From NCBI GenBank assembly GCA_903926385.1, contig CAIYIS010000031.1, positions 1 to 36,547 on the forward strand: DNA of 36,547 bases, written 5' to 3'. The notes below the pieces were generated by a model. It did not search any database and was not told the DNA's origin. It saw nothing but the letters and a program-made list of their open reading frames with translations. The stretch comes from an uncultured Bacteroidota bacterium. Its GTDB lineage: Bacteria > Bacteroidota > Bacteroidia > 2-12-FULL-35-15. Positions within the stretch are counted from its first letter, which is position 1. Each line of letters starts with the position of its first letter. The position numbers and the translations under genes are program-made. Shown piece by piece: positions 1-36,547 of the stretch.

Positions 1-140
1 AAAATTATGTCTGCTATCGTAACTTTTTTGGGAGTATTAACAGGTGCTCAATTTGCTCCGAAATGGGGTGCTCAATTTGCTCCGAAATGCACTGCTCACT
101 TTAAACCGAAATACTATGCTCAATTTGACCGGAATCTCCA
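1..140. mobile_element. Terminal repeat region of an IS21-like element (partial)
   Basis: Four copies of a 24-bp unit start at 45, 69, 93 and 117. Each begins TGCTCA and carries a core like TGCTCAATTTGCTCCGAAAT; the first two are nearly identical and the last two have drifted. Arrays of roughly 20-bp repeats at an end, with the element finishing in the dinucleotide CA, are typical of IS21-family elements, where IstA binds the repeats. A CA at 139-140 is a plausible outer boundary. The istA and istB genes would lie left of the window and are not visible, so the family call rests on the repeat layout and on recall of similar Bacteroidota IS21 ends. The neighbouring ATPase gene terminates inside the fourth repeat. 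Confidence 0.6.
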
Positions 141-1754
141 CTTTGGGAGAGAAACAACACTAATTTTCCCTTCTTTATTATTATGATATTTGAATAATGT
201 AGGGAAACGTTTCGGATTGAATGGTGTTTGTTCTTTCTTTTCCTGTTGATTCTTGTCAACTTTTTGTTCCTGTTGCTTTTTCTTTTCTTCTAGCTTCAAT
301 GTATTTTGCAACAACTTAAACAACTCGCTGTCCTTTGGTAAGTTTTTAGCAAATGATTTAATTAAATCGGTTGTGTCTTCACTTTCAAAACCAATAGTTT
401 CTTTTCTCCTTCGGTTGGTATCATCCAACTGAGATTGTCTTAATTTCCTTCCCAAATATTCCCTCAATTGATTTGATTCATCCCCATTCTTTAATCTGTC
501 GCGGGATGCCATAAACAACTCTTTTCGGAATTCATATTTCATTTGAGTACAATCAACATGTATCAATAAATAATCTTTCAACAAATTAAATTTCAATGTT
601 CTTGTAATAAACTCTGTTGTATAATGTCCCTGCACTTGCCCGTTCATTGAAAACAAGACAGACATTCCATTTTTGAAATATCTTCTTTTAATATCCTCCT
701 TGGTATCCTTTACACTTTTTGCTTCCTGCTTTGGTTTAAAAACATAGCAGGTCACTTTCATAGTACCAAACAATTCATCTTCGTAGTTTTCCGAAAACCA
801 ATCTTCCACATAATTTTTTTCTTCTTCCAACCTTCTTTTTAAACCATATAAATCAGCCTCCAATACTTTGTTTTTCGGATACCTTTCTTCCTTGTCCACT
901 GTAAGAATAGGTAAGATAGGGTCGAATAGAAATTCATTAAAACTTTGGTTTAAATCTTGAGCAAATCCGTAGTATCCGGTAGGGAATTGATAGGAATATA
1001 ATTTAATGATGGTACCTGTTTTAAATTTTCTGTCGTGCAATTTCAAATCCATTTCATCAATTTCAAAGTTGGGTATTTTGCTTTCTATTTTCAGAAATTC
1101 ATACCATGTATTCTTTTTTGTTGTAGACTCTCCAGTGGTGAAAGGGTGTTCCCGTACTAATGTAAATCCAAAATTTCCTTTATTATCATATCTTTTAGAA
1201 CCGATTAATTGATACCCTTTCTTTCCACAAAATACAATAGCGCCACTTCCTCCCATATTATATTTGCCTTGTACAAACATAATATCATTTTTATTACCAC
1301 GCATTAATGAAAGGAAAGTGTTTTCAAAATCATCGGGGTTTTGCCCTTCTCCATTATCATAAATAATCACAGAAGTATTTTTGGGCGGACCATCGGCAAC
1401 AACTTGAATTTCTTCCGCTTGCTTTCTTCTGAATGTTTTTAAGTCCCAGTCCTTGCTTTTAGGATAAAATTGAATCACCGCTTCATCCATTGTTTTGGGG
1501 GCTGTTTCGCCTCTTGGGTTTATCCCTTCCTCCAAGCACCTTTTCATCAAATTTGCATCAATTGAATTGGTTACTTTTTCAACCAGTGAAGCAATAGGAT
1601 TGGACTGTTGATTTTCAATAACACTAAAATTAGATTCATTCCCTCCAATAGGAAACCAATTAGCACTTTTGAAATATAGAGAATGTGCTTGAATGACATC
1701 ATCAACTTCTTGTTCGGTTTTGGCCTTAAAAAGGGATTGAAAGAGTGCTTGCAT
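120..1754 (-). CDS. GHKL (Hsp90/MutL-like) ATPase of unknown role, 3' end inside an IS
   Basis: This 544-residue protein carries the three ATP-binding motifs of the GHKL superfamily. The N box is around residues 59-66 (E59, N63, D66 in EKVTNSID), the G1 box is DNGEG at 133-137, and the G2 box is the glycine-rich GKYNMGGSG at 163-171. A Lys/Gln/Glu-rich, probably coiled segment lies near 495-520. There is no histidine-kinase phosphoacceptor or receiver domain, and no MutL or gyrase partner nearby. Long GHKL ATPases of this kind occur in bacterial accessory and defence loci, but I cannot assign a named family. The last six residues (W-R-F-R-S-N) and the stop codon fall inside the IS21-like terminal repeats, so the native C-terminus has probably been replaced. 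The start is ATG at 1754. It is an orphan gene, followed upstream by a long gene-free stretch. Confidence 0.7.
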   Translation of the reverse strand: MQALFQSLFKAKTEQEVDDVIQAHSLYFKSANWFPIGGNESNFSVIENQQSNPIASLVEKVTNSIDANLMKRCLEEGINPRGETAPKTMDEAVIQFYPKSKDWDLKTFRRKQAEEIQVVADGPPKNTSVIIYDNGEGQNPDDFENTFLSLMRGNKNDIMFVQGKYNMGGSGAIVFCGKKGYQLIGSKRYDNKGNFGFTLVREHPFTTGESTTKKNTWYEFLKIESKIPNFEIDEMDLKLHDRKFKTGTIIKLYSYQFPTGYYGFAQDLNQSFNEFLFDPILPILTVDKEERYPKNKVLEADLYGLKRRLEEEKNYVEDWFSENYEDELFGTMKVTCYVFKPKQEAKSVKDTKEDIKRRYFKNGMSVLFSMNGQVQGHYTTEFITRTLKFNLLKDYLLIHVDCTQMKYEFRKELFMASRDRLKNGDESNQLREYLGRKLRQSQLDDTNRRRKETIGFESEDTTDLIKSFAKNLPKDSELFKLLQNTLKLEEKKKQQEQKVDKNQQEKKEQTPFNPKRFPTLFKYHNNKEGKISVVSLPKWRFRSN

Positions 1755-2703
1755 GGTTAGGAGATTTTGTTTTTACATAGTTATTTTTTGATCAAAAGTT
1801 CTATCAATAATATTTCATGCCAATGATTAAATGAAAGAATCCTGTTTGTAATTCTTAAGAGGGAATTTTTTCCTATAATTAATGTTTTGTACTAATGTTT
1901 ACTAAGTCAACATCGTGTTCATTAATTCGAATTGAGAAATTACCTCAATGCAAAAATAAGAATTATTACATTCGTTTCACAAAATTATGGAGATGTTTTC
2001 TTGAAGACATTTTGAGTGAAATAGATTAACCAAATATTTACTTAAACTTAAACCTATCAGAACCTAAAAACAAACAAAGGAATTTAATTTTGGTTAGCAA
2101 CAATAAAAAAACAATTCAATAATAATAAATTTCCCAGTTCAATTAACAACAATAAACTGAATAAAAGTTGATTTCGCATCTACTAATATATTAAATTGCA
2201 AACCATTAATAACTTTTAAGTTAAATATAACAATATTGTTATTTACAATAATAAAGTTGTAAAACATTAGCATTTATTTATTGTGTTGTCAAACAATAAC
2301 AACATTATTCATGAAACAGAAAATCATTATAGTAAAATAACTTTATTAATCTTATAAATTATATTTTCTGAAACCTCTAGTTAATTATTCTTTTTTGAGT
2401 GCCAAATAATTATTTCACGTAAAATACGGCCGTAATTGGGCATTAACGGCCATATTCTAACCGGCCAAAAAGTGAAATGACAATTTTTAAATTAAATCGC
2501 AAAACAACTTAATTATAGTTTTACTTTTCTTCAAAGTAGTAACCGAACCGTTCAACTCAAATTAGTTACAAATTCGGGTTTGTTTTAAATATTCCTGTTC
2601 TTAGGAATTGAAATTGGTAAAAAATGCTGCCTACTCTTGATGGTTAAAGAAAACTGTTTTTGCTTTGTGTGTTCAAACTTGAATGATTGATTATTCATAA
2701 GAT
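1755..2703. other. Gene-free AT-rich intergenic stretch
   Basis: About 950 bp without a credible coding region on either strand. It is very A/T rich, with many short AAC/AAT-type runs. The only GC-rich island is at 2426-2466, which carries a hairpin described separately. No tRNA, rRNA or recognisable protein remnant is seen. It probably holds the promoter of the leftward ATPase gene near 1755-1850, but no clear -7 box is visible there. Confidence 0.6.
2428..2451. repeat. Imperfect hairpin with GGCCGT arms
   Basis: GGCCGTAAT (2428-2436) can pair with ATT-A-ACGGCC (2442-2451), with one bulged A and a 5-nt loop. A further CCGGCC follows at 2461-2466. It stands out as a GC-rich island in a very AT-rich region. 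No T-tract follows, so a terminator role is weak; it may be a remnant of a mobile element. Confidence 0.35.
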
Positions 2704-2716
2704 TTGCAATTATTAT

Positions 2717-2724
2717 TACTTTTG
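2717..2724 (+). promoter_or_regulatory. Bacteroidota -7 box of the HAD-like gene
   Basis: TACTTTTG is an exact match to TAnnTTTG. It ends 6 nt before the ATG at 2731, so the transcript would start at or almost at the start codon. No -33 TTTG is visible at the usual 19-21 nt spacing. Confidence 0.5.
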
Positions 2725-2730
2725 CTTCAA

Positions 2731-3357
2731 ATGAGAAGTAAATATATTTTCCTCGATATTGATGGTGTTTTATGTATTGACGAACACGATAACGAAGAAT
2801 CTGTATTTCCTTATCCGTTTACGGTTGATTGCGTAAAAGTCTTAAATAAAATACTTCTTGCTACCGATGCTGAAATAATTTTAACCTCGGACTGGAGAAT
2901 ACATTTTGATTATGATTTGAAAGCAATTGGCAAAGAATTTAAGCGTAATAAGGTTATTAAATCACCGATTGATACTACACCCGACTATAATGGTCAGCGG
3001 TCAAAAGAAATATTCACTTATGTTTATAATCACTCTTACATCAAATCATTCTTGATATTGGATGATATGAATTTAAAATGTTGCTCTATGCGGTTTTTGA
3101 GAACAAAAAAGGATATTGGATTAACTGAACCCGGCATTAAGGATAATGCGATTTATATTCTTAATGAGTTAGACCATTCCCATGTTCACACGTGCATTAA
3201 TTGCGATACTGAATTTGTAATTGGCAATGATAATTATACTTGCTCTACCAATTGTCGCTCTGAAATAGAGAAGTTGAAATCAACATATAAAACTCCGCCT
3301 ACTGATGAAATTATTAATGATTTTGTTTTGAATAATAAAATCAAAATTTATAATTAG
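2731..3357 (+). CDS. HAD-like hydrolase with C-terminal zinc-finger-like domain
   Basis: Using the ATG at 2731 gives 208 residues. The longer reading from a TTG at 2704 only adds a Leu-rich stretch encoded by promoter sequence. Motif I of the HAD superfamily is FLDIDGV, with the nucleophile and acid Asp at residues 9 and 11. LTSDWR (51-56) looks like motif II and LDD (110-112) like the late acidic motif. This resembles the HAD domains grouped as 'Swiss Army Knife RNA repair-like', a weak family-level match from memory. A C-x2-C-x12-C-x3-C cluster (Cys155, 158, 171, 175) follows the HAD core and probably binds Zn. Substrate is unknown; phosphate monoester or nucleic-acid ends are possible. The gene stands alone, closed by a strong terminator shared with the convergent lipoprotein gene. 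Confidence 0.7.
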   Translation: MRSKYIFLDIDGVLCIDEHDNEESVFPYPFTVDCVKVLNKILLATDAEIILTSDWRIHFDYDLKAIGKEFKRNKVIKSPIDTTPDYNGQRSKEIFTYVYNHSYIKSFLILDDMNLKCCSMRFLRTKKDIGLTEPGIKDNAIYILNELDHSHVHTCINCDTEFVIGNDNYTCSTNCRSEIEKLKSTYKTPPTDEIINDFVLNNKIKIYN

Positions 3358-3372
3358 TGACTAACAAAAGTT

Positions 3373-3416
3373 GTATTACAAAGAAGCCTGCGATATTGCA
3401 GGCTTCTTTGTAATAC
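3373..3416. terminator. Bidirectional intrinsic terminator
   Basis: A perfect 19-bp inverted repeat (3373-3391 with 3398-3416) flanks a 6-nt loop. It contains AAGAAGCCTGC / GCAGGCTTCTT and lies between the convergent HAD-like gene and lipoprotein gene, so it can serve both strands. Confidence 0.8.
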
Positions 3417-3432
3417 TAAACATTGAGCCATT

Positions 3433-3894
3433 TTACCACGTCAATTCGTAATTATTACAATCAACATTTAATGTCCTTGTTTCGTTTCCTGTTGCTATGG
3501 TTGTTCCCGAACCATCTAAAAAATCATAATGGATGTTTGTGCTTTTAGTTTTAGAAGTACCAAAATTAAAACTGGCGGTTACGGTTGAACTTGCTCCACA
3601 ACCCGGAGCAGAAGCCCACGATTGCGTTGATATAGGCAGAGTACCTTGAAATGTACCATCGGTATATACCTTTATGTTCACAACTCCATGAGCCGCGCAG
3701 CTATCCGAAACGGCTTGTTTCCACCAAAAAACAAGACTTCCCTTATACGTGCAACTTCCATCGTCTTCTTCTGCCGAAGAATTATAATTGGTTGCACTGG
3801 AAATGGTGCAACCTTTCACTTTTTCTTTTTTACAGCCTGACACTGTTAGTCCTAATAGTATTAGGGACATTAATAATAGATTTGTTTTTTTCAT
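3433..3894 (-). CDS. Small secreted lipoprotein, unknown function
   Basis: A 153-residue protein with a type II signal peptide: MKKTN, a hydrophobic run, then the lipobox VSGC with the lipidated Cys at about residue 21. After it comes KKEK, and then a Cys-containing segment ending DDGSCTY. That segment matches the short 'GC...NYN...DDGSC' motif often seen at the start of Bacteroidota surface proteins. The rest is Ser/Thr-rich and beta-like, with paired cysteines. It is likely anchored in the outer membrane. It sits 37 nt downstream of another lipoprotein gene on the same strand, so the two are probably cotranscribed. No enzymatic motif is visible. Confidence 0.7.
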   Translation of the reverse strand: MKKTNLLLMSLILLGLTVSGCKKEKVKGCTISSATNYNSSAEEDDGSCTYKGSLVFWWKQAVSDSCAAHGVVNIKVYTDGTFQGTLPISTQSWASAPGCGASSTVTASFNFGTSKTKSTNIHYDFLDGSGTTIATGNETRTLNVDCNNYELTW

Positions 3895-3931
3895 TTTTTT
3901 GTTTTAGTTAATTTAATAATTTAAGTTATGA

Positions 3932-4282
3932 TTACTTTTTTTCTAATTCAGATGTTTTTATTGGAGTACCTTCTACATGGAATCTTATAATATCAAAAAA
4001 CACACAAGGCGTTGTGTGTTTATATATAACGCCATCTATAAGTGCATCATATCCGACTCCTGCGCTTTCAATTGCATTATCAATAGCACCTTTGATAGTA
4101 GGTGATTTTTTTCCTACAACGCGAGGAGTATCCTTCTTCACATGTAAAGTAACATTTTTAGAACTGATGGCCGTAAAATCTAATATTCTATCAGAACATG
4201 AACTTACTAAAGTCATAATTGATATAAAGATAATTGTAAGTCCTATCAACTTTGAACTTAATTTAAGATTGTGTTTTTTCAT
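3932..4282 (-). CDS. Small lipoprotein, unknown function
   Basis: Starting at the ATG at 4282 (MKKHNLK) gives a 116-residue lipoprotein with a clean signal peptide and lipobox LVSSC. The longer frame from 4324 only adds residues encoded by promoter sequence. The mature part is about 90 residues. It contains a Gly/Ala-rich segment GAIDNAIESAGVGYDALIDG and ends in a basic/acidic tail. Its layout loosely recalls small TRL-like periplasmic lipoproteins, but I cannot assign a family. It is the first gene of a probable two-lipoprotein operon that diverges from the XRE regulator at 4397, which may control it. Confidence 0.6.
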   Translation of the reverse strand: MKKHNLKLSSKLIGLTIIFISIMTLVSSCSDRILDFTAISSKNVTLHVKKDTPRVVGKKSPTIKGAIDNAIESAGVGYDALIDGVIYKHTTPCVFFDIIRFHVEGTPIKTSELEKK

Positions 4283-4311
4283 TTTGTATGATTTATAAAT
4301 TATTGATTGAG

Positions 4312-4319
4312 CAAATATA
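4312..4319 (-). promoter_or_regulatory. -7 box for the lipoprotein operon
   Basis: On the minus strand this reads TATATTTG, an exact TAnnTTTG match, about 30 nt upstream of the ATG at 4282. No good -33 TTTG is seen. Confidence 0.45.
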
Positions 4320-4374
4320 AACATTTTTCCAAGGTGTAATATATAATACCTGTTATTTTTTATTTTAATGCAAA

Positions 4375-4399
4375 CATTGTGTTAAAATTTAACACAATG
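4375..4399. promoter_or_regulatory. 25-bp perfect palindrome over the XRE start codon, likely operator
   Basis: CATTGTGTTAAA, a central A, then TTTAACACAATG: 12-bp arms with no mismatch. The right arm ends in the ATG of the XRE gene. Small XRE regulators commonly bind such dyads and repress their own transcription. The overlap with the start codon could also block translation by folding in the mRNA. Confidence 0.6.
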
Positions 4400-4612
4400 A
4401 CGGAGGACGATTATTTAAAAGCGATAGGTAAGAACATTACTAGTATTAGAAAGAAAAGAGACTTGACTAGTAAGGAACTTGCATTACGTTGTTTTATGGA
4501 AAAGTCTAATATGATTGCAATTGAAAAGGGTAGACGAAATGTATCAGCTAAAATACTATTAAAAATAGCGATTCAATTAAAATGTGAAGTAAAGGACTTT
4601 TTTGAATTTTAG
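4397..4612 (+). CDS. Small XRE-family (HTH_3) transcriptional regulator
   Basis: A 71-residue protein that is essentially one helix-turn-helix domain of the Cro/CI (XRE) type. It contains IRKKRDLTSKELALR (scaffold and first helix), then a recognition helix around FMEKSNMIAIEKGRRNVSA, and ends in VKDFFEF. The ATG at 4397 is chosen over an in-frame GTG at 4379 because the domain starts there and the upstream residues are encoded by the palindrome. There is no toxin or effector domain. It diverges from the two lipoprotein genes and probably represses itself through the palindrome at 4375-4399. Single-domain XRE proteins are common in mobile or accessory DNA, which fits this segment. Confidence 0.85.
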   Translation: MTEDDYLKAIGKNITSIRKKRDLTSKELALRCFMEKSNMIAIEKGRRNVSAKILLKIAIQLKCEVKDFFEF

Positions 4613-4645
4613 CTCTGCCGTTAATATTAATGAGCGTAAAAACAA

Positions 4646-4709
4646 ACCTACCTAATCTAAAACTTATAAATAATAAAAATCCTTGATTAATTTTACTATC
4701 AAGGTAGGT
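4646..4709. repeat. Nested inverted repeats downstream of the XRE gene
   Basis: ACCTACCT (4646-4653) is complementary to AGGTAGGT (4702-4709). Inside it, CCTTGAT (4681-4687) pairs with ATCAAGG (4698-4704). The arms overlap, so only one pairing can form fully. No T-tract follows; this may be a weak terminator or a remnant of an inserted element. Confidence 0.35.
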
Positions 4710-4711
4710 AG

Positions 4712-4885
4712 TTTACTTTACTAAAAGGGATAGGTGCGATTATATATACTGTTTTGGGAGAAATTGTTTATCATGCTCAAAATGAAAATACTCAAATCAC
4801 TATCAATCTAAACAAAGCAGCAAAAGGAATTTATTTTGTAAAAGTGGAAACAGCGAAAGGAAGTGTGAATAAACAGAAATTGTAG
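4712..4885 (+). pseudogene. 3' remnant of a T9SS cargo gene (sorting domain only)
   Basis: An open frame without a start codon, in frame from 4712 and ending at TAG 4883-4885. It encodes a typical type A sorting-domain tail: YTVLGEIVY, then INLNKAAKGIYFVKVETAKG, ending VNKQKL. The upstream 'PNP' part and the whole passenger protein are missing, and a stop codon lies directly before it at 4709-4711. It is therefore a decayed or truncated gene end, probably left by a rearrangement in this accessory segment. Confidence 0.75.
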
Positions 4886-5196
4886 CGTAATAAATTTTCA
4901 AAAACAAAAAACTCTTGCAGAAAATCTCAATAAAGAGCAAGGATCTAAAATGATTTAATATGGTGGGTTGTGTTTGAATGAACTTTGATTGGAACTAATG
5001 GCTAATGATATTTGACAACGATTGAGCTTTTTTGGTTATCACTATGAAGAAAAAAAATATTTTTAGACTGATACAAATATCTTTATCTATTAAATTACTT
5101 TAATTATTTATCCGCTATTTTCTTCCTTTTTAAAAATAATGCAAGGTTCGCCACAGAGACTAAATCCCGGGAAAGCTGGTTAGATAGGGCGATTGC
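4886..5196. other. Intergenic stretch without a gene
   Basis: About 310 bp between the T9SS remnant and the hairpin region. It is AT-rich with no coding frame of note. The part at 5140-5196 is less AT-rich and contains CCCGGG at 5167-5172. It may be the body of a small RNA ending at the terminator at 5207-5249, but nothing proves transcription. Confidence 0.4.
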
Positions 5197-5249
5197 GTCC
5201 GCTACTAAAGCGGACTTTTCTAATCAGTCATTAGAAAGTCCGCTTTTTC
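5197..5249 (+). terminator. Terminator-like hairpin with a competing upstream hairpin
   Basis: AAAGCGGAC...TAAT (5207-5224) pairs with ATTAG...GTCCGCTTT (5230-5246), with one bulge and a 5-nt loop, followed by T residues: a good intrinsic terminator on the plus strand. The same AGCGGAC (5209-5215) can instead pair with GTCCGCT at 5197-5203. The segment therefore has the three-part shape of an attenuator. There is no plus-strand gene immediately downstream; the leftward gene ends at 5304, so the hairpin may simply terminate that gene. Confidence 0.5.
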
Positions 5250-5303
5250 TTTGCTTAAAACCCAGCAGATGTTTTGAGTTTTATCCTATCAATCCAAACC
5301 TAT

Positions 5304-6440
5304 TTATTTTGCTATCCCAAATGTTTTCAGCAAAATTTGTTTTGATAAATCCGTGAGGCCATAGTTTTTCGATGGTAGTTCTTTTATCAATCCATATTGA
5401 ATTAATCTAGGCAAATGTTTCGAAAATCCGGAAACAGACATGCCTATAAGTTTGCGCAATTCTGTTTGTTTTGCCTTTCCTGCATTGTGCAAAAAGAGTA
5501 ACTCTTTAGCTGCATGATGACGCATTTCCAGTTTTGAATTTTGTGGGAAACACCCATACAAAGCCGCTTCGAGTGGAGAGGTAGAATAGGCGTCTATTGG
5601 TATTTCTTTGGGCAAAATATGGGTATCTTCTATCCGAACGGGGGTGGCTTCTTTTTTCAGTCGTTCGGGTAAGGAATTCTTCTCGGCAACTGCTTTCACA
5701 AAATCGGAATAATAGGTATAAAGCGTGTTTTGTCCGTTTCCATTTTTAATATAATAGTCAAGAGCTTTGATTAGCCCCTGTTCGAAAACGGAGTGTAACC
5801 AATCTGCCTCGTTTGTTCCTTTCCCTAAATCCGACAGGGCCTCAACAAGCGAGAATATACCTTTCTTTGGAAATGGATGACAGCCTTCGCTCGAGAATAT
5901 ACCCTTCTCTAGATATGCAGGACACATTTCGCTCGAGAATATACCCTTCTCTAGAAATGCAGGACACATTTCACTCGAGAATATACCCTTCTCAAAGTTG
6001 TCGGGGCTCCCGTCACGCGAGAATATACCTTTCTCTAGATATGCAGGACACATTTCGCTCGAGAATATACCCTTCCCTAGAAATGCAGGACACATTTCAC
6101 TCGAGAAAACACCCTTCCTTAAATCGGGAGGACAACCGTCACTCTTGCTTGCTCCCTTCCTTAAGTCGGGAGGACAACTTTCACTCTTATTTTCTCCCAT
6201 CCCTGAGTCGGGAAGACAACCGTCACTCTTGCTTGCTCCCTTCCTTAAGTCGGGAGGACAGCCGTCACTCTTGTTTGCTTCCTTCTTTAAGTCGGGAGGG
6301 TAGCCATCACCTCTGATTAAACTCATCTTATTGTTTGCATAAGCGAGTTCGTTCTTTAAATACATCAGATGCTTCAAAAGGATATAAATAATCCGATCGG
6401 GCTCTATGTTTAGTTGTTCCGTTTCGTTATCTGTATTCAT
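5304..6440 (-). CDS. Winged-helix protein with about twelve 14-residue repeats
   Basis: A 378-residue protein of unknown function in three parts. Residues 1-40 are a short helical N-terminus. Residues about 41-209 are tandem 14-residue repeats of the type GIFSSEMCPAFLEK or GASKSDGCPPDLRK, most with one Cys. Residues 210-378 form a conserved-looking region whose end is a winged helix-turn-helix (KQTELRKLIGMSVSGFSKHLPRLIQYGLIK then a wing NYGLTDLSKQIL), MarR/ArsR-like in layout. The repeats are a 42-bp minisatellite, so copy number can change without frameshift. The gene starts 43 nt after the exonuclease/GIY-YIG gene ends on the same strand, so it may belong to the S24 operon. DNA binding is inferred; the role of the repeats is unknown. 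Confidence 0.65.
   Translation of the reverse strand: MNTDNETEQLNIEPDRIIYILLKHLMYLKNELAYANNKMSLIRGDGYPPDLKKEANKSDGCPPDLRKGASKSDGCLPDSGMGENKSESCPPDLRKGASKSDGCPPDLRKGVFSSEMCPAFLGKGIFSSEMCPAYLEKGIFSRDGSPDNFEKGIFSSEMCPAFLEKGIFSSEMCPAYLEKGIFSSEGCHPFPKKGIFSLVEALSDLGKGTNEADWLHSVFEQGLIKALDYYIKNGNGQNTLYTYYSDFVKAVAEKNSLPERLKKEATPVRIEDTHILPKEIPIDAYSTSPLEAALYGCFPQNSKLEMRHHAAKELLFLHNAGKAKQTELRKLIGMSVSGFSKHLPRLIQYGLIKELPSKNYGLTDLSKQILLKTFGIAK
5809..6320. repeat. 42-bp minisatellite inside a coding region
   Basis: About twelve units with an exact 42-bp period. The marker GAGAATATAC (or a diverged form) recurs at 5851, 5893, 5935, 5977, 6019, 6061 and 6103, and related units continue at 6145, 6187, 6229 and 6271. 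Two subfamilies are visible: GAGAATATAC units on the left and CTTGCTTGCTCCC units on the right. The period is a multiple of 3, so both strands stay open, which explains long false frames on the plus strand. Confidence 0.9.
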
Positions 6441-6483
6441 TTGTATTGATTTTTTTATTAAAACAATTCCATTTTCAGCTTTT

Positions 6484-7854
6484 TTAAAACACTATCTTTT
6501 TAATTTTCTCATTTTGTTTCAACCAACTTCTTACCAAATCATCGGCATCGGGATAATAGTTTGTTCGTTTTACCAATGTCTTAAATTCTTCGGGCGAGCT
6601 TATTTGTTCGGTAGTATCCATGTATCCGTATCCCGCAAAATGTCCGTTTTCAATTAGTATTACCGATAGTTGTGATGGCGTTTTTCCTTTGTCGATGATA
6701 ACAAAATTGGGGTTGGCAAAAATAAATCGTTCTAAAATAGCCGAAGCTCGTTTGTTGTAAATTTCTATTTCTTCTTGTTCTGCGCAGATGCCGTTGCATT
6801 TTTTTATCTGATGATTAAAACAAATAGAGGTGTCGGAAGTTAGCTGGCAATGGCGCAAACACAGGGTATGCTCGTCTACCCACGCTTCCATTTTTTCTCT
6901 TGCCGATAAATAGGAAGTGAACGAGATTAATCCATTTTCGGATTCTTCAAAGCTCACTATTTTAAAATTGATAATTCCTTTTTCGTCTTTAAACCAATCG
7001 ATGCTGTGGGTAAAAGTGTCGGCCTTTTTTCGCCTGTTAAACTTTGGTTTGTGTTTCTTTATTTCTTCCGATTCCATAAGCAACGCAATGAGTTCGCTCC
7101 CGGTCGAAACAAAATCTACATTGTATAATTCGTTCAACATCTTCCTGCCTTTTTCTTCTTTGCTGTTAAAATGGCTCATGGCCCGGTTAAACACATTAAC
7201 ACTTTTACCTATATAAATAATTTGCTGGTCTTGGTCGAGAAAGTAATAAACACCGCACTCTTCGGGCAGTTTGTCGAGAATGTATTTCTTAATCTTATCA
7301 ATTCGTCTCACCATCAATTCGTCCACACCCTTGTTTTTATACACCGGATGTGTACTTTTAATTTGCATCAGTATGTCGAATAATTGAGCAGTAGCCACCG
7401 CATCGCCCTCTGCCCGGTGTCGGGCTTCGTTGTTTATTCCCAGCGCATCGCAAAGGTTCCCCAAGCTGTACGATTTTTTTCCGGGAATTAATTTTCGGCT
7501 TAGCCGAACGGTGCAAAGTGTATCGCGTTTAAATTTTGCGCCCAGCGAATTAAATTCTTCTTTAATAAATCCGTAATCGAAACCCACATTGTGGGCCACA
7601 AATATTTTCCCCTCGGTCATATCCCAAATCTGTTTTGCCACCTGAGCAAAAGTGGGTGCATGCTCCACCATTTCGTTGGTGATACCCGAAATGCGAACAA
7701 ACGTTGGGCTTATGTAACATTGAGGATTGATGAGTGTAGAAAATTTTTCGGTTACCGTAAGTCCATCATGAATCAAAATGCAGATTTCAATTACGTGTCC
7801 TCTGCGGTATTCAAATTTGCCTCCGCAGGTTTCTATGTCTATTATTGCAAACAT
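6484..7854 (-). CDS. DEDDh exonuclease / GIY-YIG endonuclease fusion
   Basis: 456 residues. The N-terminal 165 residues are a DnaQ/epsilon-like 3'-5' exonuclease with all DEDDh ligands visible: D6 and E8 (DIET), D93 (NVGFDYGFI), H146 and D151 (HRAEGD). Residues about 195-280 are a UvrC/Cho-type GIY-YIG nuclease (GVYYF ... IIYIGKS, then FNRAMSHF and a Glu-rich segment with MESEEI). The last 170 residues match the C-terminal part of this fusion family and have a Cys pair region. Such DnaQ-UvrC fusions are known from Bacteroidota and Actinobacteria and are thought to work in DNA repair. It starts 3 nt after the S24 repressor gene stops, so the two form one operon, placing the nuclease under likely damage control. 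Confidence 0.88.
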   Translation of the reverse strand: MFAIIDIETCGGKFEYRRGHVIEICILIHDGLTVTEKFSTLINPQCYISPTFVRISGITNEMVEHAPTFAQVAKQIWDMTEGKIFVAHNVGFDYGFIKEEFNSLGAKFKRDTLCTVRLSRKLIPGKKSYSLGNLCDALGINNEARHRAEGDAVATAQLFDILMQIKSTHPVYKNKGVDELMVRRIDKIKKYILDKLPEECGVYYFLDQDQQIIYIGKSVNVFNRAMSHFNSKEEKGRKMLNELYNVDFVSTGSELIALLMESEEIKKHKPKFNRRKKADTFTHSIDWFKDEKGIINFKIVSFEESENGLISFTSYLSAREKMEAWVDEHTLCLRHCQLTSDTSICFNHQIKKCNGICAEQEEIEIYNKRASAILERFIFANPNFVIIDKGKTPSQLSVILIENGHFAGYGYMDTTEQISSPEEFKTLVKRTNYYPDADDLVRSWLKQNEKIKKIVF

Positions 7855-7857
7855 CTT

Positions 7858-8616
7858 TTATTTCCCCATTTCCACTCGTTGCGACTGCAAAAAGCGAATA
7901 ACATTTTCCATATTTAAGTCCTGAGGTTTGTATTCTCCAATATTTAAACTGCACACAAAACCCCATACTTCCAAAATTTCTTTCGAAGAAATAGAATACG
8001 ATGCGTACGTTTTATTGTCGGAATGAAACTCGAATGTGTCGCCCGATTTTTTCTTTTCGCGATACAGCCGTTTGTAAACCACACCATCGTTTTTGGTTAG
8101 TATAATATAGGTTTGTCCGTCTTTTATTTCGTTCAGCGATTCGGTATATTTCCCAATCACAATGGTGCCGTCTTTTAAAGGAGGCATCGAATCTCCTTTA
8201 ATGGTAAAGGCTCTGTGCTTGCCTACAATTTTAAAGGGCAAATTCATTACCGGCAAATCTTCGATAAATTGAGGGTCGGCATAGCCGTTCAGATAGCCTG
8301 CCATAGCTTTTACTGGCACCACTTCTATCATGTCGTTATTGTCTTTATCCACTTTCACCGGAAACAGAATTCGGTTCTTACCTATTTTCATTAACGCTTC
8401 GGGGTCGGTTTTAGAGAGGTCGCCTCTCACCAGTGCATCAATAGATACATTAAAGAAATCGGCAATAACCACCAGTAAATCGTAAGGCGGTTCGGCTCTC
8501 CCTTCTTCGTACGAACCCAATCGGGAACGGTTAATCTCGAGTTTTTCGGCTAATGTTTCTTGCGAAAGCTTTTTGAGGTCTCGCAGAACCCTTATGTTTG
8601 TTGCTATTTTCGACAT
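7858..8616 (-). CDS. XRE-S24 repressor (LexA/CI/UmuD-like, self-cleaving)
   Basis: The ATG at 8616 (MSKIATNIRVLR) gives 252 residues. The frame is open to 8712, but those extra residues are encoded by the promoter and operator DNA. Residues 5-65 form an XRE helix-turn-helix (LSQETLAEKLEINRSRLGSYEEGRAEPP). Residues about 100-230 form an S24 peptidase fold: Ala106-Gly107 in KAMAGY is the likely autocleavage site, Ser143 in KGDSMPP the nucleophile, and Lys182 in VVYKRLY the general base. Proteins of this class are cleaved when RecA filaments form on damaged DNA, releasing target promoters. It probably represses its own operon and the divergent dinB-dnaE operon through two 17-bp sites at 8617-8656. 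It is the likely local equivalent of LexA. Confidence 0.88.
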   Translation of the reverse strand: MSKIATNIRVLRDLKKLSQETLAEKLEINRSRLGSYEEGRAEPPYDLLVVIADFFNVSIDALVRGDLSKTDPEALMKIGKNRILFPVKVDKDNNDMIEVVPVKAMAGYLNGYADPQFIEDLPVMNLPFKIVGKHRAFTIKGDSMPPLKDGTIVIGKYTESLNEIKDGQTYIILTKNDGVVYKRLYREKKKSGDTFEFHSDNKTYASYSISSKEILEVWGFVCSLNIGEYKPQDLNMENVIRFLQSQRVEMGK

Positions 8617-8656
8617 TGCTAAATATTTTGGCACAAATATACTAAATATCTTAGTA
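8617..8656. promoter_or_regulatory. Two tandem 17-bp operator-like sites between divergent operons
   Basis: Site 1 is TGCTAAATATTTTGGCA (8617-8633) and site 2 is TACTAAATATCTTAGTA (8640-8656). They agree at 13 of 17 positions and each is partly palindromic (TGC/GCA ends in site 1, TACTAA/TTAGTA arms in site 2). Their starts are 23 bp apart, about two helical turns. Site 1 touches the start of the S24 gene. Site 2 overlaps the -7 boxes of both divergent promoters. They are natural candidates for binding by the S24 repressor. Confidence 0.6.
8634..8641 (-). promoter_or_regulatory. -7 box of the S24 repressor operon
   Basis: TATATTTG on the minus strand, an exact TAnnTTTG match, 17 nt before the ATG at 8616 and wedged between the two operator-like sites. 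Confidence 0.55.
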
Positions 8657-8662
8657 ATTTTG
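8655..8662 (+). promoter_or_regulatory. Probable -7 box of the dinB-dnaE operon
   Basis: TAATTTTG on the plus strand matches TAnnTTTG and overlaps the right end of operator site 2. A TTTG at 8627-8630 lies 24 nt upstream, slightly wide for a -33 element. The 5' leader to the ATG at 8815 would be about 145 nt. Confidence 0.4.
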
Positions 8663-8814
8663 GAGCGCGAAAAGAAAGTTTTTTTCTTTTCCTGTTTAAA
8701 AATCAACCGCATTATCTATATCAGGGGTCTGCTTTCAATAATAGAATAAACACAGCCATGGTTATTACATAATTGAGACGCCCCGATATACGATGTGCAA
8801 AAACACCTTCTGAA

Positions 8815-9993
8815 ATGAGCAACCGTTCTATAATGCATATCGACCTGGATACTTTTTTTGTTTCGGTAGAACGACTGAAGAACTCGCAACTGGCAGGAAA
8901 GCCTGTTCTGGTAGGCGGTACCAGCGACCGAGGTGTGGTGGCATCGTGCAGTTACGAGGCGCGCAAGTTTGGCGTACACTCCGGAATGGCGATGCGAATA
9001 GCACGGAGAATTTGCCCGGAAGCTGTGCTGGTAAAGGGAGATCATGAGGAATACAGTAAGTGTTCGAAACTAGTAACCGATATCATAAAGGAGAGAGTGC
9101 CTCTCTACGAAAAAACTTCGATAGATGAGTTTTATATTGATTTAACGGGGATGGATACGTTTTACGGTTCGTATAAACTGGCTACCGAGGTGAGGCAGGA
9201 AATAATACGAGAAACAGGGTTGCCCATTTCGTTTGCCTTAAGCACCAACAAAACAGTTGCGAAGGTTGGTACTGGCGAAGCGAAACCCAATGGACAGAAT
9301 GAAATTCCGAGCGGAACAGAAAAAGGTTTTCTCGCTCCTTTATCGATAAAGAAAATTCCGATGGTAGGCGATAAATCATACGAGCTGCTGAGGAGTATGG
9401 GTGTGGCCAAGATACACACCTTGCAGGAAATGCCTATAGAACTTATGGAGCAAGTGATGGGTGCAAACGGCAGGCTGATTTGGAGAAAAGCAAATGGTAT
9501 TGACAATACTCCTGTGGAGCAATACAGCGAACGAAAGAGTATAAGCACAGAACGGACATTTGATAAGGACACAATAGATGTGAAAGGGCTGAAGGATTTG
9601 CTGGTGAGTATGACCGAGAAGCTGGCTTTTCAGTTGAGGAGTAAGGGCGATTTGATGAGTTGTGTTACGGTAAAAATAAGGTATTCTGATTTTAATACAT
9701 ATACTATACAGGCACACCTTGGGTACACTTCGCTAGACCATGTAATAATAGAGAAGGTAAAGGAATTGTTTGATAAACTGTATCAAAAGCGGATGCTTAT
9801 CCGATTAATCGGAGTTCGGTTTAGCGGGCTGGTGCAGGGTAACTATCAATATAATTTGTTTGAGGATAACATGAAACAGTTGCAACTATACGGGGCAATG
9901 GACAAAATGCGGACGAGATACGGAGAGAATGCTGTAGTTCGGGCCTCGGGGTTAGGCCTAAAACTAAAAAACTTTAATCCTTTTAAGGGATAA
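8815..9993 (+). CDS. dinB: Y-family translesion DNA polymerase (Pol IV/DinB type)
   Basis: The ATG at 8815 gives 392 residues; an in-frame TTG at 8773 is rejected as it adds residues unlike the family. The palm catalytic acids are present: D10 in HIDLDTFF, and D104-E105 in TSIDEFYIDL. A steric gate/fingers segment SCSYEARKFGVHSGM follows the first motif. The helix-hairpin-helix thumb includes IKKIPMVGDKSYELLRSMGV, followed by the little-finger domain. Near the C-terminus Q345-Y-N-L-F349 fits the QxxLF beta-clamp-binding motif. Because the acids are intact, this is an active polymerase rather than an ImuB-like catalytically dead subunit. It is followed 20 nt later by a DnaE-type polymerase gene, and diverges from the S24 repressor, so it is probably damage-inducible. 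Confidence 0.93.
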   Translation: MSNRSIMHIDLDTFFVSVERLKNSQLAGKPVLVGGTSDRGVVASCSYEARKFGVHSGMAMRIARRICPEAVLVKGDHEEYSKCSKLVTDIIKERVPLYEKTSIDEFYIDLTGMDTFYGSYKLATEVRQEIIRETGLPISFALSTNKTVAKVGTGEAKPNGQNEIPSGTEKGFLAPLSIKKIPMVGDKSYELLRSMGVAKIHTLQEMPIELMEQVMGANGRLIWRKANGIDNTPVEQYSERKSISTERTFDKDTIDVKGLKDLLVSMTEKLAFQLRSKGDLMSCVTVKIRYSDFNTYTIQAHLGYTSLDHVIIEKVKELFDKLYQKRMLIRLIGVRFSGLVQGNYQYNLFEDNMKQLQLYGAMDKMRTRYGENAVVRASGLGLKLKNFNPFKG

Positions 9994-10013
9994 AAAAACG
10001 AACAAATGAATTC

Positions 10014-12959
10014 ATGTTACTCAATTGTCATACATATTATAGTTTTTGCTACGGAGTATTTACTGTTGACGAATTGTTGGCTGAAGTAAAGCGCAAAGGT
10101 TATTCCTCCTTTGCACTTACTGATATTAATAATACTTCCGCTTGTATAGACATGGTTCGTTCGGCAAATGCACAAGGTATTAAACCAGTATTAGGCATCG
10201 ATTTCAGAAATGGTGTGAAACAGCAATACGTTGGTATCGCCATTAATAATAAAGGATTCAAAGAACTCAACGAACACCTTTCGTATCATTTACATCATCA
10301 TCTCCCGTTCGAAAACGAAGCTCCTGCTTTTAACAATGCGTATATTATTTATCCCTCGTCCGCTTACAGTGGTTGGCAATTGCGAGAAAATGAGTTTATA
10401 GGTGTTTCGGTAAAAAGTGTTTCTAATTTAGTTTTTTCTCCCGTCAGAAAACACCTTAACAAACTTGTCATTTTGCAGTCGGTAAGTTTTGCTGATAAGC
10501 GACAATTTAATGCACACAGGCTATTGAGGGCAATTGACAAAAATCAATTGTTAAGCAAATTGCCTGTTGACGAACAAGGAACGACAGAGGAAATCATGCT
10601 CCCCCGAAACGAATTGCTGGCGGCTTATGCCGAATACCCAAGTATAATAAGCAATACCGAAGCATTGTTGAATGATTGCAAAATAGAATTTGTGTATGGT
10701 AAGTTTTCCAATAAAAATAAAAAGCACTATACCGACAGCGTTGCCAATGACCTCCTGAAATTAAGAAGTGAATGTGAAGTGGGATTAAAATATCGCTACA
10801 CCGAACCAACCAAAGAAGTACTTGCTCGGGTGGAAAAGGAATTGCAGATAATAGAGCAGATGAATTTCTCTTCCTACTTTCTGATCAATTGGGATATTAT
10901 AAAATACGCACAGCACAAAAATTACTATTGGGTGGGTAGAGGCAGCGGAGCAAACAGCATGGTGGCTTATCTGCTTCGCATTACCGATGTAGATCCTATT
11001 CAGCTTGATTTGTATTTCGAACGTTTCATTAATCCGGCACGCAGCAACCCTCCTGATTTCGATATTGATTTTTCGTGGACAGACAGAGATGATATCACTC
11101 GTTATATCTTTAACACCTTTGGCCATAAACACACCGCATTGGTGGGTGCTTACAACACCTTTCAGCAGGATGCTGTGGTTCGCGAATTAGGAAAAGTGTT
11201 TGGATTACCTCCTGACGAGATTGATAAATTACAATCTCCTTCCAAATTTCCTGATACGGACGACCTAGGAAAGTTAGTGCTTCGTTACAGTGAGCTCATT
11301 CATGGTTTCCCGAGTCACTTAAGTGTTCATTCCAGTGGGATTCTCATTTCCGAAGAAACAATTAGTAGTTATTGCGCCACTAACATGCCTCCTAAAGGAT
11401 ACCCTACCACTCAGTTTAGTATGCTGGAAGCCGAAGATATTGGCTTGGCCAAATTCGACATTCTTAGTCAGCGCGGATTGGGCAAAATAAAAGATGCCGT
11501 TGACATTATTAAGGAGAATAAAAATACAGAGATAGACATACACGATATCAAGAAATTTACATCTGACGATAATGTGAAAGTCCTGCTACGAAAAGGAAAA
11601 ACAATAGGTTGTTTTTACGTAGAATCTCCTGCCATGCGAATGTTGTTGGCTAAATTAAATGCTGATGATTACTTACGCTTGGTAGCAGCTAGCTCCATCA
11701 TTCGCCCGGGAGTAGCCAAAAGCGGAATGATGCGGGAATATATTCTTCGTTATCGCGATGAGAACAGACGTAAAACGGCAAGAGAGGAGTTGCCCGAATT
11801 ATATGATTTGCTCGAAGAAACTTACGGAGTAATGGTTTATCAGGAAGATGTAATTAAGGTGGCGCATTTATTTGCCGGATTAACATTAACCGAAGCCGAT
11901 TATTTACGAAGGGGAATGTCGTGGAAATTCAAACAGCGAAACGAGTTTAATTTAGTTCGTAAAAAGTTCTTTGAAAATTGCAGAAAGAAGAATCATAACG
12001 AAAAAACTATTCTTGAAATCTGGACACAGATAGAAAGCTTTGCCAACTTCGCCTTTTCCAAGGGGCACTCGGCAAGTTACGCAGTAGAGAGTTATCAGGC
12101 TTTATATTTAAAAACATATTTTCCTTTGGAGTATATGGTTGCTACGCTCAACAATGGCGGAGGGTTTTACCGAAAGGAATTGTATCTGCACGAAGCCCGT
12201 ATGCATAACGGCACAATTAAACCTCCTTGTGTGAACAACAGCGATGTAATATGCATTATTAAAGATACAACCATTTATTTAGGTTTAAACCTGATTGCTG
12301 AACTGGAAGAACATCATGTTGTAACTATTATAAAGGAACGTAAGCAGAACGGCCTTTTCACCGACCTTCACAATTTCATAAAACGTGTTCCCATTTCGCT
12401 CGAACAAATTCGTTTGTTGATTCGGGTGGGTGCGTTTAGTTTTACAACTAAAAACAAAAAAGAACTCTTGTGGGAGATATACATGCTAATTAATCCTTTA
12501 AAAAAGCCGGAGAAAGTTGCCGAATTATTTGAAGTGAAACCTCCGAGTTGGAAATTGCCAAAGCTTGAAGACAATAAACTGGATGATGCTTTTGATGAAT
12601 TGGAGCTATTGGGTTTTCCGCTCTGTTCTCCTTTCGAAATGCTGAAAGACAAACTACCCGCAACAGCTACCGCAAAGGAGTTGAGGAACTCTATCGGCAA
12701 AACAGTAAGCATAGTGGGATATCTGGTAACATATAAAAACACGGCTACATCCAAAGGCGACCGAATGTGTTTCGGTACATTTACTGACACAGAAGGGATG
12801 TGGATTGACACCGTTCATTTTCCTCCTTCCCTTAAACAATTTCCGTTTATTGGTCCGGGATGTTATCTGCTAACAGGAAGAGTAACGGATGAGTTTAGTT
12901 TTGTAAGTATAGAAGTAAGCGAGATGCAAAGATTGGATACCGCGAATAGAAGAACTTGA
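10014..12959 (+). CDS. dnaE2: DnaE-type (C-family) DNA polymerase, short, error-prone-type
   Basis: 981 residues, shorter than the usual replicative DnaE (about 1,150 or more). The N-terminus is a PHP-like domain, but its metal motifs are degenerate: HTYYS instead of HxHS, and LTDINN instead of TDH. The polymerase core has the catalytic PDFDIDF (Asp348, 350, 352), the fingers segment GRGSGANSMVAYLL, and later YGVMVYQEDV and FAFSKGHSASYA, both classical C-family signatures. The C-terminus carries helix-hairpin-helix and OB-fold segments (SIVGYLVTYKNTATSKGDRM). It is cotranscribed with dinB in a repressor-controlled cluster, as DnaE2/ImuC polymerases are elsewhere. It is therefore probably a translesion polymerase rather than the main replicase. 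The name dnaE2 is by analogy. Confidence 0.88.
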   Translation: MLLNCHTYYSFCYGVFTVDELLAEVKRKGYSSFALTDINNTSACIDMVRSANAQGIKPVLGIDFRNGVKQQYVGIAINNKGFKELNEHLSYHLHHHLPFENEAPAFNNAYIIYPSSAYSGWQLRENEFIGVSVKSVSNLVFSPVRKHLNKLVILQSVSFADKRQFNAHRLLRAIDKNQLLSKLPVDEQGTTEEIMLPRNELLAAYAEYPSIISNTEALLNDCKIEFVYGKFSNKNKKHYTDSVANDLLKLRSECEVGLKYRYTEPTKEVLARVEKELQIIEQMNFSSYFLINWDIIKYAQHKNYYWVGRGSGANSMVAYLLRITDVDPIQLDLYFERFINPARSNPPDFDIDFSWTDRDDITRYIFNTFGHKHTALVGAYNTFQQDAVVRELGKVFGLPPDEIDKLQSPSKFPDTDDLGKLVLRYSELIHGFPSHLSVHSSGILISEETISSYCATNMPPKGYPTTQFSMLEAEDIGLAKFDILSQRGLGKIKDAVDIIKENKNTEIDIHDIKKFTSDDNVKVLLRKGKTIGCFYVESPAMRMLLAKLNADDYLRLVAASSIIRPGVAKSGMMREYILRYRDENRRKTAREELPELYDLLEETYGVMVYQEDVIKVAHLFAGLTLTEADYLRRGMSWKFKQRNEFNLVRKKFFENCRKKNHNEKTILEIWTQIESFANFAFSKGHSASYAVESYQALYLKTYFPLEYMVATLNNGGGFYRKELYLHEARMHNGTIKPPCVNNSDVICIIKDTTIYLGLNLIAELEEHHVVTIIKERKQNGLFTDLHNFIKRVPISLEQIRLLIRVGAFSFTTKNKKELLWEIYMLINPLKKPEKVAELFEVKPPSWKLPKLEDNKLDDAFDELELLGFPLCSPFEMLKDKLPATATAKELRNSIGKTVSIVGYLVTYKNTATSKGDRMCFGTFTDTEGMWIDTVHFPPSLKQFPFIGPGCYLLTGRVTDEFSFVSIEVSEMQRLDTANRRT

Positions 12960-13092
12960 AAAAGAGAGTTTGAATAAGGAAAAGACCAAGTGTTCTACCT
13001 CAAAGGTAAAGTACTCACGAAAGAGAGTCCAAACTTAAAACCCAAAACATTAAACTTGAAACATGAATTGTAAATGTTTGTCGAAAAGAAGT

Positions 13093-13120
13093 TTTGGTAA
13101 ATAGGTTTTGATTATATTTG
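13093..13120 (+). promoter_or_regulatory. Promoter of aroB-aroA
   Basis: TTTG at 13093-13096 and an exact -7 box TATATTTG at 13113-13120, separated by 16 nt. The ATG of aroB follows 21 nt later. Confidence 0.5.
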
Positions 13121-13141
13121 TTGTAGAAAAACTTAGAAATT

Positions 13142-14236
13142 ATGTCTGAAATTAGTTCAACCTCGTGTTCAATTTATGTATCCGAAAATATTTCGAAAGA
13201 CATCATTCGGTTTTTAAAAGCGAATAAAAAGGGGTACTCCAAGCTGTTTGTACTTGTTGACGAAAACTCTCTTAAGCATTGCTATCCTTGGCTGGTGGCC
13301 TCAGTTCCCCAACTGGCAGAAGCCGAAATAATAGAAATAGAAAGCGGTGAAGAAAATAAAACTATAGAAATTTGCACCCAGATTTGGAGTTTACTCAGCG
13401 AATACGGAGCCGACCGAAATTCCCTTTTTATAAATCTGGGAGGCGGTGTAATATGCGATTTGGGAGGATTTGCCGCTTCGTGTTTTAAGCGAGGTATTCC
13501 TTTTATTAATATTCCAACCACATTACTTTCACAAGTGGACGCCTCGGTGGGGGGCAAAACAGGAATCAACTCCGACCATCTGAAAAACGAAGTGGGCTTG
13601 TTCAGTTCGCCTGCGGCTGTGTTTGTGTCAACTCGTTTTCTATCTACCATCAATGCGCGTCACTTGTTGTCAGGTTTTGCAGAGATTATAAAGCATGCGT
13701 TAATAAGCGATAGTAAGCAATGGGAAAAGATAACGGAATGCTCATTTGATGACTTGGATGAGTTGAATACTTGCATAATGGCTTCGATAGTTTTGAAAAA
13801 TGAAGTGGTAATGCAAGACCCTACCGAAAAGGGTTTACGAAAAATACTCAACTTTGGACACTCCATTGGTCATGCACTCGAAACATTTTTTATGGAGCAG
13901 AACGGTGCTCATCATTTGCTGCATGGAGAGGCTGTGGCTATTGGTATTGTGTGCGAATCCTATTTGTCGCATAAGGTTTGTAAATTGAAAAAGGAAGAAC
14001 TGGAGACGATAACCAAGTTTGTATTGAAAACATATCAACCGGTAATAATGGATAGCATCTATTTTAACCGACTCGTAGAATTGATGAAGCATGACAAAAA
14101 AAATAATAGCGGAGCTATTAATTTTTCGTTGTTGTCATCAATAGGCAAGTGTGAGATAAACAAATCAGCTTCTGCTGATTTAATAATAGAGTCGTTGAAA
14201 TACTATTCGGAACAAGTTAAACTTGCAGCAAAATGA
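13142..14236 (+). CDS. aroB: 3-dehydroquinate synthase
   Basis: 364 residues, normal for AroB. It converts DAHP to 3-dehydroquinate, the second step of the shikimate pathway, using NAD and a divalent metal. The NAD-binding core GGGVICDLGGF and the long signature INIPTTLLSQVDASVGGKTGIN are clear. The metal ligands are the Glu of GFAEIIKHAL, the His of LNFGHSIGHALE and the His of LLHGEAVAIG. The ATG at 13142 is well placed after a -7 box. The stop codon overlaps the start of aroA (ATGA), so the two are translationally coupled. Confidence 0.95.
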   Translation: MSEISSTSCSIYVSENISKDIIRFLKANKKGYSKLFVLVDENSLKHCYPWLVASVPQLAEAEIIEIESGEENKTIEICTQIWSLLSEYGADRNSLFINLGGGVICDLGGFAASCFKRGIPFINIPTTLLSQVDASVGGKTGINSDHLKNEVGLFSSPAAVFVSTRFLSTINARHLLSGFAEIIKHALISDSKQWEKITECSFDDLDELNTCIMASIVLKNEVVMQDPTEKGLRKILNFGHSIGHALETFFMEQNGAHHLLHGEAVAIGIVCESYLSHKVCKLKKEELETITKFVLKTYQPVIMDSIYFNRLVELMKHDKKNNSGAINFSLLSSIGKCEINKSASADLIIESLKYYSEQVKLAAK

Positions 14237-15504
14237 TTTATCGCATTTCACATCCTACCAAAATTCTGAAAGGCAGTATCACCTTGTCTTCTTCCAAAAG
14301 CGAAAGCAATCGAGCGCTTATTATTCAGGCGTTGTGTAAAGATAAATTTGAAATAAGCAACCTCTCTACTGCTGAAGATACAGTGGTTTTACAAAAGATA
14401 TTGTCTTCAAAAAACAAGGCCCTGTTTAACGAAGTTACTTATGATGTAGGCGGGGCGGGAACTACCATGCGGTTTTTAACTGCATATCTTGCCACGCAGT
14501 CGGGTTCGTATGTGTTAACCGGAAGTCAGAGAATGATGAAGCGACCTATCGGTATTTTAGTAGAAGCCCTTCGAACGCTGGGAGCTGATATAGAATATCT
14601 GGATAAAGAAGGTTATCCTCCTTTGCAGATAATCGGAAAAAGCTTAACAGGAGGGGAAGTGGAGATGGACGGAAGTGTAAGTAGTCAGTTTATTTCGGCA
14701 TTGCTACTTATTGCACCTGAGTTAAAGAACGGACTTGTAATAAAGTTTAAGGGCGAAGTTACATCGCGTCCGTATGTTGATATGACCTTAAAAATGATGC
14801 AGGAATTCAGGGTTTACGGCATTTGGCAGGATGGTATCATTTCGGTAAGTCGTCAGGATTATTATAAAAAAAGCGATGCTTCGTATGAATATAAAGTAGA
14901 AGCCGACTGGAGTTCTGCTTCGTACTGGTATTCGCTGGCTCTGTTGAGTAAAGAATGCGACCTGACTATAAAGGGTCTGAAACGCCCAAGTTTGCAGGGG
15001 GATGGAATGGTGGCAGATATGTTTGCTATGTTGGGATTAAAGTCGGAATACATGGAAGATGGTATACGTTTGACCAAAATAGGCTCTAAAAGCGAGCATT
15101 TCGGGTTCGATTTTTCAGACTGTCCAGACCTTGTTCAAACCATGGCTGTGGTGGTTAGTGCTCTGCATATTTCTGCTTTCTTTAACGGATTGCATACGTT
15201 ACGAATTAAGGAAACCGACCGTATTACTGCATTAGAAAATGAATTGACAAAGCTGGGTGTGCTGGTGGAAGTGGAAAATGACAACTCGATGAAGTTAACG
15301 CCACCTGAACACCTGTTACAGCCCAAAATAATTTACACTTATGACGATCATCGCATGGCAATGGCTTTTGTGCCACTTGCTATGCTGCTTGACTATATAA
15401 CAATAGAACAGCCTGAGGTGGTAAAGAAATCGTATCGCAATTTCTGGAACGATTTAAAGAGTCTGGGTTTTGTGATTAAAGAGATGCCGGAGGAGGAAGT
15501 ATAA
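14233..15504 (+). CDS. aroA: 3-phosphoshikimate 1-carboxyvinyltransferase (EPSP synthase)
   Basis: 423 residues. It joins phosphoenolpyruvate to shikimate-3-phosphate, the sixth shikimate step and the target of glyphosate. Visible signatures are SSSKSESNRALI with Lys22, the PEP-site loop GGAGTTMRFLTAYL with Arg80, the RPIGILVEALRTLGA segment, SSQFISALLL, and the C-terminal KETDRITALENELTKLG and YDDHRMAMAF. The loop has Phe81 where the E. coli enzyme has the Pro of its MRPL. It overlaps aroB by 4 bp and is closed by a strong terminator at 15531-15561. The stop codon lies in a small palindrome TAACGGCCGTTA (15502-15513). Confidence 0.95.
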   Translation: MIYRISHPTKILKGSITLSSSKSESNRALIIQALCKDKFEISNLSTAEDTVVLQKILSSKNKALFNEVTYDVGGAGTTMRFLTAYLATQSGSYVLTGSQRMMKRPIGILVEALRTLGADIEYLDKEGYPPLQIIGKSLTGGEVEMDGSVSSQFISALLLIAPELKNGLVIKFKGEVTSRPYVDMTLKMMQEFRVYGIWQDGIISVSRQDYYKKSDASYEYKVEADWSSASYWYSLALLSKECDLTIKGLKRPSLQGDGMVADMFAMLGLKSEYMEDGIRLTKIGSKSEHFGFDFSDCPDLVQTMAVVVSALHISAFFNGLHTLRIKETDRITALENELTKLGVLVEVENDNSMKLTPPEHLLQPKIIYTYDDHRMAMAFVPLAMLLDYITIEQPEVVKKSYRNFWNDLKSLGFVIKEMPEEEV

Positions 15505-15530
15505 CGGCCGTTAGATAAAAACAAGACATA

Positions 15531-15561
15531 AAAAAACTCGAAGTAACACTTCGAGTTTTTT
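15531..15561. terminator. Bidirectional intrinsic terminator after aroA
   Basis: AAAAAACTCGAAGT (15531-15544) and ACTTCGAGTTTTTT (15548-15561) form a perfect 14-bp stem with a 3-nt loop. The A and T tracts serve both aroA and the convergent VOC gene. Confidence 0.85.
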
Positions 15562-15579
15562 TATTCTGTTAAGGGTAAT

Positions 15580-15969
15580 TTATTTTTGAGCGTGCAATGC
15601 CATTCTGTTTCCTTCGGTGTCGATAAACATGGCCATATAACCTACTTCTTTACTGATTAAGGATTTTTGCATAATCAGAGTACCACCGGCTTTTTCAATT
15701 TTACCAATTACTTTTTGAATGCTTGGGTTAGCGTTCAGATAATTCAAACAACCTGTGGTTGCCGAAGGTTTGTGAAATTTGCTTTTTACCAAAGCTCCCG
15801 AAAGTTTTCCGTTTCCCATTTTAGAAGGAAAGTTTACCATTTGCATTCCCATCATCACTCCCATATCGGTCATTTTAATGGAGAAAATGGTTTCGTAAAA
15901 TTTTTGTGCTCTTTTAATGTCTTTCACCGGTATTTCAAACCAGTTTAAAATGTTAGTAGTTGCGTCCAT
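15580..15969 (-). CDS. VOC-family (glyoxalase/bleomycin-resistance-like) protein
   Basis: 129 residues with the paired beta-alpha-beta-beta-beta layout of the vicinal-oxygen-chelate superfamily. The first module starts NILNWFEIPVKDIKRAQKFYETIF, and the second ends GYMAMFIDTEGNRMALH, which includes a Glu/His-type metal position. Substrate cannot be read from the sequence; many small Bacteroidota members of this type are uncharacterised. It lies 16 nt downstream of the DUF2795 gene on the same strand, so the two are probably cotranscribed, and it ends at the terminator shared with aroA. Confidence 0.85.
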   Translation of the reverse strand: MDATTNILNWFEIPVKDIKRAQKFYETIFSIKMTDMGVMMGMQMVNFPSKMGNGKLSGALVKSKFHKPSATTGCLNYLNANPSIQKVIGKIEKAGGTLIMQKSLISKEVGYMAMFIDTEGNRMALHAQK

Positions 15970-15985
15970 TGGTTGGTGGTTGGTT

Positions 15986-16207
15986 TTAGTACTCGTCTTC
16001 GTTAAAGAAAAAGTCGTCTTTGGTAGGGTAGTCCGGCCATATTTCTTCTATGGTTTCGTAAACCTCACCTTCGTCTTCAATTTCCGAAAGGTTTTCAATC
16101 ACTTCCAATGGGGCTCCGGAGCGGATTGCAAAGTCGATTAATTCATCTTTGGTTGCAGGCCATGGTGCATCTTCAAGGTTTTTTGCTAGTTCAAGTGTCC
16201 AATACAT
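15986..16207 (-). CDS. DUF2795-family small protein
   Basis: A 73-residue acidic protein that I recognise as a strongly conserved Bacteroidota family (DUF2795). It has MYWTLELAKNLEDAPWPATK, then an Asp/Glu-rich C-terminus ending FFFNEDEY. Function is unknown; members elsewhere also have the APWPATKDELIDFA segment. It has its own well-formed promoter and is followed by the VOC gene. High expression and a structural or regulatory role are possible but not shown. Confidence 0.85.
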   Translation of the reverse strand: MYWTLELAKNLEDAPWPATKDELIDFAIRSGAPLEVIENLSEIEDEGEVYETIEEIWPDYPTKDDFFFNEDEY

Positions 16208-16248
16208 AGAGTTAGTAAATTAATTATTTATATTTTTCTAATTTTCTG

Positions 16249-16278
16249 CAAAAGTAAAAATTAATTTCACAAATCAAA
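16249..16278 (-). promoter_or_regulatory. Promoter of the DUF2795 gene (-33 and -7)
   Basis: On the minus strand TTTG (16278-16275) is followed after 18 nt by TACTTTTG (16256-16249). This is the best complete Bacteroidota-type promoter in the window. The leader to the ATG at 16207 is about 40 nt. Confidence 0.6.
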
Positions 16279-16346
16279 GTGCAAAATGTTTTTTTTGTTT
16301 TCCACAATCATGAAGCATTTTTTGAGACAATTAGAAACGGAAGAAT

Positions 16347-16922
16347 TTACATGCGAGGTTTCCAGGCGATTTCTTCGGCATTTAAATCCATAGAAAGTTT
16401 GCGTGAAAGCACAAATAAATAATCGCTGAGGCGGTTCAGATATTTTACCACCAGTTCGGATACAAAACTGTTTTCGGAAAGTTGAACTGTTATTCGTTCG
16501 GCCCTGCGACAAACGCAGCGAGCAATATGACAATAGGAAACAGTGGTATGTCCGCCCGGAAGTACAAAAGATTTCATTTCGGGCAACACTTCATTCATGC
16601 GATCCATTTCTTTTTCGAGCATTTCCACATCTTTTTCATTCAGCAACGGAATTTTAATTCCTGCTTTATCTCCCGAACGGTTCGATTTTTCAGGGTCTAT
16701 GGCCAAAGAGGCACCGATGGTAAACAGGCGGTCTTGAATTTCGATGAGCATAGCTCTGGTGTGTTCATCGGTTTTCTGATCGCGGATTAACCCAATGCAG
16801 GAGTTCAGTTCGTCCACTGTTCCATAAGATTCGATACGCATGTGGTGTTTCGGAACGCGAGTGCCGCCCAGTAGCGATGTTTGGCCTTTGTCGCCCGTTT
16901 TGGTATAAATTTTAAATGACAT
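16347..16922 (-). CDS. Cob(I)yrinic acid a,c-diamide adenosyltransferase, PduO type
   Basis: 191 residues. It transfers the adenosyl group of ATP to cob(I)alamin to make adenosylcobalamin. The PduO/MMAB-type signatures are present: the N-terminal ATP-binding KIYTKTGDKGQTSLLGG, the YGTVDELNS segment, and the C-terminal HIARCVCRRAERITVQL with its conserved arginines and glutamate. The rest is a helical bundle, as expected for the trimeric family. No other cobalamin genes are in the window, so it probably serves salvage for B12-dependent enzymes. It starts 17 nt after the ABC ATPase gene ends and is probably cotranscribed. Confidence 0.92.
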   Translation of the reverse strand: MSFKIYTKTGDKGQTSLLGGTRVPKHHMRIESYGTVDELNSCIGLIRDQKTDEHTRAMLIEIQDRLFTIGASLAIDPEKSNRSGDKAGIKIPLLNEKDVEMLEKEMDRMNEVLPEMKSFVLPGGHTTVSYCHIARCVCRRAERITVQLSENSFVSELVVKYLNRLSDYLFVLSRKLSMDLNAEEIAWKPRM

Positions 16923-16939
16923 ATAGATAGAACAGATGG

Positions 16940-17656
16940 TTAGGAAACAATAGTATTTACAGTAGATATAGAATCGTTCATATAATCGCGTTCCACTATA
17001 CCATCCTTTAAACGGATGATACGGTGAGCATATCGGGCTATATCTTCTTCGTGAGTAACGAGCACAATGGTGTTGCCTTGTTTGTGAATTTCTTCGAGCA
17101 GAGCCATAATCTCTATGGATGTTTTCGAATCCAGATTTCCTGTCGGTTCATCGGCCAGTATAATGGCCGGACGATTAACCAGTGCTCTGGCTATAGCCAC
17201 ACGCTGACGCTGACCTCCCGAAAGTTCGTTCGGTTTGTGCATCATTCGGTCGGCAAGGCCCACTTGTTCCAGCACTTCTTTTCCCCGTTTAAGGCGTTCG
17301 GCTTTGGTAAAGCCTGCATAAATAAGGGGAAGCATTACATTATCGTAAGCGGTGGAGCGGGGCAATAGATTGAAGGATTGAAACACAAAACCTATTTCCT
17401 TGTTTCGCACTTCGGCCAGTTTATTATCCAGCATCTGAGCCACAGATATACCATTGAGGATATATTCTCCACTTGTGGGGCTATCGAGGCAACCAAGTAC
17501 ATTCATCAATGTAGATTTTCCGCTTCCCGAAGGGCCCATCAATGCCACATATTCATTCTTCGAAATTTCTAAAGAAACATCACGCAAGGCATGAATTACT
17601 TCTGTACCTATTTTGTAGGCTTTAGCTATATTTTTTAAATGAATGATTGATTGCAT
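16940..17656 (-). CDS. ABC transporter ATP-binding protein (LolD/MacB type)
   Basis: 238 residues with Walker [11 protein letters not shown]-loop FQSFNLLP, signature LSGGQRQR, Walker [16 protein letters not shown] and the switch His in LVTHEED. The sequence order and the [19 protein letters not shown] segment place it in the LolD/MacB/FtsE group. These work with FtsX-like permeases in lipoprotein release, efflux or envelope signalling. No permease is adjacent; a MacB/FtsX-like permease is encoded 4.6 kb away on the same strand (22262-23506) and is a possible partner. A box TACTTTCG, one base off the -7 consensus, ends 7 nt before the ATG. Confidence 0.92.
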
Positions 17657-17721
17657 AATGGTGCGAAAGTACTAATTAAGAAAATATCTTGGTTCAGATA
17701 ATCGGATTTAATTATTGTAAT

Positions 17722-17770
17722 GGCCTCGCCCCTTAATCCCTTCTCCGAAGGAATGGGGGAGAAGCTCAAT
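17722..17770. repeat. REP-like intergenic palindromic element
   Basis: CTTCTCC (17740-17746) pairs with GGAGAAG (17758-17764) within a GC-rich island CCCTTCTCCGAAGGAATGGG. The 'CCCCTTAATCCCTTCTCCGAAGG' style of sequence resembles dispersed intergenic repeats that I recall from Bacteroidota genomes. It lies between the ABC ATPase and methyltransferase genes. Confidence 0.4.
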
Positions 17771-17835
17771 GAAACATTAGTGTAGTTTGCACTTATTATC
17801 CCCATTTTAATTGAAGAGCATTTCGGCATTCGCTG

Positions 17836-18621
17836 TTAAAAGCGAATAACAAAATGTTGCTTTACTTGTTCCTTGCGGAAGAACACTATTCCGATAAAAA
17901 ACAATTCGATGGTAACTGTAACCCTTGGGTGGTTCTTTATTTCATCCCAGGCCTCTTTCATTTGAGGCGACCAGTATATATCATCAAATACAAATACACT
18001 TTGCTCATCGGCTTTGTTCAGGCATTGGCTGAAGTAATTTAATGTGGCTTCTTTGCGATGGTTTCCGTCAAAAAAAACAAAGTCGGTTTTTGGGGTTTGT
18101 TTCAGCACTTCGGGCAATACATCATCAAAATTGCCGATAACCTGTTGGATATTTTTAATGTCGAGTTTTTTGAAATTTTGCTCAGCTGCTTGTGCTATTT
18201 CCGGGCATCCTTCTATGGTGATTACGGTAGCCTGGTTATTGGCTTTGGCCATATAGCAAGTGCTGATGCCCATAGATGTGCCTAGTTCAAGAATATGGCC
18301 GGGCTGAAAATGGTTGACCAAACGAAACAAGAGTTGAGCATACTTGGCCGGCTTGGCAGCATAGCGGGTAATATACATAATGCTTCGGGCAGAGCCGGTT
18401 GAGGTGCGCGAACCTGCACCCAAATCGATACAAGTAAGGGAGGTTTGGTTTTGGAGCAACTGAAGGCGCAAGGCTTCTATTTCCGAAAAAGCATAGTAGT
18501 CCACTTTATTATAAACTACCGTATTCAGCAGGTCGAAAACAAATGGAGAATGTACCCCATGTGTATTGGTTGCCGTTAAGCGATAGCGTAAATAGTAAAA
18601 TGCTGAAAACACTTTTTTCAT
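17836..18621 (-). CDS. Class I SAM-dependent methyltransferase (O-methyltransferase-like)
   Basis: The ATG at 18621 (MKKVFSAFYYLRYRL) gives 261 residues; a TTG 18 bp upstream is less likely. The SAM-binding motif I is ILELGTSMGISTCYMA, with later elements VITIEG (acidic end of strand 2), FVFFDGNH and VFVFDDIYWSPQMKEAW. The layout matches class I O-methyltransferase-like proteins. An N-terminal segment NTHGVHSPFVFDLLN is typical of a Bacteroidota subgroup of unknown substrate. The gene is flanked by unrelated genes, so context gives no substrate. Confidence 0.8.
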   Translation of the reverse strand: MKKVFSAFYYLRYRLTATNTHGVHSPFVFDLLNTVVYNKVDYYAFSEIEALRLQLLQNQTSLTCIDLGAGSRTSTGSARSIMYITRYAAKPAKYAQLLFRLVNHFQPGHILELGTSMGISTCYMAKANNQATVITIEGCPEIAQAAEQNFKKLDIKNIQQVIGNFDDVLPEVLKQTPKTDFVFFDGNHRKEATLNYFSQCLNKADEQSVFVFDDIYWSPQMKEAWDEIKNHPRVTVTIELFFIGIVFFRKEQVKQHFVIRF

Positions 18622-18696
18622 TCTGCGAATGTAATGCAAAATAAATAATGATGCAGGATTAGAGTTAGGATAATAGCAGATACCCTGTTTTCATTT

Positions 18697-20304
18697 TTAC
18701 TCCTTCACAAACTTCTTTCTTATCACTCCTTTTTCTGAAATAACTTCTGCTATGTACATACCAGGGGGCAAGGAACTAATGTCGATTGTTGATTGGCGAT
18801 TGTTTATTGTTGATTGGAGAATGCATTGCCCCATCATAGTATATATATGTGCTTCTTTCATTATAGAGTTAGTAGTTGTAATTTTTATTTCGCTGGTGGC
18901 GGGGTTGGGGGAGATTTCTAGTGTTGATGGTGGGGTGTTGGTTTCGGAAATGCCGATATTCATGCAATAATCAGATGCACTGCCTGCTCCTGAGGTAACT
19001 TGAGTGGGCGGAGAATGTAAGATGCACCCACTACTCTGAATGGCTAATGAATTATCAAATAGATCAGGTGTGAAAAAATCGACATTGAAAGTTGAATCGG
19101 GTTGGTTACATCCGCTATTGCCTGCTGAGTCTGTTTTTACCAGAAATAAATTATATTTAAAACTTGGAACTTCTGAGCGACCAATCAATGCAAACCCCCT
19201 GTCGCTTGTTGGAATTACAAAATCAGCGAATTCATTATGTGTATTCTGGCCAAAGATTTTAAGCCAGATTTGATTTCCATTCGAATCGACTTTTGCGATG
19301 AAAGGATCTTCTGGATTTACTACTGCCCAGTCTGGAAAGCCATTGCTGCCGCCAATTACAAAGCAACCATCGTTGGTCTTAGTAGTATTTCCCGAGAAAT
19401 TCCAAATACTACTGGAGCTGTAATATGGAGAATAACAATGTCCCCAAATAAAATTTCCTATACTATCTGTTTTTAATAAAAAGGAAGGAGTAAATGTGCC
19501 TGGGAGAGCTTCTGAAACCTGACCCGACAGAACAAAACCACCATCGTTTTCTGCAAAAACAGAATAACCCATTGCACCATTAGCTGTGTTCCCATAAGAT
19601 TGTGACCAAACTAAGTTGCCTGTTGAATCTGTTTTTATTAGGTATGCAAGAGATGGATTTACAAAAGGTATATATGTTGTACCTACAATAATAAATCCTC
19701 CATTAGCAGTGGGTTTCACCGAACAACCCTGATTATTCAAACTATCTCCATAAGTTCTTGTCCAGAGGGTATCTCCAATAGAATTTGTTTTTATTAAATA
19801 GACATCATTATTACCCTGTCCATAGCTTTTTGTTGAGCCAACGATAATATAATTACCGTTAGAAATTTGCATAACGGAAGTACTCCACCCCGCATCATCA
19901 CCAATGCCTCCATACGTTTTAGACCATAACGTATCACCTAGCGAATCGGTTTTAATAATATATAAATCATATCCACCAGCCCCAAAACTATTCGTGTTTC
20001 CAGCAATAATAAATCCTCCGTCCGAAGTTTTATTAATAGAGGTCCCGTAATCGTTTCCAGCACCTCCATATTTCTTTGTCCACAATAGAATGCCTAGCGA
20101 ATCTGTTTTAACTAAATAGATGTCGCTGGAATCGCACGCATTAATGGAAGAGGAGCTAAGGATTGCAAATCCACTATCGTTGGTTTGTACCACAGAAGAT
20201 CGTTTAAAGGAGCCACTTCCAATTATGGTTTCTTGAAATGTAATTTGTGCATTAGCACTTACAAATGCTATCAACACTAAAGTAAGGAGAGTAACTTTTT
20301 TCAT
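18697..20304 (-). CDS. Secreted repeat protein with T9SS type A sorting domain
   Basis: 535 residues. A Sec signal peptide (MKKVTLLTLVLIAFVSANAQ) precedes about seven repeats of roughly 50 residues. Each has the pattern 'YLIKTDSLGDTLWSKTYGG...DDGGFIIVG', as in beta-propeller-like delta-60-type surface proteins. The C-terminal 75 residues are a T9SS type A sorting domain, ISPNPATSEIKITTTN through the PPGMYIAEV motif to KKFVKE. The protein is therefore exported and anchored or released by the type IX system. Function is unknown. The sorting-domain DNA is 93% identical to that of the partial gene at the right edge. Confidence 0.85.
   Translation of the reverse strand: MKKVTLLTLVLIAFVSANAQITFQETIIGSGSFKRSSVVQTNDSGFAILSSSSINACDSSDIYLVKTDSLGILLWTKKYGGAGNDYGTSINKTSDGGFIIAGNTNSFGAGGYDLYIIKTDSLGDTLWSKTYGGIGDDAGWSTSVMQISNGNYIIVGSTKSYGQGNNDVYLIKTNSIGDTLWTRTYGDSLNNQGCSVKPTANGGFIIVGTTYIPFVNPSLAYLIKTDSTGNLVWSQSYGNTANGAMGYSVFAENDGGFVLSGQVSEALPGTFTPSFLLKTDSIGNFIWGHCYSPYYSSSSIWNFSGNTTKTNDGCFVIGGSNGFPDWAVVNPEDPFIAKVDSNGNQIWLKIFGQNTHNEFADFVIPTSDRGFALIGRSEVPSFKYNLFLVKTDSAGNSGCNQPDSTFNVDFFTPDLFDNSLAIQSSGCILHSPPTQVTSGAGSASDYCMNIGISETNTPPSTLEISPNPATSEIKITTTNSIMKEAHIYTMMGQCILQSTINNRQSTIDISSLPPGMYIAEVISEKGVIRKKFVKE
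18717..18920. repeat. Sorting-domain direct repeat, copy 1
   Basis: This 204-bp segment matches 36237-36440 at an exact offset of 17,520 bp. I count 14 mismatches and no gaps by eye, about 93% identity. It codes for the C-terminal sorting domain of the gene at 18697. Confidence 0.85.
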
Positions 20305-20408
20305 GTAAAGAGGTATTAGTGAATGCTTGTGTAAAGATAGAGTTTTTTTAATTGGTGGAATTGTATTTTACCTCTTATTATTATGCAAGGTCAATCGAAA
20401 GTTCTCTG

Positions 20409-20534
20409 AAATTTTGCCAAAAGCTTCCCGAAGCTTCGGAAAGGCTTCGAGAAGCTTGGTGAACGAGTCACGAGTCTTGGTGAACGAGTCACGAGGCTTG
20501 GCGAACGTCTCACGAAGCTTGGTAGAGGTATTTA
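20409..20534. repeat. 21-bp minisatellite in an intergenic region
   Basis: Six units with a 21-bp period, best copies at 20451, 20472, 20493 and 20514, of the type GAAGCTTGGTGAACGAGTCAC. A perfect palindrome CCGAAGCTTCGG occurs at the left side (20428-20439). Because the period is a multiple of 3, both strands stay open and give repetitive false frames (heptapeptides such as KTRDSFT). It lies upstream of the leftward T9SS gene and downstream of the desaturase gene. Confidence 0.85.
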
Positions 20535-20680
20535 CTCCTTTCGAGAAGCAGAGACTAGGCAATATGAATAGATTATCAACGTTTTAACGTTAATCAGCAC
20601 CCATTGGGGTAGTCCGTTAAATGAAAGGAATGGCCAATTGTCCGATAAAAGGACCGGTAAATTCTATAATAGGAGACTTA

Positions 20681-21799
20681 TTATCCTATACTTTTAGCAA
20701 TTTTGAAAAAACTGGTGTCTTTTTTTCCAAGTTCTGAAATAACTCTTAAGTGAGAGGCAAATGCTTTCCAGAAAGTTTGGTTATACAAGTAAGGAACTCC
20801 GAATTCTTTGGCTGTTTGCTCTACTATGGGTCTTATATTTGGATAGTGTACATGGCAAATGTTAGGGAATAAGTGATGTATAGCCTGAAAATTGAGCCCT
20901 CCTACATAAAAAGTAATTACCGGATTGTGACGGGCAAAATCAGCCGTAGTTTGCAACTGATGAATGGCCCATTCGTTTTCAATATTTCCTTTGTCGTCCG
21001 GTTTAGGGAAAATGGTATTTTCTACCACATGAGCCAACTGAAACACCACTGATAACACAATGCCAGCCACTATGTGAAGCGAAAGGTATCCAACAAATAC
21101 TTGTCCGAAACTCAAGTGAAGATACATAATAGGAACAGCAAATGCGTATGCAAAAAAGATAATTTTCCAGAAAAGAATAGTAGCCATAGCTTTTATCTTG
21201 CTCGATGTGTTAGCTCTTGTATGCCCCTCTTTTATAAATTGAAAATACTGAATAAAATCTTTAATGGTAGTCCAGTAAAGAGTCATAATAGAATAAAAGA
21301 AAAATACATAAATAATCTGGAATTTCTGAATACGGTGGTATTTGCCGTTAGGGGAAAAACGCATGATTACTTTGTCGTCAATATCCTTGTCGTAGCCGGT
21401 TATGTTGGTATAGGTATGATGCAAAAAGTTGTGTTGTGTTTTCCAGTTATTATTGTCTCCGCCCACTAACGAAAGCGAAAGCGCCATCATTCGGTTTGCA
21501 AACGGTTTTGACGAATAAGCCCCGTGGTTGGCATCGTGCATAATACACATACCCACTCCGGCAAGCCCAAGGCCCATAACAAGTGTGCAAATCCACATGC
21601 CGAACAAACTGTAATGCTGAGTCACAATTAATACATAGGGTACAAAATACATAGCCAGCATAACGATTGATTTAATTACCATCGTTGAATTTGCATGCGG
21701 GGAAATATGATTGTCGACAAAATATTGATCGACCCTTTGTTTCAAGGTTTCGAAAAATTTAGTTTTGTCTTTGTTTACAAATCTGATTTTTTGTTTCAT
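20681..21799 (-). CDS. Membrane fatty-acid desaturase (front-end-like)
   Basis: 372 residues. The three His boxes that bind the di-iron centre are HDANHG (88-93), HNFLHH (123-128) and QAIHH (305-309). The Gln-containing third box is typical of front-end (delta-5/delta-6-like) desaturases. Several hydrophobic segments at about 43-60, 68-86, 162-180, 207-228 and 233-255 fit an integral inner-membrane enzyme. The fused cytochrome b5 domain of eukaryotic relatives is absent, so electrons must come from a separate ferredoxin or similar. It probably desaturates acyl chains of membrane lipids. It has its own -7 box (21821-21828). Confidence 0.9.
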   Translation of the reverse strand: MKQKIRFVNKDKTKFFETLKQRVDQYFVDNHISPHANSTMVIKSIVMLAMYFVPYVLIVTQHYSLFGMWICTLVMGLGLAGVGMCIMHDANHGAYSSKPFANRMMALSLSLVGGDNNNWKTQHNFLHHTYTNITGYDKDIDDKVIMRFSPNGKYHRIQKFQIIYVFFFYSIMTLYWTTIKDFIQYFQFIKEGHTRANTSSKIKAMATILFWKIIFFAYAFAVPIMYLHLSFGQVFVGYLSLHIVAGIVLSVVFQLAHVVENTIFPKPDDKGNIENEWAIHQLQTTADFARHNPVITFYVGGLNFQAIHHLFPNICHVHYPNIRPIVEQTAKEFGVPYLYNQTFWKAFASHLRVISELGKKDTSFFKIAKSIG

Positions 21800-21820
21800 T
21801 GGTCTTAAGTTAAGATGTGC

Positions 21821-21828
21821 AAAAGTAA
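21821..21828 (-). promoter_or_regulatory. -7 box of the desaturase gene
   Basis: TACTTTTG on the minus strand, an exact TAnnTTTG match, 21 nt before the ATG at 21799. An A/T tract lies just upstream. Confidence 0.5.
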
Positions 21829-21866
21829 AAAAAAAATTGAAGTAGGAAAGTTATTGTAGATATACC

Positions 21867-22211
21867 CTATAAATTAACGTCCATCTTCTTGTAATATGCG
21901 GTCATGCAGGCTATAAAAAACACCGAAATAACAAAGCCCGGATAGCTTACATCATCTATCATGATGAGGATAATTTCTTTTAAAAAGAATGCGCCAATAA
22001 ATACATGCGCACCCCATCTTTTCATGTGCCAGAGGCCGATGTAAGATATAAAACAGGCAGCAACCAAAAACCCGAACAGAGCAGGATACCAGTCGCCTAA
22101 TTTCTTTATTGATGGAGAAAACACAGCCGGCAAACTACCCACTATCCATATAAATCCAATGATACAAACAGTGGTAATGAGAACAGGTCTTTTTCTGATG
22201 GCAGTTTCCAT
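21867..22211 (-). CDS. Small membrane protein, unknown function
   Basis: 114 residues with four predicted membrane-spanning segments: about 10-30 (VLITTVCIIGFIWIVGSL), 43-62, 68-85 and 90-107. A positively charged tail KKMDVNL follows. No conserved catalytic motif is visible. Similar short four-helix proteins are common as uncharacterised inner-membrane proteins of Bacteroidota. It starts 50 nt downstream of the ABC permease gene on the same strand and may be cotranscribed with it. Confidence 0.65.
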   Translation of the reverse strand: METAIRKRPVLITTVCIIGFIWIVGSLPAVFSPSIKKLGDWYPALFGFLVAACFISYIGLWHMKRWGAHVFIGAFFLKEIILIMIDDVSYPGFVISVFFIACMTAYYKKMDVNL

Positions 22212-22261
22212 TTAATGCGTATTGGCTTCTTCTTTTTTTATTTTAATTGACGTTGCGTTTA

Positions 22262-23506
22262 TTAACTCGCCCTGATAGCTTCCACCGGGTCGAGCTGAGA
22301 TGCACCGTAGGCAGGCACAAATCCGGAAACTACTCCAATAAGTATGGAAATAGTGAATCCTAATATAATGTTCGACTTGCTGAGCGTAATTTCCATCCCG
22401 AACGAATCTCCCGCTGTGAGCGTAATGATGTATACAATAATCAGTCCAAATATTCCGCCTATCAATGATAAAAAGATAGATTCGAAAATAAATTGAAGAA
22501 GAATGAAATAATTTTTAGCGCCAAGGGATTTTTGAATACCTATAATATTGGTGCGCTCTTTAACCGAAACAAACATGATATTAGCAATACCAAATCCGCC
22601 AACTAAAATAGAAAACCCTCCGATTATCCATCCTGCAACTCCAACAATATCGAATAGTTTGTCAAATTGGTTAGAGATTAAACTGGTTTGATTCAAAGCG
22701 AAATTATCTTCTGCACGAGGCTGTATCTTGCGTATGGAGCGCATCAAGCCTGTTAACTCATCAATAAGGTCATCGTTACTCACTCCTGATTTGGCTCTCA
22801 CGAGCAATTGAGGATCGAGATTATTGTTCCGAATATCAATAATACTGCGGGCATACTGCACCGGAACCAACACTTGTGTGTCGGGACTTCCGCCCAAAAT
22901 ACTTTCGCCTTCTTTTTTAAACACCCCAACCACCATCACTTTTGCTCCATGTACTTTTATCCATTGCCCTATGGGACTTTGGTAAGGAAACAGTGTTTTG
23001 GCCAGAACATCGCCTATAATGGCCACTGGGCGGCCTGCTTCAGACTCTATCTCTGTAAAATATCGGCCTTCGGCAATTTCGAAATTTTTTACTTTATCGA
23101 ATTGGTGAGAAGCGCAAATTATGGTAACATTTTCGATGCTGCTGCTTTTGTATTTCACTGTAATATTCGAGCTCACCACAAAGGCTGCAGCCTGCGCTCC
23201 ATCGCATTTGCGAAGTATTGCATCCAGTTCGGTGTATTCGGCATCCGGCCTATTCATGTATTTCCACCAAGGGTAATCGGGCCCGAAAGTCCAGGGCCAT
23301 TTTTCTACAAAAACAACATCATTGCCTAAACTCTGAACACTTTTTCTGAGGTTTTGTTCCAACGAATCTACGATGGTAAAAACTGTAATGATGGCGAAAA
23401 TGCCAATGGTAATACCCAAAAGCGAGAGTATGGTGCGGAGTTTGTTTACTACCAATGCATTTATGGCAAACAAAATACTTTCGCGAAACAAACCTAAAAA
23501 TATCAT
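22262..23506 (-). CDS. ABC transporter permease (MacB/FtsX type)
   Basis: 414 residues with the MacB-type layout. There is an N-terminal membrane helix (LRTILSLLGITIGIFAIITVFTIVDSL), a periplasmic domain of about 230 residues (MacB_PCD, including PVAIIGDVLAKTLFP and the GESILGGSPDTQVLVPV segment), and three C-terminal helices of the FtsX domain ending GFVPAYGASQLDPVEAIRAS. That ending is a hallmark of this family. It lacks an ATPase domain, so it needs a separate LolD/MacB-type ATPase; the orphan one at 16940-17656 is a candidate partner. Substrate unknown: lipoprotein, drug or lipid. Confidence 0.9.
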   Translation of the reverse strand: MIFLGLFRESILFAINALVVNKLRTILSLLGITIGIFAIITVFTIVDSLEQNLRKSVQSLGNDVVFVEKWPWTFGPDYPWWKYMNRPDAEYTELDAILRKCDGAQAAAFVVSSNITVKYKSSSIENVTIICASHQFDKVKNFEIAEGRYFTEIESEAGRPVAIIGDVLAKTLFPYQSPIGQWIKVHGAKVMVVGVFKKEGESILGGSPDTQVLVPVQYARSIIDIRNNNLDPQLLVRAKSGVSNDDLIDELTGLMRSIRKIQPRAEDNFALNQTSLISNQFDKLFDIVGVAGWIIGGFSILVGGFGIANIMFVSVKERTNIIGIQKSLGAKNYFILLQFIFESIFLSLIGGIFGLIIVYIITLTAGDSFGMEITLSKSNIILGFTISILIGVVSGFVPAYGASQLDPVEAIRAS

Positions 23507-23666
23507 TCAGTTTTAATTTTTTTGGAGAATGCAAATGTAGTATTTTTTCAATGATTTGATGGTTTTGTAAATCCTTTGAAATTCTTGCCTTCTACAGCGG
23601 TTTTATTAACAAAAAAAACATTTATCAACAAAATAACATTGCAGGGTGGGGGCTTATAAAAATTCC

Positions 23667-23674
23667 TACTTTTG
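23667..23674 (+). promoter_or_regulatory. -7 box of purH
   Basis: TACTTTTG, an exact TAnnTTTG match, 21 nt before the ATG at 23696, the same spacing as in the desaturase gene. Confidence 0.5.
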
Positions 23675-23695
23675 TGAGGCAATTTTTAAGAGTAA

Positions 23696-25222
23696 ATGAC
23701 AGAATTTAAAAAAATAAAGAATGCACTGATTTCAGTGTATTTCAAGGATAATTTAGAACCAATCGTACGCCAGCTTATTTCGCTTGGCGTAAAAATATAC
23801 AGTACCGGAGGCACTCAGGAGTTTATCGAAAAGCTTGGCCTGGCGGTCACTCCTGTGGAGTCGTTAACATCTTACCCTTCCATTTTGGGAGGGCGGGTTA
23901 AAACATTACATCCGAAAATATTTGGTGGAATACTTAGCAGACGCGACTTGCAGAGCGATTTAGATCAGCTAAAGGAGTTCGATATTCCCGAAATTGATTT
24001 AGTAATTGTAGATTTATATCCTTTCGAAGATACTGTTAAATCAGGTGCTTCGGAACAAGCTATCATCGAAAAAATAGACATCGGTGGCATTTCTTTGATT
24101 CGTGCTGCAGCCAAAAATTATAAAGATGTTGTAATTGTTCCTTCAAAAAACGAATACAATTTCTTATTGGAAACAATTTTGCTTGCTCAGAAAGGGAAGT
24201 CTTCATTACTTGACAGAAAAGGGTTGGCTTTGCAGGCATTTAATGTTTCATCTCATTACGATGCTGCCATATTCAACTATTTCCAAGGAGGAGATTCATT
24301 GGTGTTCAAGCAAAGTGTTCAGCAGGCCAATGCACTTCGTTATGGAGAAAATCCTCATCAAAAGGGAGTTTTTTACGGTAACTTGAGCGAAATGTTCACC
24401 AAGTTAAACGGAAAGGAATTGTCGTATAATAATCTTCTGGATGTAGATGCTGCTGTAACACTGATGGCCGAATTTGATGAAACAACATTCGCCATTCTGA
24501 AACATAATAATGCATGCGGGGTGGCTTCCCGTCCGGAATTAGTTAACGCTTGGAAAGACGCACTAGCAGGAGACCCGACCAGTGCTTTCGGAGGAGTACT
24601 CATCACCAATACTCCGCTGGATATGGCTACTGCAGAAGAGGTGCACAAATTGTTTTTCGAAGTGATAATTGCTCCTTCATACAACGAAAAGGCATTGGAA
24701 TTAATAAAGTCAAAACCTAACCGCATCATCCTTCAACAAAAAGAAGTGCAGTTATCAAAGAAATCCTTTCGCACCCTTTTGAATGGGGTGATTGAGCAGG
24801 ATAAGGATAGCAAGACAGAAACTAAGGCGGATATGCAAACGGTTACTAAAACCTCTCCAAAAGACGAGCAGTATAGCGATCTGGAATTTGCAAACAAATT
24901 AGTGAAGCAATCTAAATCGAATACTATTGTTATTGCTAAAAACAAGCAATTAATTGCAAGCGGTGTAGGGCAAACATCTCGAGTGGATGCATTGGAACAA
25001 GCTATTCACAAGGCAATAAAATTTGGGTTTGATATGAACGGTGCTGTTATGGCATCGGATGCGTTTTTCCCGTTTCCTGATTGTGTGGAAATAGCTCATT
25101 ATGCTGGAATAACTGCGGTAATTCAGCCGGGAGGTTCGATAAAGGATAAAGATTCGATAGCCTATTGCGATGCCAATCACATGGCAATGGTGGTAACCGG
25201 AACAAGACATTTTAAACATTAA
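23696..25222 (+). CDS. purH: Bifunctional AICAR formyltransferase / IMP cyclohydrolase
   Basis: 508 residues. It carries out the last two steps of de novo purine synthesis. The N-terminal IMP cyclohydrolase (MGS-like fold, residues 1-150) has KIYSTGGTQEFIEKLG, GRVKTLHPKIFGGIL and IDIGGISLIRAAAKN. The C-terminal AICAR transformylase has LRYGENPHQKGVFY, KHNNACGVAS, DPTSAFGGVL, and the final ASDAFFPFPDCVEIA and IQPGGSIKD motifs. A charged, low-complexity stretch around residues 365-400 looks like a flexible insertion. It stands alone with its own -7 box, divergent from the ABC permease gene. Confidence 0.97.
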   Translation: MTEFKKIKNALISVYFKDNLEPIVRQLISLGVKIYSTGGTQEFIEKLGLAVTPVESLTSYPSILGGRVKTLHPKIFGGILSRRDLQSDLDQLKEFDIPEIDLVIVDLYPFEDTVKSGASEQAIIEKIDIGGISLIRAAAKNYKDVVIVPSKNEYNFLLETILLAQKGKSSLLDRKGLALQAFNVSSHYDAAIFNYFQGGDSLVFKQSVQQANALRYGENPHQKGVFYGNLSEMFTKLNGKELSYNNLLDVDAAVTLMAEFDETTFAILKHNNACGVASRPELVNAWKDALAGDPTSAFGGVLITNTPLDMATAEEVHKLFFEVIIAPSYNEKALELIKSKPNRIILQQKEVQLSKKSFRTLLNGVIEQDKDSKTETKADMQTVTKTSPKDEQYSDLEFANKLVKQSKSNTIVIAKNKQLIASGVGQTSRVDALEQAIHKAIKFGFDMNGAVMASDAFFPFPDCVEIAHYAGITAVIQPGGSIKDKDSIAYCDANHMAMVVTGTRHFKH

Positions 25223-25331
25223 TCAAAAGAAATAGAAATTAATATTAATTTTACATCACAAAAAAATAACAACTGGTATCAGAAAATTGAAATAAATTTA
25301 CATTTCTGAAATCCAAAATCCAAAATCATAT

Positions 25332-26354
25332 ATGGGATTATTTAGTTTTTTAACACAAGAGATAGCTATTGACTTAGGAACAGCGAACACGCTGATTATA
25401 TATAACGATAAAGTAGTAGTAGACGAACCTTCTATTGTTGCTGTAGACCGTATGACGGGCAAAATAATTGCCGTTGGTAAACAGGCACAGCAAATGCATG
25501 GTAAAACGCATGAAAATATTAAGACAATTCGTCCGTTAAAGGATGGTGTAATTGCCGACTTTAGTGCCGCAGAGCACATGATCAGGGGAATGATTAAAAT
25601 GATAAACCCTGGAAGACGTTTGTTCACTCCTTCTCTTAAGGTGGTAATTTGTATTCCTTCCGGAATTACCGAAGTGGAAAAACGTGCAGTAAGAGATAGC
25701 GCTGAACGTGCCGGTGGAAAGGAAGTGTACCTTATTCATGAGCCAATGGCAGCAGCTATCGGAATTGGAATTGATGTGGAAGAACCGATGGGAAATATGA
25801 TTATTGATATCGGTGGTGGAACCAGCGAGATTGCTGTTATTGCCCTTGGTGGTATTGTTTGCGATAAATCAATTCGTATTGCAGGTGATGAATTTACTGC
25901 TAACATTGAAGAATATATGCGTAGACAACATAATATTTTAATTGGCGAACGTTCTGCTGAACGTGTGAAAATTGAAGTGGGTGCTGCGATGACCGAAATC
26001 GATAATCCTCCACCTGATTATGCTGTTCACGGACGAGATTTGATGACAGGTATTCCAAAAGAAATTTATGTTTCGTATACAGAGATTGCTCATGCACTTG
26101 ATAAATCCATTTCTAAAGTTGAGGAAGCTATTCTGAATGCGTTAGAGATGACTCCTCCTGAATTATCCGCAGATATTTTCCGTACTGGTATTTATCTGGC
26201 TGGCGGAGGTTCTATGCTTAGAGGGTTGGATAAACGAATTTCTTTAAAAACAAAACTCCCTGTTCATATTGCGGAGGATCCGCTTCGTGCTGTGGCTCGT
26301 GGAACCGGAATTGCATTGAAGAATGTGGGGAAATTCCCTTTCCTAATGAGGTAA
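25332..26354 (+). CDS. mreB: Rod-shape-determining protein MreB (actin-like)
   Basis: 340 residues, normal for MreB. The actin-fold nucleotide motifs are IDLGTANTLI (phosphate 1), IIDIGGGTSEIAVIALGG (phosphate 2) and GIYLAGGGSMLRGLDKR (adenosine). It polymerises under the inner membrane and guides the elongation machinery. First gene of the shape cluster; mreC follows after 128 nt. No clear -7 box is seen in the 109-nt gap after purH, which contains the short repeat ATCCAAAATCCAAAATC near 25311-25327. Confidence 0.97.
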   Translation: MGLFSFLTQEIAIDLGTANTLIIYNDKVVVDEPSIVAVDRMTGKIIAVGKQAQQMHGKTHENIKTIRPLKDGVIADFSAAEHMIRGMIKMINPGRRLFTPSLKVVICIPSGITEVEKRAVRDSAERAGGKEVYLIHEPMAAAIGIGIDVEEPMGNMIIDIGGGTSEIAVIALGGIVCDKSIRIAGDEFTANIEEYMRRQHNILIGERSAERVKIEVGAAMTEIDNPPPDYAVHGRDLMTGIPKEIYVSYTEIAHALDKSISKVEEAILNALEMTPPELSADIFRTGIYLAGGGSMLRGLDKRISLKTKLPVHIAEDPLRAVARGTGIALKNVGKFPFLMR

Positions 26355-26482
26355 TAATTTATTGTTTTAATGTGAATCACATAATTTGTTGAGTAAAATA
26401 ATTGCCTTTTTGAATTTTCTGAATTCATCAAACTCTTTTCGAAAAGGAATTAAATTTTAACTCAACCGACCGTATAAAATAG

Positions 26483-27328
26483 ATGAGAAACCTTTTTTTG
26501 TTTTTTTGGAAAAATTATTTTCTGTTTCTTTTTTTATTACTCGAATCTTTGTGTGTTTATCTGTTGGTTCAAAACAATAATTTTCAGAGAGCAAGTTTTA
26601 TTAACTCTTCGAGTGCCGTTTCTGCAAACATACTATCAGCAACGCATGATGTCAATCAATATTTTCTTTTAAAAGATGCTAATGAAAAGCTACTGAAAGA
26701 AAATGCCGAATTGAGATCTAAGACCAAAGAGTCGTTTTCTCTCATTTTGAATAGTCATCAAACAGTTTCGGATACCACCTTTCATCAGAAATATACTTAT
26801 ACAAGCGCTAAAGTGGTTAACAATTCAACCAATATGCGAAACAATTATCTTACGCTTGATAAAGGTTCTAATCAGGGAATAAAGAATAACATGGCTGTGA
26901 TTACCAGCTCAGGGGTAGTGGGACAAGTAAAGGATGTTTCTGCAAATTTTTGTACTGTGATGTCGTTATTAAATAGTAAAACAACCATTAGTTCTAAAAT
27001 AAAGAAAGATGGTTCTTACGGGCCACTGATGTGGGATGCGGATGATAACTTTGGTACGGCTACTCTTCACGACATTCCTACTCACGTTCGGTTAATTACT
27101 GGCGACACTGTGGTTACTTCTGCTTATTCTACAACCTTTCCGGAGAACATTATGGTTGGTACTGTTGAAAGTTTTGTAAAGAAATCCGGAGAGTTTTTTT
27201 ATACAGTTAAAGTAAAGCTTTCGACTGATTTTAAAAAACTATCCTATGTTTACATAGTTGAAAATATTATGAAAGACGAACAGGAAGAGTTGGAAAAAAT
27301 ATCTGAACCTGATAAAAAAAGCAAATAA
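26483..27328 (+). CDS. mreC: Rod-shape-determining protein MreC
   Basis: 281 residues. A short cytoplasmic start and one membrane helix (FLFLFLLLESLCVYLLVQ) are followed by a coiled-coil region with KLLKENAELRSK. Then comes the beta-rich domain typical of MreC: YLTLDKGSNQGIKNNMAVITSSGVVGQV, TISSKIKKDGSYG and GDTVVTSAYSTTFPENIMVG. A lysine/glutamate-rich tail ends the protein. It links MreB and PBP2 in the periplasm. Separated from mreD by only 6 nt. Confidence 0.93.
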   Translation: MRNLFLFFWKNYFLFLFLLLESLCVYLLVQNNNFQRASFINSSSAVSANILSATHDVNQYFLLKDANEKLLKENAELRSKTKESFSLILNSHQTVSDTTFHQKYTYTSAKVVNNSTNMRNNYLTLDKGSNQGIKNNMAVITSSGVVGQVKDVSANFCTVMSLLNSKTTISSKIKKDGSYGPLMWDADDNFGTATLHDIPTHVRLITGDTVVTSAYSTTFPENIMVGTVESFVKKSGEFFYTVKVKLSTDFKKLSYVYIVENIMKDEQEELEKISEPDKKSK

Positions 27329-27334
27329 AAGAAA

Positions 27335-27853
27335 ATGGTAACTACAATAATCCGAAACTTTATTCGCTTCATCATACTAATTCTGGTGCAGGTTCTCATT
27401 ATTAAGAATATTGAATTGGGGCGCTTTGTTAATCCTTTTTTATACATTCTTTTTATAATCGCTTTGCCTTTCGAAACGCCAAAATGGTTACTGTTGCTGA
27501 GTGGTTTTCTTCTTGGTATTACCATCGACATGTTTTATAACACAATGGGGATGCATGCTGCCGCCACTGTTTTTATGGCATACATTCGACCAAGCATTTT
27601 AAATTTATTTTCCCCGCGCGAAGGATATGAGTTCGGAACACAGCCTACCATTCAATATTTAGGTGTTCCTTGGTTTCTTTCTTATTCTGCAATTTTAATT
27701 GTTCTGCATCACTTTATTTTGTTTTATTTAGAAGTTTTCCGTTTCTCCGAGTTCTTTCCTACCTTAATAAGAATTATTGTAAGTTCTGTTTCCACATTAG
27801 TGTTAGTAGTTTTATCCCAGTACCTTTTTCAAAGCAAAAAAGAAGTTGAATGA
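27335..27853 (+). CDS. mreD: Rod-shape-determining protein MreD
   Basis: 172 residues, very hydrophobic with about five membrane helices, such as FIILILVQVLIIKNIELG at the N-terminus and LLLLSGFLLGITIDMF, which matches the conserved GLxxD region of MreD. Identified from this pattern and from its place between mreC and the PBP2 gene. Its stop overlaps the start of the next gene (ATGA). Confidence 0.9.
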   Translation: MVTTIIRNFIRFIILILVQVLIIKNIELGRFVNPFLYILFIIALPFETPKWLLLLSGFLLGITIDMFYNTMGMHAAATVFMAYIRPSILNLFSPREGYEFGTQPTIQYLGVPWFLSYSAILIVLHHFILFYLEVFRFSEFFPTLIRIIVSSVSTLVLVVLSQYLFQSKKEVE

Positions 27854-29712
27854 ATAATACACTTTCAGAACGAAAATATATAATAATTGGAGTATTTGTT
27901 CTGGTAGGACTTGCTTTCATCGCACGTCTGTTTTATATTCAGGTAATAGATGACAGTTATAAACTGGATGCCCGAAATCAGGCATTCCGTTATACAACCG
28001 AGTTTCCAGTTAGAGGATATATATATGACAGGAAGAATAAACTTTTGGTGTATAACGAAGCTGCCTATGATTTGATGGTTACTCCAAAAGAAGTTAAGGA
28101 ACTGGATACTGCAGATTTTTGTAAGTTACTTGATATAACAAAAGATGACTTTTTGAAAAAAATGAAGAAAGCAGTGCAGGCCCCCAATTCGCCTCGCAAG
28201 CCATCCATTTTCGAAAAGCAATTATCACCTCAGGATTATGCCGCTTTGCAGGAAAGACTCTACAGGTTTCATGGTTTCTTTGTTCAGTCGCGAACATTAA
28301 GGAAGTACCCGATGAAAATTGCGGCTAATATGCTTGGATACATCGGTGAGGCGGATAAAGATATGACCGAACGTGACCCATATTATAACGAAGGTGATTA
28401 TCTTGGTATAAGCGGTGTTGAGAAGACGTACGAAAAGGTATTAAGAGGGAAAAAGGGAATGCACATTTTAATGGTTGATGTAAACAATAGCCCAAAAGGA
28501 AGTTATATGAACGGGTTGTATGATACAATAGCACAACCTGGAAAATCATTACAATCCACTCTTGATGCGGACTTGCAATTGTACGGAGAGCAACTGATGC
28601 AAAACAAAGTGGGAAGTATTGTTGCCATTGAACCTCAAACCGGAGAAGTATTAGCGTTGGTAACAAGCCCCTCGTATGACCCAAATCTTTTAGTCGGAAG
28701 AGCTAGAAATAAAAACTTTTCAAAATTATATTTGGATACCATTCGTGTTCCTTTGTTCAACAGAGCAACCATGGCTTCTTATCCTCCGGGTTCAACATTT
28801 AAATTGGTGGAATCTCTGATAGGTCAGCAGGAGGGTGTTTTAACGCCCGAAACCAAATACCCTTGTTCAGCGGGTTATGCTCCGTTAGGCGGGCACCCGA
28901 AATGTGAGGTGCACCCATCTCCTCTGGCTTTGTATGATGCAATCGGCTACTCATGTAATTCATATTTCTCTTATGTTTTTAAAAGTATAATTGAAAACAA
29001 AAAATACCACGACACCTACAAAGCGTTTGAAGCTTGGCGGAACATTGCATTAAGTTTCAATATTGGCAGAAAAACAAATTCGGATTTGGCAAATGAGTTG
29101 CGAGGAAACATTCCTTCAATAAAATATTACGACAAAGTTTTTGGAAAGGGCGCATGGAAAGCATCTACTGTAATTTCGCTAGGAATAGGACAAGCGGAGA
29201 TGGGGATTACTCCATTACAAAATGCCAATGTGGCAACTATCATAGCAAACAAAGGATGGTATTATACACCTCACATTGTGAAAGCAATTAACGATAATCC
29301 CAATGATACAACTCTTAATCGTTTTAAAGTAAAGCATAACACAGCAATTACTGACCCAACAATATATGATAACGTAATAGAAGGTATGAGTCATGTTACT
29401 GAAAGTGGAACAGCGCACTTGCTGAAAATTGAAGGAGTGGAGTATTGTGCAAAGACAGGAACAGCAGAGAATCCGCATGGAAGAGATCACTCGGTTTTTG
29501 TGGCTTTTGCTCCTAAGAATAATCCTAAAATTGCAATTGCTGTTCTGGTGGAGAATGCCGGATGGGGGGCTTCCTGGGCAGGGCCAATTGCCACCTTGAT
29601 GATGGAAAAATACCTGAATGGAAAAGTAGTCAGAAAAGATTTGGAGAAAACAATGATGGATGCAAATCTGATTGACCAGCCAAAATGGGAGCCTAAAAAA
29701 AAGAAAAAGTAA
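27850..29712 (+). CDS. mrdA: Penicillin-binding protein 2 (elongation transpeptidase)
   Basis: 620 residues, the usual size. A single N-terminal membrane helix (IIIGVFVLVGLAFIARLFYI) precedes the dimerisation domain and the transpeptidase. The active site is complete: S315-T-F-K318 in PPGSTFKL, SCN in GYSCNSYF, and KTG in CAKTGTAENP. The pedestal segment KYPMKIAANMLGYIGEAD and ISGVEKTYEKVLRGKKG fit PBP2 of the elongasome. It cross-links new peptidoglycan made by RodA. It starts within the end of mreD and is followed by rodA after 12 nt. Confidence 0.96.
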   Translation: MNNTLSERKYIIIGVFVLVGLAFIARLFYIQVIDDSYKLDARNQAFRYTTEFPVRGYIYDRKNKLLVYNEAAYDLMVTPKEVKELDTADFCKLLDITKDDFLKKMKKAVQAPNSPRKPSIFEKQLSPQDYAALQERLYRFHGFFVQSRTLRKYPMKIAANMLGYIGEADKDMTERDPYYNEGDYLGISGVEKTYEKVLRGKKGMHILMVDVNNSPKGSYMNGLYDTIAQPGKSLQSTLDADLQLYGEQLMQNKVGSIVAIEPQTGEVLALVTSPSYDPNLLVGRARNKNFSKLYLDTIRVPLFNRATMASYPPGSTFKLVESLIGQQEGVLTPETKYPCSAGYAPLGGHPKCEVHPSPLALYDAIGYSCNSYFSYVFKSIIENKKYHDTYKAFEAWRNIALSFNIGRKTNSDLANELRGNIPSIKYYDKVFGKGAWKASTVISLGIGQAEMGITPLQNANVATIIANKGWYYTPHIVKAINDNPNDTTLNRFKVKHNTAITDPTIYDNVIEGMSHVTESGTAHLLKIEGVEYCAKTGTAENPHGRDHSVFVAFAPKNNPKIAIAVLVENAGWGASWAGPIATLMMEKYLNGKVVRKDLEKTMMDANLIDQPKWEPKKKKK

Positions 29713-29724
29713 ATTGATTTAGCT

Positions 29725-30996
29725 TTGGAAAGGAAAGTAAGTAGTAATATTTTTAGCGATGTAGATTGGGTAACCGTTCTGCTTTATTTGCTTTTAATAA
29801 CTATGGGTTGGCTTAATATTTATTCGGCAGTTTATAACGAAGACCATCACGTTATAACTGATATGTCTCAGAAATACGGCAAACAATTATTATGGATAGG
29901 AACCTCGCTATTAATAGCACTAATCATATTAATTATTGATGAGAAATTTTATACCGCATTCGCTTATCTAATATATGGTGTGTTTTTACTTGCCTGTATT
30001 GCTGTACCGTTTCTCGGAAGGGAAGTAAAAGGAAGTCGCTCCTGGTTTAGGTTTGGCGATTTCGGGATTCAGCCTGCTGAGTTCATGAAGTTTGCTGCCA
30101 ACTTAGCTATTGCCAAATTTCTGAGTAATCAGTTCATCAAAATATCCGATTACCGAAACACCATCATCACCCTGCTTATTATAGGTGTTCCGCTTATTGT
30201 AATAAAAGTGTTGCAAGACGAAACAGGACTAGCTATCGTATTTGTGACTTTTATATTTACTCTCTACAGAGAAGGGTTATCCGTAAATTATCTTTTGCTT
30301 GGCTTTACCGCCATTGTTCTTTTTGTTTTAGCATTGATGGTAAATAATATTTATTTGTTTGTTATTATCGGCTCTTTGTGTGTGGTTGCTACACTATTTA
30401 TTAAACGCAACAGGAAAAATTTATTTGTTGTTGCTGTAGTCGGATTGATTGCATGCAGTATGGTGAAAGGCACGAGTACAGTTTACGAGCACATGGAAGA
30501 ACATCAGAAAGTTCGTATAGATGTGTTGTTGGGAAGAGGAACTGTTAACTTAAAAAAGGAAGGATATAATGTTAATCAGGCAAAGATAGCTATCGGTTCG
30601 GGAGGATTTGCCGGTAAAGGATATTTAAACGGAACCCAAACCAAATATGATTTTGTTCCGGAACAGGACACCGATTTTATTTTTTGTACCGTTGGTGAAG
30701 AGTGGGGCTTTCTGGGAAGTTCGTTAGTTATCATTCTAGAACTTGTTCTGATAATTAAAGTGATTTTTATGGCCGAAAGGCAGCGGTCGGCATTCAGTCG
30801 TATTTATGGTTATGGTGTGGCTTCCGTTTTGTTTTTCCACTTAACCATTAATGTGGGAATGACAATAGGTTTGGCTCCGGTAATCGGAATACCATTGCCT
30901 TTCTTTAGTTACGGAGGCTCTTCTCTCTGGTCGTTTACCATATTGCTGTTTATTTTTATTAAACTCGATTCGCATCGTTTGTCCATTTTAAGATAG
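29725..30996 (+). CDS. rodA: SEDS glycosyltransferase RodA
   Basis: 423 residues with about ten membrane helices. SEDS signatures are visible: GSRSWFRFGDFGIQPAEFMKFA (the functional loop with the conserved PAE), LQDETGLAIVFV, the extracellular loop with DFIFCTVGEEWGFLGSSLV, and GLAPVIGIPLPFFSYGGSS near the C-terminus. It polymerises peptidoglycan strands with PBP2. The best start is a TTG at 29725, as there is no ATG before the first membrane helix. A TTG start may lower its expression relative to mrdA. Confidence 0.94.
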   Translation: MERKVSSNIFSDVDWVTVLLYLLLITMGWLNIYSAVYNEDHHVITDMSQKYGKQLLWIGTSLLIALIILIIDEKFYTAFAYLIYGVFLLACIAVPFLGREVKGSRSWFRFGDFGIQPAEFMKFAANLAIAKFLSNQFIKISDYRNTIITLLIIGVPLIVIKVLQDETGLAIVFVTFIFTLYREGLSVNYLLLGFTAIVLFVLALMVNNIYLFVIIGSLCVVATLFIKRNRKNLFVVAVVGLIACSMVKGTSTVYEHMEEHQKVRIDVLLGRGTVNLKKEGYNVNQAKIAIGSGGFAGKGYLNGTQTKYDFVPEQDTDFIFCTVGEEWGFLGSSLVIILELVLIIKVIFMAERQRSAFSRIYGYGVASVLFFHLTINVGMTIGLAPVIGIPLPFFSYGGSSLWSFTILLFIFIKLDSHRLSILR

Positions 30997-31030
30997 CCAA
31001 ATTGGTATGGAAAATAATTTATTAATTCTA

Positions 31031-31038
31031 TACCTTTG
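31031..31038 (+). promoter_or_regulatory. -7 box of lnt
   Basis: TACCTTTG, an exact TAnnTTTG match, ending 6 nt before the ATG at 31045. This is the same geometry as at 2717-2731 and would give a leaderless or near-leaderless mRNA, independent of rodA. Confidence 0.5.
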
Positions 31039-31044
31039 CACTCA

Positions 31045-32661
31045 ATGAAACTTATTAAACTCTATTTATTATCCATATTAAGTGGACTGTTGCTCTCCTA
31101 CGGCTGGTTCCCGAATGAGTTTGCTCCTTTGCTTTTTGTTGGCTTTGTGCCGCTGTTATTAGTTGAGCAAATCCTTTTTAAACGAGAGAGCCGATATCGT
31201 GCACTCACATTATTCTCCTGTAGTTATCTTACCTTTTTTGTCTGGAACTGCATTACCAGTTATTGGATAAAGAATGCCTCAATGGAAGGTGCACTGATGG
31301 CACTCATCACTAATTCATTATTGATGACAATTGTTTTTGTGATGTTTCACAAAGCCAAACAACGCATCGGTGAAAAATGGGGGAGTACTATATTTGTTTT
31401 ATTCTGGATGGCTTTTGAATACATCCATCTCCGCTGGGATATTTCCTGGTCGTGGTTAACGCTCGGTAATGGCTTATATAATAACAGCAGCTGGATACAG
31501 TGGTATGAATACACGGGAGTGTTTGGCGGAAGTTTGTGGATATTGCTGATTAATAATTTAATCTTTTCGATTCTTAAAAACAGGGAGACGGATGCCGGCA
31601 TTCGAAACAAAAAAATAATTATAGCCCTTACTCTATTTATCTTACCCATCGGTGTTTCTTTACTGATTAAGTATTCGTATCAGCATTCAACAGAAGTGAC
31701 TGATAAAAGTAAAACGCAACGAGTGGTAGTGGTGCAACCGAATATCGATCCGTATGACGAAAAATTTTCGGGCAATTATATTGACCAGCTGGACAAAATG
31801 CTAAGACTGGCTACTCAAAAAACAGACAGTACTACTGATTATGTTTTGTTTCCGGAGACCGCTTTACAGGAAGATATTTGGGAGAATGCCATGGAGCAGA
31901 GTCAAAGCATCATCATGATTAAACAGTTTTTAAAGAAGTTTCCAAAGCTAAAGATGGTGGTAGGAGCATCTACACGTAAGTTTTATAAGGATGGAGAGAA
32001 GCCATCTCTAACTGCTCGTAGGTATATCGATTTTATACATTTTTACGATGAGTTCAATACAGCGTTGCAGTTGGACAGCAGCATGACTATTCAGAAGTAT
32101 CATAAATCGAAACTGGTACCGGGTGTGGAGGCCATTCCTTTTCCGGCCATCTTTAAATATGTAGAAGCCCTCTCTCTGGAAATGGGCGGAACCAGTGGAA
32201 GCCTGGGAATGCAGGATGAACGAACTGTGTTTACATCGTCCAACAAAATGGCAAGTACAGCACCGGTTATTTGTTACGAAAGTATTTTCGGAGAGTATGT
32301 GAGTGAGTATGTGAAAAACGGAGCTCAGTTTATTTCAGTTATTACCAATGATGGCTGGTGGGGCGATACTCCGGGTTACAAACAGCATCTTCGGTTCTCT
32401 GTATTAAGAGCAATCGAAACACGGAGATGGGTGGCGAGAGCTGCGAATACGGGTGTTTCGGCTTTTGTGAATCCGGTGGGCGAAATGGTTCAGACTACTG
32501 ATTACTGGGTGCCGGCTGTGCTTGCTCAGGATATTCAATTGAACAGCACCTTGACATTTTACACTCGTTATGGGGATTACATAGGTTTTCTGGCCATGTG
32601 GATATCGCTGTTTATACTTATTTATTCGTGGATGATTCGGTTCAGAATTATTAAGCGATAA
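31045..32661 (+). CDS. lnt: Apolipoprotein N-acyltransferase
   Basis: The ATG at 31045 (MKLIKLYLL) is used; a TTG at 31036 lies within the -7 box. It has 538 residues with about six N-terminal membrane helices and a nitrilase-like periplasmic domain from about residue 225. The catalytic triad is visible as Glu in LFPETAL, Lys in YHKSKLVPGVE and Cys in VICYESIFG. It adds the third acyl chain to lipoproteins, so it serves the lipoproteins encoded in this window. It follows rodA by about 48 nt but probably has its own promoter. Confidence 0.94.
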   Translation: MKLIKLYLLSILSGLLLSYGWFPNEFAPLLFVGFVPLLLVEQILFKRESRYRALTLFSCSYLTFFVWNCITSYWIKNASMEGALMALITNSLLMTIVFVMFHKAKQRIGEKWGSTIFVLFWMAFEYIHLRWDISWSWLTLGNGLYNNSSWIQWYEYTGVFGGSLWILLINNLIFSILKNRETDAGIRNKKIIIALTLFILPIGVSLLIKYSYQHSTEVTDKSKTQRVVVVQPNIDPYDEKFSGNYIDQLDKMLRLATQKTDSTTDYVLFPETALQEDIWENAMEQSQSIIMIKQFLKKFPKLKMVVGASTRKFYKDGEKPSLTARRYIDFIHFYDEFNTALQLDSSMTIQKYHKSKLVPGVEAIPFPAIFKYVEALSLEMGGTSGSLGMQDERTVFTSSNKMASTAPVICYESIFGEYVSEYVKNGAQFISVITNDGWWGDTPGYKQHLRFSVLRAIETRRWVARAANTGVSAFVNPVGEMVQTTDYWVPAVLAQDIQLNSTLTFYTRYGDYIGFLAMWISLFILIYSWMIRFRIIKR

Positions 32662-32706
32662 GAGAAAAGAGTTTTATGCTATTAACTATAACTAACACAA
32701 AATACA

Positions 32707-34110
32707 ATGGAAAAGTTTGAAGTAACAATTATTGGTGCCGGGCCCGGTGGATACGGAGCTGCCATTCGCTGTGCACAACTGGGTATGAAAACTGTCCTTA
32801 TCGAAAAATACAATTCTCTTGGCGGAACTTGTCTGAATGTGGGGTGTATTCCTTCCAAGGCTTTACTCGATTCGTCTGAACATTATCACAACGCCACTCA
32901 TACTTTTGAAACGCATGGAATAGATGTGAAAGACATTAAGCTTAACCTGGCTCAAATGATAAAGCGCAAGAACGATGTGGTGAAACAAACCTGTGACGGA
33001 ATTTCGTTTTTGATGAAGAAAAATAATATAACTGTCATGACCGGTACAGGTGCTTTTGTGAGTGCCAATGTGGTTGAAGTAACCGATGCTGATGGTAAGA
33101 AAACACAACTTGAAACTGCGAAAACAATTATTGCAAGCGGTTCCAAACCCATGTCGTTGCCCGGTGTGGTGATTGATAAAAAAAGAATTGTTACCTCTAC
33201 CGAGATGTTGGAATTAAAAGAAGTGCCCAAGCATCTTATCATTATAGGCGGAGGAGTTATTGGTCTGGAACTTGGTTCGGTGTATGCCCGACTGGGCGCT
33301 AAGGTGTCGGTAATCGAATTTACTTCGGGAATCATCAGTACTATGGATGCTGCCCTGGGCAAGGACTTGCAAAGGAGTTTGCGTAAACTTGGCTTCGAGT
33401 TTTACTTTAATCATAAAGTAACGGGAGCTAAAACAAAAGGGAAAGAGGTTATGGTTACTGCCGAAAACAGTAAAGGACAATCAATCGAACTAACAGGCGA
33501 TTACTGTTTGGTGTCGGTGGGAAGAAAAGCAAACACCGAAACATTGGGCCTGGATAAAGCAGGTGTGAAGCTGGATGCAAGAGGCAGAATAGAAACAGAC
33601 GAGCATTTGCAAACCAATGTGGCGGGAATATATGCAGTGGGCGATGTGGTGAAAGGCCCTATGCTGGCTCACAAAGCTACAGAAGAAGGTGTGTTGGTGG
33701 CAGAGATTATGGCCGGACAAAAACCTCATATTAATTACAACCTTATTCCGGGAGTGGTGTATACTTGGCCAGAGGTGGCTGCTGTGGGTGCTACCGAAGA
33801 ACAGCTGAAAGAGCAGGGCAGGAAATACAAAGCAGGTAACTTTCCGTTTAGAGCAAGCGGAAGAGCCAGAGCCAGCATGGACATTGACGGGTTTGTAAAA
33901 GTGTTGGCAGACGAAGCAACCGATGAGATACTCGGTGTGCACATCATCGGGCCACGTGCGGCAGATATGATAGCAGAGGCAGTGGTGGCTATGGAATTTA
34001 GGGCAAGTGCCGAAGATATTTCCAGAATGAGTCATGCTCACCCTACTTTTACCGAAGCGTTTAAGGAGGCTTGTATGGATGCTACAGGCAAGCGTGCCTT
34101 GCACATGTAA
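32707..34110 (+). CDS. lpdA: Dihydrolipoyl dehydrogenase (E3)
   Basis: 467 residues. It re-oxidises the lipoyl groups of 2-oxoacid dehydrogenase or glycine cleavage complexes, passing electrons to NAD. FAD site: IIGAGPGGYGAAIR. Redox-active disulfide: GGTCLNVGCIPSKAL. NAD site: IIIGGGVIGLELGSVYARLGAKVSVIE. Second FAD motif: IYAVGDVV. The catalytic His-Glu pair is HAHPTFTEAFKEA near the C-terminus. No E1 or E2 subunit gene is next to it, so it probably serves complexes encoded elsewhere. Confidence 0.96.
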   Translation: MEKFEVTIIGAGPGGYGAAIRCAQLGMKTVLIEKYNSLGGTCLNVGCIPSKALLDSSEHYHNATHTFETHGIDVKDIKLNLAQMIKRKNDVVKQTCDGISFLMKKNNITVMTGTGAFVSANVVEVTDADGKKTQLETAKTIIASGSKPMSLPGVVIDKKRIVTSTEMLELKEVPKHLIIIGGGVIGLELGSVYARLGAKVSVIEFTSGIISTMDAALGKDLQRSLRKLGFEFYFNHKVTGAKTKGKEVMVTAENSKGQSIELTGDYCLVSVGRKANTETLGLDKAGVKLDARGRIETDEHLQTNVAGIYAVGDVVKGPMLAHKATEEGVLVAEIMAGQKPHINYNLIPGVVYTWPEVAAVGATEEQLKEQGRKYKAGNFPFRASGRARASMDIDGFVKVLADEATDEILGVHIIGPRAADMIAEAVVAMEFRASAEDISRMSHAHPTFTEAFKEACMDATGKRALHM

Positions 34111-34185
34111 TCGGCTATGGCAGGCATCATCATCAGTATTGAATTAATAAAAAGACATAACTAAAATAAATACGAAACCAATAGA

Positions 34186-35199
34186 ATGAAAACCGGAGTA
34201 TTATTAATAAACCTTGGAACACCCGACAGTCCTTCGACTGCTGATGTAAGAAAATATTTATCGGAGTTTTTGAACGACCCTCGGGTGATTGACATTAACC
34301 CTATAGGCCGATTTGTGTTAGTAAACGGAATCATTGTTCCGTTTCGTTCTTCTAAATCGGCTAAGTTGTATCAAGCTATCTGGACTAAAGAGGGCTCTCC
34401 GCTGCTTACCAACAGTGTTAAAATGAAAACACTTTTGCAACAACAGCTGGGTAACGATTATGTGGTGGAACTGGGCATGCGCTATCAGAGCCCGAGTTTG
34501 GAATCGGCAATGGATAAGCTAAGAGCAGCGCAGGTGGATAAGATTATTATGATTCCGTTGTATCCTCAGTATGCCTCGTCCAGCACTGGTTCATCGGTGG
34601 CGGAGGCGTTGCGCATTTTGCAGAAGTGGGAAGTTACTCCTTCGTTCGAGGTGATATCGAAGTTTCATGACCATCCTGATTTTATTGCGGCTTGTGTGGC
34701 TGTGGCCGGTAAGTATACCATTGCCAATTATGATTACGTTATCTTCTCTTATCACGGATTGCCCGAACGACATATTACCAAAGGCTCTGCTCACTATGGG
34801 GCCAACAGCTGCAAGTTGGGAAACTGCTGCGACACCATTACAGAGGCCAATCAATATTGCTATCGCGCCAACTGTTTTGCTACCACCAGAGCATTGGTAA
34901 AAGCCCTGAACATCCCCGAAGGGAAATACGAATCTACTTTTCAGTCGAGGCTGGATGACAAATGGATTAAGCCATACAGCGACAAAGTGATTAAACAAAA
35001 AGCACAGGAAGGCAAGAAGAACATACTCGTGTTTTCGCCTGCATTTGTGGCCGATTGTTTAGAAACTATTTACGAAATAGGAACGGAGTACAACGAATTG
35101 TTCAGAGAACACGGGGGAGAAAAAATTCAATTGGTTGAAAGTTTGAACGACCATCCAGCCTGGATTACTGCTTTAAAAAATATGGTGCTTGCTCATTAA
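34186..35199 (+). CDS. hemH: Ferrochelatase
   Basis: 337 residues. It inserts ferrous iron into protoporphyrin IX, the last step of haem synthesis. The N-terminus LLINLGTPDSPSTADVRKYL is typical. The active-site His190 is in FSYHGLPERH, and the conserved Glu is in DCLETIYEI. A Cys-rich insertion follows the catalytic His: Cys209, 214, 215, 225 and 230 (SCKLGNCC ... YCYRANC), which could bind a metal or an iron-sulfur cluster. Monofunctional, without fusion. It is 75 nt downstream of lpdA. Confidence 0.94.
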   Translation: MKTGVLLINLGTPDSPSTADVRKYLSEFLNDPRVIDINPIGRFVLVNGIIVPFRSSKSAKLYQAIWTKEGSPLLTNSVKMKTLLQQQLGNDYVVELGMRYQSPSLESAMDKLRAAQVDKIIMIPLYPQYASSSTGSSVAEALRILQKWEVTPSFEVISKFHDHPDFIAACVAVAGKYTIANYDYVIFSYHGLPERHITKGSAHYGANSCKLGNCCDTITEANQYCYRANCFATTRALVKALNIPEGKYESTFQSRLDDKWIKPYSDKVIKQKAQEGKKNILVFSPAFVADCLETIYEIGTEYNELFREHGGEKIQLVESLNDHPAWITALKNMVLAH

Positions 35200-35294
35200 G
35201 AGCAGCATCATTTCTTTGGTTTCATCATTCGTTTTTCGTTTTGTTTACAGATAAATGAAAGCGATAAGAGCTGTTGAACCCCAAAATGTTTTCT

Positions 35295-36200
35295 TTATTC
35301 CTTAATAAACTTTCGTTGTTCTGTCCAGCCATCACCTATTGCTTTCAGCATATACATGCCCGGAGGTAGGGCGCTGATGTCGGTTTCTGTGTCGGGGGTG
35401 TTTATTTCTTTTTGCAACAGTAGTTCGCCAAGTAGGGAGTAGAGTTCTATTTTTATGGCTTTATGGTCTTGGCTTTGGATTACTATTTTATCGGTGGCCG
35501 GATTTGGAAACAGCCCAAAATACTTGCTTGCCGGGTTTAGTTGGGGCAGAGAAGCGGCTATGTCGCAGATGCAACGAACGGCAAAGCCTGAGTTTACATT
35601 GAAATAATAAGTAGTGGCCAGTGTGGTGTCGTAAGTAAGCAACATGGCCCAGCGCAAACTACCCCCGTTGGCTGTTGACGACCACCAGTGGCCAAAGAAG
35701 CCCATGTAATTAAAGGGGCCGCTGTCGTATCGGTCTCCTCCGGGAAGGCCGGTAAACCCGCTGCTGTTAGTAGCTCCCATATTCGGAAAGTTCCAGCCTG
35801 TAACCGATTTCATTTTACCTCCTGCCACATTGGTTCCGCCCAGATACATGCGGAGTACTATCCAGTCGTTATCCACCGGCACATGCCAGTTGGCGGGACA
35901 CAAGTTAGGCACCGCATACCAGTTGTAAATGGCTCCGTAAGTAGCCGAAAAATTAAGCGAGTCGTTATTGTAATAAGCCCGGGCACCGGTGGTGAGCAGG
36001 CTCCAGGTGTTATCGTCTGTAATGTTGGGAATAGGCAAACCGTTGTTGTAATGGGTTACTTTCAGGTTTTCTTTCATCCATAGCTGAGTGCCTATGGCTA
36101 TGGTGTTATACACATTGCCGTCTATGTCGGTTACGGTTTGCGCTCTGCTACCCATGCTTAGCAAGGATAATAAGAGTAAGCTGAAAATGGTTTTGTTCAT
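35295..36200 (-). CDS. FISUMP-domain surface protein with T9SS sorting domain
   Basis: 301 residues. A Sec signal peptide (MNKTIFSLLLLSLLSMGSRAQ) is followed by a Fibrobacter succinogenes major paralogous (FISUMP) domain. Signatures are TDIDGNVYNTIAIGTQLWMKENLKVTHY, AIYNWYAV, CPANWHVPVDNDW, a Trp-Trp SST near HWWSSTAN and the closing GFAVRCICD. The C-terminal 80 residues are a T9SS type A sorting domain (LFPNPATDKIVIQ, ALPPGMYMLKAIG, RKFIKE). The protein is exported to the surface; function unknown. It starts 16 nt after the neighbouring T9SS gene ends on the same strand, so they are probably cotranscribed. Confidence 0.9.
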   Translation of the reverse strand: MNKTIFSLLLLSLLSMGSRAQTVTDIDGNVYNTIAIGTQLWMKENLKVTHYNNGLPIPNITDDNTWSLLTTGARAYYNNDSLNFSATYGAIYNWYAVPNLCPANWHVPVDNDWIVLRMYLGGTNVAGGKMKSVTGWNFPNMGATNSSGFTGLPGGDRYDSGPFNYMGFFGHWWSSTANGGSLRWAMLLTYDTTLATTYYFNVNSGFAVRCICDIAASLPQLNPASKYFGLFPNPATDKIVIQSQDHKAIKIELYSLLGELLLQKEINTPDTETDISALPPGMYMLKAIGDGWTEQRKFIKE

Positions 36201-36216
36201 GGGTTGTGTTTTAATT

Positions 36217-36547
36217 TTATTGTTTCACAAATCTTTTTCTTATCACTCCTTTTTCTGAAATAACTTCTACTATGTACATGCCAGCGGGCAAGGCGCTGAT
36301 ATCAATTGTTGATTGTCGATTGTTGATTGTTGATTGGAGAATGCATTGCCCCATCATAGTATATATATGTGCTTGTTTCATTACAGCGTTAGTAGTTGTA
36401 ATTTTTATTTCGCTGGTGGCGGGGTTGGGAGAGATTTCTATGGTTGATGGTTGATTGTTGATTTCGCCTGCATCAGCATGTAAACTGGTTGTACTATCGC
36501 AAGTACAACAATGCACATTTACATCATCAATATAGTAACCTGAGGAT
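36217..36547 (-). CDS. T9SS cargo protein, C-terminal part (runs off window)
   Basis: Partial: the reading frame is open from the stop at 36217 to the right edge. Beyond the internal GTG at 36516 it continues upstream as SSGYYIDDVNVHCCTC, the typical lead-in to a carbohydrate-binding or CUB-like surface domain. The last 75 residues are a T9SS type A sorting domain (ISPNPATSEIKITTTN ... ALPAGMYIVEV ... RFVKQ). Its DNA is 93% identical to the sorting-domain end of the gene at 18697. The passenger domain lies outside the window, so the full function cannot be read. Confidence 0.85.
   Translation of the reverse strand, partial: SSGYYIDDVNVHCCTCDSTTSLHADAGEINNQPSTIEISPNPATSEIKITTTNAVMKQAHIYTMMGQCILQSTINNRQSTIDISALPAGMYIVEVISEKGVIRKRFVKQ
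36237..36440. repeat. Sorting-domain direct repeat, copy 2
   Basis: Second copy of the 204-bp segment at 18717-18920, same strand and same frame. It includes a heptamer-like tract GATTGTTGATTGTTGATTGG (36314-36337 region) that encodes the NNRQSTID-type residues. Confidence 0.85.

Follow-up and report, generated by a model that had tools for sequence, protein, structure and literature searches.

Introduction

A repressor of the kind considered here has been described in Bacteroidetes and named non-canonical LexA (Sanchez-Osuna et al. 2021; PMC8565304). According to the text of that paper, a representative binds CTAA-N5-TTAG, as seen by EMSA with mutants, and induction by mitomycin was recorded in relatives by RT-qPCR. 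The size of the regulon varies, the wider SOS regulon may hold recA, recN, umuDC and ruvB, and the evolutionary change of LexA operators is discussed as an issue. The same text describes diverged regulators in the Weeksellaceae, such as that of E. anophelis with the palindrome TTAC-AAATT-GTAA, and its authors link this divergence to paralogy. In E. coli, small RNAs are tied to LexA-regulated loci, namely SymR (PMC1891008) and agrA/agrB with dinQ (PMC3567139). SymR and agrA/agrB are reported to act on toxin genes, and the RNA element described below is likened to them by its link to a LexA locus only.

The locus analysed here lies in a 36,547-nt stretch of DNA from an uncultured Bacteroidota bacterium, referred to as the window, and its features are collected in Table 1. 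It resembles the CTAA-N5-TTAG group, as presented in the text of PMC8565304, in combining an HTH_3 domain with an S24 peptidase, in the Ala-Gly, Ser and Lys residues, in carrying the motif in its own promoter, and in the adjoining error-prone polymerase with the motif upstream of it. Since the right palindrome of the window is an exact copy of the published CTAA-N5-TTAG, the repressor and operator belong to an already known kind. Unlike that group, the present one has two sites at a fixed 23 bp, CTAT/CTAC variants that go with changes at residues 35 and 41, and a structured RNA alongside; neither this fixed spacing nor the link between operator and HTH nor the RNA turned up in the passages of PMC8565304 consulted. 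With the Weeksellaceae regulators of the same text it has in common a diverged palindrome built on the same dyad-spacer plan and an error-prone polymerase close by but, in contrast to the paralogy proposed there, the change from CTAA to CTAY is seen here within one genus, among the lexA copies that match best, and mostly in both operators. What the locus adds to the phage-type LexA of Bacteroidetes is threefold: a double operator of strict spacing shared by a wide range of relatives, two residues whose identity goes with operator specificity, and a small RNA that may be under SOS control.

Table 1. Features of the lexA-dinB region, with positions numbered from the first letter of the window.
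Feature	Position	Strand	Remarks
HTH-S24 repressor, non-canonical LexA type, 252 aa	7858-8616	minus	Ala106-Gly107, Ser143, Lys182
Left (lexA-proximal) predicted operator, TGCTAAATATTTTGGCA	8617-8633		core CTAA-N5-TTGG; abuts repressor start codon
-7-like box TATATTTG, repressor promoter	8634-8641	minus	between the operators; overlaps right one by 2 bp
Right (lexA-distal) predicted operator, TACTAAATATCTTAGTA	8640-8656		exact CTAA-N5-TTAG
-7-like box TAATTTTG, divergent RNA/dinB promoter	8655-8662	plus	right edge of right operator; 2-bp overlap
Conserved structured RNA element	8708-8800	plus	imperfect hairpin, apical GCCATGGTT; downstream of plus-strand promoter
Y-family DNA polymerase (DinB type, DNA polymerase IV)	8815-9993	plus	PF00817, PF11799
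DnaE-type DNA polymerase III alpha subunit homologue	10014-12959	plus	Pfam/homology

Paired palindromes and promoters

The palindromes are placed between the HTH-S24 repressor gene (7858-8616, minus strand) and dinB-dnaE (8815-12959, plus strand). The left one abuts the ATG at 8616, the repressor start codon, and dinB starts 158 bp past the right 17-mer, or 161 bp past the right core. A preliminary description, made from the sequence of the window, had reported these two 17-mers (8617-8633 and 8640-8656), identical at 13 of 17 positions and with starts separated by 23 bp, all of which was reproduced. It had also ascribed dyad symmetry to each of them, and this holds for the outer arms. Those of the right site (TACTAA/TTAGTA) are complementary at 6/6 pairs, a perfect 6-bp inverted repeat with a 5-bp spacer and an exact CTAA-N5-TTAG core at 8642-8654, while those of the left site (TGCTAA/TTGGCA) are complementary at 5/6 pairs and the core at 8619-8631 has one mismatch (TTGG). 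The symmetry does not extend to the central 5 bp, which are asymmetric in both sites.

The -7 consensus of Bacteroidetes promoters is TAnnTTTG, and both TATATTTG and TAATTTTG are taken here to fit it. These boxes, on the minus and plus strands respectively, each overlap the right site by 2 bp, in agreement with the earlier account. Among 35 regions scanned, 33 bear operators (window included), and in 11 of these, a minority, TANNTTTG is found directly past the operator.

The repressor and adjacent polymerase genes

The repressor matches HTH_3 (PF01381, 47.5 bits) and Peptidase_S24 (PF00717, 42.8 bits), both above cut-off, and the canonical LexA winged-HTH domain (PF01726) is absent among its Pfam matches at E ≤ 0.001. 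It is a single-copy gene in its own genome at E ≤ 0.001. The ORF list extends it upstream to 8712, but the shorter start (8616) is favoured because the N terminus is conserved in relatives. In the PDB, CylR2 and regulators like it align with the HTH region, and position 35 presumably corresponds to a base-contacting position of the 434 repressor. Residues A106, G107, S143 and K182 are invariant in 17/17 aligned repressor proteins. By analogy with PMC8565304 and with S24 peptidases in general, A106-G107 would be the cleavage site and S143/K182 the Ser-Lys dyad. The dnaE-type gene probably forms one operon with dinB, which it also follows in relatives L081, L083, L094, L096, L099, L108 and L110.

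Conservation of the double site

Conservation was examined in 81 lexA loci, that is, the window and the best 80 of 271 relatives from named genome contigs. The 81 loci are mutually related and 31 resemble the genus of the window; the 80 relatives are nearly all from uncultured Bacteroidetes/Bacteroidota assemblies (L177 is titled 'bacterium' only). The best pair of CTA-N7-TAG sites was scored over the 140 nt that precede the matched start, with dinucleotide shuffles at spacing 23 as controls. A double site at exactly 23 bp with at least 10/12 fixed bases was best in 75/81 loci against 8/1620 shuffles, and with at least 11/12 fixed bases the figures were 70/81 and 0/1620. In 57 of the 75 loci scoring at least 10, a distance of 1-2 bases separates the left core from the matched start of the gene. 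The pair is thus conserved in orthologous intergenic regions which, together with the match to the published CTAA-N5-TTAG, upholds the earlier proposal that the sites are operators of the adjacent S24 repressor.

The six exceptions are of different kinds. The pair is degraded in L138, has a spacing of 22 in L169, and in L150 is placed further out, at 23 bp but beyond the 140-nt stretch scored. L151, L152 and L155 have the outer arms TGATGA/TCATCA. These arms recur in L261, of the same lineage, where the inner arms are normal throughout and the repressors read RARLASYEEGR.

A homologue search in the order covered 36 genomes, all of one genus, of which 34 had a repressor match at E ≤ 1e-20. In a sample of the class, the repressor family was found in 176/247 genomes; 17 of the 22 newly returned loci could be parsed and 16 of these 17 score at least 10, although several look identical to earlier loci and the set is not independent. 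Among 20 distant homologues (from 20 genomes, some with the same family code), the 23-bp pair was present at 11/12 or better in three (L279, L281 and L291), so the double-site layout belongs to part of the family.

Operator variants and HTH residues

The fourth base of the half-site (CTAx) was tallied against HTH residues 35 and 41 over 75 loci and 300 half-sites, leaving out L138, L150, L151, L152, L155 and L169. Proteins with Ala41 have A at this base in 123/124 half-sites, while those with Asn41 have T or C in 100/100 (52 T, 48 C). Cys41 goes with A in 48/56 half-sites and with T in eight, and the 20 half-sites of Ser41 proteins are mixed (8 A, 8 C, 4 T). At residue 35, Ser is accompanied by A in 174/188 half-sites, Ala by T or C in 59/64, and Gly by T or C in 48/48. 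These figures suggest a simple two-residue correlate of operator specificity, in which Ser35/Ala41 would go with CTAA, and Ala or Gly35/Asn41 with CTAY.

The change of operator type from A to T/C is seen in L024-L053 and L102-L107, together with the HTH residues 35/41. A tree built from the C-terminal part only places four operator-type changes on the best tree. Two independent pairs are supported, both in the same direction for residue 41 (sign test, p 0.5), and with so few independent events the link of residues 35/41 with base 4 stays below significance. Both operator types occur within one genus, a point of interest for operator evolution, and two genomes carry one of each: L146 (G002) and L162 (G029), both with Ser41, have one CTAC and one CTAA operator.

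A structured RNA element beside the operators

Between the right operator and dinB lies an element with the apical sequence GCC[A/G]UGGUU. It is present in 28 of the 34 same-genus genomes with a repressor match, including genomes where dinB is absent. Twenty-two of the 28 were detected at E ≤ 1.3e-6 by a model (R1), one at 0.035, and five, divergent members that R1 misses, by their core sequence and location. Of the 26 elements then known, 14 served to build R1, the scores of these 14 not being independent; the element of the window, with E 1e-15, is among them. Every matching genome gave one R1 match (119 candidates were scored per genome), each beside the repressor gene, apart from two genomes in which the same hairpin is also weakly matched on the opposite strand.

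A search over 0.9-1.5 kb in G002, G004, G006 and G029 did not reveal the core pattern, nor did one beside the distant homologue of G025; in G010 the corresponding stretch is partly N. Written as DNA, the core GCC[A/G]TGGTT does not occur in up to 700 nt beside 49 loci (L150-L198) or beside the 17 parsed class-sample loci. Outside the genus, R1 returned four weak matches in 395 class genomes under strict filters; these are without the GCCATGGTT core and look like chance. Rfam 15 gave no match for window positions 8500-9000 (E up to 1) nor for 12 loci at the gathering threshold, and sub-threshold matches only for two divergent members (18.2 of 85 bits and 17.7 of 80 bits). Nothing resembling the element was found in the titles and abstract openings of open-licence papers.

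The mean folding z of the elements is -3.2 (n=28), and the native halves average -27.9 kcal/mol compared with -19.9 kcal/mol for swapped halves. There are weak folders among them: L036 and L039 are no better than the swapped mean, and the z values of L051 and L052 are +1.0 and -0.5. A MAFFT consensus structure of 26 elements was weak (8 pairs, -2.46 kcal/mol) and was replaced by a hand-placed structure on 14 of the 26. In this 14-row alignment the paired columns hold 242 Watson-Crick, 21 G-U and 2 A-C cells. Folding energy does not tell the strand, plus being lower in 14/28, but the excess of G-U over A-C (21 vs 2) favours the plus strand, in a register that was itself picked from plus-strand folds. 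Covariation in the 14 sequences is modest, with 2 double-changed pairs against 1.1 in shuffles (71/500 as high). With the partner slid by -1 there are 4 double-changed pairs, but 58.8% of cells pair, compared with 90.4%. The comparison of native with swapped folding is the stronger evidence for a structure. The apical loop is self-complementary (CCAUGG, or CCGUGG with G-U pairs), which would suit dimerisation or pairing with a target mRNA.

The surroundings of the element vary among relatives. In G024 there is a second double site next to the RNA, besides the lexA one. G001 has a double site between lexA and the RNA, and its lexA-side operator is degraded. By eye, the gene that follows the RNA in G008 (L080, 733-1569) resembles a BRO-N/DinD-type protein, and an apparently related BRO-N/DinD-like ORF piece seems to sit between repressor and RNA in G001.

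Proposed regulatory model

At a probability of about 0.92, judged from sequence comparisons, the palindromes serve the adjacent non-canonical LexA as a double operator, and this repressor would control its own gene and the error-prone polymerase. For this organism we infer binding as well as repression, induction and, if present, cooperativity, along the following lines. Each site would be bound by one repressor dimer, the distal one upstream of the repressor -7 box and touching the -7 box of the divergent transcript, and the proximal one with the lexA -7 box on one side and the start codon on the other. Both sites together would shut both promoters, giving autoregulation as well as repression of the RNA element and dinB-dnaE. 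DNA damage would lead to RecA-stimulated self-cleavage at Ala106-Gly107, so that the repressor is released and both sides are induced. The CI protein of phage lambda is likewise an S24-type self-cleaving repressor with multiple neighbouring operators between divergent promoters (OR). Here there are two sites rather than three, and the genes concerned are those of repair polymerases, not phage lytic genes.

That the palindromes are chance AT-rich symmetry, or terminators, is barely credible. Single matches to the loose consensus are indeed as common as in shuffles of the window (4 matches at up to two mismatches vs 3.58 expected, not significant) and rarer than in the reversed control of the genome, but the conservation of position, arms and spacing reaches beyond the genus, and the arms change together with the HTH; the conservation of the double site already refutes this reading. 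The fixed 23-bp spacing, seen by the preliminary description as a layout for cooperative binding, fits such binding, but the gap is also just large enough for a -7 box. The spacing could then reflect promoter geometry, with dimers that bind independently and each block one promoter, a reading rated at somewhat less than even odds. In 23 of the 33 operator-bearing regions (window included) the gap is filled by a -7-like CAAANNTA, and 23 bp corresponds to 2.2 helical turns (taking 10.5 bp per turn), which is not a whole number. Against this, -7 boxes usually tolerate shifts of a few bp, whereas the spacing is exactly 23 in 75/81 loci with one clear 22 (L169), and 23 bp is also kept before a relocated dinB (see below).

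For the RNA, the double operator may govern a hitherto undescribed LexA-repressed, structured small RNA gene arranged back-to-back with lexA, to which we give an even chance; if true, the SOS response of the genus includes an RNA arm, retained where the link to dinB is lost. A cis-acting 5′ leader of the dinB mRNA, with no separate small RNA, appears rather unlikely, even though the element precedes dinB in the window and eight of the relatives, a terminator was not found in those eight by a scan that is insensitive, and six more loci have another Y-family polymerase downstream (five by tblastn, and G016 by eye). What counts against a mere leader is that 11 of the 28 RNA loci show no Y-family polymerase in the 3.8-7.2 kb downstream by tblastn (two other loci end too soon), and that in five of these 11 the RNA is flanked by a -7 box and a strong intrinsic terminator. 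These five dinB-less loci (L102, L103, L104, L106 and L107) have, in this order, a double CTAT/CTAC operator, TATGTTTG, the RNA core and an intrinsic terminator, and the predicted transcripts are 157-193 nt long if they begin 10 nt past the operator and end at the T-run. The five terminators were spotted by eye and then folded, an automated terminator scan having found few. Under the small RNA reading too, the element of the window would probably be co-transcribed with dinB.

Searches for further regulon members

The preliminary description had offered the consensus TnCTAAATATnTTnGnA for finding the rest of the regulon, and in this it proved unsuitable: the ATAT of the spacer lacks conservation, the fourth half-site base differs from lineage to lineage, and a whole-genome scan with the 17-mer at up to one mismatch gave 25 matches, fewer than the 35 in the reversed control, so that it was rejected as a genome probe. 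CTAA-N5-TTAG alone was also discarded, being present at 39 places in the own genome compared with 160 for its reversed control. Of the other exact sites, 35/38 are inside ORFs of at least 80 aa according to a crude ORF caller, which likewise assigns the site of the window to an ORF that it extends too far. One exact site is 129 bp before the start of a gene resembling ssb by eye, yet lies inside another ORF. A degenerate double pattern (6+6 fixed bases, up to one mismatch) was rejected as well, since it occurs at four places in the own genome and 12 in the reversed control, and is therefore specific only in combination with context.

The recA gene is on contig C22, which has no exact CTAA-N5-TTAG site, and a looser scan of the recA locus gave no match upstream of recA and one match beyond it. 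As recA is without an upstream site, the regulon may be very small. In G014, dinB (identified by eye) is located away from lexA and has a 23-bp double CTAY site of its own upstream, so the two sites can accompany the target gene. Further mismatch-free 23-bp double sites occur in G029 (contig C68, L251) and G017 (contig C1, L238), the latter just upstream of an ORF by eye, and these two are possible extra regulon members.
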